This document shows, piece after piece, positions 1 to 64,000 of a DNA stretch of 64,000 bases; the stretch's first letter is position 1; each line of letters begins with the position of its first letter. This DNA is from Pseudooctadecabacter jejudonensis (lineage in GTDB: Bacteria > Pseudomonadota > Alphaproteobacteria > Rhodobacterales > Rhodobacteraceae): the NCBI RefSeq assembly GCF_900172275.1, contig NZ_FWFT01000004.1:186001-250000 (forward strand), written 5' to 3'. The notes beneath the pieces were generated by a model. The model saw only the letters and a program-made list of their open reading frames with translations. It was not told the origin of the DNA and did not search any database. The position numbers and the translations under genes are program-made.

Positions 1-1
1 C

Positions 2-1117
2 AAGCTGCCCGACAAAGCCATCGACGTGATCGACGAGGCAGGTGCGGCACAACATCTGGTCACCGAAAGCAAACGCCGCAAAACCATCGGCGCCAAAGAG
101 ATCGAGGCTGTCGTGGCCAAGATCGCGCGCATTCCACCAAAGAACGTCAGCAAAGACGATGCAGAGGTGCTGAAAGACCTCGAGGCATCGCTGAAACGCG
201 TCGTGTTTGGCCAGGATCAAGCCATCGAAGCCTTGTCCTCCGCCATCAAACTGGCCCGCGCAGGCCTGCGTGAACCTGAAAAGCCCATCGGCAACTATCT
301 GTTCGCCGGCCCGACCGGTGTGGGCAAAACGGAAGTGGCAAAACAACTGGCCGACACGTTGGGTGTTGAATTGCTGCGCTTTGATATGTCCGAATATATG
401 GAGAAACACGCGGTCTCTCGCCTGATCGGTGCGCCTCCGGGATATGTGGGGTTTGATCAGGGCGGCATGTTGACCGACGGTGTCGACCAAAACCCGCACT
501 GCGTTCTGCTGCTGGATGAAATGGAAAAGGCCCACCCTGACGTCTACAACATCCTGTTGCAGGTCATGGACGCCGGTAAGCTGACGGATCACAATGGCCG
601 GACCACGGATTTCCGGAATGTGATCATTATCATGACCTCCAACGCGGGCGCGTCCGAAATGGCAAAATCCGCCATCGGCTTTGGCCGGGATCGCCGCACG
701 GGTGAGGATACGGCGGCGATTGAGAAAACATTCACGCCGGAATTCCGCAACCGTTTGGATGCTGTCGTCAGCTTCGCTCCATTGGGTCAGGACGTCATCT
801 TGCAGGTGGTCGAAAAGTTCGTGCTGCAACTCGAAGCGCAACTGATGGACCGTAACGTGTCAATCGAACTCACAAAGCCCGCCGCCGAGTGGCTGGCTGA
901 AAAGGGGTATGATGATCGCATGGGTGCCCGCCCCTTGGGTCGCGTGATCCAAGAGCATATCAAAAAGCCGCTGGCCGAAGAATTGCTGTTCGGCCAGCTG
1001 GCAAAAGGTGGTCTCGTGAAAGTCGGCGTGAAGAAGGGCGAACTTGATCTGCAGATCGAACCGCCGGAGAATGCCCGCATCTCAAACGACAAACCCCCAC
1101 TGCTCGCTGCAGATTGA
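2..1117 (+). CDS. clpA: ClpA, ATP-dependent Clp protease ATP-binding subunit (3' part only)
   Basis: The reading frame is open to the left window edge, so only the C-terminal ~370 residues are present. ClpA is the AAA+ unfoldase that feeds substrates to the ClpP protease in the cytoplasm. The part seen is the second AAA+ module: Walker A GPTGVGKTEVAKQL, Walker B VLLLDEMEKAHPD, the pore segment GAPPGYVGFDQGG, and the D2-small domain with GARPLGRVIQEHIKKPLAEE. The sequence lines up with ClpA rather than ClpB because the middle coiled-coil domain is absent just before the D2 module (GQDQAIEALSSAIKLARAGL). The stop codon overlaps the TTG start of the next gene. The N-domain and first AAA+ module lie outside the window. 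Confidence 0.95.
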   Translation, partial: KLPDKAIDVIDEAGAAQHLVTESKRRKTIGAKEIEAVVAKIARIPPKNVSKDDAEVLKDLEASLKRVVFGQDQAIEALSSAIKLARAGLREPEKPIGNYLFAGPTGVGKTEVAKQLADTLGVELLRFDMSEYMEKHAVSRLIGAPPGYVGFDQGGMLTDGVDQNPHCVLLLDEMEKAHPDVYNILLQVMDAGKLTDHNGRTTDFRNVIIIMTSNAGASEMAKSAIGFGRDRRTGEDTAAIEKTFTPEFRNRLDAVVSFAPLGQDVILQVVEKFVLQLEAQLMDRNVSIELTKPAAEWLAEKGYDDRMGARPLGRVIQEHIKKPLAEELLFGQLAKGGLVKVGVKKGELDLQIEPPENARISNDKPPLLAAD

Positions 1118-2073
1118 GACGGCTCGCTCCAGTGATCATCTCCTGCGCCATGCCCGCCATGGCGCAGGACTTTTTGTTGGATGTACCGGTCGACTGCACC
1201 TTGGGCACCACATGCTACATCCAAAATTACGTCGATCAGGACTCCGGGCCAGGTGCCATCAATTTCATGTGCGGCGGGCTGACCTATGACGGGCATCAAG
1301 GCACCGATTTCGCAGTCCCCACCCTTCGGGATATGAACGAGGGCATCAACGTTCTCGCTGCAGCCGCAGGCACCGTCACAGGGGTCCGCGACGGAATGGA
1401 TGATGTCCTTTACACAGAAGAAAATGCCGCAAACCTACGGGGCCGCGATTGCGGAAATGGCGTGGTGTTGCGCCATGATAACGGATGGGAAACCCAATAT
1501 TGCCACTTGGCGCTGGGCTCCGTCACCGTGACCACCGGTGATTTCGTGGCGTCGGGCACACCTTTAGGCCAAATCGGCTTATCCGGCCGCACCCAATTCC
1601 CTCACGTCCATCTAACAGTGCGACAAAACGGTGTGGTCGTTGATCCGTTCGACCCCAATGAAGACGCCAGCTGCACCGCCCCAAATGTCGCGACCCTGTG
1701 GGCAGATCCTCTTGCGTCGCCGCAAGGCGGGATGCTGGCGTCAGGGTTCAGCACTGGCATCCCGGAGTACAGTGACGTCAAAGCAGGCACCGCGTCCGCT
1801 GAGGTCTTGTCCCCAACAGCCCCCATCGTCGTTTGGGGCTATGCCTTCGGCGCCCGCCCCGATGATGTGATGTCCATCGAAATCAATGGCCCTCTCGGGC
1901 CCATTTTCTATACCGAGAACACGCTGGACCGCGAACAAGCCCTGGTCTTTCGCGCAGGCGGACGAAACCCACCAGAGGACGGATGGCCATCCGGATTGTA
2001 TGTCGGGCATGTCGCCCACCTCCGCGGGGGCATCGAACTCGGTCGGCAAAGCGTCGAGATCACTCTACCCTGA
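1114..2073 (+). CDS. Exported M23 (LytM-type) peptidase
   Basis: A 319-aa protein with a short signal peptide (APVIISCAMPAMA then QDF), so it probably acts in the periplasm on peptidoglycan. The LytM zinc site is visible: HQGTDFAVP (first His and Asp) at about residues 66-74, and HVHLTV (HxH) at about 165-170. About 130 further residues follow the peptidase domain and have no domain I recognise. The TTG start overlaps the clpA stop (ATTGA). An in-frame GTG at 1132 is an alternative, but it would shorten the signal peptide. The glycyl-glycine endopeptidase fold is known for the family; whether this protein is an active hydrolase or an amidase activator is not decided by sequence. Confidence 0.85.
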   Translation: MRRLAPVIISCAMPAMAQDFLLDVPVDCTLGTTCYIQNYVDQDSGPGAINFMCGGLTYDGHQGTDFAVPTLRDMNEGINVLAAAAGTVTGVRDGMDDVLYTEENAANLRGRDCGNGVVLRHDNGWETQYCHLALGSVTVTTGDFVASGTPLGQIGLSGRTQFPHVHLTVRQNGVVVDPFDPNEDASCTAPNVATLWADPLASPQGGMLASGFSTGIPEYSDVKAGTASAEVLSPTAPIVVWGYAFGARPDDVMSIEINGPLGPIFYTENTLDREQALVFRAGGRNPPEDGWPSGLYVGHVAHLRGGIELGRQSVEITLP

Positions 2074-2080
2074 TCCGGCT

Positions 2081-2204
2081 TTCTTTGGGTCATAAATACC
2101 TTTATCCAACCCTCTCCACGACACCAAACCTTCCCGCAGGCAGGCTCACAGCCGCCACATGCGCCAAAAATAACGGGCGGCGTAGCCGCACAATTTGGTC
2201 ACCG
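2081..2204 (-). repeat. Long 3'-end element, copy 1 (family A tail plus stop-codon hairpin)
   Basis: The element runs from TTCTTTGGGTCATAAATACC (2081-2100, a family A tail on the minus strand) to a GCGGC-TAC-GCCGC hairpin and GGTCACCG at 2177-2204. The second copy is at 7112-7233: 25 of the 28 bases at the hairpin end match, the tail end matches, the spacing is nearly equal (~75 bases) and the middle has diverged. On the minus strand it contains the CGG-TGA end of the MotB-like gene (stop at 2199-2201), then the hairpin and TTATTTTT, which looks like an intrinsic terminator. Confidence 0.7.
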
Positions 2205-4262
2205 CTCCGTCAATTTCAACTCGATACGCCGGTTCTGCGCGCGCGCCTCATCGGTATTTGCAGAATTGAGGGGCTGATACTGGCCAAACCCATTCGCCGC
2301 CAGACGCTCCGGCGGAATGCCAAGGAAATTCACCATATACAACACCACCGACAACGCCCGCGCCTGGCTCAACTCCCAATTGTTGGCAAACTCTCCAAGG
2401 CCCGAAAGCGGCACGTTGTCCGTATGGCCATCGACCCGAATGACCCAATCAATACCGTCGGGGATTTCGCCCGCAACCTGACGCAGGATGGCCGCCACTT
2501 TTGCAATTTCACGCTCGCCTTCGGGGGACAGCTCCGCCGCGCCCTGTTCGAACAGAACTTCTGACGAAAACACAAACCGGTCGCCTTCGATCCGCACGCC
2601 GTCGACCCCTTCCAACACATCGCGCAAAGCGCCTAGGAAATCTGATCTAAAGCGCTCCAACTCTTCTGCCTCGGCGGCCAGTCGCTCAAGCTCTGCTTGC
2701 TCAAGGGCATTGTTGCGTTGCTCGGCCAACAAGGCGCGGGCCATGGCCGTGTTCAAATCCTGGCTCAGGCTTTCGATCCGCACGTTCGCTGCTGCATCCG
2801 CATCGTTTGCCAGATCAAGAAGCCCTTGCAGCTGGCCCAGTTCCGCCCGAAGCGTCGCAACCTGTTCATTCAGCGCAATCACCTGCCGCTGGCTTTCGGC
2901 GGACAAGGCCTCTTCCTGCGCAAGGGCGGCGTTGGCTTCAGCCAGCAGCGCCGAGCGCCGTTCACTTTCGTCCTGCGCCTCCGTGCTCTGGCTTTGCGCC
3001 GCTGCCAAGGCCGCGACGGCATCGGCCAATTCATCTGCCAGAACGGCCCTCGCCCCAGCTGTTTCAGCAAGCGTCGCATTCAGGGCATCCCGCTCTGCCT
3101 CAACGTCGGACAAAGTACCTGCGATATCTTGTTGCGCAATCAAGGCCGCAGACAGCCGCGCCTGCAGATCCTCAACCGCGCCCGTCGTTTCAGTTTGCGC
3201 CAGAAGGGCCGCGGTCAACTGCGTTTGCAAATCATCTGCGGTGGCTTCGCTCGCGTCCAGCGATGCAAGGGCCTCGGCCATTTGATCGCGCAGCTCTTGC
3301 GTTGTGCTTTGGGTTTGGGTCTGTGCCAAAAGGGCAGCCGCAAGCTGCGCTTCAAGATCGGCGCGCTCCGTCCCCAGTAGCGCCATCGCCTCTTCGGCGC
3401 GTTGCTGCGCCAAAAGAGCAACCGTAAGATTTTCATCCAGATCGGCCTGCGCCGCGCGGGCGGCGGCCAGCAACGTCAACGTGTCTTCGGCCTGTTGGCG
3501 CTGCTCTTCAAGGGCGAGGGTCATGGCCGTCAATTCCGCATCGGCATCCGCTAAACGGTCCCGCAACGCTTGGGCGGCGGCCGCATCGGCCAGACGCGCG
3601 GCCTCCAGCTCAGAGATTTGCGCATCGGCCTGCGCCCCTTGATCTTCGAGGTCCGCAACAAGCGCCTCCAACGCCTCACGGCGTGCCGCTGCCAGCCGCG
3701 CGGCCTCTGCACTGGCATCAATTTCTGTTCGAGCTTGCGCAAGGGCCAGGTTCAACGCCTCTTGTTCGCTCAGCAATTCAGCCTCGCGCCCTTCAAGATC
3801 CGCAATTTGGGCTTCTGCGGTCCGACGTTCAGCGAGCAACCCCGCCACCTGCGCCTCAAATCCGGTGATACGGCTTTGTGCGTCGGACAGATCGGCTGTC
3901 AACCCATCGCGTTCCTGTGTCAGTTGCAAAATCAACGTGTTCTGCTGCTGGGCCAAGGCCTCACTTTCGGACAGATCATCTTGCAACGCCGTCAATTCCG
4001 TCGACAGATTGCCCACTTGCGCGCCCAGCGTTGCGGACCGGTCTTGTTCCAGACCCAATGCATTTGTGAGGGCCGCCACCTCTGCCGATAGTTCTGAGAG
4101 TCGCGTTTCCTGACCGGTGATCGTTTCACGCAGAACGAACTGAAGCACCATAAAGATGGTCAGAACAAACATCAAAACCAGCAACAAGCCGGTCATCGCA
4201 TCCACGAACCCCGGCCAAATAGACGCCTGAAACCGCGCGCCGGTTCTGCGGCTCAGCGCCAT
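2199..4262 (-). CDS. MotB/OmpA-like protein with giant periplasmic coiled coil
   Basis: A 687-aa inner-membrane protein. A short cytoplasmic N-terminus is followed by one membrane segment (about residues 18-45). Its FVDAMTG motif matches the MotB/ExbD position of the ion-carrying Asp (D21). Residues ~48 to ~540 are an uninterrupted Ala/Glu/Gln/Leu-rich coiled coil, in which the recurring motif ALLAQ (or ALIAQ) is spaced by 28, 42 and 21 residues, all multiples of seven. The C-terminal ~130 residues are an OmpA-like peptidoglycan-binding domain (VDGHTDNVPLSG, NWELSQARA, NRRIEL). The start codon lies 3 bases after the stop of the MotA/ExbB-like gene, so the two are almost certainly translated together and form a stator-like complex. 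The coiled coil would carry the peptidoglycan anchor tens of nanometres into the periplasm. The cargo or function is unknown. No Zorya C/D/E genes are nearby. Confidence 0.85.
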   Translation of the reverse strand: MALSRRTGARFQASIWPGFVDAMTGLLLVLMFVLTIFMVLQFVLRETITGQETRLSELSAEVAALTNALGLEQDRSATLGAQVGNLSTELTALQDDLSESEALAQQQNTLILQLTQERDGLTADLSDAQSRITGFEAQVAGLLAERRTAEAQIADLEGREAELLSEQEALNLALAQARTEIDASAEAARLAAARREALEALVADLEDQGAQADAQISELEAARLADAAAAQALRDRLADADAELTAMTLALEEQRQQAEDTLTLLAAARAAQADLDENLTVALLAQQRAEEAMALLGTERADLEAQLAAALLAQTQTQSTTQELRDQMAEALASLDASEATADDLQTQLTAALLAQTETTGAVEDLQARLSAALIAQQDIAGTLSDVEAERDALNATLAETAGARAVLADELADAVAALAAAQSQSTEAQDESERRSALLAEANAALAQEEALSAESQRQVIALNEQVATLRAELGQLQGLLDLANDADAAANVRIESLSQDLNTAMARALLAEQRNNALEQAELERLAAEAEELERFRSDFLGALRDVLEGVDGVRIEGDRFVFSSEVLFEQGAAELSPEGEREIAKVAAILRQVAGEIPDGIDWVIRVDGHTDNVPLSGLGEFANNWELSQARALSVVLYMVNFLGIPPERLAANGFGQYQPLNSANTDEARAQNRRIELKLTER

Positions 4263-4265
4263 GGC

Positions 4266-5447
4266 TTAACCGTCGTCCTGTTGGTTGGACCGTCGCGCAA
4301 TGCGGTTGCCTTGACGGGCGGCTTTGGTCAACTCCGCCAAATCAGCGCGCAGCACCTCTGCCATTTCCTGACGACCTGCGGCCATTTCCTCAAGCACCCG
4401 CAACAGTCCCACATCAATAGACCGCAGCCGCATCCGGCTTTCGGCATCAATGCCTTCCATGCCGGTGTCTTTCAGCGCGGTGATCAACCCCTCTTGCGCA
4501 TCAGCGACACGGGACAGTTGGGCGGCTGCATCCGATTGACCGGTGCTTGACGCGATTTGTTCCACAGCATGGGTCAAGGCCGCAATCTTGTCGTTTGTAT
4601 CGGTCCGTGCGGCCTCAGATGCGGCGAACATGCCCTGCATCTGTTCCATCTGCTCGACCATATGGTCGACCACACCTGCCATGGCGACCTGATCGCCCGT
4701 GGCCTCGTCCCCTGCGGCCAGCCCGACGCGGGTGATCGTCGACAGCCATTCCTCAAGCTCACGGTAAAACCGGTTCTGGCCGTGGCCTGTAAAAATCTCC
4801 AACAGGCCAACAACCAACGACCCCGCCAACCCCAATAAGGACGACGCAAAGGCCACGCCCATCCCGCCCAGCTGGCTTTCCAAACCCGATTGCAACCGCG
4901 AAAAGACCTCTGCCCCGCTCTCACCTTCCTGGGGCGACAAGGACCGGATCGTTTCAACCAAAGCCGGCACCGTGGTGGCAAGCCCATAAAACGTCCCCAA
5001 AAGACCAAGGAAGATCAGTGTGTTGACAATATATCGCGTGATCTCGCGGCTTTCATCAATCCGTTGTGAAACGGAATCGAGGATTGAACGTGATGAGGTC
5101 GACGACAGCTGCATCCGCGCGCCCCGCGACCGCAACAGCGTGGCCAAGGGTGCCAGCATCCCAGGCGCTTTGGTGATTTGGCTGCCTTGGCGTTCGCCCG
5201 CGAACCCTTCGATCCACGCGACCGATTTCATCAATTGCCACACCTGCCCAAAGCACGACAAAACACCGATCACAAAGACCAGAAAGATAAAGCCGTTCAA
5301 ATACGGATTGGCCAGAAACACGGGTCCGACCTGCGGCAATGCAAAAAAGACACCAGCCCCCACCAATCCCAAAGCAACCAGCATCGAAATGATCTGGGTG
5401 AAGGGTTGTGAAAACTGCGGCTCGGCCTTGGGGTCCCCTGTTGCCAT
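4266..5447 (-). CDS. MotA/ExbB-like proton-channel protein
   Basis: A 393-aa membrane protein. Two N-terminal membrane segments are followed by the paired MotA/ExbB helices, with GLLGTFYGLATTVPALVETI and GGMGVAFASSLLGLAGSLVVG, the typical third and fourth transmembrane helices lining the ion path. The C-terminal ~150 residues are polar and partly helical (cytoplasmic). The start chosen is ATG 5447, which has GAGGTG upstream. ATG 5486 and TTG 5510 are in frame but lack a ribosome site. It pairs with the downstream MotB-like gene (3-base gap). Known relatives drive flagella, TonB or the Zorya motor with proton or sodium flow. What this pair drives is not shown by the sequence. Confidence 0.85.
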   Translation of the reverse strand: MATGDPKAEPQFSQPFTQIISMLVALGLVGAGVFFALPQVGPVFLANPYLNGFIFLVFVIGVLSCFGQVWQLMKSVAWIEGFAGERQGSQITKAPGMLAPLATLLRSRGARMQLSSTSSRSILDSVSQRIDESREITRYIVNTLIFLGLLGTFYGLATTVPALVETIRSLSPQEGESGAEVFSRLQSGLESQLGGMGVAFASSLLGLAGSLVVGLLEIFTGHGQNRFYRELEEWLSTITRVGLAAGDEATGDQVAMAGVVDHMVEQMEQMQGMFAASEAARTDTNDKIAALTHAVEQIASSTGQSDAAAQLSRVADAQEGLITALKDTGMEGIDAESRMRLRSIDVGLLRVLEEMAAGRQEMAEVLRADLAELTKAARQGNRIARRSNQQDDG

Positions 5448-5516
5448 GGGATCAGGCACCTCTTTGTTGTTTGTTACGCGCAACATAATGGTTAAGCGGC
5501 CATTCCCCAAACAAAT

Positions 5517-6038
5517 TTATGTCAAAGCCCGCACACGGGCGACCAGCCAGTCCATATCGGGATCATCAATGCCCATCTTGGTCAGATGCGCGGCGGTATT
5601 ATACAGATATTCAGGGTTCGGGCCGCGCCCGCCAACAGACCGCGCAATCATCTGCGCCTGCGTTTCCAAATCGAACTGGCAATACTGCGCGTGATCGCGG
5701 TTGATCACATAAGCCAGCGCCGTGACGACGCGCCCGTCTTCCAGAGACAGCGGCACGTGGGCTTCAAGATAGGCGGACGAAATCAATTCCCGCGCGCGCA
5801 AATCTGCCAGCACGCGTTCTTCCTCGGCCTCAGCCACGCGGAACGCAACGCCCACACAGTCCGCCTCCGCCTGATCAAGCGCCAGAACCAACCCCGGCTT
5901 GTCCTCTGTTCCGCGATGGTGGACCGACAACATGCAAAAACTGCGGTGATATCCCGACAAGGTCGCCGTGACGGCCTCCGCCGCGTCAAAGCCCGGATTC
6001 CACAAAAGTGATCCGTATCCAAACACCCACATTGTCAT
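5517..6038 (-). CDS. Gamma-glutamylcyclotransferase (ChaC-like)
   Basis: A 173-aa cytoplasmic protein of the GGCT/ChaC family. The N-terminal FGYGSLLWNPGF motif is the glutamyl-binding YGSL loop, and an acidic region (AEAEEERVLADLRARE) carries the candidate catalytic Glu. ChaC enzymes release 5-oxoproline from the gamma-glutamyl group of glutathione. The pattern GYGSLLWNPGF with RSFCMLSVHHRG fits ChaC better than the plain GGCT branch. It is divergent from the DUF2125 gene, and no cotranscription with the MotA-like gene is required (70-base gap). Alternative: an AIG2-like amine cyclotransferase. Confidence 0.85.
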   Translation of the reverse strand: MTMWVFGYGSLLWNPGFDAAEAVTATLSGYHRSFCMLSVHHRGTEDKPGLVLALDQAEADCVGVAFRVAEAEEERVLADLRARELISSAYLEAHVPLSLEDGRVVTALAYVINRDHAQYCQFDLETQAQMIARSVGGRGPNPEYLYNTAAHLTKMGIDDPDMDWLVARVRALT

Positions 6039-6103
6039 CGGTTATGGTCCTTTCGATTGCCCTCCTCTAAACACCAATCAAACACGCTTCGAAAGGGCCA
6101 AAA

Positions 6104-7105
6104 ATGCGCAAAACCCTCGCCCTCATTGCATTCGCGGTGATCGCGGCCGCCCTTTACGGCGGATATTGGTTCGTGGGCCGCGCGCAGGTCGAAACCCACC
6201 TGACGGAAGCCCTGGATCAGGCAAACGAGGGCCCCTACGATGTCAGCTACACCAGTCTGAACACGCGCGGCTTTCCCTCTCGGTTCGACACCACGGTGGT
6301 TGATTTCAAATTTGCGGACCCCGCCACGGGCACAACATGGTCGGCGCCAGTCTTTCAGCTTCTGGCGCTGGCCTACCGCCCGAACGAAGTCATTGCGGTC
6401 TTTCCGCCCGAGCAGACCATCGGCTTTGCGGGGCAAGACTATCAGGTGATGACAAATGATATGCGCGCTTCGGGTCGCGTGCGCCCGTCCACCGCGCTGG
6501 AGTTTCAGAACGCCACTGTCACCCTCGACAACCCCCGTATTAGGTCAGAAGACGGCGCCGAACTCGCCATGGCACAGGCCATCGCAGCGATGCGGCTGTC
6601 GCCCGACACGACACAAACCTACGATGTCTTCGCGGAAATGCGGTCCATCGTGCTCCCAGAAAACACCCGCAGGTTTCTGGACCCACAGGGCACCCTGCCA
6701 CAACTAATCCAAAACCTGCGGATCGACAGCGACGTCACCCTGTCCCAGCCCCTGCAACTCAACGCAAACGAGGACACCCCGCCGCAGATTGACGCCATCA
6801 CCCTGACCGAGCTTTCTCTCAATTGGGGGGACATCGCCCTGACCGCAATTGGCGAAGCCGCCCCAAATCAAAACGGCGCATTGGACGGGTCCGTCACCGT
6901 TACGACCCGAAATTGGGAAACCGTGATCACCCTGGGCGTCGCCAACGGCATGATCGACGCGGATCGCCGCTTCCTCGTGACCGAGATCGTGCGCAATCTC
7001 GACGAAACACCCCATATCGACGACACACTCACTTTGACCTTGCGCGTGACCGACGGCCAAATGTCGATCGGCAATTTCCCGATTGGGCCGATGATCTCGC
7101 GCTAG
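6104..7105 (+). CDS. DUF2125 domain protein, exported or membrane-anchored
   Basis: A 333-aa protein. Residues 1-25 form a hydrophobic signal-anchor (LALIAFAVIAAALYGGYWFV) followed by a region matching DUF2125: YDVSYTSLNTRGFPSRFDTTV, VFQLLALAYRPNEVIAVFPPEQ, DMRASGRV. DUF2125 proteins are widespread in alphaproteobacteria and resemble periplasmic AsmA/YdbH-like beta-rich proteins, but no function is established. It is a single gene, divergent from the ChaC-like gene, with a start at ATG 6104. A long repeat element follows at 7112. The C-terminus (DGQMSIGNFPIGPM) is typical of the family, so the gene looks full length. Confidence 0.8.
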   Translation: MRKTLALIAFAVIAAALYGGYWFVGRAQVETHLTEALDQANEGPYDVSYTSLNTRGFPSRFDTTVVDFKFADPATGTTWSAPVFQLLALAYRPNEVIAVFPPEQTIGFAGQDYQVMTNDMRASGRVRPSTALEFQNATVTLDNPRIRSEDGAELAMAQAIAAMRLSPDTTQTYDVFAEMRSIVLPENTRRFLDPQGTLPQLIQNLRIDSDVTLSQPLQLNANEDTPPQIDAITLTELSLNWGDIALTAIGEAAPNQNGALDGSVTVTTRNWETVITLGVANGMIDADRRFLVTEIVRNLDETPHIDDTLTLTLRVTDGQMSIGNFPIGPMISR

Positions 7106-7111
7106 TCCCGC

Positions 7112-7233
7112 TTCTTTGGGTCAAAAATACCTAAATCCACCGTCACCGTTAAATATTCCGCTGGCGAAAAGGGGCTCACCGTCCCGAAGCCCCCCATAAT
7201 CACGCGCGGCGCAGCCGCACAATAAGGTCACCG
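7112..7233 (-). repeat. Long 3'-end element, copy 2 (family A tail plus stop-codon hairpin)
   Basis: The second copy of the element at 2081-2204. The family A tail (minus-strand reading) is at 7112-7132, and the GCGGC-TGC-GCCGC hairpin with GGTCACCG is at 7206-7233. The minus-strand end of the element supplies the last codon and stop (CGG-TGA) of the extensin-like gene, just as copy 1 does for the MotB-like gene. The two host genes are otherwise unrelated. Confidence 0.7.
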
Positions 7234-7833
7234 ACAAAAACTGCCGGATCGGTAATCGGCGACGTCGAAGTGAAAATGATCGCGATGAAACCGGTCGCTT
7301 TCAGGGCCAAGAACCGTGCCAAACGGCCCGCAAGCGGCGCGCCACATGGCCCTCAACTGGGTGGCGTAACGCCCATCCCAGTCCGTCAGCAAGGTCATCT
7401 CGGTGCCGTCCTCCAAACCGATCCCCGCAATATCAATCGCGCGACCAAAACTGTGTTCAGACAAACGGCCACCGGGTTGGTTGTTGCGCGTGCGGCAGGA
7501 ATAATGGGCGACGACGCGCAAGGATTGAACGCCCCCGCCCGTGTCCCCGACCGCTGGCCGCACCCCATCGTTGACCCATGTTTTCAAAGCGCGCGCCGTA
7601 TCGCAATTGATCCGCGCAGGTGTCGACAGGGAAACCCCATCCACTTCACGCAACAAAATGGCATTCTCAATGCCGCACGCACCGGGGCCGTCAACCGTAC
7701 CGATCACGTCGCCGCGCAAGCTCACATCGCCGCAAACACTGCCTTCCACAGGCAAAGCAGGCTCATCGCCGCGCCCCAGACCACAGCCCGCCAACGCAAA
7801 CGCCGCAGCCAACAATCCCGCGCGTGCAATCAT
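7228..7833 (-). CDS. Extensin-like (D-Ala-D-Ala carboxypeptidase-type fold) lipoprotein
   Basis: A 201-aa protein with a lipoprotein signal (AFALAGC lipobox, Cys at about residue 17). The extensin-like C-terminal family is recognisable by the motifs ACGIENAILL, INCDTARALKTWV, VAHYSCRTRNNQPGGRLSEHSFGRAIDIAG, and a final HRDHFHFDVA. The pattern of SEHSFGRAIDI and DHFHFD is that of a zinc-dependent peptidoglycan carboxypeptidase or amidase fold, but an enzyme activity for the bacterial family is not firmly established. Its ATG overlaps the TyrA stop (ATGA), so it is the last gene of the hisC-tyrA-extensin leftward operon. The stop lies inside a repeat element. Confidence 0.85.
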   Translation of the reverse strand: MIARAGLLAAAFALAGCGLGRGDEPALPVEGSVCGDVSLRGDVIGTVDGPGACGIENAILLREVDGVSLSTPARINCDTARALKTWVNDGVRPAVGDTGGGVQSLRVVAHYSCRTRNNQPGGRLSEHSFGRAIDIAGIGLEDGTEMTLLTDWDGRYATQLRAMWRAACGPFGTVLGPESDRFHRDHFHFDVADYRSGSFCR

Positions 7834-8759
7834 TCCGCGCGTCCCGTGCTGTGTGCGCCGCGGCCGAAGTTTGGCGCATCCGTATCCTGACCCGCCTCAA
7901 TAATGCCGCGCCGGATCGCGCGGGTGCGGGTGAAGTAATCGTGTAGATGGTCCCCATCGCCCTGCCGGATTGCCCTTTGCAGGGCAAACAATTCTTCTGT
8001 AAACCGGCCAAGAATTTCCAATGTCGCGTCCTTATTGCTCAAAAACACATCCCGCCACATGGTCGGGTCAGAGGCCGCAATCCGCGTAAAATCCCGAAAC
8101 CCTGTGGCCGAGAACTGGATCACCTCGTTTTCAGTCACCCGTTGCAAATCATCCGCAACACCAACCATCGTATAAGCAATCAGATGCGGCGCATGGGATG
8201 TCACGGCCAGAACCAAATCATGTCGGTCCGCGTCCATTTCGTCCACCTTGGACCCCAACCCCTTCCAGAACCGACGCAGTTTCGCCACCTCTGTCGCATC
8301 CGCGCGCGCAGGCGTCAGCAAGCACCACCGGTTGTGAAAAAGCTCCGCAAAGCCGGAGGCAGGCCCGGATTGTTCTGTCCCTGCCAAGGGATGCGCAGGA
8401 ACAAAATGCACGCTCTCCGGCAAATGCGGTTCAACCGCTTCGATCACCGCACGTTTGACAGATCCGACGTCACTGATCGTCGCGCCAGGTTTCAGGTGGG
8501 GTGCAATATCGCGGGCAACAGCGCCCATTGCGCCCACGGGCACGCACAGCACGACCAGATCAGCCCCCTCAACAGCGTCAGCCGCACTGTCACACACGCG
8601 ATCACACAGGCCAATCTCACGCGCCGTTTCGCGGGTCTCGGCGCTTCGGGCATAACCCGTTACCTCGTCTGCCAAACCGCTAGCTTTCATCCCCCAAAAC
8701 ATGGAAGACGCAATATGGCCCAGCCCGATCAGGGCCACACGTTGGTAAATCACGCTCAC
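7830..8759 (-). CDS. tyrA: Prephenate/arogenate dehydrogenase family protein
   Basis: A 309-aa cytoplasmic NAD(P)-dependent dehydrogenase that oxidatively decarboxylates prephenate or arogenate in tyrosine synthesis. The Rossmann motif [11 protein letters not shown] is at about residues 8-18, followed by [25 protein letters not shown] and the substrate-site motif [13 protein letters not shown]. The start is GTG 8759, which overlaps the hisC stop (GTGA). A longer in-frame extension to 8810 would run into hisC and is unlikely. Co-location with hisC is common in alphaproteobacteria, where HisC-type aminotransferases also serve aromatic amino acid synthesis. Sequence alone does not separate prephenate from arogenate preference. 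Confidence 0.9.
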
Positions 8760-9844
8760 GTCTTGGCCCCTTTTTTGAACTGGCCGATGGCATGGACGAC
8801 ACGACGGCACGACGCCTCATCTCCCACGGTAATCCGGATGCAGTTTGGCAGGCCGTAGTTGCCGACATACCGCAGCAAAATCCCCTGTGAGGTCAGATAG
8901 TCGTTGCAGGCCTTCGCCTCCTCTTCAGACGCAAACCGCGCCAAAATGAAATTGGCCTCAGACGTGTCAGACGGGATGCCGATCTCGGACAAGGCATGGG
9001 CCAGCCACTCGCGCTGCTTGGCATTCTCGATCCGGCATTTTTCCGTATGCGCCACATCGCGCATCGCAGCCTCAGCAGCTGCCAGAGCGGGCGCAGACAA
9101 ATTGAACGGCCCCCGCAAACGCATCAGCACGTCAATCACCTGTTGCGGGCCGTAAGCCCACCCGATGCGCGCGCCCCCCAACCCGTATATCTTTGAAAAC
9201 GTCCGCGTCATGATCACGTTGTCGCGCGCATCAATCAACGACGCCCCCGCATCATACCCCTCCACGAACTCTGCATAGGCCCCGTCGAGCACCAGAAGGG
9301 CGCCCTTCGGCAACCCATCGGCAAGCCGCGTCAAATCCGCCTCACCCAACATTGTCCCGGTAGGGTTGGCCGGATTGGCAATATACACAATCTTGGTCTT
9401 TTTCGTGCAGGCCGACAGCAATGCATCCACATCAACCACACGGTCCCGTTCCGCCACGATAACAGGCTCGGCCCCATTGGCATTTGCATAGATCGGATAC
9501 ATGGCAAATCCGTGCTCCGTGAACAGCACCTCATCGCCTTTGCCAGCATAGGCTTGCGCGATCATCATCAACAATTCGCCTGACCCGTTGCCGCAAATGA
9601 TCCGCGCAGGATCCAGCGACCAGACGTCCCCGATGGCGTCCCGCAAACTGCCGTGATCCGTCGAAGGATACCGATGCATGGACAAGGAGGCGCGCACCAG
9701 CGCCTCCTTGGCGTCCTCGGACGCCCCCCAAGGGTTTTCGTTCGACGACAGTTTCAGGACATTCTCCATCCCATCCACCGACGATTTCCCCCCCACATAG
9801 AGGGCAATATCCATAATCCCAGGTTGCGGCTTGATCGTGTTCAT
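8756..9844 (-). CDS. hisC: Histidinol-phosphate aminotransferase
   Basis: A 362-aa PLP enzyme of aminotransferase class I/II. Visible features are [11 protein letters not shown] near the N-terminus, [14 protein letters not shown] (phosphate-cup region), [11 protein letters not shown], and the PLP lysine in [20 protein letters not shown] at about residue 220. The length is normal for HisC. It catalyses transamination of imidazole-acetol phosphate in histidine synthesis and often also acts on aromatic keto acids, which fits its overlap with the tyrA-like gene downstream. Start ATG 9844. The 124-base gap to rpsD contains the rpsD terminator. Confidence 0.92.
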
Positions 9845-9911
9845 CTTGGTCTGTCCCCCCCGTGCACTGCACTTCTAATCGGCCCCGCGCGGCAAGGCCA
9901 GCTACATACGA

Positions 9912-9944
9912 AAAAGCCGCACCCACGACCCGTGGATGCGGCTG
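9912..9944 (-). terminator. Intrinsic terminator of rpsD
   Basis: On the minus strand the hairpin arm AGCCGCATCCACG pairs with CGTGGGTGCGGCT (one mismatch) and is followed by TTTTT. It starts 25 bases after the rpsD stop. Confidence 0.85.
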
Positions 9945-9968
9945 AAATGCCTGTCGCGATGAACCGGT

Positions 9969-10589
9969 TTAGTTCTGTGCGTAATATTCGATCACAAGGT
10001 TCGGTTCCATCATCACCGGATAGGGCACATCGCCCAGACCAGGTGTACGCACAAAGGTCGCTGTCATTTTGGAATGATCAGCCTCGATGTAATCGGGCAC
10101 ATCCCGCTCTGGCAGGCCAACGGCCTCCAACACGGCGACATTCTGCTTGGAGCGATCACGGATCTCGATCACGTCACCCTCTTTCACGCGGTAAGACGGG
10201 ATGTTGACCTTCTTGCCGTTCACACGCACGTGGCCGTGGTTCACGAACTGACGCGCCGCAAAGACAGTCGGGACGAACTTGGCACGGTAAACCACAGCAT
10301 CCAGACGACGCTCCAGCAGACCAATCAGGTTCTCACCGGTGTCGCCTTTGACACGTTCGGCTTCCTTATAAATGCGGCGGAATTGTTTTTCCGTCAGATC
10401 GCCGTAGTAGCCTTTCAGCTTCTGCTTGGCGCGCAGCTGAATACCGAAATCGGACAGTTTGCCCTTGCGGCGCTGACCGTGCTGGCCGGGGCCGTATTCA
10501 CGACGGTTGACTGGCGATTTGGGGCGGCCCCAAATGTTTTCGCCCATACGGCGATCGATCTTGTACTTGGCAGCAGTTCTCTTTGTCAT
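9969..10589 (-). CDS. rpsD: 30S ribosomal protein S4
   Basis: A 206-aa protein, the normal length for alphaproteobacterial S4. S4 is a primary 16S rRNA-binding protein of the small subunit body. N-terminal part: [18 protein letters not shown], then [26 protein letters not shown]4 RNA-binding domain at about residues 94-155: [46 protein letters not shown]. The start ATG 10589 is preceded by AAGGAGATC. It is monocistronic, with its own promoter and terminator, and has a ~200-base leader. Confidence 0.97.
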
Positions 10590-10785
10590 CTGCTGATCTC
10601 CTTCCTTTTTGGTGCGCCGTCATCCGCGTCCGAAAACCGGCTCCCACGTTGTGGGTTCTGGTCGCGCTTTGCGATTGACCCGTCGTACGATCCGGCGCCG
10701 TCCACTGGCGCGTTGAAGGGCGTTGTCCTCTGGGGCGAACCCCCGACAGGAACCCCCTTACGGGGACCACCAACACCAATGAGCC
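10590..10785 (-). promoter_or_regulatory. Long structured 5' leader of rpsD (candidate)
   Basis: About 195 bases lie between the predicted transcription start and the rpsD ATG, with no ORF that looks coding. On the minus strand it contains G/C-rich foldable segments such as CCCCGTAAGGGG, GGGGTTCGCCCC and CCCACAACGTGGG. A long folded leader on a ribosomal protein gene suggests autogenous control by S4. I cannot match it to a named leader family. Confidence 0.4.
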
Positions 10786-10788
10786 GCT

Positions 10789-10817
10789 CCGTTACGCGCG
10801 CGCCGTAAGGGAGTCAA
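10789..10817 (-). promoter_or_regulatory. Candidate promoter of rpsD
   Basis: Minus strand TTGACT (10817-10812), a 17-base spacer, then TAACGG (10794-10789). The -35 box matches the alphaproteobacterial TTGAC preference. The -10 is weak. Confidence 0.5.
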
Positions 10818-10827
10818 CACCCCTTGC

Positions 10828-10902
10828 TTCTTTGGGTCAAAAATACCTGCCGCCGGCAGGCAAACGGGACGGCGGGCGGGGCGTCTTTGGCATCGCCAAA
10901 GA
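10828..10902 (-). repeat. Family A palindromic element, copy A3 (terminator-like)
   Basis: On the minus strand: a perfect TCTTTGGC/GCCAAAGA hairpin (10902-10884), then the stem CCTGCC-GGC-GGCAGG (10860-10846) followed by TATTTTTGACCCAAAGAA. It starts 26 bases after the stop of the Hint-domain gene, in terminator orientation. The stem bases differ from other copies but pairing is kept. Confidence 0.75.
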
Positions 10903-10927
10903 GCGCCGGCGCGTCGTCACAGTGCAA

Positions 10928-11992
10928 TCACGCGGCGTCGTGACGCAGGATGGCAGCTTCGGTCGCGGAAACAACCCGACGGGCGTAGGCGCCATAAGCA
11001 TTTGCATCGGCTTCAATCTCGGGCACCTGCGCAAACAAACGCGCCCGCGCATCCGCATCCAGATGATCGAGCCCCGCACTTGCGGGGTGAAACGTCTCGC
11101 TTTCGACCCCGTTGGCAAACACCACCTCATGTTGCGGCAACAGCATGTGAATGTAGTCCAGCTGCCGCATGGACCGATCCACGTAAATCGACTGATCGTT
11201 CACCAGATCACGCGCGGTGACCAATACCTCGTCGGTGTTGAACAACGCACGCGCCCGCGCGCCTTTGACCATGACGCGGTGATCAGGGCTGACCAACAGA
11301 CCCGCGTCCGGCACATCATTGTCCAGTGATCCGGCCCGCAACCGGATCGGGCACAGATGCGGCATCGCATAAAGACGCGCGCCCGTGATCCGGCGCGATC
11401 CGGTCCACAACACCTCTTGGCAACCATTATCTTTCGTCTGAACCTTCAACCCTTCGCGGATTGCCTCAACAGGCATCACACCGTCTTCGGTGCGGATCAT
11501 CGTGCCGGGTGTAAAACAAATGACGCCACCCGCCGGGTCGTCGTTTTGGTCGCGCGACGCCAGTTCAACCGTGTGATTGACGATCCACATATCCGTCATG
11601 CGCGGCGGCATTTCCCCCACGAACATACACAATCGCGCCGACGGCGTGGCCCCTTCGATCAGCGTAACTGTCCATGTGTCGCGACCATCGGTGATCGTAA
11701 AACTCTGATCCGAGGCTGCGGGCTCAACCTCCACCAAATCCAGACGGTTGGTGTTGATTTCGACGGCCTTCAACAAACGTCGCACCGACAGCGCTGCCCG
11801 CTTGCGCAAGTCCGCTTCGCCTTCGGCGTCGCCCAATGGAAGAATATCTGCGGGTCCGTCCACCCGCACCGCTTCGCCCGTCCAGCCCCATGACGTGCCC
11901 ACCCGCAAGTTTTCAAGCGGAGCGGACCAGAACCCATCGAGTTCCGTCTGTGACCATGAGATGACGAACGTGCCCTTAAAGCCCGTCTTCAT
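10928..11992 (-). CDS. Hint-domain (hedgehog/intein-type) protein
   Basis: A 354-aa protein. Residues 1-170 are an N-terminal domain I do not recognise. A Hint domain follows: the first motif GGVICFTPGTMIRTEDGVMPVEAI carries the candidate nucleophilic Cys at about residue 176, LLVSPDHRVMVKGARARALF is the second His block, and LVTARDLVN completes it. Rhodobacterales carry many such Hint_2 proteins, usually at the C-terminus of secreted repeat proteins. Here no RTX or haemolysin repeats are seen and there is no signal peptide. The last residues (AAILRHDAA) end the protein about 75 residues after the domain. Autoprocessing activity is possible because Cys and His are present, but there is no direct evidence. 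It is a single gene with terminator-like repeat A3 downstream. Confidence 0.8.
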   Translation of the reverse strand: MKTGFKGTFVISWSQTELDGFWSAPLENLRVGTSWGWTGEAVRVDGPADILPLGDAEGEADLRKRAALSVRRLLKAVEINTNRLDLVEVEPAASDQSFTITDGRDTWTVTLIEGATPSARLCMFVGEMPPRMTDMWIVNHTVELASRDQNDDPAGGVICFTPGTMIRTEDGVMPVEAIREGLKVQTKDNGCQEVLWTGSRRITGARLYAMPHLCPIRLRAGSLDNDVPDAGLLVSPDHRVMVKGARARALFNTDEVLVTARDLVNDQSIYVDRSMRQLDYIHMLLPQHEVVFANGVESETFHPASAGLDHLDADARARLFAQVPEIEADANAYGAYARRVVSATEAAILRHDAA

Positions 11993-12109
11993 GCCCGTTA
12001 CTGCCTCTGTCTGGCCCCGTCATTTGGCGCGGGGTCCGTTATGCAGACACCCTACAAAGGGCGTTTACGGCAAATCAAGACACTTTAAGGCCGGGCGTTA
12101 ACTATTTCT

Positions 12110-13027
12110 TTAGAAGTTGAAATTTAGCTTCAGTGAACCGACGAGTTGCCCTTCGTCCTGGCCCACGAATTCCTTTGAAAGGTACGTCAAACCGTAAAAA
12201 AGTGACGTCCCCGCTGCAGATCGCGAATGAAACCCTGCGCGCACGCGCCAGCGTTCATCTGTTGCATCTGTGCCAAAGCTTGCCGGAAAATAGGCACTGT
12301 CACCAACGTGCGCATAGTCAGCGCCAAAGACAAAACCGGTCCCGTATTGGCCGCTGTCCACGCCTGCATAAAGCTGCCCGGACGGGCTGTCACGGATCAT
12401 CAAATCGCCCTCTAGGACACCACCAATCAAGACATCAAACCCCACGCGGATAAGATCCTCGACGCCGTATTGCAGTTCGGCAAACGGGCGCAGGGTCGCG
12501 TTGGCGGCCAGTGGCATTGTATAGGCAGCCTCGGCCAAAAGGGTCGGATAGACGGCGTTGCTGACTTGGTTGTCATAGACAATGGCCCCAACGGCGGGCG
12601 CGCCCACCAGATTGTGGAACCAATCCTGCGCATCAGCCAATCCAGTCTGCGGTCCCGTCACGACCAGATCAATCCCGGCAGACAGATCCCAGTTTCCTTT
12701 GCTGATGTGGCTGTGAAGGCCGGCAGACAAAGCGCCCACATAGGCGCGATCATCCGATCCGGCGCCGTTCAAGGCAGCGGGCGCAATAATTTCCGACCGC
12801 AACCGATATTCCAGAAGCGCGCCGAATTCAGTCGGCGCTGTGCCAGACCACGGCGGCCCCTGTACGAGAGAAAACGCATAAGACCCTGTGCGCCAGCGGT
12901 CTTCGTTGTCGCCAAAATAATCGTTGGTGAACAAACGTCCAAATCCGATCTGTTCGCGTTCAAACGCGGCAGCGGGGCTGGCAAGGATTACAGCCGCCAG
13001 AAGAATGAACAGTTTTCGCATCGTCAA
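12110..13027 (-). CDS. LpxR-like lipid A deacylase family outer-membrane protein (DUF2219)
   Basis: A 305-aa protein with a Sec signal peptide (LFILLAAVILASPAAA then FE). Residues following it (GFGRLFTNDYFGDNEDRWRTGSYAFSL) match the N-D and T-G block of LpxR, the outer-membrane enzyme that removes the 3'-acyloxyacyl chains of lipid A. DWFHNLVGAP carries a candidate active-site His. It ends in Phe (SLKLNFNF), typical of a beta-barrel assembled by BAM. LpxR of Salmonella is calcium-dependent; whether this homologue is an active deacylase depends on residues I can only match by motif. Single gene. Confidence 0.75.
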   Translation of the reverse strand: MTMRKLFILLAAVILASPAAAFEREQIGFGRLFTNDYFGDNEDRWRTGSYAFSLVQGPPWSGTAPTEFGALLEYRLRSEIIAPAALNGAGSDDRAYVGALSAGLHSHISKGNWDLSAGIDLVVTGPQTGLADAQDWFHNLVGAPAVGAIVYDNQVSNAVYPTLLAEAAYTMPLAANATLRPFAELQYGVEDLIRVGFDVLIGGVLEGDLMIRDSPSGQLYAGVDSGQYGTGFVFGADYAHVGDSAYFPASFGTDATDERWRVRAGFHSRSAAGTSLFYGLTYLSKEFVGQDEGQLVGSLKLNFNF

Positions 13028-13182
13028 ATCCCATGTCTAAGGCAGTCATCTATAGACCGCGCCCTTCTTAGGTGTTGAGTGTTAAGAAACAATTCCGGTC
13101 AAATTATGTCATTGTCGCCACGCTTTGATGGCAACAGCGCAGGAAGAGCGCGCGCAATGACTGTGCAATAAACCTTACTAAA

Positions 13183-13208
13183 TTTGTCAGGTTGACAATT
13201 CTGACAAA
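13183..13208 (+). promoter_or_regulatory. Inverted-repeat operator candidate upstream of the hemP operon
   Basis: TTTGTCAG (13183-13190), a 10-base spacer, and CTGACAAA (13201-13208): a perfect 8-base inverted repeat. The spacer contains TTGACA, a possible -35 box. The position ~85 bases before the first small gene suggests a binding site for an iron-responsive regulator. I cannot assign it to Fur, Irr or RirA. Confidence 0.5.
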
Positions 13209-13292
13209 ATCACTCAGCTTTACAGTGTCCAGCCAACGCGCCTCATCGCGTGCAAGCCCGACCGAACCTCATTGCCAGAGCCGGACAGCACC

Positions 13293-13454
13293 ATGCCGCA
13301 TGACCAAACATCAAAGCCCTTTTCTGTGCCAGCACCACGGCGCAAAGGGCGGGCTGAACTTTATGAACAGCTTCCGGTCATGGACGAGGTGACCACAGCC
13401 GAAGTGATGGCCCTGTTTGAACAAAAACCGACACAGCAGGAGAATAAAGGATGA
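13293..13454 (+). CDS. Small protein of the hemP operon (53 aa)
   Basis: A 53-aa hydrophilic protein beginning MPHDQTSKPFSVPAP and ending FEQKPTQQENKG. No family is recognised. It is supported by the ATGA overlap of its stop with the hemP start (13451). A start at 13272 is also possible. It is upstream of hemP and behind the inverted repeat at 13183-13208, so it is probably the first gene of a three-gene operon. No signal peptide or membrane segment is seen. Confidence 0.6.
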   Translation: MPHDQTSKPFSVPAPRRKGRAELYEQLPVMDEVTTAEVMALFEQKPTQQENKG

Positions 13455-13615
13455 CCGTTTTGCCCGCCCCCGCTGAGCAAGACATGATGCCCCGGCCACC
13501 GGCCTACCGCGCCGAAGACCTCGTGAAAGGTGGCGACACCGCACAGATCATCCTCGGCACTCAAACCTACACCCTGCGCATCACGCGGGCTGGCAAACTG
13601 ATCCTGACAAAATGA
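13451..13615 (+). CDS. hemP: Hemin uptake protein HemP
   Basis: A 54-aa protein. The C-terminal half, with DTAQIILGTQTYTLRITR then AGKLILTK, is the HemP family signature (ending in RITRAGKLILTK, with the preceding beta-strands). HemP proteins are encoded beside heme transport genes and are reported to be needed for haem-responsive expression or uptake in some bacteria. No TonB receptor is adjacent here. It overlaps both neighbours by ATGA (starts at 13451, stop 13613-13615, next start 13612). The middle position in a tightly overlapping operon supports a real gene despite its short length. Confidence 0.88.
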   Translation: MTVLPAPAEQDMMPRPPAYRAEDLVKGGDTAQIILGTQTYTLRITRAGKLILTK

Positions 13616-14088
13616 CCAACGCCACACACCGACGCGGCGGCGCACCCGTGGGCTATCTGACCGAACTCGATGCTGTTGAGGCGGCATCGGTGATTTACCT
13701 GCGGCTTTGGTCCGACGGGCCTGACGCGAAATCGCAGGTCTGGACCGACTTTGCCAATACCTTGGGCGCCGATCAGGGGCGTCGGGCGCTGAAGTCTTTT
13801 GATCAACTGTGCAGCCTGTGCGCCCAGCATGGCCGGCGCCCGCTGATGCGGCACGGCATACATTGCAAATGCCTTGGGGCTGATGAAAGTTGCTTTGCCA
13901 ATTTTATCGCCACGGCGGCCTTGGGTGAACGTGAAGATGCCATGCTGATTGCCACGCTATTGGTACGGGCCGACGTGGCTCCTCTCTTGGCGTCACTGGC
14001 CGCGGACGTGGGCTTTGCCTTGAAACGGATGTGTCTTGCCGCCCCGCGCGACATCGCACCCGAGGTCACCCCTCGGACACTTCACTAA
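13612..14088 (+). CDS. Unknown Cys-rich protein downstream of hemP (158 aa)
   Basis: A 158-aa cytoplasmic protein with no recognised family. The Cys and His are clustered: CSLC at residues 67-70, then GRRPLMRHGIHCKC at 74-87 and another Cys at 94, so a metal or haem site is possible. The C-terminal half is helical (TAALGEREDAMLIATLLVR). It shares with the 152-aa protein at 15086-15544 the pattern GRRPL, then DE 12-13 residues later, then an LL-x-R block 22-25 residues further. The ATGA overlap with hemP places it in the same operon, suggesting a role with haem or iron. A function cannot be given. Confidence 0.7.
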   Translation: MTNATHRRGGAPVGYLTELDAVEAASVIYLRLWSDGPDAKSQVWTDFANTLGADQGRRALKSFDQLCSLCAQHGRRPLMRHGIHCKCLGADESCFANFIATAALGEREDAMLIATLLVRADVAPLLASLAADVGFALKRMCLAAPRDIAPEVTPRTLH

Positions 14089-14247
14089 AGAGAAAACGTC
14101 TTAACACCCTCACGTCAGATTTGGCGATCAAACCCTCACACTTTTGGTGTCGAAAAGTCACCTTTCAATAAGACAAAGCCATCTTACATCACATTCAAGG
14201 TCGTTGATACGCCTCGCCCCTACCCTACCCAGCCGGAGCCCTACGCC

Positions 14248-14499
14248 ATGGCCAAAACACCAAGTCCCTGCATCGATGTTTGCAAATTCAAACGGCAAGG
14301 TCATTGCATCGGATGTTCCATGACCAAAGCGCAAAAGTCTTTGTTCAAGGGGCTGAAGAAAGACAGCCACCGTGCGGGTTTCGTCGAAATGCTGATGGCC
14401 CAACAGGACCAAATGGGTGCCTACAGCGGCTGGCGCATTGCCTACGCTAAAAAGTGCACGAAAAAAGGCGTCGAAGCGCCCTTTCCCGATCCCGGTTGA
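14248..14499 (+). CDS. DUF1289 protein
   Basis: An 83-aa protein with the DUF1289 signature SPCIDVCKFKRQGHCIGC (four Cys) near the N-terminus, followed by a basic helix-rich tail (KAQKSLFKGLKKDSHRAGFV, AKKCTKKG). The Cys arrangement suggests a zinc or iron-sulphur site. The family function is not established. Start ATG 14248. It is convergent with dps, with only 9 bases between their stops, and shows no obvious terminator. Confidence 0.85.
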   Translation: MAKTPSPCIDVCKFKRQGHCIGCSMTKAQKSLFKGLKKDSHRAGFVEMLMAQQDQMGAYSGWRIAYAKKCTKKGVEAPFPDPG

Positions 14500-14508
14500 T
14501 CCGCAGCT

Positions 14509-14979
14509 TTAGGCGAGGTGCGCCCGAAGGAACCAAGCAAACTTTTCATGCTCCTGACCGCGTGCGATGCACAAATCCTCGGTCAACGTATCGCCATGCT
14601 TGGCTGCGATTTCCCCAGCACCTGCCAAAGTCGCGGCCAGCGTTTCTTGCGCCTCAAGCAGCTTGGCAATCATCTCTCGATCGGTCGCGTGCCCGTCATG
14701 TTCGTCAACTTTGGACCGCTTGATCATACCCGCCAATGTGCCCTCGGCATGGACATTCAACGCGCGGATGCGTTCGGCCAGATCATCTTGGGCCACAAAG
14801 TGGTCTTCGTACACTTTCTGGAACAGATCATGCAGTGGACCAAAGGACATTCCTTTGACGTTCCAGTGAAAATTCTGGGCCAACATTGTCGCCACGGAGG
14901 TTTCGGCCACACACTGGTTGAGCGCCTCGCCGATCTCGGCCTGTGCGTCAGTGCTCAATGCCATTGCAGTTTGTGTCAT
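14509..14979 (-). CDS. dps: Dps, starvation-inducible DNA-protecting ferritin-like protein
   Basis: A 156-aa protein of the Dps/ferritin-like family, which stores iron at the expense of peroxide and coats DNA in stress. The ferroxidase residues are in the motifs NFHWNVKGMSFGPLHDLFQKVYEDHFVAQDDLAERI: a His-Asp-Glu set at about residues 36-67. Start ATG 14979 is chosen because ACGGAG precedes it with good spacing. The in-frame M24/M25 (14997, 14994) and the far-upstream 15066 are less likely. The upstream DNA has two AATAATTT copies around 15004-15040 that could belong to the promoter. Neighbour of the hemP operon: a shared iron and oxidative theme. Confidence 0.92.
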   Translation of the reverse strand: MTQTAMALSTDAQAEIGEALNQCVAETSVATMLAQNFHWNVKGMSFGPLHDLFQKVYEDHFVAQDDLAERIRALNVHAEGTLAGMIKRSKVDEHDGHATDREMIAKLLEAQETLAATLAGAGEIAAKHGDTLTEDLCIARGQEHEKFAWFLRAHLA

Positions 14980-15085
14980 GGTCGTCTCCGTCATCATCGA
15001 ATTGCAATAATTTGGCTGGCGTTGGCTGGCTGACCAATAATTTAACCCTAAGACCGGACCTTGCAAGACCTATTTTAGAATTATT

Positions 15086-15544
15086 CTAATCTTGACAGAA
15101 ACGCTCGGCAATTGCGTGCACCAAGAACGCGATCTGACGGCGGTAAGGCTTCGCGATGCGCGAGCGCAAAAGAAACTGAAAACTGTCAAAATCCCCTGTG
15201 CGGGACGCACTGATCGCACGGATGATCCAGGCCTCATCAAACGTGACATCAACCTCGCCTGAGCGGTAAAATAACGGTCTGCGCCCCAGTGCTTGATGCA
15301 GGCCGCGCGTCAAAGCCCGAGCGTGGGCGTCTTGGGCGACCGATCTTTCACCGGACAATAAGGCACAAGCCTGAAACAAGTCCGTCCGCGCAGCAGATCG
15401 ACAGGCCATCGCAACCATGCGCAAAGCATTCAACGTGCCCCGCTCTGAGCCCGTCAAAACCTGTGCGGGTTGGGGTCGTTTCTTGGCTTCGGCCTTATAA
15501 CTGTGCAGGGGCAATGACGACATGGTCAACGGGTCCGTGTGCAA
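15086..15544 (-). CDS. Unknown 152-aa protein beside dps
   Basis: A 152-aa protein (145 aa if it starts at the ATG at 15523), cytoplasmic and helical, with no recognised family. Motifs are LPLHSYKAEAKKRPQP at the N-terminus, GRRPL at residues 87-91, DEAW at 103, and FLLRSR at 124-129. These match in order and spacing the 158-aa protein of the hemP operon, suggesting a distant paralogue. One candidate metal ligand is Cys 150; the Cys pattern of the other protein is absent. The distance to dps (about 100 bases) leaves cotranscription open. Codon use looks typical of the window, which supports it being real. Confidence 0.6.
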   Translation of the reverse strand: MHTDPLTMSSLPLHSYKAEAKKRPQPAQVLTGSERGTLNALRMVAMACRSAARTDLFQACALLSGERSVAQDAHARALTRGLHQALGRRPLFYRSGEVDVTFDEAWIIRAISASRTGDFDSFQFLLRSRIAKPYRRQIAFLVHAIAERFCQD

Positions 15545-16020
15545 AAGGGGTGTTCGATTCGCTCAATCTAATTCCTGAGTATATCTATAAGGTATTAGCG
15601 GGAGATGAAAGGTTTGCGCCTGATCCCATCCGCAGATGTCTATCGGCGTTTCAGAATGAAGTCGTGTTTGGCAGCGGCGCTGAGGTGGCCCATATCTTCG
15701 TGGTGACGGTGACGGGTAACCTCGGCGCCAGATAGACGGCGGATAGGGTCACGACCACAGCACAGTCGCCCCGTCCGAGTGTATCGGTGGTCTTCCCCAT
15801 TGCCGGAGACAGAGTGTCACCTCTGGTGGTGGTCTGCAAACGCAGCAAACTGTAAGGGTCAGGCATCGGGTGGAGCCATAAGAACCCGCCACGATGCAGC
15901 CCTGATGGCTACACCTTTGCACGCCCCGAAGAGAGGATCAGCGGCGCAGATGCCAACCGCTTTGCGATGCCCTTTTAATATATGCGCCTTTCTGGACGGC
16001 AGCACTGCCGCGAGACCGGC
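15545..16020 (+). other. 476-base stretch without a confident gene
   Basis: Both strands carry only short open frames, such as 15651-15866 on the minus strand (71 codons), that lack a plausible ribosome site and resemble no family I know. No tRNA or strong hairpin with a T-run was found. It could hold the end of a decayed gene or a small RNA, but nothing positive supports that. Confidence 0.4.
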
Positions 16021-16734
16021 TCAGGTGCGGGCCTTTTCAAAATCCGCCCAAAGCGCCTCAAACTCAGCCAAAGTGACGGTGCCGTCGCGGATCGGGCCAA
16101 GGACGATCTCTTCGGACGTGAACAAGACATCCAAGGCGGCATTCAGTTTGGGCAAAACCTCAGGCGGGATTGCGACGGCACCATGTCGATCCGCATGGAC
16201 AAGATCCCCTTCGGAGACCTGCATTCCAAAAACCGTCACCGGTGTTCCGATGTCCCGGACATGGACGAAGCCATGGCTGGGCCCAATTTTGCCAGCCAGC
16301 ACCGGAAAATCATTCGGCATATCGCCCAGATCCCGCATCACACCATTGGTGACAGCCCCTTGCAGCCCAAAAACCTTGCTGTGGACCTGCGCATGAACCT
16401 CACCCCACCATGCGCCGATTGCGGCCTCACCATCCTCATCCTCAACTATCGCCACTGCAGGACGCGGCCCCGCCGCCATCGCACGGAAATATTCCATACG
16501 TCGCGCGCGGATCACATCCGTGGGCTCGGACGGAGGAACGCGCCCCGCGATCTTGGCAGTCCGCGCAAAACCGACAATTCGCGCGTCAACGGGACCGGAC
16601 CACTGCATTGTGGCATGGGTAAAGCCATCAAACCCACGCCTGCCTTGGGCCACTTCGATGGCGTTGCACACGGTGGGCGTGTCGCAGCTGCGCAGGCGCG
16701 CAATCAGTGGATCCAGATCAAGCGGCGCGTTCAA
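16021..16734 (-). CDS. RraA-family protein (4-hydroxy-4-methyl-2-oxoglutarate aldolase-like)
   Basis: A 237-aa protein of the RraA/DUF fold. Motifs: DTPTVCNAIEVAQGRRGFDG, GARIVGFARTA-type region (PVDARIVGFARTAKIAG), GLQGAVTNGVMRDL and a VFGMQVSEGDLVHADRHGAV C-terminal block. The aldolase site is usually G-x-x-x-D-G-x-x-R-D; here it is TNGVMRD, so the first Asp is replaced by Asn while Arg-Asp is kept. Members are metal-dependent aldolases or decarboxylases of 2-oxo acids, or RNase E inhibitors. In this catabolic operon an aldolase role is more likely. The start is TTG 16734 with GGAGG 7 bases upstream, inside the preceding gene's end. It is the last gene of the leftward operon. Confidence 0.8.
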   Translation of the reverse strand: MNAPLDLDPLIARLRSCDTPTVCNAIEVAQGRRGFDGFTHATMQWSGPVDARIVGFARTAKIAGRVPPSEPTDVIRARRMEYFRAMAAGPRPAVAIVEDEDGEAAIGAWWGEVHAQVHSKVFGLQGAVTNGVMRDLGDMPNDFPVLAGKIGPSHGFVHVRDIGTPVTVFGMQVSEGDLVHADRHGAVAIPPEVLPKLNAALDVLFTSEEIVLGPIRDGTVTLAEFEALWADFEKART

Positions 16735-17422
16735 GACGGGCCTCCATGTTGTGCAAGGCCACGGCGCAGGCCGCAGGCGATTCCAGCAAGGCGTAATGCC
16801 CCAAACGGGTCAGCGGAAAAAACTGCCCCCTGGGGGCCGCGTCCGCCGCTTGGCGGCCCAACTCTGGCGGTGCCATTGTGTCATCCGTCCCCGTCAGGAC
16901 CAGCACCGGACACTCGGTCTTGGCCAAAACCCCCAACGCGCCAGGACGCGACAGGGCGAGGGCCGTCTGCGCATCGCAGTCAGCCGCTGCCCTCTCTGCC
17001 ATCCCCAGAACTTTTGCGCGGGCCACATCCGGACGAGCGCCGTTCAAAGGCGGCAACCGTGCGTCCAGTGCTGCCCCACCGCCTTTCATAATCACATCCC
17101 ACGCCAAAGCACGCCGCCCCTCCGCCTTGGCGGGATCGTCCGCAAGGGGATTGACGCCGAACAGGATGATCCGCGCGGCCTTTAGGCGATCGGCCAGATG
17201 CGCGGCCACGATTGCGCCAAGGGAAAAGCCGCAAACGACGGCCCCTTCGCTGCGGGTGCAGACCTCTGCGTAATCTTCAATCGTTGGGCGATCCAGCCGG
17301 ATGGCATGCCTTTGGTGCAATGGCACGCCTATGGCCTCCAACATCGGTGTAAAAACGTCTTCGGTGCACAAGGTTCCGGGCAGCAGGATCCAGTCACGTT
17401 CGATCAGTTCATCAATAGCCAT
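16718..17422 (-). CDS. Alpha/beta hydrolase
   Basis: A 234-aa alpha/beta-fold hydrolase, cytoplasmic (no signal). The oxyanion or nucleophile elbow is GFSLG at about residue 68-72, VLVLTGTDDTMAPP carries the candidate acid Asp, and RLGHYALLESPA carries the His. These are the Ser-Asp-His triad positions of the family. The substrate is unknown; in an acid-sugar operon a lactonase or ester hydrolase is a reasonable guess. The start ATG 17422 lies 11 bases inside the 3' end of the aldolase gene, so translation is probably coupled. The gene ends inside the RraA-like gene. Confidence 0.75.
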   Translation of the reverse strand: MAIDELIERDWILLPGTLCTEDVFTPMLEAIGVPLHQRHAIRLDRPTIEDYAEVCTRSEGAVVCGFSLGAIVAAHLADRLKAARIILFGVNPLADDPAKAEGRRALAWDVIMKGGGAALDARLPPLNGARPDVARAKVLGMAERAAADCDAQTALALSRPGALGVLAKTECPVLVLTGTDDTMAPPELGRQAADAAPRGQFFPLTRLGHYALLESPAACAVALHNMEARLERAA

Positions 17423-18215
17423 TGGTCGCAGTTCTTTCCAGGCCGGCATCGCCCCGCTCATCTTCTGCGACCAGTTGGGCCACGGCCTCTTTCATCGACC
17501 GTGTCAGATGGGCAAAATCATTGCCCGGCGTCACAAGACAGAAGCCCTGTGCGATCCGTTTGTTGGCCTCCTCTGCGCCGCTGCAAAAGATGCCGCAGGG
17601 GATGCCACGTTTGGTCGCGGCCTTCAGAACAGCATCGAGGGCGGCCTCCGATTTCGTGCGCGGTACGCTGACGCCGCCATCCAATTCAAACGCCAAATCG
17701 TTGGGACCAATGTAGACCATGTCGATGCCAGGCACGTCGAGGATCTCGTCTATCCGCTCAACAGCTTCTGCGGTTTCGATCATCGGTATCGCCATGACCG
17801 TCTCATTCGCCTTTGCGACATAGTCTCCCCCCCCATAGAGAAGCCCACGAGACGGCCCAAAGCTCCGGTTCCCTTGAGGGGGATACCGACAGGCGGCGAC
17901 AAACTCTCGTGTTTCCTCTGGGCTTGAGATCATCGGGCAGATCACACCGTACGCGCCTGCATCCAACAACTGCATGATCTTCGGCGGGTCAAGCGAGGGC
18001 ACCCGCACCAGAGGCATCGCGGGCGTGGCTGAAATCGCCTGCAGCATGTGTAGCGCCATCGAGAAATCGAGCATCCCGTGCTGCAAATCAACTGTCACAG
18101 CATGAGCGCCCGAATGGCCGATCCCTTCGGCCGAATAGCCCGATCCGATTGACAGCCAGCCGTTGATCACGGTTTTGCCGTCGGCCAGCCTCTTGCGAAT
18201 TGTATTGGCCCGCAT
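17412..18215 (-). CDS. HpcH/HpaI aldolase family protein
   Basis: A 267-aa class II (metal-dependent) pyruvate aldolase of the HpcH/HpaI family. Motifs in order: AHAVTVDLQHGMLDFS (catalytic His near residue 46), PLVRVPSLDPPKIMQLLDAGAYGVICPMI, the metal-ligand region VMAIPMIETAEAVERIDEIL, and GIDMVYIGPNDLAFELD. Such enzymes split 2-oxo-3-deoxy or 4-hydroxy-2-oxo acids into pyruvate and an aldehyde. Its start overlaps the cupin gene stop (TGATG). The substrate is inferred only from the operon (sugar importer, cupin, hydrolase). Close names used for relatives include 2-dehydro-3-deoxyglucarate and KDR aldolase. Confidence 0.85.
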   Translation of the reverse strand: MRANTIRKRLADGKTVINGWLSIGSGYSAEGIGHSGAHAVTVDLQHGMLDFSMALHMLQAISATPAMPLVRVPSLDPPKIMQLLDAGAYGVICPMISSPEETREFVAACRYPPQGNRSFGPSRGLLYGGGDYVAKANETVMAIPMIETAEAVERIDEILDVPGIDMVYIGPNDLAFELDGGVSVPRTKSEAALDAVLKAATKRGIPCGIFCSGAEEANKRIAQGFCLVTPGNDFAHLTRSMKEAVAQLVAEDERGDAGLERTATNGY

Positions 18216-19342
18216 CAGCTTGCTCGTCCGTAGGTGGGCAGCAGTGATGCCTTGGCCACGAAGCCCCCCGCATCAAGGCCCTGTCCTGCGTCCAACGCCT
18301 CGGCAATGACCTCAGCCTTGAAGGCGGGGCGTTTGCGATGATCCCCCGTGACAACCAAAAGCGCCTCTACGGTGACATCGTCCAGGGCTGTGATCTGGAT
18401 CTGACGCGACGCGGGCACCGAATAGGTATCCCATGCGTTCACCTCAACCGTCGCACCGCCGCCATCCACGTATTCAATGCACATCCGTCCCTCATGGCCC
18501 ATGAGCACCATCTTTTCGTCCAACGTAAAGGGTCCGACGGTGCCACCGGCAGGCAAGCGCAACCATTCTGCCGAGAACCCGTGGGGGTTGGTGATGGGCG
18601 CTGCATGTTCGCGGTTCTGGGTGATCCCGTGGCCGATGACCGGCGCGAGTTCGGCACCGCGTCCGGGCAGACCACTGTCAATAAAGCCCGGTTTGAAATC
18701 GCGTGCGTTCTTGGCCACGATCCGTGACATCATCTCGTCGCGCCCGACCTCACGCAGCGCGGCCACGTCTTCATCAGGCATGGGTGGGATGCGCCCGCTC
18801 TCGTCGGGCACCGCATCGCCGCGCGATGTGTCAATCAGGCGGTTGTCGGACGAGATATAAAGGCCATAATCGGCAGCCTCGCGGATAATCTCGGGGTGGA
18901 AGATAACGCCGCCTGTGTTGTCGCCCCCAAGGATCGTGAACAGCCAGCCGTCATCGGGACCGGTGTTGGTAAAGCCGCGGAAAATCCACGTGGGCACAGA
19001 GACGATATCGCCTGCTGTTCCCTTGATCTCATTCTCGCCGTTCGATCCCCAGCGGAAAGTCCATTCACCGGCCTGCACGATGAACACCTCTGCGGTGAAG
19101 TGGATGTGCAGGTTGTTGGTGATCCCGTTGGGCATGGCGGCGGCGCCGATGTTGAACCCATGGGCCTCGGGAAGGTTGATCACTTGATCATCTGACGACG
19201 TCACGCCCGGCCCGATGATCGAATAGTTCTCTTTCAAATGGCTGCCCGGTTTTTTGCAGTCGATGAAGGCCACTGTGCAGGACACGTAATCTTCCCGTTT
19301 GACGTGCCGTGCCTCCGCCAGGTCCTGTGTCATGATGTCCAT
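18215..19342 (-). CDS. Two-domain cupin protein
   Basis: A 375-aa protein with two cupin barrels. The first has the metal motif NLHIHFTAEVFIVQAGEWTF (His-x-His with a following Glu) at about residue 76-95. The second, at about residues 270-345, includes MGHEGRMCIEYVDGGG and is more divergent with no clear His pair. It could act as a dioxygenase or a sugar-acid isomerase. No match to a named enzyme is claimed. It is in a leftward operon with an ABC sugar transporter and overlaps the aldolase gene. Start ATG 19342. Loss of one cupin metal site is common in bicupins. Confidence 0.7.
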   Translation of the reverse strand: MDIMTQDLAEARHVKREDYVSCTVAFIDCKKPGSHLKENYSIIGPGVTSSDDQVINLPEAHGFNIGAAAMPNGITNNLHIHFTAEVFIVQAGEWTFRWGSNGENEIKGTAGDIVSVPTWIFRGFTNTGPDDGWLFTILGGDNTGGVIFHPEIIREAADYGLYISSDNRLIDTSRGDAVPDESGRIPPMPDEDVAALREVGRDEMMSRIVAKNARDFKPGFIDSGLPGRGAELAPVIGHGITQNREHAAPITNPHGFSAEWLRLPAGGTVGPFTLDEKMVLMGHEGRMCIEYVDGGGATVEVNAWDTYSVPASRQIQITALDDVTVEALLVVTGDHRKRPAFKAEVIAEALDAGQGLDAGGFVAKASLLPTYGRAS

Positions 19343-19364
19343 GTGCGTTTCTCCCTCGTCGTGT

Positions 19365-20414
19365 TCAGATCAACCGCTCGCCCGAGGCGCGGTCGAAAAG
19401 GTGGAACCTTGCGCCGTCTTTCGGGGCAAGATGGCAATCTGTATTGATGTCTGCCTCAAAGTCGGCGTGGCCGCGCGCACAGACGCTGGTTTTGCCCGCC
19501 CGCAGAGTGACCAAAGTGCTGTCGCCGGTCAGCTCTAGGGCATAAAGCTTGCCGGTGAAAGCCGCGCCCCCCGGTGCGATCTCAAGCTCTTCGGGGCGGA
19601 TGCCCAAGACCACGCCTTCCCGGTCGGGCATGTCGATCGGAACGTCGACGCCCTCGGCGCGGAAAACACCCCCTGACACGGTGCCGTCAATCAGGTTCAT
19701 CGAAGGCGACCCTATAAAGCCCGCCACAAACAGATCGGCAGGTTCGGCATAAATCTTCTTGGGTGTGTCCAGCTGCACAATCCGACCTTCACGCATAACG
19801 GCGACCCGATTTGCCAGGGTCATGGCCTCCATCTGGTCGTGGGTCACATAGACCGTTGTGACACCCAATTCGTGGTGCAGATGCTTGAGTTCCGCCCGCA
19901 TCGTCACACGCAACTTGGCGTCCAGATTCGACAAAGGCTCATCCATCAGGAAGATCGACGGGGTCCGAACAATCGCGCGGGCCAAGGCGACACGCTGACG
20001 CTGACCGCCGGACAGTTCAGACGGGCGGCGTTCCAGCAGGGCATCCAATTCCACCTTGGCTGCGGTTTCTTCTGCCCGTTTGCGACGATCGGCCTTGGCT
20101 ACTCCACGTAGTTTGAGCGGATATTCGATGTTCTGGCGCACGGTCATATGCGGATACAAACCGTAGTTCTGGAACACCATGGCGATGTCACGATCCTTGG
20201 GCGGCTTGTCGTTCACGCGCTCCCCTTTGATCATGATGTCGCCTGCGGTGATGTCTTCGAGCCCCGCGATCATGCGCATCGTCGTGGTCTTGCCACAGCC
20301 CGACGGGCCCAGCAGCACCAGAAATTCCCCATCCTCGATGGTCAGGCTTTGTTGCGGCACGGCAAGGAAATTGCCGTATTTCTTTTCAATATCCACAAGA
20401 CGGACTTCGGCCAT
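19365..20414 (-). CDS. Carbohydrate ABC transporter ATP-binding protein (UgpC/MalK type)
   Basis: A 349-aa ABC ATPase of the sugar uptake MalK/UgpC subfamily. Walker A GPSGCGKTTTMRMIAG, Q-loop NYGLYPHMTVRQNI, signature LSGGQRQRVALARA, Walker B FLMDEPLSNLDA, and the H-loop VTHDQMEAM. The C-terminal regulatory (TOBE) region follows (GIRPEELEIAPGG). It powers the membrane permeases encoded next. Start ATG 20414. The gene order is substrate-binding protein, two permeases, ATPase, as in other sugar importers. Confidence 0.93.
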   Translation of the reverse strand: MAEVRLVDIEKKYGNFLAVPQQSLTIEDGEFLVLLGPSGCGKTTTMRMIAGLEDITAGDIMIKGERVNDKPPKDRDIAMVFQNYGLYPHMTVRQNIEYPLKLRGVAKADRRKRAEETAAKVELDALLERRPSELSGGQRQRVALARAIVRTPSIFLMDEPLSNLDAKLRVTMRAELKHLHHELGVTTVYVTHDQMEAMTLANRVAVMREGRIVQLDTPKKIYAEPADLFVAGFIGSPSMNLIDGTVSGGVFRAEGVDVPIDMPDREGVVLGIRPEELEIAPGGAAFTGKLYALELTGDSTLVTLRAGKTSVCARGHADFEADINTDCHLAPKDGARFHLFDRASGERLI

Positions 20415-20426
20415 ATCTTTGGTTCC

Positions 20427-21242
20427 TTATTTGACCGCGCCGGCCGTCATGCCGCGCGTAAAATGTTTCTGGATGAACAATGCCATGATGAAGATCGGCA
20501 CGGTGATCATGACGCCCGCTGCGCTCATCAACTCCCACAGGTCGCCCTGTTCGGTGCGGAAGCTGACAAGGCCCACAGGCAGTGTGACCGCGTCCCGTCG
20601 CGACAGGATCAGGGCGAACAGAAATTCGTTCCACGTCAGGATGAAACAGAAGATCGACGAGGTCATGATGCCGGGGGCGGCCACGGGCAGGACGATGTCC
20701 TTGATCACCCGCAGGCGTGACGCCCCGTCGATCATCGCGGCCTCTTCGCTGTCCGTGGGGATCGCGTCGATGAACCCCTTGATCATCCAGATGACGAAAG
20801 GCGTCACGATCGCGAGGTTCACGATGATCAACGCCAGCCGCGTGTCCAGCATGTCCAGCTGACGGAACATCAAAAAGAACGGCAGCACGATGACGACGGC
20901 GGGAATAAACTGCGTCGACAGGATCAGGAAGAACAGGAACTTGCGCGCCTTGACCCGAAACCGGCTGAAGGAATAGGCCGCAAGTGTCGCACAGGGCACC
21001 GCAATCGCCACCGTGACAGTGGCCACGATCACCGAGTTGAGCACCATCGAACCAAGGTTCCAAGGGTCCGAGAACACAGTGACAAAGTTCTGCAGCGTCG
21101 GCTTGAAATTCAGCGACACGGAATAGGCATCGCGGGATTGCTTGAACGCGGTTAGGAACATCCAAACGATCGGGAACAGCACGATAACCGAGACAAGGAC
21201 GAGCAGCGCACGTTCGCCGAGATATGAAAGTGTTTTTCTCAT
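20427..21242 (-). CDS. Carbohydrate ABC transporter permease (MalG type)
   Basis: A 271-aa inner-membrane permease with six predicted helices, beginning MRKTLSYLGERALLVLVSVIV. The EAA loop is seen as EEAAMIDGASRLRVIKDIVLPVAAPGI. The MalG-type half of a binding-protein-dependent sugar importer. It overlaps the upstream permease by ATGA at 21239-21242. Its substrate is unknown but probably an acid sugar or its precursor. Confidence 0.92.
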   Translation of the reverse strand: MRKTLSYLGERALLVLVSVIVLFPIVWMFLTAFKQSRDAYSVSLNFKPTLQNFVTVFSDPWNLGSMVLNSVIVATVTVAIAVPCATLAAYSFSRFRVKARKFLFFLILSTQFIPAVVIVLPFFLMFRQLDMLDTRLALIIVNLAIVTPFVIWMIKGFIDAIPTDSEEAAMIDGASRLRVIKDIVLPVAAPGIMTSSIFCFILTWNEFLFALILSRRDAVTLPVGLVSFRTEQGDLWELMSAAGVMITVPIFIMALFIQKHFTRGMTAGAVK

Positions 21243-22123
21243 GCTGTGGCCATTTTCTTTTCAGACAGAAGCATGCGGACATACCAGATTGAGATGACCA
21301 TCATGATCGCCGTCAGGATCCAGGCGAGCGCTGAGGCATAGCCCATGTCAAACCAGCGGAAGCCCACGTTGAAGATAAAGTAAGCAAGCGTTTCGGTCGA
21401 TGTACCGGGCCCGCCGCCTGTCAGTGTAACGACCTGATCGAACATCTTGAGGGCAAAGATGGTCTTGAGCACGGCCATGACCGCAATCACGCCCTTCATC
21501 TGTGGCAGGATGATCCCGAAAACGATCCGCAGGTTGGATGCCCCGTCGATCCGCGCGGCTTCCTCGGTTTCACGGGGAATCGACGCAAGGCCGCCCAGAC
21601 ACATGAACGTCATGTAGGGCGTCCAATGCCACACATCTGTCAGCACAAGGATCCCCATCGCAAGTTGCGGGTCCGCCAACCACGGCACACCTTCGAGGGC
21701 GGGGAAGACTGCGCCCAACCCTTTGGCGAGAACGCCGAATTCGGGATTAAACATAAAGCGATAGCTGACGCCGATCAGCGCGGGGCTCATGGCGAACGGC
21801 AGAATAAGCACGATGCGCGTGAAGGTGTGCATCGGCCCCTTGCGGCGCAGCAGCAAGGCCAGCGCCATGGCCAGCACGACCGTCAGAAAAACCGATGTAA
21901 TGACAAAAATGAATGTCACCCAAAGGGAATTCAGAAATTGTTCCTCGGATGCGGCGTAGACGTAATTCTCCAAGCCGACAAAGCCTTCGGGCCTGCGAGA
22001 CTGTGTAAGGTCCCAGGCACGGAAGGATGTGAAAAATGAATAGGCCAGCGGGTAAATCGTCGTCGCCAAAACAATGACGAAAGCCGGAATTAGCAGCCAA
22101 TAGGGAAGCAACCGGTCTTGCAC
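21239..22123 (-). CDS. Carbohydrate ABC transporter permease (MalF type)
   Basis: A 294-aa inner-membrane permease with six predicted helices (LLPYWLLIPAFVIVLATTI first). The EAA loop EEAARIDGASNLRIVFGIILPQMKGV is intact. It is the MalF-type partner of the 20427-21242 permease. It lies 93 bases downstream of the substrate-binding protein gene, across a strong hairpin (22167-22202) that probably lowers its expression compared with the binding protein. Confidence 0.92.
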   Translation of the reverse strand: MQDRLLPYWLLIPAFVIVLATTIYPLAYSFFTSFRAWDLTQSRRPEGFVGLENYVYAASEEQFLNSLWVTFIFVITSVFLTVVLAMALALLLRRKGPMHTFTRIVLILPFAMSPALIGVSYRFMFNPEFGVLAKGLGAVFPALEGVPWLADPQLAMGILVLTDVWHWTPYMTFMCLGGLASIPRETEEAARIDGASNLRIVFGIILPQMKGVIAVMAVLKTIFALKMFDQVVTLTGGGPGTSTETLAYFIFNVGFRWFDMGYASALAWILTAIMMVISIWYVRMLLSEKKMATA

Positions 22124-22166
22124 GGGGATACCTCGCTTTGGGAAGGATGGTGGTGAGACGTTTAGA

Positions 22167-22202
22167 GCCGGGCGGCCAAAGTGTTGTGGAGGGCCGCCCG
22201 GC
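22167..22202 (-). other. Strong intercistronic hairpin between binding-protein and permease genes
   Basis: A perfect 11-base inverted repeat, GCCGGGCGGCC and GGCCGCCCGGC, with a 14-base loop. It has no T-run, so it is probably an mRNA-stabilising or attenuating hairpin that sets a high ratio of binding protein to permease, as is known in other ABC operons. Confidence 0.7.
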
Positions 22203-22216
22203 CCATGGGAGACGCG

Positions 22217-23488
22217 TTAGCGGATCGCCGCGATGTCTTCAGCAGCCGCATCGAGAGCAGCTTTGACGTCGGTTTCCTCACCAGAGGCAAGGCTTGAAAT
22301 CGCTGTCTCGAGGATCAGCGCAATCCGTGGCCAGTTGTCACCGAACTCGATACCCTCGGCCGTGGCCAGCGCATCGGCAGCTGCCTGATGCATACCACCC
22401 CAACGGGCATTGACCTCAGCATCGGTCAGGTTGGACATATGCACTGCCACAACTTCGGACAGCTCAGGGTCCAACAGCACGTCACGCTCCAACGCAGGGT
22501 CTGTCAGCCAACCCAGGAACTCCGCAGCCGCGTCCTTGTTGTCAGATCCTTGGGTGACCCCGAAGATCCATGTGTTGGTAAAGGTCGACCGGTCTGCACC
22601 AGCGACAGACGGCAAGGACGTGAAACCGACCTGATCTGCTGTCAGCGTGGACTGCTCCGGATCGGTCAGCTGGGAATTCACCCACCACCAGACGGGCAGC
22701 ATGGCGGAATTGCCTTGCTTAAAGCTGTTGACCGCGTCCTGTTCGACAAACACCGCCGACCCTGCAGGGACGATTTCCTCGGCCAGATAGCCAACATATG
22801 TTTCCGTCGCAGCGACACCCGCGTCAGAGTTGAAGGCCGGATTGCCATCTGCATCAAACAGATCGCCGCCATTGCCCCATAGCAGGTTCATCCAGACCAT
22901 CAGGTTCTGGCCGTTCAGCTTTCCATACGGCAGCGCAATGCCTGCCGCGTCAGAGCTTTCCTGTACCGCTTTGGCGGTCGTGACCATCTCTTCCCATGTG
23001 GACGGCGCGGTCAGGCCAGCGGCCTCAAACAAGTCCTTGCGGTAAAACATCAGCTGGACGTGGCCGCGCACAGGCAGGCCGACCAGATCATCACCGATAT
23101 AGCCGTGACGCATGTGCGCCTGGGGGAAATCACTCAGGTCCGTGCCCTGCGCTGCGATTTCGTCGTTGATCGGCTCCATCAACATCGCCAGCGACGTGAC
23201 CCACTGGTCCATCACGGACACAACGTCGTAATCCCCACCCGCGACCATTTCTGTGGTCAGCGCTTCTTTCATATTCGGGAACGGGATGTAGTCGTAAACG
23301 ACGTCGATACCGGTGGCCTCTTCAAACGCCGCGACCCGTGCTTCATGCGCCTCAAACTGGCTGGACTTCACCGCCAGAACGTTGACGGTCTGGCCCTCGA
23401 ACGGACGCCCTTCCGTGGCTTCCCATGCCAGTGCGCAGGTGGCGAAAAGTGATGCAGCAATCGCAAGGCTGCTCGTAAGATTCTTCAT
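22217..23488 (-). CDS. Extracellular solute-binding protein, sugar ABC transporter
   Basis: A 423-aa protein with a Sec signal peptide (NLTSSLAIAASLFATCALA then WE). The fold is the family-1 sugar-binding type: VNVLAVKSSQFEAHEARVAAFEEATG near the N-terminus, DYDVVSVMDQWVTSLA, then typical two-lobe motifs. Start ATG 23488 is preceded by AGGGAGGACAATT. It delivers the ligand to the permeases encoded next. It is divergent from a GntR regulator with a palindrome between them (23541-23556), so regulation by that protein is likely. The ligand is not predictable from sequence. Confidence 0.9.
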   Translation of the reverse strand: MKNLTSSLAIAASLFATCALAWEATEGRPFEGQTVNVLAVKSSQFEAHEARVAAFEEATGIDVVYDYIPFPNMKEALTTEMVAGGDYDVVSVMDQWVTSLAMLMEPINDEIAAQGTDLSDFPQAHMRHGYIGDDLVGLPVRGHVQLMFYRKDLFEAAGLTAPSTWEEMVTTAKAVQESSDAAGIALPYGKLNGQNLMVWMNLLWGNGGDLFDADGNPAFNSDAGVAATETYVGYLAEEIVPAGSAVFVEQDAVNSFKQGNSAMLPVWWWVNSQLTDPEQSTLTADQVGFTSLPSVAGADRSTFTNTWIFGVTQGSDNKDAAAEFLGWLTDPALERDVLLDPELSEVVAVHMSNLTDAEVNARWGGMHQAAADALATAEGIEFGDNWPRIALILETAISSLASGEETDVKAALDAAAEDIAAIR

Positions 23489-23540
23489 AATTGTCCTCCC
23501 TAGTGACCCGTCAATTGATAGGGCCAATGCAAACATTTCG

Positions 23541-23556
23541 TCAATAAGATTATTGA
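23541..23556 (+). promoter_or_regulatory. Candidate GntR-type operator
   Basis: A perfect palindrome TCAATAA-GA-TTATTGA in the 137-base region between the divergent ABC transporter and GntR gene starts. It is a likely binding site for the adjacent regulator. Confidence 0.55.
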
Positions 23557-23625
23557 TAATTTTATTCTGGTGAGCGAGACAAGGACGTGATACACCATAA
23601 AAATAAGTGATTTGCGGGGGGCCTC

Positions 23626-24276
23626 ATGCCTGAACGTGCGCTCGAAGAAGAGCTCGAAGACGACATTATTTTTGGCCGATATGCGCCCGGCGCCCGAATT
23701 ATCGAAGACCGGGTGATGGAACATTACAACGCCAAACGGCATGCGGTCCGCGGGGCTTTCGCGGCCCTCGAATCACGCGGGTTGCTTGTCCGGAAGCCGA
23801 ACAAGGGCGTGGAGGTGGTAGAGTTCACGCCCGATCAGGTCGACGATCTTTATGGCGTCCGAATTATCCTTGAAACCGCGGCGGCCGCGCAAACGCCGCT
23901 GCCCTGCCCACCGGACATTCTGCAAAAAATGGAAGACGTCGCAGGCCGTCATAAAGAGGCGATTCTTGCAAAGGATTACCGAACAGTTTTCTGGCTGAAC
24001 CAAGAGTTTCACGAACTTCAGTTCTCATGTTGCGAAAACGCGCGTCTGGCGCGCCTGATCGCGAACCACGCCCGCGTCGCCCAACCGATCCGCGTGATCA
24101 AATACGAGGACGAGGGCCATATGCAAACCATCGTACAGCAGCACTTTGACATCATTGAAGCCATGCGCGGCACGTCATCTGAAAAGCTGGTGAAAGCGGT
24201 TCGCGCGCACCTTCCTGCCTCGGCTGAAGCCTATCGGGAAAGCTACGAACGCCGCTTTGGGCGCTTCACGGCCTGA
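23626..24276 (+). CDS. GntR-family transcriptional regulator (FCD type)
   Basis: A 216-aa regulator. An N-terminal winged helix-turn-helix (GARIIEDRVMEHYNAKRHAVRGAFAALESRGLLVRKPNKGVEVVEF) is followed by an FCD ligand-binding domain (DDLYGVRIILETAAA, LNQEFHELQFSCCENARLARLI, QHFDIIEAM). It is upstream of and cotranscribed with ltnD (45-base gap), and divergent from the ABC transporter. It probably senses a tetronate or related acid-sugar intermediate and controls both operons through the palindrome at 23541-23556. Confidence 0.9.
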   Translation: MPERALEEELEDDIIFGRYAPGARIIEDRVMEHYNAKRHAVRGAFAALESRGLLVRKPNKGVEVVEFTPDQVDDLYGVRIILETAAAAQTPLPCPPDILQKMEDVAGRHKEAILAKDYRTVFWLNQEFHELQFSCCENARLARLIANHARVAQPIRVIKYEDEGHMQTIVQQHFDIIEAMRGTSSEKLVKAVRAHLPASAEAYRESYERRFGRFTA

Positions 24277-24321
24277 TCCATTCGAACCAAGACAGCTGCC
24301 ACCAGAATTTTCGGAGACCAG

Positions 24322-25239
24322 ATGAGCCTACAACCCAACACGCGCTACAACGTCGCGACCATCGGGCTTGGGTCCATGGGCTATGGAATCGCATCCTCGG
24401 CTTTGCGGGCGGGTCACAAGGTTTGGGGGGCCGATGTAAACGAGGATCAAGTCCACGCATTCCGGAAAGAGGGCGGCCAATCCGGTGACTTGATCCAGGT
24501 TGCGGACACTTTGGATGCCGTCGCCGTTGTTGTTCTGAATGCCGCCCAGACCGAAGACGTCCTGTTCGGCGCCACCGGCATCGTCCCGCACTTGAGGGCT
24601 GGCGCGGTCGTTCTGGCCTGTGCGACGGTCCCGCCGGACTTCGCCAAAGACATGGGCGCGCGCTGTCTGAAGGCCGGCATTCACTATCTGGATGCCCCTA
24701 TTTCGGGCGGGTCGGCCAAGGCTGCAACCGGCCAGCTTTCGATCATGGCCTCCGGCACGCCCGAAGCTTTCACCGCGGCGCGGCCCCTTCTGGACAGTAT
24801 CGCCGAGACCGTGTTTGAGCTTGGCAACGAGGCCGGAGCGGGCAGCGCCATGAAGGCTGTCAACCAGCTCTTGGCAGGTGTTCACATCGCGACGATGGCC
24901 GAGGCCCTGACCTTTGGCATGACCCAAGGGATCACGCCCGATACGTTTGTTGACGTCATCAGCAAATGTGCTGGCACCAGTTGGATGTTGGAGAACCGCG
25001 CGCCCCATATCGTGGCCGGGGATTATACGCCGCACAGCGCGGTGAACATTTGGCCTAAGGATTTGGGTATCGTTTTGGACGTGGCCAAATCAGCGCAGTT
25101 CAGCGCACCGGTTACAGCTGCGGCGCTTCAGCAATTCGTTGCAGCGGCGGGCATGGGCCATGGATGGGAAGACGACGCCGCAGTCGCCAAGGTTTATGCA
25201 CGTAACGCGAAGCTTACGCTGCCAGGAGAAGACATATGA
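24322..25239 (+). CDS. ltnD: L-threonate dehydrogenase
   Basis: A 305-aa NAD-dependent beta-hydroxyacid dehydrogenase family enzyme. N-terminal Rossmann motif TIGLGSMGYGIASSALRAGH at about residues 13-32, DAPISGGSAKAATGQL (substrate site), and the catalytic Lys in AMKAVNQLLAGVHIA. In the tetronate pathway it oxidises L-threonate (or D-erythronate in related enzymes) to 2-oxo-tetronate. The assignment rests on the neighbouring otnK, otnC and otnI genes, a known set. It overlaps otnK by ATGA at 25236-25239. Confidence 0.85.
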   Translation: MSLQPNTRYNVATIGLGSMGYGIASSALRAGHKVWGADVNEDQVHAFRKEGGQSGDLIQVADTLDAVAVVVLNAAQTEDVLFGATGIVPHLRAGAVVLACATVPPDFAKDMGARCLKAGIHYLDAPISGGSAKAATGQLSIMASGTPEAFTAARPLLDSIAETVFELGNEAGAGSAMKAVNQLLAGVHIATMAEALTFGMTQGITPDTFVDVISKCAGTSWMLENRAPHIVAGDYTPHSAVNIWPKDLGIVLDVAKSAQFSAPVTAAALQQFVAAAGMGHGWEDDAAVAKVYARNAKLTLPGEDI

Positions 25240-26504
25240 CAACGGTTTTAGGGTGCATCGCTGATGATTTCACGGGCGCGACCGATCTTGCCGGACTGCT
25301 GGCCCGCAGCGGTGTGCGGGTCAGCTTGCGCATTGGCATCCCGTCCGAGCCACCCACCGACCCCGCCGCGTTTGAAGTCATCGCGCTGAAATCCCGCACG
25401 GCCCCGGTGACTGAGGCCGTGGCCGAGACACGGGCCGCCCTCAAATGGTTACAAACGGCGGGGGCCAAACGATTTTTCTGGAAATACTGTTCCACCTTCG
25501 ACAGCACGCCCGAGGGCAACATCGGCCCTGTCGCCGAGGCCTTGATGGATGATCTGGGCACCGATCAGACGATCTATTGTCCGGCGTTCCCGGAAAACGG
25601 GCGTTCAATCTTCATGGGCAATCTGTTTGTAGGCCAACAGCCCCTGTCTGAAAGCCCGATGAAGGACCACCCGCTAACACCGATGCGGGACAGCAACCTG
25701 ATGCGGCTGTTGGGTCCGCAAGTCACCAAAGCCACCGGTCTGGCCGACCGGCTAACCGTCGCGCAAGGGGCGCAGGCGCTGCGGGCGCGGTTGGACACCC
25801 TCAAAGGACAAGGCGTGGCCCATGTGGTGGTGGACGCCGTCGCCAACGAAGACCTTTATGTCATCGCCGACGCATGCCGCGACATGCCACTGATGACAGG
25901 CGGCAGTGCGGTCGCCATGCCCCTGCCCGCCTTGTATCTGGCCGATGGCGTCCTATCGGCAGATGCCCCCAAGGCCGTTGCACCGAAGCTTAACGACACA
26001 ACAATCGTGCTGTCAGGCAGCTGCTCTGCCATGACCAATGCGCAAGTGGCCCACTACAAAGCAACTGGCGCGGCGTCCTATCAATTGGATCCCCTCGCGC
26101 TGACCGAAAACGGCCCTGGTCCTGTGCTGGATTGGCTCGCCGCGCAAGATCTGTCGAAAGCCCCGCTGGTCTATGCCACCGCAAACCCCGAAAGCGTGCG
26201 CGCCGCACAAGACAAGCTGGGGGTCGCCGCCGCTGGTGAACTGATCGAGGCGACGCTGTCGGCCTGCGCCGTGGCCGCGCGCGACGCAGGCGCGCGCCGG
26301 ATCATTGTGGCAGGCGGCGAAACGTCGGGGGCCGTCACCAAGACCCTTGGTGTGACACAGCTCAACATTGGGGCAGAAATTGCGCCTGGCGTGCCATGGA
26401 CCTACTGTCAGTCAGGCGGACTTGATATCGCACTCACCCTGAAATCCGGCAACTTCGGGTCCGAAACCTTCTTTACCGACGCACAAGCGAAACTTTCCAC
26501 ATGA
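25236..26504 (+). CDS. otnK: 3-oxo-tetronate kinase (DUF1537 family)
   Basis: A 422-aa kinase of the DUF1537/four-carbon acid-sugar kinase family. N-terminal substrate domain with LGCIADDFTGATDLAGLLARSG and RFFWKYCSTFDSTPEGNIGPVAEAL. C-terminal ATP-binding domain with the loop ARRIIVAGGETSGAVTKTLG. It phosphorylates 3-oxo-tetronate to its 4-phosphate. The gene order kinase, aldolase, isomerase behind a threonate dehydrogenase is the published tetronate arrangement. Length is normal for the family. Confidence 0.9.
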   Translation: MTTVLGCIADDFTGATDLAGLLARSGVRVSLRIGIPSEPPTDPAAFEVIALKSRTAPVTEAVAETRAALKWLQTAGAKRFFWKYCSTFDSTPEGNIGPVAEALMDDLGTDQTIYCPAFPENGRSIFMGNLFVGQQPLSESPMKDHPLTPMRDSNLMRLLGPQVTKATGLADRLTVAQGAQALRARLDTLKGQGVAHVVVDAVANEDLYVIADACRDMPLMTGGSAVAMPLPALYLADGVLSADAPKAVAPKLNDTTIVLSGSCSAMTNAQVAHYKATGAASYQLDPLALTENGPGPVLDWLAAQDLSKAPLVYATANPESVRAAQDKLGVAAAGELIEATLSACAVAARDAGARRIIVAGGETSGAVTKTLGVTQLNIGAEIAPGVPWTYCQSGGLDIALTLKSGNFGSETFFTDAQAKLST

Positions 26505-27151
26505 CGACTGAAACCCAACTGCGCGAACAGATCTGCCTTCTGGCCAAATCCATGTTCGACCGTGGACTGACAGGGGGCAGCACCGGCAACATCTCTGCCC
26601 GCACGGAGGATGGCGGGCTTCTGGTGTCCCCCACCGGCACCAGTTTCGGACGACTTGACCCAGGGCGCCTGTCGCGGTTCGACGCGCAAGGCCATCTGAT
26701 CAGCGGCGACAAGCCGACCAAGGAAATGCCCCTGCACGCCGCCTTTTATGACACGCGCAGCACCGCGGGTGCCGTTGTGCACCTTCATTCATGCCACTCG
26801 GTTGCGCTGTCAATGATGCCGGACGTTGACGAAGACAACTTCCTGCCGCCTCTCACACCCTATGGGATCATGAAGCTGGGGCGCGTGAAACTGTTGCCCT
26901 TCTTCCTGCCCGGTGATCCTGAAATGGGCAAGGCCGTGCGCGGGCTGGCAGGGAAGCGTAGCGCGGTCATGCTGGCCAATCACGGCCCCGTGGTGGCCGG
27001 AAAGGACATCGAGGCCGCATGCAACGCCATTGAAGAACTGGAAGACACCGCACGCCTTGCCATGATGACCCGCGGGATGAACCCGCGCGGCCTGACCGAA
27101 CCGCAAGTGCAGGCCCTGATCACCAAATTTGATGTGGAGTGGGACGCATGA
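26501..27151 (+). CDS. otnC: 3-oxo-tetronate 4-phosphate decarboxylase
   Basis: A 216-aa class II aldolase-fold protein. Visible motifs: GGSTGNISARTEDGGLLVSPTGTSFG (phosphate site), AVVHLHSCHSVALS (metal-binding HLHS) at about residues 92-95, and MLANHGPVVAG later. In the tetronate pathway it decarboxylates 3-oxo-tetronate 4-phosphate to dihydroxyacetone phosphate. Overlaps otnK and otnI by ATGA. Confidence 0.9.
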   Translation: MTTETQLREQICLLAKSMFDRGLTGGSTGNISARTEDGGLLVSPTGTSFGRLDPGRLSRFDAQGHLISGDKPTKEMPLHAAFYDTRSTAGAVVHLHSCHSVALSMMPDVDEDNFLPPLTPYGIMKLGRVKLLPFFLPGDPEMGKAVRGLAGKRSAVMLANHGPVVAGKDIEAACNAIEELEDTARLAMMTRGMNPRGLTEPQVQALITKFDVEWDA

Positions 27152-27915
27152 AATTCTCTGCCAATCTTGGTTTTCTATGGACCGACCGCCCCCTCCCTGA
27201 TGCCATTCGTGCCGCAAAGGCCGCTGGGTTTGACGCGGTGGAATGCCATTGGCCCTATGAGGTGCCAGCGGACACAGTTAAGGCCGCACTGGCCGAAACC
27301 GGACTGCAGATGCTGGGGCTCAACACCCGCCGCGGAAACGTTTCGGCAGGCGACAACGGGCTTGCCGCTCTTCCCGGACGCGAGGCAGAGGCCCGGGCGG
27401 CCATCGACGAAGCCATCGCCTATGCGACCGTCATCGGCACGCCCAATGTTCATGTCATGGCTGGGTTCGCCATCGGCGAGGCGGCGCATCAAACGTTTGT
27501 CGCAAACCTGCAATATGCCTGCGATATGGCGGCGTCTTCGGGTCTCACCATCCTGATCGAACCCCTCAATAAATACGACGCGCCTGGGTATTTCCTGCTT
27601 ACGACGGATCAGGCCTTGCGCATCCTTGAGGAGGTTGCGGCCCCCAATCTGAAGCTCATGTTCGACTGCTACCATGTCCAACTGATGGAGGGCGATCTGA
27701 CCCATCGGATCAAAGATCTGCTGCCCCACATCGGCCATATCCAATTCGCGTCAGTTCCAGATCGCGGCCCTCCGGATCACGGTGAAATCAACTACGATCA
27801 TGTTTTTGGTGTTATAGCGGGCCTCGGATACGACGCGCCGATCGGGGCGGAGTACAGGCCCACCAGTGAAACAGCACATTCGCTGGACTGGCTTAAGGCA
27901 CAAATATCCGGGTAG
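27148..27915 (+). CDS. otnI: 2-oxo-tetronate isomerase (hydroxypyruvate isomerase-like)
   Basis: A 255-aa xylose-isomerase-like TIM-barrel protein beginning MKFSANLGFLWTDRPLPDAI. Metal ligands are in ILIEPLNKYDAPGYFL, KLMFDCYHVQLMEGD and the C-terminal GAEYRPT. It converts 2-oxo-tetronate to 3-oxo-tetronate, connecting LtnD and OtnK. Start ATG 27148 overlaps the otnC stop. Hydroxypyruvate isomerase (Hyi) is the alternative annotation; the operon context favours OtnI. Confidence 0.87.
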   Translation: MKFSANLGFLWTDRPLPDAIRAAKAAGFDAVECHWPYEVPADTVKAALAETGLQMLGLNTRRGNVSAGDNGLAALPGREAEARAAIDEAIAYATVIGTPNVHVMAGFAIGEAAHQTFVANLQYACDMAASSGLTILIEPLNKYDAPGYFLLTTDQALRILEEVAAPNLKLMFDCYHVQLMEGDLTHRIKDLLPHIGHIQFASVPDRGPPDHGEINYDHVFGVIAGLGYDAPIGAEYRPTSETAHSLDWLKAQISG

Positions 27916-27931
27916 CATTTTCTAAAGAAAA

Positions 27932-27964
27932 GACCACTGAAGACGTAGCCCTCAGCGGCCTTTT
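27932..27964 (+). terminator. Candidate terminator of the tetronate operon
   Basis: The arms GACCACTGA and TCAGCGGCC pair at seven of nine positions and are followed by TTTT, 16 bases after the otnI stop. The stem is weak. Confidence 0.4.
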
Positions 27965-27982
27965 GATTTGTGCCAAAGGGTC

Positions 27983-28003
27983 AAAAAACAACCCTCAAAG
28001 GTT
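27983..28003 (-). terminator. Candidate terminator of nrdJ
   Basis: On the minus strand AACC-TTTGAG-GGTT is followed by GTTTTTT, about 45 bases after the nrdJ stop. The stem is short. Confidence 0.35.
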
Positions 28004-28045
28004 AGGTTCTATGTGTCTGCACAACGTCAAGCAACGACTCTGTCC

Positions 28046-30337
28046 CTATCCGCATTTGGAATAGCCGCAGTCGGAACAGGTCATGCATCCTTCGACCATC
28101 CGCATGGTGTATTGGCCACAGCTGGAACAGGCTTTGCCCTTTGGCGCCATGGCAACCACATCGGCTTGGGGGTCTGATTTCAGCCCCATGCCTTCGCCCG
28201 CCAGAAAGCCTGTCGCGACCATGTGCTTTTCGATCACGCCACCGATCGCCGCCAAAATCGACGGCACGTATTTGCCCTGAATCCACGCGCCGCCCCGCGG
28301 GTCGAACACCGCTTTGAGTTCTTCAACCACGAACGACACATCGCCACCGCGCCGGAACACAGCGGAAATCATCCGCGTCAGGGCCACGGTCCAGGCAAAA
28401 TGTTCCATGTTCTTGGAATTGATAAACACCTCAAACGGGCGCCGTTGACCTTGGTGGATGATATCGTTCACGGTGATGTAGATCGCATGTTCGCTGTCCG
28501 GCCACTTCAACTTATAGGTCTGGCCCTCAAGATCTTCGGGACGATCCAGCGGCTCGGTCATGTAGATGACGTCGCCCGCGTTCTGGTCGGCCACCACCTC
28601 GGCCACGGCCTCCTCCGCCTGGGCGGCGTCCTCGGATTTGGCAGGCTCCACGCTCAGGACCGATCCAGTAATATCGTTGGGGCGATAGGTGGTGCAGCCT
28701 TTGCACCCGGTGTCCCATGCCTCCATGTACACCTCTTTGAAGCTGTCAAAACTGATGTCTTCGGGGACGTTGATCGTCTTGGAGATTGAACTGTCGACCC
28801 ATTTTTGCGCCGCCGCCTGCATGCGCACGTGATCCATGGCGGGCAAGGTTTGGGCGTTGACGAAGTAATCGGGCAGGTCTGCGTCGCCCATTTTGTCGCG
28901 CCACATCTTTACGGCGTAGTCCACGACTTCTTCCTCGGTCCGTGTGCCATCCTTCTGCAGGACTTTGCGGGTATAGGCATAGGCGAAGACGGGTTCGATC
29001 CCGGATGAGACGTTGCCCGCATAAAGGCTGATCGTGCCCGTGGGCGCCACAGAGGTCAGCAACGCATTGCGGATGCCGTTTTCAGCGATCAACGCCTGCA
29101 CCTCCGCATCGAGAGCCTGCACATTGGGCGAGGCTGAATATTTGTCCGCGTCATACAGCGGGAACGCGCCCTTTTCGGCGGCCAGTTCAGCCGACGCGCG
29201 GTACGAGGCGTTGGCAATCAGCTGCATCCAGTCCTCGGTCTGCGCTGCAGCCTCCTCGGAGCCATACCGCAGGCCCACCATCAACAAGGCATCGGCGAGG
29301 CCTGTCACGCCCAGCCCGATACGACGTTTGGCAGCGGCTTCTTGCGCCTGAGCGTCCAGCGGGAAGTTGGATGCATCCACGACGTTGTCCATCATTCGCA
29401 CAGCCGTGGCCACCAAATCGCCCAGCGCATCTTCATCAATCTCGGCCTTGGCTTCGAAAGGATTGGCCACCAAACGCGCAAGGTTGATTGAGCCCAGCAA
29501 GCAGGCGCCATAGGGCGGCAAGGGCTGTTCGCCGCACGGGTTTGTGGCGGCGATGGTTTCGCAATAGTTAAGGTTGTTGGTGGCATTGATGCGGTCGATG
29601 AAAATCACACCCGGTTCGGCATAATCATAGGTCGACTGCATGATCTGATCCCACAGATCGCGGGCCTGCACGGTTTTGACGGTCTCACCCTCCCACACCA
29701 GATCCCAGGTGCTGTCCGCCTTCACGGCCTCCATGAAGGGATCCGTCACCAGGACGGACATGTTGAACATGCGCAGGCGGGCGGGGTCGGATTTCGCGGT
29801 GATGAAATCCTCAACATCAGGGTGATCGCAACGCATGGTGGCCATCATTGCCCCGCGACGCGATCCTGCGGACATGATCGTCCGGCACATCGCGTCCCAG
29901 ACATCCATGAAAGACAAAGGGCCAGAGGCGTCCGCAGCCACACCTTTGACGATCGCACCCTTGGGCCGGATCGTAGAGAAATCATAACCGATGCCGCCAC
30001 CCTGCTGCATTGTCAGCGCGGCCTCTTTAAGGCCATCGAAAATGCCCACCATCGTGTCAGGGATCGTGCCCATGACGAAACAGTTGAACAGGGTTACACT
30101 GCGGTCCGTGCCGGCCCCTGCGGTGATGCGGCCTGCGGGCAGATATTTAAAATCCTCGAGCGCTGCGTAGAACTTCGGTTCCCACTTGGCCGGGTCTTTT
30201 TCGACGGAGGCCAGCGATTTGGCGATACGTGACCATGTGTCCTCTACGGATTGGTCGATGGCCGTCCCATCTGCCTCCTTTAGGCGATATTTCATGTCCC
30301 AAATTTGTTCGGCGATCGGGGCGGCAAAGCGGGTCAT
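28046..30337 (-). CDS. nrdJ: Ribonucleoside-diphosphate reductase, cobalamin-dependent (class II)
   Basis: A 763-aa NrdJ. Motifs in order: GCTGFGG-like thiyl region (FNCFVMGTIPDTMVGIF, with the buried Cys in NCF), GGGIGYDFSTIRPKGA, PNVE/HPDVEDFITAK, NPCGEQPLPPYGACLLGSINLARL (active-site Cys), and the C-terminal redox/zinc tail CSSCGQ plus CMTCSDCGYSKCG, whose Cys pairs hand electrons to the active site. It makes dNDPs without oxygen-dependent radical chemistry using adenosylcobalamin. It is a single gene, and no cobalamin riboswitch is evident in the 102-base upstream region. An NrdR-like site is at 30387-30398. Start ATG 30337. Confidence 0.95.
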   Translation of the reverse strand: MTRFAAPIAEQIWDMKYRLKEADGTAIDQSVEDTWSRIAKSLASVEKDPAKWEPKFYAALEDFKYLPAGRITAGAGTDRSVTLFNCFVMGTIPDTMVGIFDGLKEAALTMQQGGGIGYDFSTIRPKGAIVKGVAADASGPLSFMDVWDAMCRTIMSAGSRRGAMMATMRCDHPDVEDFITAKSDPARLRMFNMSVLVTDPFMEAVKADSTWDLVWEGETVKTVQARDLWDQIMQSTYDYAEPGVIFIDRINATNNLNYCETIAATNPCGEQPLPPYGACLLGSINLARLVANPFEAKAEIDEDALGDLVATAVRMMDNVVDASNFPLDAQAQEAAAKRRIGLGVTGLADALLMVGLRYGSEEAAAQTEDWMQLIANASYRASAELAAEKGAFPLYDADKYSASPNVQALDAEVQALIAENGIRNALLTSVAPTGTISLYAGNVSSGIEPVFAYAYTRKVLQKDGTRTEEEVVDYAVKMWRDKMGDADLPDYFVNAQTLPAMDHVRMQAAAQKWVDSSISKTINVPEDISFDSFKEVYMEAWDTGCKGCTTYRPNDITGSVLSVEPAKSEDAAQAEEAVAEVVADQNAGDVIYMTEPLDRPEDLEGQTYKLKWPDSEHAIYITVNDIIHQGQRRPFEVFINSKNMEHFAWTVALTRMISAVFRRGGDVSFVVEELKAVFDPRGGAWIQGKYVPSILAAIGGVIEKHMVATGFLAGEGMGLKSDPQADVVAMAPKGKACSSCGQYTMRMVEGCMTCSDCGYSKCG

Positions 30338-30386
30338 GGAAGAACCTCTGTATTTGATGGCAGAATCGATGGTGGACGATTAACCT

Positions 30387-30398
30387 ACCAGATGTGGT
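30387..30398 (-). promoter_or_regulatory. Candidate NrdR-type box upstream of nrdJ
   Basis: ACCA-GATG-TGGT, a short inverted repeat 50 bases upstream of nrdJ and between divergent genes. Placement fits NrdR control of ribonucleotide reductase, but the match to the usual NrdR consensus is partial. Confidence 0.3.
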
Positions 30399-30439
30399 GT
30401 GTAAGCGAAACGAATTGCGAAGATAGTGTGGAGACTTAG

Positions 30440-30871
30440 ATGACCAAGACCCTACATCTGCAAAAATTATCTGTCGGGACTGAGACCGTAGCAGACCTTG
30501 CTGCGTGGCAAAACACCAAACGCGCGCAAGCCCCGGATGGATTGCCGCGACATATTACCCGGATGTGGCCCAAACGCACCGATGAGGTTTTGGCCGGTGG
30601 GTCGATGTACTGGGTCATCAAAGGGTCCATTTTGTGTCGTCAACGCATCAACCGATTTAACGAATACGACAGTGCAGACGGTGTGCGACGCTGTGCCGTG
30701 GTGTTGGAGCCTGAGTTGATCCGTGTCGTACCGACGCTCAAACGGCCCTTTCAAGGATGGCGCTATCTGAAGGCCGAGGATGCGCCAATGGACCTGCCGA
30801 AAGGGCGCGAGGCAGAGGAGCCACTGCCTGCCACATTGAACGCAGCGCTGGCAGAAATTGGGGTTCTCTAG
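30440..30871 (+). CDS. DUF1489 protein
   Basis: A 143-aa soluble protein matching DUF1489: LHLQKLSVGTETVADLAAWQ, RMWPKRTDEVLAGGSMYWVIKG, PELIRVVPTLKRPFQGWRYL. Function unknown; the family is restricted to alphaproteobacteria and annotated only as a conserved domain. Start ATG 30440. The gene is followed by three consecutive hairpins and a family A element (30891-30970) in its orientation, a likely terminator. Confidence 0.85.
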   Translation: MTKTLHLQKLSVGTETVADLAAWQNTKRAQAPDGLPRHITRMWPKRTDEVLAGGSMYWVIKGSILCRQRINRFNEYDSADGVRRCAVVLEPELIRVVPTLKRPFQGWRYLKAEDAPMDLPKGREAEEPLPATLNAALAEIGVL

Positions 30872-30890
30872 CGCCTGCGGCGGGCGGGAG

Positions 30891-30970
30891 GCCAAAATTC
30901 TGCGAATTTTGGCTACAGATTTTTATTCAAAAATCTGGCCCTGCGGGGCAGGTATTTTTGACCCAAAGAA
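30891..30970 (+). repeat. Family A palindromic element, copy A4, with two leading hairpins
   Basis: Three hairpins in a row: GCCAAAATTC/GAATTTTGGC (30891-30913), CAGATTTTT/AAAAATCTG (30916-30937), then CCTGC-GGG-GCAGG (30940-30952), followed by TATTTTTGACCCAAAGAA. Terminator orientation relative to the DUF1489 gene. Confidence 0.8.
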
Positions 30971-30971
30971 G

Positions 30972-31664
30972 TCAGAGGCCGAGTGTTGTTAACAGCTGTC
31001 TCAAAATCTCTCTCTGGTCTTGGGACCACTCACTTCGCCGGCCGCGAAACAAAGTCGCTTGGCTGGCGTGAATCATCCCGTCTGACAGAATTTTCAGGCC
31101 ATTGGCGCGCAGGGTTTCCCCGGTGGAGGTGATGTCGGCGATGGCTTCCGCGGTCTCGTTGCGGATCGTGCCTTCGGTGGCCCCTTGGCTGTCAACCAGC
31201 TGGTAATCGGCCACGCCATTGTCGCGCAGGAATTCCCGCACCAGCCGGTGGTACTTGGTCGCGATCCGCAGGCGGAACCCGTGGGTGGTGCGGAAGGCGG
31301 CTGCAGCGGCGTCCAGATCGTCGAGCGTATCAACGTCGACCCAACCGTCAGGCACCGCAATGATCAGGTCAGCACCGCCAAAGCCCATCTTGGCCAATTC
31401 AACCACTTGGCTGTCCCACGCCGTCAGTTTTTCACGCACAAGATCGGATCCCGTGACGCCCAGATGAATACGACCAGCTGCCAGTTCGCGCGGAATTTCT
31501 CCCGCCGACAACAACACAAGCTCCACACCATCAATGCCATCGACGTGGCCGGCATATTCACGGTCACTGCCTGATTTGGCCAAGGTAATTCCGCGGTCTT
31601 CGAACCACTTAAACGTCTTGTCCATAAGACGCCCTTTGGAGGGCACACCGAGTTTGAGGGTCAT
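30972..31664 (-). CDS. hisG: ATP phosphoribosyltransferase, catalytic subunit (short form)
   Basis: A 230-aa short-form HisG, lacking the C-terminal regulatory domain of long forms. It needs HisZ as a partner, encoded immediately upstream. It catalyses the first step of histidine synthesis. Motifs: LKLGVPSKGRLMDKTFKWFEDRG, GVTGSDLVREKL, the phosphate-binding region DITSTGETLRANGLKIL. Its ATG overlaps the hisZ stop (ATGA). Length fits HisG_S. Confidence 0.95.
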   Translation of the reverse strand: MTLKLGVPSKGRLMDKTFKWFEDRGITLAKSGSDREYAGHVDGIDGVELVLLSAGEIPRELAAGRIHLGVTGSDLVREKLTAWDSQVVELAKMGFGGADLIIAVPDGWVDVDTLDDLDAAAAAFRTTHGFRLRIATKYHRLVREFLRDNGVADYQLVDSQGATEGTIRNETAEAIADITSTGETLRANGLKILSDGMIHASQATLFRGRRSEWSQDQREILRQLLTTLGL

Positions 31665-32752
31665 GCCACGTCCTCCGCTGCGATCACCAGAGCAGGGCGG
31701 ATCACACCGCCCACAGCAGGAACGCCCGTGCCCCCGCCCAAGACAGTCGTCAGCGCGTCATAGCGCCCGCCGGTGGCCATGGGCGGCAGGTGCGGGGCTG
31801 CCGCTGACGCGAAGCCGAACACAAAGCCATCATAGTATTCCATCGACGTCCGGCCGAAGCTTGCCTCAAACATCAACGTCTCCACTGCAACCCCACGGGC
31901 AGCCAGCGCATCGCAGCGGGCCGCAAAGCCATCAACAGCTGCCGCAATCGACGGAAGGTCTACGGCGATATCACGCAAGGCAGACAAGGCATTTGGTGCA
32001 GTCTCCGCGACCGCCAGAAGCGCATCCAAAAGCGCACGTTCTTCGGATGAGACCGGTGCCGCTGCCGCGTCCTCTCTCAATGCATCAATGCGCGCCGTGA
32101 TTTCCGCGTAAGAGCGCAGGCCCAAAAGCGCAGGCGCATCGACCATTGGATCCGCCTGAGCCAGAAGATCGGTCCGGTGTCTGGACGGTGGGGTGATCCC
32201 TTCGAACCGGTCCAACAGCGCCTTGAACCGTACAGGGCGCCACAGATGACGTTGCAAAGCCGCGCGGCGGCGTTCGGTCGTTTTCAGCCCCCGAACGGCG
32301 GCGCGCAAAATGCCAATGTCGCCCGTCACTGGGGTCGCGGCCACAGTGTTCAGCAGTCCCGCGATCGTCGCAAACACTTCTGCATCGGCGGCGGCAGGGT
32401 CGGTGCCGTCGAAGACCTCATAGCCCACTTGCACGAACTCTGTCGGGCGATCACCACCGTCTTCTTGTTTGCGGAACACTTTGCCCATGTAGGTGTAACG
32501 CGCAGGTTCTGCCCCGTGGGCCATGTGCGTCTGGACCACAGGCACGGTGAAATCGGGGCGCAACATCATTTCCCCGCGGGCGGGGTCCTGCGTCGTAAAG
32601 GCGCGCGCACGGATGTCTTCGCCATACAGATCCAAAAGCGTGTCGGCCGGTTGCAGATAATCCGCATCGGTCAGGACAGCCCCCTGCTGCGTCAGAACAT
32701 CCGTATAGTTCCGCGCGCGGTCCCAGATCAGACGTGCTTGATCAAGGCTCAC
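31661..32752 (-). CDS. hisZ: ATP phosphoribosyltransferase regulatory subunit
   Basis: A 363-aa class II tRNA synthetase-like paralogue: [48 protein letters not shown], and [16 protein letters not shown], but without the aminoacylation motif 3 of HisRS. It forms an octamer with HisG and mediates histidine feedback. The hisS-hisZ-hisG operon is typical for Rhodobacterales. The ATG overlaps the hisS stop. Confidence 0.93.
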
Positions 32753-34236
32753 TTTGCCTGCTCCGCCAAAAGCGCGGTGATGCGGGCCACCAGATCATCG
32801 CGCGGAATTTCGAATTGCTGCGGACGTTCCGCCCATTCATCTTGCGTGGCGGTTTCCGCGATCTTGGCGCCAAGGATCAAATCCTTGATCTGAAGCGTGC
32901 CATTGGCCAACTCATCGCCACCTTGAATGATCGCAATGGGCGAATTGCGCTGATCGGCATATTTCAACTGGTTACCAAAATTCTTGGGATTGCCCAGATA
33001 AACCTCCGCACGGATGCCCGCGCTGCGCAGCTCGCTGACGATGGCTTGGTAATCCGCCATCCGGTCGCGATCCATGACAGTCACAACGACAGGGCCGGTG
33101 GTGTCGGTGGTCAAACGCCCCTTCATATGCAGCGCCGCCAACAGACGATCCACGCCAATGGACACGCCCGTCGCCGGGACCTCTTGACCGGTGAACCGTT
33201 TCACCAGATCGTCATAGCGCCCCCCACCAGCGACAGACCCGAAGGAGCGTGGACGGCCTTTATCGTCCTTGATCTCAAACGTCAGCTCCGCCTCAAACAC
33301 GGGGCCGGTGTAGTAGCCAAGGCCACGCACAACCGAGGGGTCAATAATGATGCGGTCGGGGCCGTAGCCGCCCGCGTCCAGCAGATCTGCCATCTGCTGC
33401 AGTTCATTCACACCTGCCGCACCGGTTGCACTGTCCCCGATCGCCGCGCGCAAATTCGCAAGTGTGCCAGCGGTGTCGCCTGCCTTAGACGTCAAGAATG
33501 CAATGACAGGTTCGGCCTGCACCTCGGACAGGCCAACCCCGTCGATATAGGCGCCCGAGGCATCCAGACGCCCCTTGCCCAACAACTCGCGCACGCCAGC
33601 CTCGCCCACCTTATCGAACTTGTCGATCGTGCGCAGTACGTCAGCCTTTTGGGCCTCATCACCCAGACCCATGACCTCAAGCACGCCGTTCAACACTTTG
33701 CGGTTGTTGATGCGCACAACGTAGTCGCCGCGCTCAATGCCCACGGCCTCCAATGTGTCGGACAACATCGCACAGATTTCAGCATCGGCCGCGACAGACC
33801 CGCTGCCCACTGTGTCCGCATCACATTGATAAAACTGGCGAAACCGTCCAGGTCCCGGCTTTTCGTTGCGCCACACAGGGCCCATGGCAAAGCGACGGTA
33901 GGGGGTCGGCAGGTCATTGCGGTGCTGTGCGTAAACACGGGCCAAAGGCGCGGTCAGATCATAGCGCAGCGCCAACCAATCGCCTTTGCCCTCGGCGTCG
34001 TCCTCTTGCCAGGCAAACACCCCCTCATTCGGGCGGTCCACATCGGGCAGAAACTTGCCCAGCGCCTCAACCGTTTCAACACCGCTGCTTTCAAGGGCTT
34101 CAAACCCGTAGCGATGATAAACACCCGCGATGGTGCGCAGCATCTGCGTGCGTTGCGCAACTTCGGCACCGAAATAGTCGCGAAAGCCCTTGGGGGTCTG
34201 CGCCTTGGGACGGGGTGTCTTCTTGGTCTTGGCCAT
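32749..34236 (-). CDS. hisS: Histidine-tRNA ligase
   Basis: A 495-aa class II aminoacyl-tRNA synthetase. Motif 2 is [29 protein letters not shown]. The HisRS-specific loops are [16 protein letters not shown] and [29 protein letters not shown]. The C-terminal anticodon-binding domain has [20 protein letters not shown]. It charges tRNA-His in the cytoplasm. The N-terminal basic extension ([22 protein letters not shown]) is common in alphaproteobacteria. First gene of the hisS-Z-G operon. Confidence 0.96.
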
Positions 34237-34352
34237 GACGTGGGGTCCTGCATCTGATCTGTCCGCGCTTTACCGCGCAGGCCCGCTCCGCGCAACCACA
34301 GCCTTCACCGCCGCGCCATTGGGGGCTTGGCAAACCGCCCCGAACCGCCGAT

Positions 34353-34565
34353 ATGACACCCATGTCCGATCAAACGCACCTCGAAGAAAAAATCGCCCAC
34401 CTCACCCGCACCGTGGATGAGTTGTCCGACATCATCGCACGCCAAGAACGTGAGATCAGCCGCCTCACCCACCGCGTGCAAATGTTGATGGAACGCGAAG
34501 CCAGCCGCGAATACGACGCAGGCGGCTCCATCCCGCTGGCCGATCAGAAACCACCCCACTGGTAG
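34353..34565 (+). CDS. slyX: SlyX family protein
   Basis: A 70-aa coiled-coil protein: LEEKIAHLTRTVDELSDIIARQEREISRLTHRVQMLMEREA followed by the SlyX tail AGGSIPLADQKPPHW. SlyX is a small helical protein of unknown function. An alternative start is the Met at 34362. Divergent from hisS. A family B element (34579-34600) follows. Confidence 0.88.
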   Translation: MTPMSDQTHLEEKIAHLTRTVDELSDIIARQEREISRLTHRVQMLMEREASREYDAGGSIPLADQKPPHW

Positions 34566-34578
34566 GGCGGGGCCGCCC

Positions 34579-34600
34579 CTTCATCTGACCAGAAAAACTC
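34579..34600 (-). repeat. Family B element, copy B1
   Basis: CTTCATCTGACCAGAAAAAC plus TC on the + strand, so the T-run is on the minus strand, 31 bases after the stop of the minus-strand lipoprotein gene. A GGGCGGGGCCGCCC stem flanks it at 34564-34578. Confidence 0.7.
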
Positions 34601-34630
34601 AAATTCCAAGACGCGCAGCACGCGCAAACA

Positions 34631-35545
34631 TCAGCCGTCTTTCACAGAAACAGCCAGAACAGATCCGTCATGCAACAGGATCTGCGCCCATTCAGTTGGC
34701 ACAGCGCTGAACGTGCCGCCAAAGAAACTGTAGACAGAGATGAAATAGGTGTTGCGGTTCAGCCGGTCCGCCCGCGCACCGCACGGCTGCCCACGGCCTA
34801 CACGACACACACTGGCCTTGATCGCCTCATAGGCATTGTCTGCCGTCGTGTAGGCAATCCGTTCGTTGCTGGGTTGATACCGGATAAATTCATGGGTCTG
34901 GATATCGCCCGCCACAGTCACAGCACCAGTAAACGTCCGCGCACAATTGTCTGCAAACCCTGTGATGTAGAACGGGCGTGGCGTTGTCAGGTTGGGGTTG
35001 GTGTCAAAGACAGTAAACCCGCCACCAGATCCCAGGGCGGTGCCCAAATCACGACGACCAACGCCGCACACCCGCGCAATCTGCGCAAACGGAAGTATTG
35101 TGCCGGCCTCGACATCCGTGGCGTCAGGGCCGGTGCGGGGCGCATCGCTGGCGCCGTCGCCGCCAAACAGCCCGCCAAAACGCGCGGGCGAAGGCGCGCG
35201 CGCAGGTGTCACCTCCGCCTCTGCGGTGCTGGATCGGTTACCGCGAAACAGTCCAAACAGGCCCCCGCGTGCAGGTGTGTCTGCCGCAGCGGCTGCGGGC
35301 TCTACGTCTGCGGTGGTGGCCACATCAGCAAGGGCGGCCGCCACGGCGGCGTTTGCAGGATCATCCGGCGTGCGGTTCAAAAGGCGCCCAAACAAACCGC
35401 CCTGCCCCGATGAGGTTTGCGTCGCCGCGACAGAGGCAGAAGGCGCGTTGGACGTCACCTCACTCAGACGGGCGGTGCCGTCCAACGGGTTTCCGCACCC
35501 TCCCAAAAAAGCGATCGCACCGATCCCGAAAACCAAACCACGCAT
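34631..35545 (-). CDS. Hypothetical lipoprotein with GGLFG repeats
   Basis: A 304-aa predicted lipoprotein: the lipobox FLGGC is at about residues 13-17. Residues 35-130 are low complexity and Ala-rich, with three glycine-phenylalanine repeats GGLFGRLL, GGLFGLF and FGGLFGG spaced about 40 residues apart. The C-terminal ~170 residues are globular with four Cys (RVCGVGRR, NCARTF, SVCRVGRGQPCGARAD) and end in SVYSFFGGTFSAVPTEWAQ. No family is recognised. The divergently transcribed dnaE region is separate. It is followed by family B element B1. The repeats may anchor partner proteins or shape a disordered periplasmic linker. Confidence 0.75.
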   Translation of the reverse strand: MRGLVFGIGAIAFLGGCGNPLDGTARLSEVTSNAPSASVAATQTSSGQGGLFGRLLNRTPDDPANAAVAAALADVATTADVEPAAAAADTPARGGLFGLFRGNRSSTAEAEVTPARAPSPARFGGLFGGDGASDAPRTGPDATDVEAGTILPFAQIARVCGVGRRDLGTALGSGGGFTVFDTNPNLTTPRPFYITGFADNCARTFTGAVTVAGDIQTHEFIRYQPSNERIAYTTADNAYEAIKASVCRVGRGQPCGARADRLNRNTYFISVYSFFGGTFSAVPTEWAQILLHDGSVLAVSVKDG

Positions 35546-35659
35546 GCCTGCCCCCCTCGTTGCCCTGTTCGGGTCTTCCCTAATGGCTTTCTATCGCTGT
35601 GCCCGCCTCAGGTCTACCGGTGCGTGCCCTCAGGCGAACATTCGCCGGTCGGCTTTGGT

Positions 35660-38600
35660 CTAGATTTCCAGCACTTCGACCACACCATTGAGGGACCGCA
35701 GCGCGCCCTTGATCTGCGGATTTACAGGGAAATCCTGATCCAACTCCAGATCAATTTCGCCCAGCTCCAGATCGTCGATCGTGAACCGGATGGGCCCCCG
35801 CCCGCCCTTGACCTTGTCGCGCAACGCATTGGTCAAGACATCGCTGACCGTGGGGATCGCTGCCGCATCCGAAATAAAGACCTGCAGCCCCGAAGATCCC
35901 GCATTGGCCACCGCCATATCCGCGGGCATCACGGACCGCCCCAACAATTTCAACTGCTCGGATTCCATCGTGGCCTCGACCGCAACGACCACCTGCGTGC
36001 CGGTTTCAAGATGGTCACGGGCGTTTTCCAAGGTGTCCGAGAACATCGTGACCTCGTATTGTCCCGTCGGATCGCTCAACTGTACAAAGGCAAACCGGTT
36101 GCCACGGGCAGATTTGCGTTCCTGCCGCCCGGCCACGGTGCCCGCCATCTTGGCCACATGGGGGCCCTTCTCGGCCTTGGCCATCACTTCATCTAGCGTC
36201 ATCACCTTTTCGGTGCGCTTCAGCGCGGCCATATAATCATCCAACGGATGGCCGGACAGATAAAAGCCCACGGCCTTGAATTCTTCGGCCAACCGTTCCG
36301 CAGGCAGCCAGTCTGCGGCTGCACTCAGTCTTGGTTCCGGCAAATCATCGCCTGCCTCTCCAAACAGGCTGACCTGGTTGGAGTTTTTCTGGTCGTGAAT
36401 TGCAGCAGAATAGCTGACCAAAGCATCAAGGCTGTCGAACACACGCCGACGGTTCGGGTCCAGCTGATCAAACGCGCCAGCCCGCGCCAACATCTCAAGA
36501 GGCCGCTTGCCCACACGTTTCAGATCGACACGGCGGGCCAAGTCAAACAGCGTGGCAAAGGGCCGTGTACCATCTGCGGTCCGCGCCTCAACGATCAGCT
36601 TCATCGCCTCGACACCGACGTTTTTCAGCGCCCCAAGGCCATAAACCAACTTGCCGTCCTGCACATCGAACGTCGCCAAAGACGTGTTCACGCAAGGGGC
36701 CACCCATGGCAGCTCCAGCCCCTTTTTGACCTCTTGGAAATACACCGCCAGCTTATCCGTGAGATGAATATCGCAATTCATCACACCGGCCATGAATTCA
36801 ACCGGATGGTTCGCCTTCAACCATGCCGTCTGGTAGCTGACGACAGCATAGGCCGCCGCATGGGATTTGTTGAAACCGTAGTTGGCGAACTTGTCCAACA
36901 GGTTCCAAACCTCTAACGCCTTCTTGTCGTCGACCCCGTTTTCCTTGGCCCCGGCGATGAACTTGGGCCGTTCCGCGTCCATCGCCTCTTGAATTTTCTT
37001 ACCCATGGCGCGGCGCAACAGATCGGCCCCGCCAAGGCTGTATCCCGCCATTTCCTGCGCGATCTGCATCACCTGTTCCTGATAGACGATGATGCCCTGG
37101 GTTTCATCCAGGATATGGTCAATCGACGGATGCAAGGTGTCCCGCTCAGACAGTCCGTTCTTGACCTCACAGAACTTCGGAATGTTCTCCATCGGGCCGG
37201 GGCGATACAGCGCCACGAGCGCGATGATGTCTTCAATACAGTCCGGTTTCATACGCCGCAGCGCGTCCATCATGCCGCTGGATTCCACCTGAAAGACAGC
37301 CACCGTCTTGGCCGCGGCGTAAAGTTTATAAGACGCCTCATCATCCAGCGGGATTGCGTTGATCTCGTTCACAGCACCCGCCGCAGGCTCATAAAGCTGC
37401 GTGCCATCCGCAGCAATGTGAATATCGCGACCCGATTTCAGGATCAGATCCATGGCGTTCTGGATCACCGTCAACGTCTTGAGGCCGAGGAAATCAAATT
37501 TGACGAGGCCTGCTTGCTCCACCCACTTCATGTTGAACTGGGTCGCGGGCATGTCAGATCGCGGATCCTGATACAGCGGCACCAGCGCATCCAGCGGCCT
37601 ATCCCCGATCACCACGCCCGCCGCATGGGTGGATGCGTTGCGCAACAGCCCCTCGATCTGCTGGCCGTAGGTCAACAGGCGGTCCACGACCTCTTCGCTG
37701 TTCGCCGCTTCCCGCAGCCGCGGCTCATCGGCCAGCGCCTTTTCGATGCTGACGGGTTTGACGCCCTCGACAGGGATCATCTTCGACAGCTTGTCGACCT
37801 GCCCATAAGGCAGTTGCAACACCCGCCCCACGTCCCGCACAGCGGCCTTGGACAACAACGCCCCAAACGTGATGATTTGCCCCACCTTGTCGCGGCCATA
37901 TTTGTCCTGAACGTAGCGGATCACCTCTTCGCGGCGGTCCATACAAAAGTCGATGTCAAAGTCCGGCATCGACACCCGTTCGGGGTTCAGAAAGCGTTCA
38001 AACAAAAGCGAATAGCGCAAAGGATCAAGGTCTGTGATCAACAGTGCGTAGGCCACCAAGGATCCCGCACCGGATCCCCGCCCCGGCCCCACAGGAATGG
38101 CGTTTTCCTTGGACCACTTGATGAAGTCCGCCACGATCAGGAAATAGCCCGGGAATCCCATCCCTTCGATGATCTTCAGCTCAAAATCCAGCCGCGCCTC
38201 ATACTCCTCGACGCTCGCCGCGTGGGGAATAATCGCCAAGCGGTCGCGCAGGCCCTGTTCGGCCTGACGGCGCAGCTCCGCCACCTCATCATCCGCAAAC
38301 TTGGGCAGGATCGGATCGCGTTTATTGGCCTTGAAGGCGCACCGCTTGGCGATTTCAACCGTGTTCGCCACAGCCTCCGGCAGGTCGGCGAACAACGTCA
38401 CCATTTCCTCTTGCGATTTGAAGTAATGTTGCGGGGTCAGACGACGGCGCGGCTCATTCTGATCCACATACACCCCGTCCGCGATGCAGATCAGCGCATC
38501 ATGGGCCTCGTAAATCTCGGACTTTGGGAAATACACATCGTTGGTCGCGACCAGTGGCAAATCCATTGCATAGGCCATTTCCACATGGCCCCGTTCGGAC

Positions 38601-39166
38601 AAACGTTCCGCTTCGGGCAGACCGCCATCAACCGGATGCCGTTGCAGCTCCACATACAACCGGTCCGGATAAATCGCCGCCAACCGCGTCATCAAGGCTT
38701 CAGCCGCGGGGCGCTGGCCCGCGCGTAACAGCCGCCCGATGGGCCCGTCCGGCCCGCCTGTCAGGCAAATCAATCCACCTGAATATTGCGCCAATTCCTC
38801 CACCGTGACCTGCGGCAGCTGACCGCCCTTGTCGACGTAAAGGCACGAATTGAGCTTCATCAAATGCTCATACCCCGTCTCGGACTGCGCCAGCAAAACA
38901 ACAGGCGCCGGATCCGGTGCACGCCCGCGCGGATCACCCCCGTCCATGGCGACATCGACCTGACACCCGATGATCGGCTGCACGCCCGCCTTGGCCGCAT
39001 ATTCCGAAAATTCCAACGCGCAAAACAGGTTGTTGCTGTCGGTCACAGCCACCGCAGGCATGCCCGCAGCCTCCGCCAAACCACTGAGTTTTTTGACAGG
39101 AACCGCCCCTTCAAGAAGGGAATATTCGGTATGGGTGCGCAGATGGATGAATCGGGGGTCAGACAT
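35660..39166 (-). CDS. dnaE: DNA polymerase III alpha subunit
   Basis: A 1168-aa replicative polymerase. N-terminal PHP domain (RFIHLRTHTEYSLLEGAVPVKKL) at residues ~5-200, the catalytic palm with MPDFDIDFCMDRREEVI at about residue 400, the fingers region, then a helix-hairpin-helix and OB-fold near residues 950-1080 (VAKMAGTVAGRQERKSARG). It extends both DNA strands in the holoenzyme. Start ATG 39166 gives the normal length; an upstream in-frame extension to 39289 would overlap the arsR control region and is unlikely. Single gene, divergent from the ArsR regulator. Confidence 0.96.
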   Translation of the reverse strand: MSDPRFIHLRTHTEYSLLEGAVPVKKLSGLAEAAGMPAVAVTDSNNLFCALEFSEYAAKAGVQPIIGCQVDVAMDGGDPRGRAPDPAPVVLLAQSETGYEHLMKLNSCLYVDKGGQLPQVTVEELAQYSGGLICLTGGPDGPIGRLLRAGQRPAAEALMTRLAAIYPDRLYVELQRHPVDGGLPEAERLSERGHVEMAYAMDLPLVATNDVYFPKSEIYEAHDALICIADGVYVDQNEPRRRLTPQHYFKSQEEMVTLFADLPEAVANTVEIAKRCAFKANKRDPILPKFADDEVAELRRQAEQGLRDRLAIIPHAASVEEYEARLDFELKIIEGMGFPGYFLIVADFIKWSKENAIPVGPGRGSGAGSLVAYALLITDLDPLRYSLLFERFLNPERVSMPDFDIDFCMDRREEVIRYVQDKYGRDKVGQIITFGALLSKAAVRDVGRVLQLPYGQVDKLSKMIPVEGVKPVSIEKALADEPRLREAANSEEVVDRLLTYGQQIEGLLRNASTHAAGVVIGDRPLDALVPLYQDPRSDMPATQFNMKWVEQAGLVKFDFLGLKTLTVIQNAMDLILKSGRDIHIAADGTQLYEPAAGAVNEINAIPLDDEASYKLYAAAKTVAVFQVESSGMMDALRRMKPDCIEDIIALVALYRPGPMENIPKFCEVKNGLSERDTLHPSIDHILDETQGIIVYQEQVMQIAQEMAGYSLGGADLLRRAMGKKIQEAMDAERPKFIAGAKENGVDDKKALEVWNLLDKFANYGFNKSHAAAYAVVSYQTAWLKANHPVEFMAGVMNCDIHLTDKLAVYFQEVKKGLELPWVAPCVNTSLATFDVQDGKLVYGLGALKNVGVEAMKLIVEARTADGTRPFATLFDLARRVDLKRVGKRPLEMLARAGAFDQLDPNRRRVFDSLDALVSYSAAIHDQKNSNQVSLFGEAGDDLPEPRLSAAADWLPAERLAEEFKAVGFYLSGHPLDDYMAALKRTEKVMTLDEVMAKAEKGPHVAKMAGTVAGRQERKSARGNRFAFVQLSDPTGQYEVTMFSDTLENARDHLETGTQVVVAVEATMESEQLKLLGRSVMPADMAVANAGSSGLQVFISDAAAIPTVSDVLTNALRDKVKGGRGPIRFTIDDLELGEIDLELDQDFPVNPQIKGALRSLNGVVEVLEI

Positions 39167-39241
39167 GTGGGCACAGTACCTTGCCCACCCTGATCGCAAA
39201 AGGGGCATATGATGTGGCTTTATGACTTTCCACGCCTCAAA

Positions 39242-39296
39242 ACTTAGCTGAATAACTAAGTATCTTGACACCGGACAAACGGGCGGCAATACTTAG
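39242..39296 (+). promoter_or_regulatory. Promoter and operator-like repeats of the ArsR gene
   Basis: ACTTAG-N8-CTAAGT (39242-39261) is a perfect inverted repeat. It is followed by TTGACA (39265-39270), a 17-base spacer and AATACT (39288-39293). A third ACTTAG half-site overlaps the -10 region (39291-39296). The predicted transcription start is ~39300, just at the ATG at 39301. Confidence 0.6.
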
Positions 39297-39300
39297 CGTT

Positions 39301-39627
39301 ATGGCTAACAAACTTGACAGCGCCTTCGCGGCCCTTTCCGATCCCACCCGCCGCGCCATCATTGAACGGCTGGTCACAGGCCCCGCAACGGTGTCCGACC
39401 TCGCAGCCCCGCACGATATGGCTCTGCCCACGTTGATGCGTCACCTCAAGGTTCTTGAAACCTGCGGCCTTGTGCGCTCGGTCAAGAAAGGTCGGGTGCG
39501 CACCTGCCACATCGAAGCTGGCCCCCTGATGGACGTCCAAGGCTGGCTTGAATGGCAACGCCGCGTCTGGGAAGGCCGCCTTGATCGACTCTCTGCCCTC
39601 GCCCATGACATCGACAGGAGCAATTGA
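39301..39627 (+). CDS. ArsR/SmtB-family regulator
   Basis: A 108-aa winged helix-turn-helix regulator: LDSAFAALSDPTRRAIIERL, ATVSDLAAPHDMALPTLMRHLKVLETCGLVRSVKKGRVRTC. No metal-binding Cys pair of ArsR (ELCVCDL) is visible, so this is the metal-independent branch that usually regulates a neighbouring SRPBCC gene. Start ATG 39301 is used because no ribosome site exists and the promoter's start point predicts a leaderless mRNA. The next gene starts 2 bases after its stop. Probably autoregulated through the ACTTAG repeats. Confidence 0.9.
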   Translation: MANKLDSAFAALSDPTRRAIIERLVTGPATVSDLAAPHDMALPTLMRHLKVLETCGLVRSVKKGRVRTCHIEAGPLMDVQGWLEWQRRVWEGRLDRLSALAHDIDRSN

Positions 39628-39628
39628 C

Positions 39629-40081
39629 ATGTCCACCGACACCTTCACTTTCGACCGACAATTCCCCCTGCCACCCGATCGCATGTTCACCGTGATGACC
39701 GCGCCGGAATACCGCGAAATCTGGGGGGCACCCGACGACGGACAGGTCTTGCAAACGATATCGTCCGACTTCACCGTCGGCGGCACCGAACACCACCGCT
39801 GCGGCCCCAAAGAGGCCCCTGAGTTTGAGGTGATGACGCGTTGGTACAACATCGACGCACCCCATACCGTGACCTACACCGAAACCATCCACGCCGGCGG
39901 CATGGCCCTTGGCGCAGGTCTGGTCACCTACGTGCTGACGCCTGCAGGCACGGGGACCGATGCGACGATCACCGTCGCCGTGGTCTCCTTCGTGGGCCCC
40001 GAAATGATCGATGAATTTCGCGCGGGCTGGACAGGCGGGCTTGCAAAACTGGACGCCTTGGCGGCCAAACAGGCCAGCTGA
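39629..40081 (+). CDS. SRPBCC (AHSA1-type) family protein
   Basis: A 150-aa START/Bet v1-like protein: [33 protein letters not shown], followed by [10 protein letters not shown] and the C-terminal helix [20 protein letters not shown]. Such proteins bind small hydrophobic ligands; the partner is typically an ArsR-family regulator, as here. Start ATG 39629 with CAGGAG upstream. Confidence 0.88.
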
Positions 40082-40197
40082 CGCGCGGGCGCACTCTTGC
40101 CAAACGCCCCCAATCGCTATTTCATAGGCGCAAGGCAGGGTCTACGCCGCATCGGCCCTGCAGGATTGGCCAACCCAGTACCGCGGCGGATACTGCC

Positions 40198-41559
40198 ATG
40201 AATGTGACGTTTCTTCTGAACGGAGAGACCACCCGGGTGGACACCCACCCGACGCAAACCCTTTTGGATTGGCTGCGCGAAGATCGCCAACTCACAGGGA
40301 CCAAAGAAGGCTGCAACGAAGGCGATTGTGGCGCGTGCAGCGTCATGGTGACGGATGCCAAAGGTGCGCGCACCCTGAATGCCTGCATTCTGTTCATGCC
40401 CCAACTGCACGGCAAAGCCGTCCGCACCGTTGAAGGCCTCGCCGCCCCTGACGGCACCCTGCATCCGGTGCAACAGGCTATGGTGGATCATCACGGCAGC
40501 CAGTGCGGGTTTTGCACCCCAGGGTTCGTGGTCTCCATGGCCACGGGCCATTTAGAAAACCGCACCGATCATGATGACGTGCTTGCAGGCAACTTGTGCC
40601 GCTGCACCGGCTACGCCCCGATCATCCGCGCCGCCCGCGCCGCCGAAGATGCACCCGTGCCCGATCACATGCGCGACACCCCCCTTCATCTGACCCAAAA
40701 AACTCAAATCCCGGCCCCTCAAACAAGCGACGACCTGGCCGACTGGTGCCTCGCCCACCCCGAAGGCACCCTGATCGCGGGGGCCACCGATGTGGGGCTT
40801 TGGGTGACCAAGGATTTCCGTGATCTGGGCGAGGTCGCGTTTCTGAACCAATGCGCCGACCTGCAACAAATCGACGATCTGGGCGAACACCTGCGCATCG
40901 GCGCGGCGGTCACGATGACAGACGTTCTGGCCGCCCTGCGCCCCCTGCATCCGTCTTATGCAGAGATGGTGCGCCGGTACGGATCGGAACAGGTCCGCAA
41001 TGCGGCCACAATCGGTGGCAACATCGCCAATGGGTCGCCCATCGGGGACAACCCGCCCGCCTTGATTGCACTCGGCGCCACGCTGCACTTGCGTCACGGC
41101 GACACGCGGCGTGACATGCCGATTGAAGACTTCTTTATCGACTACGGACAACAGGACCGACAGAGCGGTGAATTCGTCGAAGGCGTGACCATCCCCAAAT
41201 CGGCCCCCGCTTTGCGCTGCTACAAACTCAGCAAACGGTTCGATCAGGACATTTCGGCCGTCTGCGGCTGTTTCAATGTCACAGTAGAGACTGGCACCGT
41301 CACAGACGCCCGCATCGCCTTCGGCGGAATGGCCGGCACGCCCAAACGTGCAGACAAAGCACAGGCCGCCCTTATCGGACGCGCCTGGGCGTCTGAAACC
41401 ATTGAGGCCGCGGCGCAGGCCCTGAAAGAAGACTTTACCCCTCTCAGCGACATGCGCGCCTCGGCGGACTACAGGATGCAGGCCGCTCAGGGTCAGCTGC
41501 GCCGATACTTTGAAGACCTCAACGGGGCCCAGACCGATGTGTTGGAGGTGCGGACATGA
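40198..41559 (+). CDS. xdhA: Xanthine dehydrogenase small subunit
   Basis: A 453-aa flavin and iron-sulphur subunit that, with XdhB, oxidises hypoxanthine and xanthine to urate using NAD. The N-terminal plant-type [2Fe-2S] motif is [13 protein letters not shown] (residues ~38-50). The second [2Fe-2S] domain has [10 protein letters not shown] and CRCTGYAP. The FAD domain follows, with [20 protein letters not shown] and FAD contacts, and the CO dehydrogenase-type C-domain. Residues 163-170 (LHLTQKTQ) are encoded by a family B repeat within the linker between the Fe-S and FAD domains. Start ATG 40198. Stop overlaps xdhB (ATGA). Confidence 0.93.
40684..40705 (-). repeat. Family B element inside xdhA, copy B2
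   Basis: CTTCATCTGACCCAAAAAAC plus TC. It lies in frame in xdhA (residues 163-170) at the interdomain linker. The T-run strand is antisense to the gene, unlike the copies at gene ends. Confidence 0.75.
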
Positions 41560-43991
41560 GTGTTGCAAAACCCCTCCCCCACGATGCGGCCCGTCTGCAT
41601 GTCACCGGCCAGGCACGGTACGTGGACGACATTCCCCTGCCCCAGGGCACGCTGCATCTGGCCTTTGGGGTCAGCCGGATCGCGCGCGGTCAAATCAAAG
41701 CGATGACCCTCGAAGAGGTGAAGACAGCACCTGGGGTGGTGGCCGTTCTTACTGCTGATGATTTGCCCTTTGCCAACGATGTCTCGCCCTCCGTGCATGA
41801 TGAACCTCTGCTCAGCGATGGGCCCGTGCACTACATGGGTCAGCCCCTGTTTGTGGTTGCCGCCACGTCGCACCGCGCCGCGCGCATGGCCGCGCGGTTG
41901 GGCAACATCACCTATATCGAAGAGACCCCGATCCTGACCATCGAAGACGCTTTGGCCGCCGATGCGCGGTTTGAAGACGGCCCGCGGGTCTATGAAAAGG
42001 GCCGCGTTGACGCAGCCCTCACCCAGGCACCCCACCGGCTTCAGGGCCGGATTGAAATGGGCGGTCAGGAACACTTCTACCTGGAAGGTCAAGCCGCCCT
42101 CGCCCTGCCACAAGAAGGCGGCGATATGGTGGTGCAGTCGTCAACGCAGCACCCGACCGAAATCCAGCACAAGGTGGCCGAAGCCTTAGGCGTTCCCATG
42201 CACGCTGTCCGCGTTGAAATCCGCCGCATGGGCGGGGGCTTTGGCGGCAAGGAAAGCCAAGGCAACGCCTTGGCCGTGGCCTGCGCTGTGGTTGCGGCCC
42301 AATCGGGCCGCCCCTGCAAAATGCGCTACGACCGCGATGACGACATGATCATCACTGGCAAACGTCATGATTTCCGGATCGATTATGATGTGGGATACGA
42401 CGCGCAGGGGCGCATCCTCGGGATTGATTTCACCCACTACACCCGCTGCGGCTGGGCCCAAGACCTGTCGCTGCCCGTGGCGGACCGTGCCATGTTGCAC
42501 GCAGACAATGCCTACCTTCTGCCTGCCGCGCGCATCACATCCCACCGACTGCGCACCAACATGCAAAGCGCCACTGCCTTTCGCGGGTTCGGTGGACCAC
42601 AGGGCATGCTGGGGATTGAACGGGTGATGGACCACGTGGCCCATGCGCTGGGACGCGATGGGGCTGAGGTGCGGCGTATCAATTACTATGCAGCGATGAC
42701 CGAAAGTGCGGATGCCTCCGGCGGAGGTATTTTTGACCCAAAGAAACAGCCGACGCTGTCCACCGAAGACCTCGCGTCTCGTGGTGCCGTCCGAGCCTCC
42801 AGCGGGTCCGGCGGGTCTGCGCGCTTTGGCGGGGCGTATTCTGCGGTGCCAGAGGATGCGGAAAACACCACACCCTACTCCATGCCGGTCACGGATTTCA
42901 TTTTGCATGAGATGACCGATCAATTGCTGGACACCGCGGATTATGATCGCCGAAAGGCCGATCTGGCTCGTTGGAATGCGCAGAATGAAACGCTCAAGAA
43001 AGGGATCGCGTTTAGCCCCGTCAAGTTCGGGATTTCCTTTACTTTGACGCATCTTAATCAGGCGGGGGCGTTGGTGCATGTCTACCAGGACGGGTCGATC
43101 CATCTGAACCACGGCGGCACCGAGATGGGACAGGGCCTGTTTCAGAAGGTCGCGCAGGTCGCGGCCGCGCGGTTTGGGGTGAATGTCGCGGCGGTCAAGA
43201 TCACCGCGACGGACACCGGCAAGGTGCCCAACACCTCTGCCACGGCGGCCTCAAGCGGGTCGGATTTGAACGGAATGGCCGTGCAAGCCGCTTGTAGCAC
43301 CATCCGCGACAGGATCGCCGCCTGTCTGGCTGAGCTTCACGGTTGCTCGGTTGAGGAGGTTGTCTTTGACGGCGGGGACGTGCGCGTGGGCGGCGTGCAG
43401 ATGTCCTTCGCCAAGGCTGTGCAAACCGCCTATGAGAACCGCGTCAGTCTGAGTGCCACCGGGTTCTACAAGACACCCGATGTGGCGTGGGACAGGATTG
43501 CAGGCAAAGGACGCCCGTTCTTTTACTTCGCCTACGGGGCAGCGGTGTCGGAGGTGGTGATTGATACGCGCACCGGCGAAAACCGGTTGCTTCGTGTTGA
43601 CCTTTTGCATGATGCGGGCGCGTCGCTGAACCCTGCGTTGGACATCGGCCAGATCGAGGGCGGGTTTGTGCAAGGGGCCGGTTGGCTGACCACGGAAGAG
43701 CTTGTCTGGGATGACACCGGCCGGTTGCGCACCCACGCGCCCAGCACCTACAAGATCCCCGCCTGTTCGGATCGGCCCGCCGTGTTCAACGTCGCTCTTT
43801 GGAACGCCGCCAATCCGGCGCGCACGGTCTATCGGTCCAAGGCCGTTGGGGAGCCGCCGTTTATGCTGGGCATCTCGGCCCACCTTGCCTTGGCCGACGC
43901 CTGTTCGGCCTGCGGGCCCCATTTCCCCGATCTGCAAGCCCCCGCAACAGCCGAAGAGGTGCTGCGGGCCGTGGGACGGGCCCGCGGGTGA
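41556..43991 (+). CDS. xdhB: Xanthine dehydrogenase large (molybdopterin) subunit
   Basis: An 811-aa molybdenum-cofactor subunit of XDH. The N-terminal hammerhead domain begins [19 protein letters not shown]. Mo-bpp2 domains contain [61 protein letters not shown], and the catalytic Glu in [15 protein letters not shown] about 50 residues from the end. Residues 387-397 ([11 protein letters not shown]) come from a family A repeat, forming an insert before the conserved [10 protein letters not shown] loop. The gene is otherwise full length. Start ATG 41556 overlaps xdhA. Stop overlaps the GTG of xdhC. Confidence 0.93.
42715..42745 (+). repeat. Family A element inside xdhB, copy A5
   Basis: CCTCC-GGC-GGAGG followed by TATTTTTGACCCAAAGAA in the same orientation as the gene, within a reading frame that is not interrupted. 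A 32-base stretch from 42714 matches copy A6 (60911-60942) exactly. The stem and T-run resemble a terminator inside a coding region. Confidence 0.8.
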
Positions 43992-44737
43992 GCGGCGTCA
44001 TCACAGTGACTGTGGCCCAAACCCGTGGGTCCGTGCCGCGGGAAGAAGGGACCGCTATGCAGGTCACGCCGCACGGGCAAAGCGGCACAATCGGGGGCGG
44101 CGCGCTGGAGTATGAGGCCGCCCGCATCGCCCGGCAGATGTTGGCAGACGGACGCGACACGCAGGAACGAACGTTCCCCCTTGGCCCCGATTTGGGCCAG
44201 TGCTGCGGTGGGTCCGTCACTTTGATGTTTCAAGCGGGTGAGACGACGCGGGCCCCAACCGCACCCCCGTTGTGGATTTGGGGCGGCGGACACGTGGGCC
44301 GGGCCCTGGCCCATGTCATGGCCCCGTTCGAGGACCGCACCATCACGGTCATCGACACCACATCAGACCGGATGCCCCCGCTGCCAAGCGGCGTTCTGCC
44401 CCTTGTGGCACATGACCCCCTTCGTGTCGTGGACCGCGCGCCGCAAACGGCGGACCACATCATCGTCACCTATTCCCACGCCCTTGATTTGGCCTTGTGC
44501 GACGCTCTTTTGCGGCACGGATTCGGGAGTTGCGGATTGATTGGTTCGGCGACCAAATGGGCACGGTTTCGACGGCGACTCGCCTCTATGGGGCATGAAG
44601 ATGCACAAATTACACGCATTGCCTGTCCAATAGGCGATCCCACCCTCGGAAAGCACCCGCAGGCCATTGCTGTTGGCGTTGCAGCTGCGCTAATCTCTCC
44701 CATGGCGACGCACGCCATAGGGGAAAAGACGGGATGA
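43988..44737 (+). CDS. xdhC: XDH accessory protein XdhC
   Basis: A 249-aa protein needed to insert sulphurated molybdenum cofactor into XDH. N-terminal VAQTRGSVPREEGTAMQV, GTIGGGALEYEAARIARQ, the Cys pair LGQCCGGSVTL, then a Rossmann-type domain WIWGGGHVGRALAHVMAPF and GLIGSATKWARFRRRL near the C-terminus. Start GTG 43988 overlaps the xdhB stop (GTGA). The N-terminal helix usual in longer XdhC proteins is short here. Its stop overlaps the ABC ATPase start. Confidence 0.88.
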   Translation: MSGVITVTVAQTRGSVPREEGTAMQVTPHGQSGTIGGGALEYEAARIARQMLADGRDTQERTFPLGPDLGQCCGGSVTLMFQAGETTRAPTAPPLWIWGGGHVGRALAHVMAPFEDRTITVIDTTSDRMPPLPSGVLPLVAHDPLRVVDRAPQTADHIIVTYSHALDLALCDALLRHGFGSCGLIGSATKWARFRRRLASMGHEDAQITRIACPIGDPTLGKHPQAIAVGVAAALISPMATHAIGEKTG

Positions 44738-46269
44738 CACAGGCCACCGGCGATCAGGCCTTAATGGTGCTCGATGGGCTGACCAAAGCCTACCCGGGGG
44801 TCATTGCGAACAAGGACGTCTCTTTTGAATTGAAACGGGGTGAGGTCCACGCGCTTTTGGGTGAAAACGGCGCTGGAAAGTCCACGTTGGTCAAGACGAT
44901 CTACGGACTTGTGAAGCCGGACAGTGGCACCATGACGTTGGCGGGCCGCCCCTTTGCGCCCAGTGATCCCCACACGGCGCGGGCCAGCGGGATTGCCATG
45001 GTGTTTCAGCATTTTTCGCTGTTTGACGCGCTGGATGTGGCCGAAAATGTCGCCCTTGGCATGGAAAATCCGCCCCCCTTGCGGGATCTGGCGCAGCGCA
45101 TTCGGGATGTGTCTGAAACCTACGGGCTTCCGTTGGATCCGACGCGCACGGTGGGCGATCTGAGCGCGGGCGAGCGGCAACGGGTCGAGATTATTCGCTG
45201 TTTGCTGCAGGACCCAAGCGTTCTGATCATGGACGAACCGACAAGTGTTCTGACCCCGCAAGAGGTTGATATCCTTTTCGAAACCCTGCGCAAATTGCGC
45301 GATGAGGGCACGGCGATCTTGTATATTTCCCACAAGCTGGAAGAAATCCGCGCGCTGTGTGATCACGCGACGATTTTGCGGCTGGGCGCCGTTGTGGGCA
45401 CCTGCGACCCAAAGTCAACGAGCGCGCGGGACATGGCGGAAATGATGGTCGGTGGCAGCCTGCATGTACCGGAACGCGAGGCACGGCCTGCGGGTGATAT
45501 GCTGATGCAGATCAAAGGGTTGTCGGTTAAATCACCGTCAGAATTTGGCACGTCCCTGAAAGACATCTCGCTTGAGGTGCGTGCGGGCGATGTGTTGGGG
45601 ATCGGCGGCGTGGCGGGCAATGGTCAGGATGAACTGCTGGCCGCCCTTTCGGGGGAGATTACGGCCGGTCGGGGTCAAATTTTCTTTAAGGATCAAGATA
45701 TTGGTAAGCTGAAGCCGGATGCGCGGCGGGGCCTGGGACTCTGTGCAGCACCTGAGGAACGGATGGGTCATGCGGCGGCCCCCGACATGTCCTTGGTCGA
45801 GAACGCCGCGCTGACCGCACGCAAGCGTAAGAACCTGACACGAAAGGGTTTTTTGGACTGGCGCGGCGCGCGGAGCTTTGCGGATGAGATCATCAAACGG
45901 TTTGATGTGCGCACGCCGGGGTCGGGGAATGCGGCGCGGTCGTTGTCGGGGGGGAATTTGCAGAAATTCGTCATCGGACGGGAAATTCTACAAGACCCGC
46001 AGGTCCTGATCGTCAATCAGCCCACGTGGGGCGTGGATGCCGCTGCCGCCGCGTCGATCCGGCAGGCGCTGCTGGATTTGGCGGCCAAGGGCGCCGCGAT
46101 TATCGTTATTTCCCAAGACCTTGATGAGCTGATGGAGATTTCGGACAGCTTTGCCGCCCTCAACGAAGGGCGGCTGTCGGCCCCGCGTCCGACACTGGGT
46201 TTGACGGTGGAAGACATCGGTTTGATGCTGGGGGGTGCGCACGACATGGAGGTGGCCCATGTTGACTGA
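44734..46269 (+). CDS. BMP-type ABC transporter ATP-binding protein (purine nucleoside type)
   Basis: A 511-aa dual-ATPase protein of the NupA/simple-sugar subfamily. First site: Walker A LGENGAGKSTLVKTI, signature LSAGERQRVEII, Walker B LIMDEPTSVLTP. Second site: GIGGVAGNGQDELLAALSG and LSGGNLQKFVIGREI. It belongs to importers with a BMP binding protein and two permeases encoded downstream. Such systems take up purine nucleosides or related compounds. It overlaps xdhC by ATGA, which ties uptake to xanthine oxidation. Confidence 0.9.
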   Translation: MTQATGDQALMVLDGLTKAYPGVIANKDVSFELKRGEVHALLGENGAGKSTLVKTIYGLVKPDSGTMTLAGRPFAPSDPHTARASGIAMVFQHFSLFDALDVAENVALGMENPPPLRDLAQRIRDVSETYGLPLDPTRTVGDLSAGERQRVEIIRCLLQDPSVLIMDEPTSVLTPQEVDILFETLRKLRDEGTAILYISHKLEEIRALCDHATILRLGAVVGTCDPKSTSARDMAEMMVGGSLHVPEREARPAGDMLMQIKGLSVKSPSEFGTSLKDISLEVRAGDVLGIGGVAGNGQDELLAALSGEITAGRGQIFFKDQDIGKLKPDARRGLGLCAAPEERMGHAAAPDMSLVENAALTARKRKNLTRKGFLDWRGARSFADEIIKRFDVRTPGSGNAARSLSGGNLQKFVIGREILQDPQVLIVNQPTWGVDAAAAASIRQALLDLAAKGAAIIVISQDLDELMEISDSFAALNEGRLSAPRPTLGLTVEDIGLMLGGAHDMEVAHVD

Positions 46270-46275
46270 TTTTGG

Positions 46276-46319
46276 GCGTATGGTTTGCGTATGGCTGGCG
46301 TATGGCACGCGTATGGCAG
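46276..46319 (+). repeat. 11-base tandem repeat, four copies
   Basis: GCGTATGGTTT, GCGTATGGCTG, GCGTATGGCAC, GCGTATGGCAG: four units with a fixed GCGTATGG core between the ABC ATPase stop (46269) and the first permease start. The 11-base period is one helical turn. Confidence 0.85.
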
Positions 46320-46359
46320 CCAAGCTGGCAAGGCCGTTCATGAGATCGGAAATGACACG

Positions 46360-47442
46360 ATGCTGAGCCTTGAAAAACGCCCCCAGCCGAGCCGGACATG
46401 GACGCTGGCCTCACCGATTGTGGCTGTCCTTTTGACGATGATTGCAGGGGCTGGATTGTTCGCCGCCCTTGGACAGGACCCCATCGAGGCCCTGACCAAG
46501 ATTTTCTATGAGCCGCTGTTTGGCGAGTTCAGCTTTTTCTATCTGCCGCAGCTGTTGATCAAGGGCGCGCCGCTGGTGGCCATTGCGCTGGGGCTGTCCA
46601 TCGGGTTTCGGGCGGGCATCTGGAACATCGGCGCGGAGGGGCAATACATCATCGGTGCGCTGTGCGGCGCAGGCGTGGCCTTGGCCTTGTATCCGAGCGA
46701 GGCGCGCTGGCTGGTGTTTCCGGCCATGTTGCTGGCCGGTGCACTGGGCGGATTTGCCTGGGCCATGATCCCCGGGCTGTTGCGGGTGCGGTTCGGGACG
46801 AATGAGATCCTCGTGTCGTTGATGCTGGTCTACGTGGCAGAGCAACTGTTGGCGTCCATGGCGCTGGGTCTGATGCGCAACCCCGACGGACAAGGCTTTC
46901 CGGGATCACGGAACATGGCGCGCATGGATGCGGCGACATCCTGGATTGATCAGTCGAACGGCATGCATTGGGGCGTGGTAATCGCGCTGATCGGGGTGAT
47001 TTTCGTCTATGTGCTGTTTGCCAAACACATCCTTGGGTTTCAAATCAAGCTGGCGGGGCAAGCCCCCCGTGCGGCGGCCTTTTCGGGTGTGAACCCTGCA
47101 CGGCTGGTGTTGTTTTGTCTGGGCGCCTCGGGCGCTTTGGCGGGTTTGGCCGGGTTGACCGAAGTGGCGGGCCCGTCGGGCATCGTGTCGATTGATTTCA
47201 ACGTGGGCTACGGGTTCACGGCGATCATCGTGGCCTTCCTGGGGCGGTTGCATCCGGTGGGCATTTTGCTGGCGGGCACTTTGATGGCGTTGACGTACAT
47301 CGGCGGCGACGTGGCGCAATCGTCTTTGGGCCTGCCCGGGGCGGCCATTCAGGTGTTCCAGGGCATGTTGCTGTTTTTCCTGTTGGCTGTGGATGTGCTG
47401 ACCAACTACCGCGTGCGACTGCGCGAGAGGGGGGCGGCATGA
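46360..47442 (+). CDS. BMP-type ABC transporter permease 1
   Basis: A 360-aa inner-membrane permease with about ten predicted helices. The family region is IALGLSIGFRAGIWNIGAEGQYIIGALCGAG and RVRFGTNEILVSLMLVYVAEQLL, and GVNPARLVLFCLGASGALAGLAG near the C-terminus. Start ATG 46360 is likely; an in-frame extension to 46285 runs through the 11-base repeats. Partner of the 47573 permease and the 48518 binding protein. Confidence 0.88.
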   Translation: MLSLEKRPQPSRTWTLASPIVAVLLTMIAGAGLFAALGQDPIEALTKIFYEPLFGEFSFFYLPQLLIKGAPLVAIALGLSIGFRAGIWNIGAEGQYIIGALCGAGVALALYPSEARWLVFPAMLLAGALGGFAWAMIPGLLRVRFGTNEILVSLMLVYVAEQLLASMALGLMRNPDGQGFPGSRNMARMDAATSWIDQSNGMHWGVVIALIGVIFVYVLFAKHILGFQIKLAGQAPRAAAFSGVNPARLVLFCLGASGALAGLAGLTEVAGPSGIVSIDFNVGYGFTAIIVAFLGRLHPVGILLAGTLMALTYIGGDVAQSSLGLPGAAIQVFQGMLLFFLLAVDVLTNYRVRLRERGAA

Positions 47443-47573
47443 TGATCCTTCGATGTGACGGGCGTTTGGCCAACCGGCCCTGCGGGGCGAGTTTTTTGGG
47501 TCAGATGAAGACGGGGCGTTTGATCACGGCGGGCGCGTTAACCTTAATCACATGTGAACGGGAGCGGTGCTGA
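47439..47573 (+). CDS. 44-codon bridging mini-ORF between permeases (candidate)
   Basis: A 44-codon frame that starts by ATGA overlap with the first permease stop and ends by TGATG overlap with the second permease start. It runs through the family B copy B3 in frame. Peptide begins MMILRCDGRLANRP and ends LITCERERC. It may be a coupling ORF that carries ribosomes between the permease genes. A functional peptide is not claimed. Confidence 0.4.
   Translation: MMILRCDGRLANRPCGASFLGQMKTGRLITAGALTLITCERERC
47489..47510 (+). repeat. Family B element, copy B3
   Basis: GAGTTTTTTGGGTCAGATGA plus AG, 47 bases after the first permease stop, terminator orientation. A GCCC-TGCG-GGGC stem precedes it at 47477-47488. 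Confidence 0.7.
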
Positions 47574-48487
47574 TGGATTTCGGTGGGGTCAATCCCGTTC
47601 TGCTTTTGGCATCGTTGATGGTGGCGGCGACGCCCATCATGTTGGCGGCCATCGGTGAGTTGGTGGTGGAACGTGCGGGGGTTTTGAACCTGGGCGTGGA
47701 AGGCATGATGATCGTGGGGTCTGTGCTGGGGTTTGTGGCGGCGACGGGCACCGATTCTGCCTGGGTCGGGTTTGTCGTGGCGGCCTTGGGGGGTGCGGGC
47801 ATGGCGGTGCTGTTTGGGGTTTTGACGCAGTTTTTTCTGTCGAACCAGGTGGCGACGGGGCTGGCGCTGACGTTGTTTGGGTTGGGCCTCGCGTCGCTTA
47901 TGGGACAGGGGTATTTGGGCATCAAGGCGCCAAGTTTTCCTGATTGGCATATCCCGGTGTTGGGCGACATTCCGGTCATTGGGCCGATCGTGTTTCAACA
48001 TGATCCGATGGTTTATGTGGGCTTGGGTATTGTCGCGGGGGTGTGGTGGTTTTTGAACCGGACACGCGGCGGTTTGATCCTGCGCGCGGTGGGGGAAAAC
48101 CACGAGGCGGCCCATGGGCTGGGCTATTCGGTGCGCCGTGTGCGCATGTTGGCGATCATGTTTGGCGGGGCCTGTGCGGGGCTGGGCGGGGCCTATCTGT
48201 CCATCGTTCGGGTGCCGACCTATGCGGAGGGGCTGACCGCCGGTGCGGGGTGGATTGCCCTGGCCATTGTGGTTTTCGCCAGCTGGCGGCCCGGGCGTCT
48301 TTTGCTGGGTGCCTATCTTTTTGGCGGGGTGACCGTTTTGCAGCTGAACCTGCAGGCGGCGGGGGTTGCCATTCCGGTCGAATATCTTTCGATGAGCCCG
48401 TATATTGCCACCATTCTCGTTTTGGTCATTATGTCGGCTGGCGGAGCGCCGGGGTCACTTGGCAAGACGTTCCATGCCTCACGGTGA
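47573..48487 (+). CDS. BMP-type ABC transporter permease 2
   Basis: A 304-aa inner-membrane permease, NupC/RbsC-like: LAAIGELVVERAGVLNLGVEGMMIVGSVLG near the N-terminus, FLSNQVATGLALTLFGLGLASLMGQ, GLGGAYLSIVRVPTY and GRLLLGAYLFGGVTVLQ. Start ATG 47573 has GGGAG upstream and overlaps the mini-ORF stop (TGATG). It pairs with permease 1. Confidence 0.9.
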   Translation: MDFGGVNPVLLLASLMVAATPIMLAAIGELVVERAGVLNLGVEGMMIVGSVLGFVAATGTDSAWVGFVVAALGGAGMAVLFGVLTQFFLSNQVATGLALTLFGLGLASLMGQGYLGIKAPSFPDWHIPVLGDIPVIGPIVFQHDPMVYVGLGIVAGVWWFLNRTRGGLILRAVGENHEAAHGLGYSVRRVRMLAIMFGGACAGLGGAYLSIVRVPTYAEGLTAGAGWIALAIVVFASWRPGRLLLGAYLFGGVTVLQLNLQAAGVAIPVEYLSMSPYIATILVLVIMSAGGAPGSLGKTFHASR

Positions 48488-48517
48488 GGCGAAATCACTA
48501 TCCACAGGGGGATACCT

Positions 48518-49618
48518 ATGTTGAGAAGAACACTTATGGCGACGGCAGCCGCAACAGCGATGCTGGGCGGGATGGCCATGGCAGACGGGCACGAGCCTGT
48601 GAAGGTCGGCTTTGTTTACGTTGGCCCGATCGGTGACGGCGGCTGGACCTATGAGCACCATCAGGGGCTGTTGGCCGTGCAGGAAGAATTCGGCGATGCG
48701 GTTGAGACCGTGTTCGTGGAAAGCGTGCCAGAAGGCCCCGATGCTGAGCGTGTGATGACGCAGATGGCGCTGGAAGGCGCGGACCTGATTTTCACCACGT
48801 CTTTTGGCTACATGGACCCGACGATCAATGTCGCGGCCCAGTTCCCCGATGTGCGGTTTGAGCATGCGACGGGTTACAAGACAGCCGACAACGTGTCCAA
48901 CTATTCGGCCCGTTTCTATGAGGGCCGCGCTGTGCAGGGCCACATTGCGGGTCAGATCACTGAGAGCAACACCATCGGCTATATCGCGTCCTTCCCGATC
49001 CCTGAGGTTATTCGCGGCATCAACGCAGCCTATCTGCATGCCAAGGAAGTGAACCCGGATGTCGATTTCAAAATCATCTGGGTCTACACTTGGTTTGATC
49101 CCGCCAAAGAGGCCGATGCGGCCACGACGCTGATCGAACAGGGTGCCGACGTGATCTTGCAGCACACCGATTCCACGGCCCCACAGGCTGCGGCGGCTGC
49201 GGCCAATGAGGCGGGGGCCAAGGTTTACACCTTTGGCCAGGCGTCTGACATGATCGAGTTCGCGCCGCTGCCGCGGGTGTCGTCCATCATCGACAACTGG
49301 GCGCCCTATTACATCGAACGCACGCAAGCTGTGATCGATGGCACTTGGGAATCCGTTTCCACATGGGACGGCATGGACACTGGCATGGTGGAAATCGGTG
49401 AGATGACCGATGCGATCCCAGAAGACGTCCGCGCCTCTGCCCAAGAGATGATCGATGCGATCACGGCGGGCGACTATCACCCGTTCACTGGCCCGATCAA
49501 CCGTCAAGACGGCACGGTCTGGCTGGCCGAGGGTGCCACCGCTGAGGACTTCGGTGATGACGGTATTGCTGGCATGAACTTCTACGTGGAAGGCCTGACG
49601 GCTGAAATTCCTCAGTAA
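48518..49618 (+). CDS. BMP-family ABC transporter substrate-binding protein
   Basis: A 366-aa periplasmic binding protein. Signal peptide MATAAATAMLGGMAMA followed by DGHEPVKVGFVYVGPIGDGGWTYEHHQG, the BMP (PnrA/TmpC-like) fold. The ligand-binding sites include EGADLIFTTSFGYMDPT and GGDYVTF-type regions such as SVSTWDGMDTGMVEI. BMP proteins bind purine nucleosides in known cases. Start ATG 48518 with AGGGGG upstream. A terminator at 49642-49670 ends the operon. Confidence 0.9.
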   Translation: MLRRTLMATAAATAMLGGMAMADGHEPVKVGFVYVGPIGDGGWTYEHHQGLLAVQEEFGDAVETVFVESVPEGPDAERVMTQMALEGADLIFTTSFGYMDPTINVAAQFPDVRFEHATGYKTADNVSNYSARFYEGRAVQGHIAGQITESNTIGYIASFPIPEVIRGINAAYLHAKEVNPDVDFKIIWVYTWFDPAKEADAATTLIEQGADVILQHTDSTAPQAAAAAANEAGAKVYTFGQASDMIEFAPLPRVSSIIDNWAPYYIERTQAVIDGTWESVSTWDGMDTGMVEIGEMTDAIPEDVRASAQEMIDAITAGDYHPFTGPINRQDGTVWLAEGATAEDFGDDGIAGMNFYVEGLTAEIPQ

Positions 49619-49641
49619 AACACGCCCGTCCTGACGATTTG

Positions 49642-49670
49642 AAAGGGCCTGCCTTGCGCAGGCCTTTTTT
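49642..49670 (+). terminator. Intrinsic terminator of the xdh-BMP operon
   Basis: GGCCTGC-CTTGC-GCAGGCC followed by TTTTTT, 27 bases after the BMP binding-protein stop. Confidence 0.9.
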
Positions 49671-49701
49671 GCGTCTATGTCACAGCTGAACAGGCCCATT
49701 G

Positions 49702-49725
49702 TTTACGGGCGTAAAGACATATAAT
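49702..49725 (+). promoter_or_regulatory. Promoter and palindrome upstream of the GAF/HWE kinase
   Basis: TTTAC-GGGC-GTAAA (49702-49715) overlaps the spacer, with the -10 box TATAAT at 49720-49725. No strong -35 was found, so an activator at the palindrome is possible. Confidence 0.45.
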
Positions 49726-49754
49726 TCTGGGTCGAATTGGACAGAGGGGATGTA

Positions 49755-50870
49755 ATGATGGATGGACAGACCGCCGACGCCGACCGTGCATCCCTGACAC
49801 ACCCCCGACGGCTGGGCGCGCTGGACAGCTCCGGCCTGATGGACAGCCCAGAAGAGGCGATTTTCGACCGCGCCGTGAAATTGGCCACACAGCTGACGGG
49901 GCGGCCTGTGGGCCTTGTGTCCTTGGTGGATGGCACACGTCAATTCTTTAAGGCGCAGATCGGCCTGCCTGCCGAAACCGCCGCGGCGCGCGAAACCCCG
50001 TTGTCGCATTCGTTTTGCCAACATGTGGTGACGTCCAATGCGCCGCTGGTGGTCAACAACGCATATGAGGACCCGCGGGTGCGCGACAATCTGGCGATTC
50101 GCGATTTGGATGTGGTCGCGTATCTGGGCGTTCCGGTGCACGATCCCAATGGCGAAACACTTGGGTCGTTTTGTGTCATCGACAACAAGCCACATGAGTG
50201 GACGGAGGCCGAAATGGCCTCCCTGCAAGACCTGAGCGTCATGATTGAGACGGAATTGCGCCTGCGTAAGATCGCCCAGCAACGGGAAATGCTGATCAGC
50301 GAGATGAACCACCGTCTGAAAAACGTCTTTGCGCTGGTGGCGGGGATGGTGCGCCAATCCGCGCGTGAAGCAACCGATATCAAAGACATGAGCGGCAACA
50401 TCACCGGGCGGTTGCAGGCCCTGTCTGCGGCCCATTCGCTGATCCTGCCGGACGCAACGGGCACCGATACCGAAGTGTCGTTGCGCGCCCTGACCGATAC
50501 CATCCTTGCACCCTACCCCGGCGGTCAGGCCGTTGTGCGCGGGGATGAGATTTTTCTGGGGCCCAAGGCGGCTGTGGCCTTCGCGTTGTCGCTGCATGAA
50601 CTGGCGACCAATGCAGCCAAATACGGTGCGTTTTCGGAAAACCTGGGCCGGGTTGAGGTCGCCTGGAATGTGGACAGCGACCGGTTAACGCTGACATGGC
50701 GGGAAGAAATGCCCCTTGAGGTTGAATCGATTGTCAATGAGGCGGGCTTTGGATCGCGTTTGTTGCAGATCAATGTTGAGGCCCAGTTGGGCGGCAAGTT
50801 GACCCGTGAATTGACGGCAAAGGGGGCCCATGTGTCCTTGGCTGTGCCGGTGGCCTCTTTGGCTGAATAG
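49755..50870 (+). CDS. GAF-domain sensor histidine kinase (HWE/HisKA_2 type)
   Basis: A 371-aa cytoplasmic histidine kinase. GAF domain at about residues 25-165 (EAIFDRAVKLATQLTGRPVGLVSLVDG, YLGVPVHDPNGETLGSFCVID). HisKA_2 phosphorylation segment EMLISEMNHRLKNVFALV with the phospho-accepting His, and a HATPase domain (SLHELATNAAKYGAF) where the glycine boxes are partial, as in HWE kinases. The adjacent genes do not encode a response regulator. Start ATG 49755 with GAGGGGA upstream. The GAF domain probably senses light, redox state or a small ligand. Confidence 0.87.
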   Translation: MMDGQTADADRASLTHPRRLGALDSSGLMDSPEEAIFDRAVKLATQLTGRPVGLVSLVDGTRQFFKAQIGLPAETAAARETPLSHSFCQHVVTSNAPLVVNNAYEDPRVRDNLAIRDLDVVAYLGVPVHDPNGETLGSFCVIDNKPHEWTEAEMASLQDLSVMIETELRLRKIAQQREMLISEMNHRLKNVFALVAGMVRQSAREATDIKDMSGNITGRLQALSAAHSLILPDATGTDTEVSLRALTDTILAPYPGGQAVVRGDEIFLGPKAAVAFALSLHELATNAAKYGAFSENLGRVEVAWNVDSDRLTLTWREEMPLEVESIVNEAGFGSRLLQINVEAQLGGKLTRELTAKGAHVSLAVPVASLAE

Positions 50871-50951
50871 AACGTCGGGCCTGCCCCTCTTGAAAGGGCT
50901 GGTGGCCTGATACGGTCTGGTTTTACAGTGCCCGCAAAGCACGAGGGCCGG

Positions 50952-51884
50952 ATGACAGATTTCACCACACAAGACGGACGCCCTGCGGGTCACGGTGTTT
51001 ACGGGACCATGCAGTGGGGGGGCACCGCAGACGCCACCGCCGCCGCAGAGATGTTTGACGCCTGTCTGGGCGCAGGCATCCGACATTTCGATACGGCGGC
51101 TTTGTACACCGGCGGCCAATCGGAAGAGATTTTGGGCGCGTTGGTGGGCGCACGGGGCGATATTTTTGTGGCGACCAAGGCCGCCTATGATGTGCCTGCC
51201 ACGCCGGAGAACCTGCGCGCCTCGGTGCAGGTGTCACAGGAGAGGTTGCAGCGGGACGCGATTGATCTGCTGTATCTGCACCGGTTTGACGACACCACGC
51301 CCCTTGAGGTGACGTTTGAGGCTTTGGCCGGATTGCAGCAAGACGGGTCCATCCGCCACATCGGTGTCAGCAATTTCGCCGCCTGGCAGGTGATGAAGGC
51401 GCAAGGGATTGCGGCGTCGCTTGGCACCCGCATTGATGCGGTGCAACCGATGATGAACCTGGTGAAACGTCAGGTTGAGGTCGAGCTGCTGCCTATGGCG
51501 GCGGATCAAGACATCACCGTTTGTGCCTATTCACCCTTGGGCGGCGGGCTGTTGACGGGCAAATACGCGGTGGCGGGATCGGACGGGCGGTTGTCCTTTG
51601 ATGACCGCTATGCCGCGCGCTATGGCCAGCCCTGGATGCATGAGGCCGCCGTGGGGCTGGCCGAGATCGCAGCGAATATGGGTGTGGCCCCTGCCAGCTT
51701 GGCCGTGGCGTGGCTGCGCGCCCACGCGCCGCAGGTGCAGCCCATTGTGTCCGCGCGGTCGGCCGAGCAGTTGGCGCCGTCTTTGGCGGGGCTTGCGATG
51801 ACGTTGGAGGCGGCAGTCTATGCGCAGATCACGGCCCTGTCGCCGGCCCCGCCCCCCGCCACGGACCGGATCGAAGAGGCATGA
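50952..51884 (+). CDS. Aldo/keto reductase
   Basis: A 310-aa NADPH-dependent aldo/keto reductase TIM barrel. HFDTAALYTGGQSEEILG (catalytic Tyr region), FVATKAAYD (Lys), DLLYLHRFDDTTPLE (His), SNFAAWQVM. The active-site Asp-Tyr-Lys-His tetrad is present. The cofactor-binding end is IVSARSAEQL. It oxidises or reduces an unknown carbonyl compound. The stop overlaps the FAD oxidoreductase start at 51881. Confidence 0.9.
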   Translation: MTDFTTQDGRPAGHGVYGTMQWGGTADATAAAEMFDACLGAGIRHFDTAALYTGGQSEEILGALVGARGDIFVATKAAYDVPATPENLRASVQVSQERLQRDAIDLLYLHRFDDTTPLEVTFEALAGLQQDGSIRHIGVSNFAAWQVMKAQGIAASLGTRIDAVQPMMNLVKRQVEVELLPMAADQDITVCAYSPLGGGLLTGKYAVAGSDGRLSFDDRYAARYGQPWMHEAAVGLAEIAANMGVAPASLAVAWLRAHAPQVQPIVSARSAEQLAPSLAGLAMTLEAAVYAQITALSPAPPPATDRIEEA

Positions 51885-52960
51885 TTGATTTTCTGGTCAT
51901 CGGGGGCGGCATCGCGGGCTGTTCGGTTGGCGCCCGCCTGTCGGACTTGGGCCGCGTGGTGCTGTTGGAACGCGAAAGCGCGCTGGCCTATCACGCGTCG
52001 GGCCGGTCGGCTGCGATGTTCGAAGAAAGCTATGGCCTGCCCAGCACCATCGCCCTGAATGAGGCCAGCAAGGCCTACCATTTTGAGGCGCACGGCGGTG
52101 TCGTGTCCCCCCGTGGCCTGATGCTGATTGGCACCGATGACACCCGCGCCGCGTTTGAGGCGGATCTGGTGTCCATGCGCATGCATGAGGTGACGGTGGA
52201 GGAAGCGCGGGCGATGGTGCCGATCCTCAATGACACGGTCACACGGGTGGGTCATCACGCCGAGGCGTGGGATCTGGACACAGACAAACTGGTGCAGGAT
52301 TTCGCCCGCGACGTCCGGTCAGCCGGTGGAGACGTGCGCACGGGCGCCGAAGTGACGGCGATTGCGCGCACGGGCGCGGGCTGGCAGGTGACAGCGGGAG
52401 CGGAGGTGTTCGATGCGCGGGTGCTGGTCAACGCGGCGGGCGCTTGGGTGGATGAGGTCGCCAAGATGGCGGGTCTTGCGCCTTTGGGTGTCACACCGCT
52501 GCGCCGGTCCATGGCGCGGATCCCGGCCCCCGGCGGGCACGACGTGTTGGGCTGGCCGATGATGTTCGGGCCAGGCGAAAATTGGTATGCCAAGCCCGAC
52601 GCGGGCGCGCTGATCGTGTCCCCCGCAGAGGAGGTGCCCATGCCGCCGATGGATGCTTGGGCCGACGACATGACCTTGGCCGAAGGATTGGCCCGGTATG
52701 AGGCGCATGTGACCGAACCGGTGACGCAGATGTTGTCGAACTGGGCGGGGCTGCGGACGTTTTCGCCCGACCGCAATCTGGTGCTGGGGCCGGACCCGCA
52801 GGATGCGGCGTTCGTATGGATGGCAGGACAAGGTGGCTACGGTTTTCAGACAGCCCCTGCCGCAAGTCAGCTGGTGGCCGATCTGGTCGGGGGCCGGACG
52901 CCACAGATCGCGGCCGATATGGTCGCCCGCCTGCGCCCTGACCGGTTTGACCGCGGTTAG
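51881..52960 (+). CDS. FAD-dependent amino-acid oxidase (DAO/glycine oxidase family)
   Basis: A 359-aa FAD-dependent oxidoreductase. The N-terminal ADP-binding motif is FLVIGGGIAGCSVGARLSDLGRVVLLERE, then YHASGRSAAMFEESYG. A second FAD region is DARVLVNAAGAWVDEVA, and FVWMAGQGGYGFQTAP is the C-terminal FAD-binding signature. The family oxidises D-amino acids, sarcosine or other secondary amines. The operon with an aldo/keto reductase suggests amine oxidation then aldehyde reduction, but that is inference. Confidence 0.87.
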   Translation: MIDFLVIGGGIAGCSVGARLSDLGRVVLLERESALAYHASGRSAAMFEESYGLPSTIALNEASKAYHFEAHGGVVSPRGLMLIGTDDTRAAFEADLVSMRMHEVTVEEARAMVPILNDTVTRVGHHAEAWDLDTDKLVQDFARDVRSAGGDVRTGAEVTAIARTGAGWQVTAGAEVFDARVLVNAAGAWVDEVAKMAGLAPLGVTPLRRSMARIPAPGGHDVLGWPMMFGPGENWYAKPDAGALIVSPAEEVPMPPMDAWADDMTLAEGLARYEAHVTEPVTQMLSNWAGLRTFSPDRNLVLGPDPQDAAFVWMAGQGGYGFQTAPAASQLVADLVGGRTPQIAADMVARLRPDRFDRG

Positions 52961-53027
52961 GGTTTTCCTCCATTGATTGGTGCGCCGATCCCCCGCAAGC
53001 TTGGGAAAGTTTGATGGGAGAACACAG

Positions 53028-53525
53028 ATGAACCGTTTTATGTTTGCCGCCACAGCGGCTGTGATGGCCGGACTTTTGCCCGCCATGGCCCTTGCCGATG
53101 ATCGGTTGGACCGGCTGGAAAATGTCAGTGAACAGGCCAACGCCGTGATGATTGGCCTGATGGCCAAGGAAATGCAGATAGATGCGGACGGCATGGCCCA
53201 GATGGACGAGGTTTTGGCAAAGATGCAGTGGGACGAACGCATGCGTGGCGTCGGGACTTGCATGCTTGCGGCCTATGAAGACGAGGTCGGGTCAGGCGGC
53301 GTCGAAGATCTGCTGGACGGAATGGAAGAGGCCATTGCTGCCATGGAAAACGCCGAAAGCATGGACGATCTTGATGCGATCAGTTCATTTCAGCCCGAAG
53401 GGATCAGCGAAGACCGCTCAATCGAGATTTCGACAGACTGCGGCATGCTGAGCGTTCAGATGGAAATGATGGACGAAAGCGGCTTTATGGACCTGATGCT
53501 GGGGGCCGCGATGGCTGACGGTTGA
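53028..53525 (+). CDS. Small exported protein of unknown function
   Basis: A 165-aa protein with a Sec signal peptide (FMFAATAAVMAGLLPAMALA then DD). The mature part is acidic and helical with Met-rich segments and two Cys (GVGTCMLAA and STDCGML) that may form a disulphide. No family is recognised. Start ATG 53028 with GGGAG upstream. Confidence 0.7.
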   Translation: MNRFMFAATAAVMAGLLPAMALADDRLDRLENVSEQANAVMIGLMAKEMQIDADGMAQMDEVLAKMQWDERMRGVGTCMLAAYEDEVGSGGVEDLLDGMEEAIAAMENAESMDDLDAISSFQPEGISEDRSIEISTDCGMLSVQMEMMDESGFMDLMLGAAMADG

Positions 53526-53568
53526 TTGGGGCGTCTGATCTTGGGGCCGCTTATCTGGGGGCGGGGCC

Positions 53569-54123
53569 TTAGGCCACCGCCGCCATCAATTCCCATGATC
53601 GCAAGGTCGCGAAGGGCAAATCGCATTCCCCGTCGTGCAGGATCGTTTCAACAGGCAGGCCCTCGGCAAAGATCACGCCCTGCTGGGCCAGAGAGATTTG
53701 CATGTAACTGATGGGGGCCATCAGCGCCTCGGCCGCGCCGATCACGCGGATATCCTCGTGGCTGATGACCAATGATTTGGCCCGCACCAGAACGGCGTCT
53801 TCGCCAAACATCAACGGCACGCGGATGTGTTCGAACACCACGCGATGTTGCGGCCCGATCGCCAGATCGGCGTAGGGCAGACCAAAGCCCATGGCCCCTT
53901 TCGGGATCAAAACGGGACGGTGCGCGCGCTCAGCCGGGGCGGCGAAGGCCTCTCGCAGGTCGGTGACGGGTTGGGGGCCATCGTCGCGGGTGGTGACCAG
54001 ATCACCGACGGCCAGATCGGACGCGCGGCGCAGACCGGTGGGCGTTTCGATCCGGGCGTCAGGGGTGATGCCAAAGGCGGCCACCCAAGGCGAAAGCGCC
54101 TGCAAAGACGGTTGGAATTTCAT
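53569..54123 (-). CDS. Hint-domain protein lacking the catalytic Cys
   Basis: A 184-aa protein consisting mainly of a Hint domain: AAFGITPDARIETPTGLRRASDL, LAIGPQHRVVFEHIRVPLMFGEDAVLVRAKSL, and the end MAPISYMQISLAQQGVIFAEGLPVETI. Compared with the Hint protein at 10928-11992, the motif ICFTPG becomes FGITPD, so the nucleophilic Cys is replaced by Gly. The second block His (PQHR) is kept. Autocatalytic splicing or cleavage is therefore unlikely. Start ATG 54123. Single gene. Confidence 0.78.
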   Translation of the reverse strand: MKFQPSLQALSPWVAAFGITPDARIETPTGLRRASDLAVGDLVTTRDDGPQPVTDLREAFAAPAERAHRPVLIPKGAMGFGLPYADLAIGPQHRVVFEHIRVPLMFGEDAVLVRAKSLVISHEDIRVIGAAEALMAPISYMQISLAQQGVIFAEGLPVETILHDGECDLPFATLRSWELMAAVA

Positions 54124-54278
54124 CTGCTCGGCCCTTCTGTTCGTTGACCTGTTGACCCTGTGTTAACCCTGCAAGGCGACAGGTTTTGGACCGAAATGTG
54201 GCATTTGAGGGTGAAAGATGGGGGCCGCTTTGCACGATCAGGGTTTGACCCTGCGGCACGGACGGGCAATTGTCCGGC

Positions 54279-55250
54279 ATGTTTGATACGAATTCTGCCC
54301 TTGGCCGACGGGTGAACACCATGGTCCGCGAATTTGCGGATCACATGCGATTTACCGGCACCCCACAGGTGTCGCGGGTGTTCGTGTCACCCGTGGCGCC
54401 TGACGAACGTCAGGTGTTTCGGGTGGCGCTTGGGGACGAGGTTTTTGCGATGAAGATCGATACGACCTCCGCCGAGACGGGACGTCTGCAAGACGAATTT
54501 GCAGGCCTTGAAGCGCTGAGCGCGCATTTCGCGAACTACGACAAGTTGGGCACGGCCACACCGATTTATCTGTCGCCTGGGGGCGCGTTTTTCGTGATGG
54601 ATTATCTGGCCCATCAGACGGCCGGGCAAAGGTTGCAGGGGCGTGAGCAAGACCAAACCGCGCGACAGGTGTATCGACGTGCGGGCATGTGGCTGTCCGC
54701 CTTGCATGACTTCAAGCCCAAGAAAAAGGGCCAGTTTCATGGCCGCTGGATGTTGGTCGAGATCGATGAGAGGTTGGCCGCAGGCCAGATGCAGGCCCCG
54801 CGCGATTTGGTCGAACGCTACCGCGCGCAGCTGAGCCAACAGGTGGAAACCACCGGAAACACCAAAGATATCCGCGCCTGGTGCCATGGCGATTTTCACA
54901 GCGAGAACATCATGATGGGGCCGGGCATGACCTACGCCTTTGATCTGACGGAAACGCGGATGAAGATGGCGCTTTACGATGCGGTTGATTTTCTAAAGGT
55001 CGACGTGTTTCGCCCCTATGGCGCAGGCGACGTGGATCCATCCGGCTTGATCGCAGCACACCGTGAGATGTTTTTCAAAGGCTACAAACCGCCCGTCAAA
55101 CAGCACCTGTTTGAAATCGCCATGCGCGGGCGGCTGTTGATCGATTGGGTCGACATAAGCCGTCAGGCCTACACGACCAAAGACGTGGACCGACGGCGGT
55201 ATGACCGCATCGCCCCCCGTCTTGAGATCGCGTTCGGGTTGTCACGCTGA
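54279..55250 (+). CDS. APH-type phosphotransferase family protein
   Basis: A 323-aa kinase-like protein. The catalytic loop is WCHGDFHSENIMMGP (Asp and Asn) followed by the metal-binding YAFDLTETRMK. The N-terminal lobe includes VFAMKIDTTSAETGRLQDEFAGL with a candidate ATP Lys. The family includes aminoglycoside, choline and homoserine kinases. The substrate is not predictable. Start ATG 54279; a TTG at 54270 is an alternative. Divergent from the Hint gene. Confidence 0.8.
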   Translation: MFDTNSALGRRVNTMVREFADHMRFTGTPQVSRVFVSPVAPDERQVFRVALGDEVFAMKIDTTSAETGRLQDEFAGLEALSAHFANYDKLGTATPIYLSPGGAFFVMDYLAHQTAGQRLQGREQDQTARQVYRRAGMWLSALHDFKPKKKGQFHGRWMLVEIDERLAAGQMQAPRDLVERYRAQLSQQVETTGNTKDIRAWCHGDFHSENIMMGPGMTYAFDLTETRMKMALYDAVDFLKVDVFRPYGAGDVDPSGLIAAHREMFFKGYKPPVKQHLFEIAMRGRLLIDWVDISRQAYTTKDVDRRRYDRIAPRLEIAFGLSR

Positions 55251-55294
55251 CGCCCCCCCACCCGCGCCGCGGATACGCCGCGCGGGGTCAGGCC

Positions 55295-57796
55295 TTAGCC
55301 GTCCTTGCGAATGGCCTCGTTCTTGGGGTCATAGGGGCTGTCTTGCACGACTTCGGCGTCCCAAAGGTCACGGAACATGCGCACCTGCACTTTGGTGCCC
55401 ACCTCGGCCAGGTCCACAGGCAGATACCCCATGCCGATGGATTTGCCGAAGGCCACGGAATAGCCCCCCGACGTCAAACGCCCAACCTTTTGACCGTTGT
55501 GGATCAGGGCCTCACGCCCCCACGGATCGGCATCCGCAGGCCCATCAATCAGGAAGGTGACGCATTTGAACCGAACGCCGATCTTTTCCATGGCGTCCTT
55601 GCCGTGGAAGTCCTTGCCCAGATCCACAAAGCGCGGCAGGTCCGCCTCAAGGGGCGTCGCGTCGCGGCCCAATTCGGTGCCAAAGGCGCGGTAGGATTTT
55701 TCTTGCCGCAGCCAGTTCTGCGCCCGCGCGCCGACCAGTTTCATATCGTGCTTGGCACCCGCCTTTTCGAGCAGATCAAAGAGGTAGTTCTGCATCTCAA
55801 TCGGGTGGTGCAATTCCCACCCTAGCTCACCGGTATAGGCCACGCGAATGGCGTTGACGGGGCACATGCCCAGTTCAATCTGACGGGTCGAAAGCCACGG
55901 GAACCGTTTGTTGGACAGGGCCGTTGCCGGATCCGCGTCAACGATCACCTCGTTGAGAACATCGCGCGCCTTTGGGCCTGCGATGGCAAACACGCCCCAC
56001 TGGGTGGTGACGTTTTGCACGTCGATCCGGCCAAACTCAGGCTCTTTGTCCTCAATCGCTTTGCGCAGGAAATCGGCGTCGTAATCTGTCCAGGCGCCTG
56101 CGGACACAAGGTAATATTCGTCATCCTTCAGGCGCACGATGGTGTATTCCGTGCGCGTCGTGCCGTGGCTGGTCAGCGCATAGGTCAGATTGATGCGGCC
56201 CACTTTGGGCAGTTTGTTGGTGGTGAACCAGTCCAGGAACGCGGTAGCACCAGGGCCTTTGACGATGTGTTTGGTGAAGGCCGTGGCGTCGATCAGGCCC
56301 ACGCCCTCGCGCACGGCCTTGGCCTCTTCCACCGCATGTTGCCACCACGCGCCGCGGCGAAAACTGCGGCTGTCATGGTCAAAAGTGTCCGGCGCATCCA
56401 GCGGGCCAAAATAGTTGGGCCTCTCCCATCCGTTCACAAACCCAAACTGCGCGCCGCGCGCCGCCTGGCGGTCATAGGCGGGCGATGTGCGCAACGGACG
56501 ACAGGCGGGGCGTTCCTCATCCGGGTGGTGCAAAATATAGACGTGGTCGTAGCATTCCTCGTTCTTGCGGGCGGCAAATTCCGTGGTCATCCAGTCGCCG
56601 TAACGCTTTGGGTCCAGCGAGGCCATGTCGATCTCCGCCTCGCCCTCGACCATCATCTGCGCAAGATAGTACCCCGTGCCACCGGCCGCCGTGATCCCAA
56701 AGCTGAACCCCTCCGCCAGCCACATATTCCGCAACCCCGGCGCCGGTCCCACCAGCGGGTTGCCGTCGGGTGTGTAACAAATCGGCCCGTTGAAATCATC
56801 CTTCAACCCGCTGTCTTCGCACGACGGAATGCGGTGGATCATCGCCATATACTGCTCTTCAATCCGTTCCAGATCCAGCTGGAACAGATCGGCACGGAAA
56901 CTGTCCGGCACTTCGTGTTCAAACACCGCGGGGGCGTTCTTTTCATAGACCCCAAGGATCCAACCCCCGCGTTCTTCGCGCACATAAGATTGCGCATCGG
57001 CATCACGAACCACGGGATGTTCCACACCGCCCTGCGCACGAAACTCAACCAATGCGGGGTCCTGATCCATGACGATGAACTGATGTTCCACAGGGATCGC
57101 AGGCATCTTGATGCCCAGCATCTTGGCCGTGCGTTGCGCATGGTTGCCGGACGCGGTGACCACATGCTCTGCCGTAATCACGATCTGCTCGTCCGAGGGC
57201 ACCAAATTGCCGCCCTTCTCAACCATCTTGGTGCAGGTGACCTCCCACGCGTCGCCCGTCCAGTGAAACGCATCCGCCTGCCACTTGCGTTCAATCATAA
57301 CACCCCGTTGCCGCGCACCCTTGGCCATAGCCATGGTCACATCCGCAGGGTTAATATAGCCGTCTTCGGTGTGATAAATCGCACCCTCAAGGTCCTCGGT
57401 GTTAATCAGCGGCCAGCGCGCCTTGATCTCATCAGGCGTCAACCACTCAAACGGTACATCGCAGGTCTCAGCGGTAGAGGCATAGAGCATATATTCGTCC
57501 ATCCGCTCTTTCGTCTGCGCCATCCGCAAATTGCCCACGACGGCAAAACCCGCGTTCAATCCGGTCTCTTCCTCAAGCGTCTTGTAAAAATCGACCGAGT
57601 ATTTGTGGATATGGGTCGTCGCATAAGACATGTTGAACAAGGGCAGCAGGCCCGCCGCATGCCATGTGGAGCCTGACGTCAACTCGTCCCGTTCCAGCAG
57701 CATCACGTCATCCCAACCGGCCTTGGCCAAATGATACGCAATCGAGGTCCCGACGGCACCGCCGCCAACCACCAGTGCTTTCACGTTCGTCTTCAT
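55295..57796 (-). CDS. Dimethylglycine/sarcosine dehydrogenase-like FAD-GcvT protein
   Basis: An 833-aa FAD-dependent demethylase. Residues ~1-400: FAD domain with VKALVVGGGAVGTSIAYHLAKAGWDDVMLLERDELTSGSTWHAAGLL. Residues ~400-500: FAO middle domain. Residues ~500-820: GcvT-type tetrahydrofolate domain (WTDYDADFLRKAIEDKEPEF, ending VQVRMFRDLWDAEVVQ). It oxidatively removes methyl groups from dimethylglycine, sarcosine or similar osmolytes and passes them to folate. Start ATG 57796 with GGAGAG upstream. Single gene in this window. Confidence 0.9.
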   Translation of the reverse strand: MKTNVKALVVGGGAVGTSIAYHLAKAGWDDVMLLERDELTSGSTWHAAGLLPLFNMSYATTHIHKYSVDFYKTLEEETGLNAGFAVVGNLRMAQTKERMDEYMLYASTAETCDVPFEWLTPDEIKARWPLINTEDLEGAIYHTEDGYINPADVTMAMAKGARQRGVMIERKWQADAFHWTGDAWEVTCTKMVEKGGNLVPSDEQIVITAEHVVTASGNHAQRTAKMLGIKMPAIPVEHQFIVMDQDPALVEFRAQGGVEHPVVRDADAQSYVREERGGWILGVYEKNAPAVFEHEVPDSFRADLFQLDLERIEEQYMAMIHRIPSCEDSGLKDDFNGPICYTPDGNPLVGPAPGLRNMWLAEGFSFGITAAGGTGYYLAQMMVEGEAEIDMASLDPKRYGDWMTTEFAARKNEECYDHVYILHHPDEERPACRPLRTSPAYDRQAARGAQFGFVNGWERPNYFGPLDAPDTFDHDSRSFRRGAWWQHAVEEAKAVREGVGLIDATAFTKHIVKGPGATAFLDWFTTNKLPKVGRINLTYALTSHGTTRTEYTIVRLKDDEYYLVSAGAWTDYDADFLRKAIEDKEPEFGRIDVQNVTTQWGVFAIAGPKARDVLNEVIVDADPATALSNKRFPWLSTRQIELGMCPVNAIRVAYTGELGWELHHPIEMQNYLFDLLEKAGAKHDMKLVGARAQNWLRQEKSYRAFGTELGRDATPLEADLPRFVDLGKDFHGKDAMEKIGVRFKCVTFLIDGPADADPWGREALIHNGQKVGRLTSGGYSVAFGKSIGMGYLPVDLAEVGTKVQVRMFRDLWDAEVVQDSPYDPKNEAIRKDG

Positions 57797-57908
57797 CGTC
57801 GTGCTCTCCTTGATCGTTGCGCCAACACTGCCCCGAAATGCCCCCCTCATGCGAAACCACGCCGACCCCCAAGACACCAAAACCGACCCTCCTTGCGGAT
57901 CGCCCCGT

Positions 57909-57940
57909 CTTCATCTGACCCAAAAACTCCCGCCGGAGGC
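57909..57940 (-). repeat. Family B element, copy B4 (with family A-type stem)
   Basis: On the minus strand a CTCC-GGCG-GGAG stem followed by TTTTTGGGTCAGATGAAG. The GCCTCCGGCGG part resembles the family A stem, linking the two families. It lies upstream of the DMGDH-like gene with no obvious gene feeding it. Confidence 0.65.
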
Positions 57941-58003
57941 ATCGACACCTGCCGCAAACAGCAACATCTGACCGGGCGGGCTCACACCGGCCACAGGCTC
58001 CAG

Positions 58004-58030
58004 AATAAAAGCGCAGCCCGTCAGGGCTGC
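58004..58030 (-). terminator. Orphan minus-strand terminator-like hairpin
   Basis: Minus strand GCAGCCC-TGAC-GGGCTGC followed by GCTTTTATT, with no annotated minus-strand gene upstream. It could end a small RNA that begins near 58050. Confidence 0.55.
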
Positions 58031-58224
58031 TCCTTTGACAACCGGTCCGGTCTCGCGGATTTTCGCGCATTCTGAAAGGGTTAACAAAAGGTTGACGTGT
58101 GCGGCAATTTTGCGACAGGGGTGCAAACGCCCCGAAATTCCCCTAGGCGTGGCCCCACCGCATACTTATGTTGAAGTTATACATAGCGAGAGAGCCATAA
58201 AAATGGCCCCGTGAGGAGAGCAGT

Positions 58225-58422
58225 ATGACACGTAAAGTATGCGCAGCCTTGGTGGCTGCGGCAGCGCTTGGGGCATGTTCGCCCCCAGAAATCACGTCCC
58301 GTCTGGACAGCAGCGACACCCTGTTTTCGGGGTTCGAGGCCGCAGACGCCTATACCCCGCGTCCCGTAGGCGCCCGGGCAGACAACGATTTCATGCGCTT
58401 TTCCACGATGGGCGTGCATTAA
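58225..58422 (+). CDS. Small lipoprotein (65 aa)
   Basis: A 65-aa predicted lipoprotein: signal VCAALVAAAALGAC with lipobox Cys at about residue 19, then a short polar tail. No family is recognised. Start ATG 58225 with GAGGAGAG upstream. No partner gene is evident, although the lipase-like gene is close downstream. Confidence 0.7.
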   Translation: MTRKVCAALVAAAALGACSPPEITSRLDSSDTLFSGFEAADAYTPRPVGARADNDFMRFSTMGVH

Positions 58423-58586
58423 CGCCCATGTCCAAAACCCGTAGGACACTGTGCTGCAATTTGCGGCACTCTTGTCGTGTCTTGCCCTTTTTTCCCATGT
58501 TTCGCCCTTGGGTCAGGTCTACCTGACTGGACAGCGCGGCCCCCTTCAGGTGACGTTAGGTCACGATGGGGAAACGGAGGGGTCGC

Positions 58587-59225
58587 ATGGCACGGATGAA
58601 TCTCATGGACGCAGCGGAATTGGCGCGGCTGAGCTATAAGGGCAGCACACGGTTGCCGCCGGTTTTGACAACAATCGACGAAGGTCATGTCGAGGCCTAT
58701 TTGTTGCGAGACCGCACCTTGGTCATTCCCGGCAGCGGCGAATTGCGCGACTACACGCGGTCCAATCTTGTGGCCAGCGCCGCCAAACTGAAATGGCCGG
58801 GTATCGGGACTGCAGCGGCCGCAGCGCTGTGGCACAAAGGCTTTGCGCGCCACGCTATGGTCATCGCGAATGCTTTGGACGGCGTAAAACCGAAATTCAT
58901 TGTCGGGCATTCGTTGGGGGCGGCGGCGGCGCAGATCTTGGGGTGCATTTGGGGTGTGCCCGCCATTGGCTTTGCCTCGCCCATGCCGCTGCGGACACAA
59001 GGGTGGCTGGCCAATGAACACAAAATCCTCAACGTGGTGCGCAATGATGATTTCGTGTGCCGCGTGCCCCCGAAATCACTTGGGTTTCGGCGTGTGGGCA
59101 ACACGCAAGTGATGATGCCGCGCGGCATCAATATCGGCGAAGATCATTCAATGAAACAGTATATCAAACTGCTGAAGGTCGAATTGCGCGACAAGACCAT
59201 CATGAAACACTGGTCCGCCCGCTAA
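58587..59225 (+). CDS. Lipase-3-like protein
   Basis: A 212-aa protein with the lipase class 3 pattern: nucleophile elbow KFIVGHSLGAAAAQILG at about residues 105-121, then VPAIGFASPMPLRTQ and NVVRNDDFVCRVP, with the typical Ser. It may act on lipids or be a structural member, since the Asp and His are not firmly placed. Start ATG 58587 with GGAGGGG upstream. Its stop (59223-59225) overlaps the convergent dehydrogenase stop. Confidence 0.7.
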   Translation: MARMNLMDAAELARLSYKGSTRLPPVLTTIDEGHVEAYLLRDRTLVIPGSGELRDYTRSNLVASAAKLKWPGIGTAAAAALWHKGFARHAMVIANALDGVKPKFIVGHSLGAAAAQILGCIWGVPAIGFASPMPLRTQGWLANEHKILNVVRNDDFVCRVPPKSLGFRRVGNTQVMMPRGINIGEDHSMKQYIKLLKVELRDKTIMKHWSAR

Positions 59226-60208
59226 AGCATCGCGGGCACCACCAGATCGGGTGGGCGGTGTCCGTCATCGAAGGTCTTGATGTTCAGCAACACCTTCTCC
59301 CCCATTTCGATCCGTCCCTCACGGGTGGCGGACCCCATGTGGGGCAGCAAGACGACATTCGACAGCTCCCGCAGGCGGGGGTTGATGTCCTGGCCGTGTT
59401 CATAAACGTCAAGGCCTGCTCCTGCGATCTCACCGGCCCTGAGCATGCGGGTCAGGGCGTTCTGGTCGATCACCTCCCCCCGGGCCGTGTTCACGATGAC
59501 GGCGTCCGGTTTCATCAGCTTCAGACGCCGCGCGTTCATCAGGTGGAATGTTGCGGGGGTATGCGGGCAATTGACCGAGATCACATCCATCCGCGCCACC
59601 ATCTGATCAAGGCTGTCCCACCAGGTGGCCTCCAGCGCCTCTTCGGTCTCAAGCCGCAGCCTGCGGCGGTTGTTGTAGTGGATTTGCATACCGAAGGCGC
59701 GCGCACGGCGGGCCACGGCCTGGCCGATGCGCCCCATGCCCAGGATGCCCAGTCGGCGCCCTGCGATGCGCCCCCCCATCATGGCCGTGGGCGCCCAACC
59801 GTCCCAATCGCCGCTTTGCATCTGCGCCAGACCTTCGGGGATGCGGCGGGTCACGGCAAGGATGAGGGCCATGGTCATATCGGCAGTGTCTTCTGTCACG
59901 ACACCGGGGGTGTTGGACACAAGGATGCCGCGCTGGCGGGCTGTCTGGACGTCGATGTGATCCACGCCTGCACCGTAATTCGCGATCAGTTTGAGCCGCG
60001 CGCCGGCCTGGCCCAACACCGCGGCTGAGATCGTATCGGTCACGGTGGGCACCAGAACATCGCAGGTTTGCATGCTCTCGATCAGGGCGGCCTCGGACAG
60101 GGGCGTGTCGTCGTCGCGCAGGGTCACATCGAACAGTTCACGCAGACGGATTTCCACGGGATCGGGCAACCGTCGCGTCACGGTAACACTTAGACGTTTG
60201 CTGCTCAT
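59222..60208 (-). CDS. D-2-hydroxyacid dehydrogenase (glyoxylate/hydroxypyruvate reductase type)
   Basis: A 328-aa NAD(P)-dependent dehydrogenase. The Rossmann motif is RLGILGMGRIGQAVARRARAF; the catalytic Arg is in VNTARGEVID and the Glu/His pair is in NVVLLPHMGSATREGRIEMGEKVLLNI. The N-terminal lobe has KLIANYGAGVDHIDVQTARQRGILVSNTPGV. The glyoxylate reductase (GhrB-like) branch is most likely. Start ATG 60208; an in-frame extension upstream is not supported. Confidence 0.9.
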   Translation of the reverse strand: MSSKRLSVTVTRRLPDPVEIRLRELFDVTLRDDDTPLSEAALIESMQTCDVLVPTVTDTISAAVLGQAGARLKLIANYGAGVDHIDVQTARQRGILVSNTPGVVTEDTADMTMALILAVTRRIPEGLAQMQSGDWDGWAPTAMMGGRIAGRRLGILGMGRIGQAVARRARAFGMQIHYNNRRRLRLETEEALEATWWDSLDQMVARMDVISVNCPHTPATFHLMNARRLKLMKPDAVIVNTARGEVIDQNALTRMLRAGEIAGAGLDVYEHGQDINPRLRELSNVVLLPHMGSATREGRIEMGEKVLLNIKTFDDGHRPPDLVVPAML

Positions 60209-60326
60209 GGTCAGGGCCCCCTCGCTTGCCCCGATGGGGGCTGTCATGGCAGGTTGCCTGCAAAGGTCCGGCGGCACAAGAACCGCGCTTTCGAAAATCG
60301 AAACAGGACTGGTAGAGGGCAGTATT

Positions 60327-60869
60327 ATGATGACAGGACGCGTGGCTTCCTTTCTGTTGGCTTTGGTATTGGCGTCTGGCGCTGTGGCGCAAGAGACGAC
60401 CGAAACGGCTGTCGTGACACCGATCACGGCTGTGCAAGGCGACCGTGGGCCTGTCACCAATTTGCCCATGCCCCGCTATGTGTCACTGAAGGCGAATGAG
60501 GCCAACGTGCGCCGCGGCCCGTCGCTGTCCCATCGGATCGACTGGGTGTTTCAACGCCGCGACATGCCCCTGCGGGTGGTGGGTGAATACGGCCACTGGC
60601 GCCGCGTGGTCGACCGCGAAGGCATGGGCGGTTGGGTGCATTATTCCCTGTTGTCCGGCAACCGTACTGTGATCATCGACCACGACATGTTGACCATCCG
60701 CCAACGCCCCGATGACACCGCGATGGAAGTGGCGCATCTGGAACTGGGTGTCATCGCCGATTTAGGCGAATGCGATGTGGACTGGTGCCGTTTGCGTGCT
60801 GGGGGGTATCGGGGATGGGCGGAAAAAACCGCGTTGTTTGGCGTGGCCCCCGGTGAGCTTCGCGACTGA
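60327..60869 (+). CDS. Exported SH3b-domain protein
   Basis: A 180-aa protein with a Sec signal (VASFLLALVLASGAVA then QE). Two bacterial SH3 domains: KANEANVRRGPSLSHRIDWVFQRRDMPLRVVGEYGHWRRV and HDMLTIRQRPDDTAMEVAHLE, with Cys-x-x-x-x-x-Cys in the second. Typical of cell-wall or periplasmic targeting proteins. Start ATG 60327. A family A element (60889-60942) follows in terminator orientation. Confidence 0.85.
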   Translation: MMTGRVASFLLALVLASGAVAQETTETAVVTPITAVQGDRGPVTNLPMPRYVSLKANEANVRRGPSLSHRIDWVFQRRDMPLRVVGEYGHWRRVVDREGMGGWVHYSLLSGNRTVIIDHDMLTIRQRPDDTAMEVAHLELGVIADLGECDVDWCRLRAGGYRGWAEKTALFGVAPGELRD

Positions 60870-60888
60870 CAGATGTTTTTGGCGCGGG

Positions 60889-60942
60889 GCTAAAATTATA
60901 TAATTTTAGCGCCTCCGGCGGAGGTATTTTTGACCCAAAGAA
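60889..60942 (+). repeat. Family A palindromic element, copy A6
   Basis: A perfect palindrome GCTAAAATTAT/ATAATTTTAGC (60889-60910), then CCTCC-GGC-GGAGG (60912-60924) and TATTTTTGACCCAAAGAA. It follows the SH3 gene by about 20 bases. A 32-base stretch is identical to copy A5 inside xdhB. Confidence 0.8.
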
Positions 60943-61116
60943 GTCCAAGCCGCGCATCCAAACAGACGGTGGCCGGTTTCGGGCGGGGATAGGGTTCGCC
61001 CGCAGCACACCATCGCACAGGCTGGCGCGCCAATGTCTGACACCGCGCCGTTGCGCCTCCTGTAGACTGAACAAGGCCGCATCTTGGCCACGTAAGACCG
61101 CCACACGGTGCGGTTT

Positions 61117-63132
61117 TCAGGCCGCCAAGCCGCGGCCTTTCAGAAGGGCTGTGGCGTCGGGCATGGACCCGCGGAATTTTTGATACAACGTCGCGGCATC
61201 CTCAGATCCGCCTGCGGACAGGATATGGGTTTCCAGTTTTTGCGCCATCGCGGGATCAAACGGGCCGCCTTGTTCCTTAAACGCCTCAAAGGCATCGGCA
61301 TCCATAACCTCGGACCACATGTAGCTGTAGTAGCCCGAAGAATAGCCGTCGCCCGCAAAGACATGGGCGAAATGCGGTGTTGCGTGGCGCATGCGGATGG
61401 CATGGGGCATCCCGATGTCCTCAAGCACTTCGGCCTGTTTTTGCATGGGGTCTGCGGGCGCGTCCTCTGTGTCGTGGAAGGCCAGATCAACAAGGGCCGA
61501 CGCCACGTATTCCACCGTCGAGAACCCCATATCGTAGGTTGCGGCCCCCAGCATCCGGTCCAGCAGGTCGCGCGGCATGGGCTGGCCGGTGTCGGCATGG
61601 GTGGCGAATTCTTCCAACACCTCGGGCACCTCGAGCCAGTGTTCATAAAGCTGGCTGGGCAGTTCCACGAAATCGCGCGCCACGGAGGTGCCCGAGATCA
61701 TGTCATAGGTCACGTCGGACAACATCTGGTGCAGCGCGTGTCCGAATTCATGAAACAAAGTGCGCGCGTCATCGTAGCTGAGCAACGCGGGCTCCCCCTC
61801 TGACGGTTTGGCAAAGTTGCACACGTTGATGACATGAGGGCGGATGTCGCCGGCCAGTTTTTGCTGGCTGCGCATGGCCGAGCACCACGCGCCGGAGCGT
61901 TTGGAGCCGCGGGCGAAGTAATCCCCGATGAAGACAGCGACATGTTTGCCGTTTCGTGTAACCTCCCATGCGCGGCAATCGGGGTGATAGAGCGGCGCGT
62001 CTATGGGGGCGAAGTCGAGGTTGAACAGGCGGTTGGCGCAGGCAAAAGACGCATCGATCATGCGGTCCAGTTGCAGGTAGGGTTTCAGCTCCGCCTCGTT
62101 CAGATCATGTTCGGCGGCACGGCGTTTTTCGCTGTAATAGCGCCAATCCCATGCCTCAAGCGGGCCGGTTTCGCCATCAGTGTGCATCATAGCCTGCAAA
62201 ACCTGCGCGTCCTCTTCGGCGGCGGCCTTGGCGGGTGTCCAGACCTGCATCAGCAGGTCGCGCACGGCGCCAGGCGTGCCCGCCATCTCGGTCTCAAGCT
62301 TGTAATCGGCAAAGCTGTCGTAGCCCAAAAGGTTGGCGCGTTCGGCCCGGAGGCTGAGGATTTCTGCAGCAATCGCACGGTTGTCCGTCTCACCGCCGTT
62401 TGCACCGCGCGACACCCAGGCGGTGTAGGCCTTTTCGCGCAGATCGCGACGGGGGCAGAATTGCAAAAACGGCACGATCAAGGACCGCGACAGGGTGACG
62501 ACCGGGCCACCCGCGTCCTTGTCCCGGCCCGCGGCCTTCGCGGCATTAACCACGAAATCGGGCAGACCTGTGAGGTCATCAAGCGGCATGAACCAGCTGC
62601 GTTCATCGGCCAGAAGGTTCTGCGTGAATTGGGTGCCCAAAACGCTTAGACGTTGTTTCACCTCAGCCAGACGGTCGGCGGCAAAACCTGTCAGCTGCGC
62701 GCCGGACCGCACGAAATTGCGGCGCGTCAACATCAGCACGCGGGCCTGCTCGTCGTTCAGATCGAGGGTGTCGCGGGCCTGCCACAGCGCCTCAATCCGA
62801 GCAAACAGATCGGCGTTTGATGTGATCTCGGACGAATAGGCCGACAAGAGCGGCGAAAAGTCCCGCATCAACCCCTCGCGGGCCTCATTGCTGTCCGCGC
62901 CTGCCAGTGCGAAAAACGGCGCCAGCGCCTTTTCCAGTGGCGCATCCGCCAACATCAAGGCCTCAATCGTGTTCTCGAACGTGGGTTCGGACCCATCACA
63001 AATCGCCGCGATATTGGCGCGGGCCTGATCCAGCGCCGCATCCACCGCGGGGGCGAAATGCGCATCCTCGATCTGGTCAAAGGGGGGCAAATCAAACGGC
63101 GTGTTCCAGTCGGACAAAAGCGGGTTGGTCAT
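61117..63132 (-). CDS. M3 family oligopeptidase (Dcp/PrlC-like)
   Basis: A 671-aa zinc peptidase. The HExxH motif is TLFHEFGHALHQML, with a downstream Glu in ISGTSVARDFVELPSQLYEHWL. The N-terminal helical domain is typical for the M3A family. Cytoplasmic; digests peptides from protein turnover. Start ATG 63132 with AAGGAG upstream. Single gene in the window. Confidence 0.92.
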   Translation of the reverse strand: MTNPLLSDWNTPFDLPPFDQIEDAHFAPAVDAALDQARANIAAICDGSEPTFENTIEALMLADAPLEKALAPFFALAGADSNEAREGLMRDFSPLLSAYSSEITSNADLFARIEALWQARDTLDLNDEQARVLMLTRRNFVRSGAQLTGFAADRLAEVKQRLSVLGTQFTQNLLADERSWFMPLDDLTGLPDFVVNAAKAAGRDKDAGGPVVTLSRSLIVPFLQFCPRRDLREKAYTAWVSRGANGGETDNRAIAAEILSLRAERANLLGYDSFADYKLETEMAGTPGAVRDLLMQVWTPAKAAAEEDAQVLQAMMHTDGETGPLEAWDWRYYSEKRRAAEHDLNEAELKPYLQLDRMIDASFACANRLFNLDFAPIDAPLYHPDCRAWEVTRNGKHVAVFIGDYFARGSKRSGAWCSAMRSQQKLAGDIRPHVINVCNFAKPSEGEPALLSYDDARTLFHEFGHALHQMLSDVTYDMISGTSVARDFVELPSQLYEHWLEVPEVLEEFATHADTGQPMPRDLLDRMLGAATYDMGFSTVEYVASALVDLAFHDTEDAPADPMQKQAEVLEDIGMPHAIRMRHATPHFAHVFAGDGYSSGYYSYMWSEVMDADAFEAFKEQGGPFDPAMAQKLETHILSAGGSEDAATLYQKFRGSMPDATALLKGRGLAA

Positions 63133-63182
63133 GGGCGATCTCCTTTGCACTTCAACCTATGCACTTTGGCGCGCCGTTCCAC

Positions 63183-63204
63183 CTTCATCTGACCAGAAAA
63201 ACTC
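63183..63204 (-). repeat. Family B element, copy B5
   Basis: CTTCATCTGACCAGAAAAAC plus TC on the + strand, ten bases beyond the stop of the minus-strand permease gene, in terminator orientation for that gene. Confidence 0.75.
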
Positions 63205-63213
63205 ACATCCGCG

Positions 63214-64000
63214 CTACCCGCCGGGCGTCCGGTCGCGCAGGTGCCGTTCCAGCCGCCGCAGAACAAGGCTGAGGCCAATGGTCATGGTCAGATAAATAAG
63301 CGCCACGATGTTATAGGTTTCAAAATACCGAAAATTGCCCGCCGCCGTGACCTTACCGGCCTGCGTGACATCCAACACCCCCAACACCGACACCAGAGAG
63401 CTGTCTTTGACCATCGCGACGAAATCATTGCCCAAGGGCGGCAGGATCCGTCGGAACGCCTGCGGAAAGGTGATGTGGCGGAATCGGTGCCACGCCGACA
63501 GGCCCAGCGCCTCGGCCGCCTCAATCTGGCCGCGTTCAATGGATTGGAGCCCAGCGCGAAACACCTCAGAGATAAAGGCGGAATAGCCGATGGTAAGCGC
63601 AATGGTCGCCCGCCACAGCATGGAAAAATCGCGGTTCCTGATCGGGTCAAACCCCACCAGGCCCGTGGCCCAATTCCACAGCGCCACCAAGGCAGGGGCC
63701 AGCACGAAGGCAACATACAGCAGCAGCACGATGATCGGCACACCGCGCACGACCTCAACATAAAGCCGCGCCACCTGCCGCACGACAATCCAGCGCGACA
63801 TGGACATCATTGCCAGGCCAAGGCCCAGCGCGTTGGCCAGCGCGAAGCCCACAAGGGTGACAAAGACGGTGATGCGGATGCCTTTCGACAGTGTGCCAAG
63901 GACCTGAGTATACAGATCATTCGACAGCACCTGCCAAAAGAAATAGCCGCCCACCGCCAAAACGATGAGCAGCCAATAGGGAAAATCCCTGTCTTGTTTG
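63214..64000 (-). CDS. Polar amino-acid ABC transporter permease (5' end outside window)
   Basis: At least 261 residues are present and the frame continues past the right edge. Type-I permease with EAAEALGLSAWHRFRHITFPQAFRRILPPLG (EAA loop), and membrane helices ending in YLTMTIGLSLVLRRLERHL. It resembles HisM/GlnP permeases for polar amino acids. The partner permease, binding protein and ATPase must lie beyond the window. Followed by family B element B5. Confidence 0.92.
   Translation of the reverse strand, partial: KQDRDFPYWLLIVLAVGGYFFWQVLSNDLYTQVLGTLSKGIRITVFVTLVGFALANALGLGLAMMSMSRWIVVRQVARLYVEVVRGVPIIVLLLYVAFVLAPALVALWNWATGLVGFDPIRNRDFSMLWRATIALTIGYSAFISEVFRAGLQSIERGQIEAAEALGLSAWHRFRHITFPQAFRRILPPLGNDFVAMVKDSSLVSVLGVLDVTQAGKVTAAGNFRYFETYNIVALIYLTMTIGLSLVLRRLERHLRDRTPGG

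What the first reader, a model, noticed from the sequence alone, without database searches (positions are those of the whole stretch)
42714..42745. A family A element is translated inside xdhB
A 32-base stretch in xdhB is identical to the element after the SH3 gene (60911-60942), encodes [11 protein letters not shown] in frame and places an insert before the conserved [10 protein letters not shown] loop. A terminator-like stem with T-run inside a coding gene, in the sense direction, is unusual and resembles the in-frame palindromic elements known in Rickettsia genes.
Basis: partly seen in the sequence, partly recalled or inferred. Interest (0 to 1): 0.8.

Follow-up and report, generated by a model that had tools for sequence, protein, structure and literature searches.

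The report
Genome repeats translated inside xanthine dehydrogenase
A short repeat that mostly sits after genes in this marine bacterium is also read as protein inside a floppy linker of the enzyme xanthine dehydrogenase, and many related species carry such a repeat at the same spot, often in their own species' version.

Summary
Confirmed, and larger than reported. The 32-nt stretch 42714-42745 lies in frame in xdhB and is one of 93 copies (up to 2 mismatches) of a repeat with core AGGTATTTnnGACCCAAAGAA in this Octadecabacter-like genome. It falls in a predicted-disordered hinge between the two molybdenum-cofactor domains. Of 132 distinct XdhB genes (window included), 54 carry a family element in this hinge, all sense, 52 in one codon phase; 1 of 132 has a sense hit elsewhere. 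The copy usually speaks its genome's dialect: best match in the own genome without ties for 9 of 12, permutation P about 1e-5. A second family lies antisense in xdhA, putA and dnaE2; 9 of 10 recognisable copies there carry their own genome's tag, one does not. It behaves like RPE/REP insertions but is not a member: no GTAG/CGTC tag, no RAYT-type transposase found. Most likely: tolerated linker insertions, later overwritten or replaced along with the genome's repeat family. Terminator action inside xdhB is weakly supported. The copying mechanism is inferred.

The parts
41556..43991 (+). xdhB, xanthine dehydrogenase molybdopterin-binding subunit, host gene
   Evidence: TIGR02965 1187.9 bits against cut-off 849.5; Pfam MoCoBD_1 aa 145-377 and MoCoBD_2 aa 457-741
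42705..42857 (+). hinge, aa 384-434, predicted disordered
   Evidence: AlphaFold2 with 28 aligned sequences: pLDDT under 50 at 384-434 (model mean 72.1, 187 of 811 residues under 50 in all)
42714..42745 (+). type I repeat element, in frame and sense ([11 protein letters not shown])
42725..42745 (+). core AGGTATTTnnGACCCAAAGAA
   Evidence: 92 own-genome copies compared
60911..60942 (+). identical type I copy outside xdhB, after the ORF 59991-60869
30939..30970 (+). type I copy with another stem
10828..10845 (-). type I core
7112..7129 (-). type I core
2081..2098 (-). type I core with one change
40198..41559 (+). xdhA, xanthine dehydrogenase small subunit, second host gene
   Evidence: TIGR02963 588.9 bits; Fer2_2 aa 77-146, FAD_binding_5 aa 171-334
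40681..40712 (-). type III repeat element, antisense to xdhA, in the linker between Fe-S and FAD domains ([12 protein letters not shown])
34576..34607 (-). type III copy
47488..47518 (+). type III copy
63180..63211 (-). type III copy

Best explanation
A dispersed repeat that mostly follows genes (a stem in most copies, then TATTT, two free bases and an 11-nt tag that differs between species) inserted in frame into the flexible hinge of XdhB, where extra residues seem to do little harm. Once there it is not a frozen relic: xdhB copies, and copies of a second family in xdhA, putA and dnaE2, usually carry the tag of their own genome. So dispersed copies, coding ones included, are overwritten or replaced from within the genome, while selection on the protein prunes what the linker tolerates. 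Shown: repeat identity, hinge location, orientation and frame, dialect match. Inferred: the copying mechanism, near-neutrality for the enzyme, and the age and number of insertions.
For: Localisation: at 10 bits or more, of 132 XdhB genes 54 have a sense hit in the hinge (about 7% of the gene), 1 a sense hit elsewhere, 0 an antisense hit in the hinge, 1 an antisense hit elsewhere; 52 of 54 in one codon phase; xdhB copies were left out of the matrix. Dialect: own genome first without ties for 9 of 12; sum 251 against permuted mean 197 and maximum 236 in 100,000 permutations. Tags at shared sites, in genomes with a tag list: xdhA in G000, G010, G016, G018, putA in G000, G010, G016 and dnaE2 in G000, G010 carry the own tag, 9 of 10 recognisable copies. 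Tag lists: G000 tag 79 of 92 own, 0 of 22 in five others; G010 tag 7 of 9 own and 6 of 92 in G000; G016 tag 3 of 5 own; the four type III copies of G018 read GGTCAGAAGAA. The dnaE2 site is empty in G006 and G016. Coding filter: the base after TATTT is C (Ile-Ser) in 35 of 43 xdhB copies against 28 of 169 other genomic copies, G000 set aside.
Against: The dnaE2 copy of G018 carries a tag seen in 0 of 4 of its listed copies; putA of G018 and G014 has none of six tags and looks decayed; the type III xdhB copy of G016 has a tag in 0 of its 5 listed copies, and the AlkZ-like copy of G000 a minority tag, 6 of 92. The xdhA element of G018 is a longer copy with another stem, which points to replacement or new insertion more than to a patch. 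In one search three of 12 rank second (G016, G015, G017), and G014 and G017 are near-identical. In one search only 7 of 17 genomes had their best match in their own 100 kb sample, one tied; own flanks beat all others for 4 of 33 loci and tied for 3 (small samples). Fresh insertion in each species could give dialect matches at xdhB. 20-35 nt is short for ordinary recombination (recalled).
Confidence: 0.68

Rival explanations
1. Repeated fresh insertion: the linkers are tolerant or preferred targets into which each lineage's active repeat inserts anew, then decays and is deleted. Old copies need not be homogenised.
For: Presence/absence (cut-off 8 bits) needs at least 31 changes on the XdhB tree, 124 rows scored; different subfamilies sit at the site within one genus; in xdhA three codon phases occur and G018 has a longer element there; some copies look decayed by eye (L122, L035, L144).
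Against: All 54 xdhB hits are sense and 52 in one phase, more like one or few ancestral insertions; in xdhA and putA of G000, G010 and G016, and dnaE2 of G000 and G010, the element sits at matching codons and yet differs by species tag.
Confidence: 0.22
2. Functional site: the element is a binding or processing site, or an attenuator, for a factor whose specificity drifts between species; selection keeps coding and intergenic copies in step.
For: Strict core with two free positions (copies were picked at up to 2 mismatches, so spread is capped, but the A before the pattern is also present in 92 of 92); placement after genes (upstream gene on the same strand for 65 of 88 copies with both neighbours called).
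Against: 68 of 124 scored XdhB genes lack it at 4 bits; the T-run is usually broken in xdhB; in xdhA, putA and dnaE2 it lies antisense; weak fold in xdhB.
Confidence: 0.09
3. Ancestral linker with chance similarity to the repeat.
For: The linker is rich in G, P, A and K and could mimic a GC-rich stem (by eye).
Against: 32-nt identity with 0 in 100 shuffles; localisation, orientation and dialect statistics; genes without it keep the anchors.
Confidence: 0.01

Closest known systems
Rickettsia palindromic elements (RPE); PMC10969869 (passages seen), PMC3733652 (passages and section 15 seen)
   Same: Small palindromic repeats present between genes and also in frame inside unrelated functional proteins.
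   Different: Unit here about 21-60 nt, not about 150 bp; coding copies recur at one linker across a bacterial family and usually follow each genome's dialect; at least 6 of 190 copies examined are intragenic against nearly half of RPEs in the review passage.
Intragenic REPs with GTAG or CGTC tags (PMC3733652, section 15)
   Same: Mostly intergenic, in tandem or convergent gaps; some lie inside ORFs, including error-prone dnaE2, a host gene here too.
   Different: No GTAG or CGTC in the core consensus; no Y1_Tnp/RAYT-type transposase found in the genome.
Intrinsic (rho-independent) terminators
   Same: Stem then TATTTTT, after genes.
   Different: Conservation continues 11 nt past the T-run; 22 of 92 copies do not fold below -6 kcal/mol upstream.
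Rhodobacter capsulatus XDH, PDB 1JRO chain B
   Same: Its hinge reads GGLSAPPSPPEPIATKKTQ, like the translated long-stem element GGASAPPSPPEGISAKKTQ of relative L093.
   Different: Its DNA and genome were not examined; the reading rests on protein resemblance only.

Membership tests
REP (GTAG/CGTC superfamilies) | GTAG or CGTC tetranucleotide at one end | tested here: not met
   Neither is in the type I consensus (92 copies) or the type III consensus (35 copies)
REP (GTAG/CGTC superfamilies) | RAYT-type tyrosine transposase in the genome (for GTAG REPs) | tested here: not met
   PF01797: 0 matches at E 0.001 in the own genome; found in 5 of 14 control genomes
REP (GTAG/CGTC superfamilies) | Mostly between tandem or convergent genes | tested here: met
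   Of 88 copies with both neighbours called: 39 convergent, 35 tandem (26 with and 9 against the gene direction), 14 divergent (own simple gene caller)
Rickettsia palindromic element | In-frame insertion in functional genes | tested here: met
   xdhB, xdhA, putA, dnaE2, bchB and an AlkZ-like gene, by family searches and position
Rickettsia palindromic element | About 150 bp unit of one of the described RPE families | tested here: not met
   Shared unit is about 21-35 nt; length only, no comparison with RPE sequences was made
Intrinsic terminator | Stable stem then U-run that ends transcripts | tested here: inconclusive
   Stem present, z -0.9 to -1.4 in xdhB, not listed by the scan; no transcript data
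MITE | Terminal inverted repeats and target-site duplication | not tested
   No TIR or TSD analysis was run; the dnaE2 empty site would allow it
Rfam families | Match at gathering score | tested here: not met
   0 matches in the window

The most novel reading that the evidence does not exclude
Short dispersed repeats in Rhodobacteraceae undergo genome-wide concerted evolution that rewrites codons of conserved enzymes: an unknown copying process (for example single-stranded repeat DNA annealing at replication forks, or gene conversion on 20-35 nt of homology) overwrites coding and non-coding copies alike, so parts of XdhB, XdhA, PutA and DnaE2 evolve with the genome's repeat family and not with their gene.
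Probability: 0.45. Interest if true: 0.87.

Novelty: new variant of a known kind. Interest (0 to 1): 0.72.

Why it matters
It shows a recurrent, family-wide place where non-coding repeats become protein, in an enzyme with solved structures, and gives a natural marker system (species tags at shared coding sites) for asking how small bacterial repeats are kept uniform without a known transposase. It would also explain the very variable XdhB hinge, probably including that of the R. capsulatus enzyme.

Tried and rejected
Chance or composition: rejected. 'Only xdhB is intragenic': believed, overturned by Pfam for the second family and the census. For L316 and L327 I first took the long plus-strand frames for shadows; they match dnaE2 and putA. 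In the census, 54 of 190 copies have no spanning frame and 52 have one above my loose score; twelve candidate genes besides xdhA and xdhB went through Pfam, so 6 of 190 is a minimum. L318, L216, L202 and L344 had no Pfam match and L320 one below its cut-off. L205, L201, L338 and (not searched) L196 may be elements upstream of the real start; this is not settled. Outside xdhA/xdhB, the coding-like hits (L148, L174, L262, L287, L292, L293, L300) were read but not confirmed; L300 looks like chance. PADLOC and NCBIfam on the ORF before the 60911 copy: nothing. High-scoring hits elsewhere in L375 and others were looked at but not placed.

Papers: search listings only, several of them capped far below the number of hits; passages of PMC3733652 and PMC10969869 and section 15 of PMC3733652. 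None of the listed papers appeared to be about these repeats in Rhodobacteraceae; that is not proof of absence.

Limits of the counts. One search uses 132 of 144 XdhB rows (near-duplicates dropped); the G018 row L054 is cut at a contig end and scores as absent although its element is there. One search uses 131 rows, 7 unscored, on a quick tree with 43 of 128 inner branches open. One search uses 12 genomes and only part of their copies (for instance 34 of 66 for G037, 20 of 62 for G021, 13 of 49 for G054, 12 of 26 for G017, 22 of 90 matches for G028, 19 of 112 for G069); off-pattern hits and xdhB copies were left out; G067, G029, G065 and G025, also searched, are not in it. Whether listed copies of other genomes are intergenic was not checked. 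Tag lists for genomes other than G000 hold copies with a CTCCGGCGG stem only and are short (2 to 9 type III copies). The two off-phase hits are L040 and L044.

Full report
What was claimed and what is there. The 32-nt stretch at 42714-42745 is identical to 60911-60942, lies in frame in xdhB and encodes [11 protein letters not shown]. The window is part of a 3.41 Mb, 15-contig genome; its XdhB is nearest to a record labelled Pseudooctadecabacter (86%) and next to Octadecabacter records and others. The core 20-mer has 93 copies there at up to 2 mismatches. In 92 copies the core AGGTATTTnnGACCCAAAGAA is nearly invariant while the bases upstream vary; the copies were chosen by likeness to the 20-mer, which caps the spread, but the A before it, outside the pattern, is present in 92 of 92. 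70 of 92 have an upstream fold below -6 kcal/mol. Of 88 copies with both neighbours called, 39 lie in convergent, 35 in tandem and 14 in divergent gaps, and 65 have the upstream gene on their own strand.

Where in the protein. Pfam places MoCoBD_1 at 145-377 and MoCoBD_2 at 457-741 of XdhB. The predicted model has pLDDT below 50 at 384-434, which holds the insert (a middling model, mean 72.1). The solved R. capsulatus enzyme aligns on both sides of this hinge and not across it when the window protein is used; with a closer relative its hinge is seen to read GGLSAPPSPPEPIATKKTQ, much like the translated long-stem element GGASAPPSPPEGISAKKTQ of L093. That R. capsulatus carries an element is likely, by protein resemblance only.

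Across relatives. XdhB was taken from 64 loci (own genome and relatives without names) and 80 named loci. Between fixed anchors the hinge runs from about 7 to about 70 residues. A matrix made from genomic copies of 12 genomes, xdhB copies left out, was run over 132 distinct genes: at 10 bits or more, 54 have a sense hit in the hinge, 1 a sense hit elsewhere, 0 an antisense hit in the hinge, 1 an antisense hit elsewhere; 52 of 54 share a codon phase. On a tree made without the hinge, presence/absence needs at least 31 changes over 124 scored rows. Seven genes, of Yoonia or its neighbours on the tree, carry another palindrome (such as ATGGGTCTTGACCCAT or GTGGATCTTGATCCAC) in the same hinge, two of them next to a family element.

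Dialects. Whole-genome searches show that relatives have their own versions of the core. For 12 genomes the xdhB copy matches its own genome's copies best, without ties, in 9; the sum of own scores exceeds all 100,000 permutations, which treat the genomes as independent although G014 and G017 are near-identical. Three sister species make the point: G010 and G018 have XdhB 86% and 84% like the window's, and the three xdhB tags are GACCCAAAGAA (88 of 91 own copies), GAACCAGAGAA (10 of 23) and GAGCCAAAGAA (3 of 10), each at 0 in the other five genomes compared. The G018 xdhB copy is identical over 34 nt to another copy of that genome. Smaller tests are weaker: 7 of 17 genomes and 4 of 33 loci had a best match in their own sample (one of the 7 tied, 3 further loci tied); several samples held few copies.

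A second family and more genes. A scan of 3.23 Mb (103 hits at 20 bits or more, xdhB and xdhA copies included, 0 in the reversed control) pointed to xdhA. In the window, the repeat at 40681-40712 is a type III element (105 copies at up to 3 mismatches genome-wide, 0 control), antisense in the linker between the Fe-S and FAD domains. Of 89 XdhA genes, at 12 bits or more, 18 have an antisense hit in this linker, 1 a sense hit there, 1 a sense and 1 an antisense hit elsewhere; all three codon phases occur. The own-genome census (93 type I and 97 of 105 type III copies) with family searches of selected frames confirms type I inside xdhB, and type III inside xdhA, error-prone dnaE2, putA between its two enzyme domains, bchB between its two domains, and an AlkZ-like glycosylase: at least 6 of 190.

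Tags at shared sites. In dnaE2, G000, G010 and G018 have extra residues at the same place where G006 and G016 have none. Looking at xdhA, putA and dnaE2 in genomes for which a tag list exists, 10 copies are recognisable and 9 carry their own genome's tag: GGTCAGATGAA in G000 (three sites; 79 of 92 own copies, 0 of 22 in five other lists), GGCCAGATGAA in G010 (three sites; 7 of 9, and 6 of 92 in G000), GCCTAGATGAA in G016 (xdhA, putA; 3 of 5) and GGTCAGAAGAA in G018 (xdhA; the four type III copies listed). Against: dnaE2 of G018 carries GCCAAGATGAA, at 0 of 4 in its list; putA of G018 and G014 has none of six tags and looks decayed; the AlkZ-like copy of G000 has a minority tag, and the xdhB copy of G016 a tag not among its five listed copies. 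The xdhA element of G018 is longer and has another stem than those of G000 and G010.

Reading. Insertion of a dispersed repeat into flexible linkers is well supported. That copies are then overwritten or replaced in place is the best account of shared sites with species tags, but at xdhB, and at xdhA of G018, repeated fresh insertion is not excluded. The base after TATTT is C in 35 of 43 xdhB copies against 28 of 169 other genomic copies (G000 set aside), which gives Ile-Ser and breaks the T-run: selection seems to act on the peptide, and terminator action in xdhB is not preserved. The window's own copy keeps TTTTT, yet its stem pairs into that run and is not clearly better than shuffles.

Against known kinds. 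The behaviour is that of Rickettsia palindromic elements and intragenic REPs, with dnaE2 as a shared host gene (PMC3733652 section 15; PMC10969869 passages). It is not a GTAG/CGTC REP by sequence, no RAYT-type transposase was found, and the window has no Rfam match at gathering score. I rate it a new variant of a known kind.

Noticed in passing
L114, L121, L124, L125, L127, L129, L143 (xdhB hinge): A different palindrome (ATGGGTCTTGACCCAT, ATGGATCTTGATCCAT or GTGGATC[TA][TA]GATCCAC) sits in frame in the same hinge, with matched changes in both arms between species.
   Followed up: partly
L130 XdhA linker: XdhA linker reads GKVGLDPPTPEASVGQDPPY, and the locus holds a GTGGGTCTTGACCCAC-type palindrome three times, two of them about 30 nt apart near position 9100.
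   Followed up: no
L349 (G000:C6), bchB: A long-stem type III element is translated, sense, between the nitrogenase-like and PCP_red domains of BchB.
   Followed up: partly
L335 (G000:C6), AlkZ-like gene: A type III element lies antisense inside the AlkZ-like domain itself, not in a linker, with a minority tag.
   Followed up: partly
own-genome type I copies in L210, L219, L001, L208: Several copies share a longer 3' extension like TTCGAGCCGTCTCGGAGCGGCCCC after the core, so the repeats look modular.
   Followed up: no
G037:C64:1787-1841 and similar pairs: Two elements overlap head-on around CCAATTCGAATTGG, giving one long palindrome with a TATTT core at each end.
   Followed up: no
window 22089-22120 and 63965-63996: Another repeated 32-mer (ATTAGCAGCCAATAGGGAAG..), 81% alike.
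   Followed up: no
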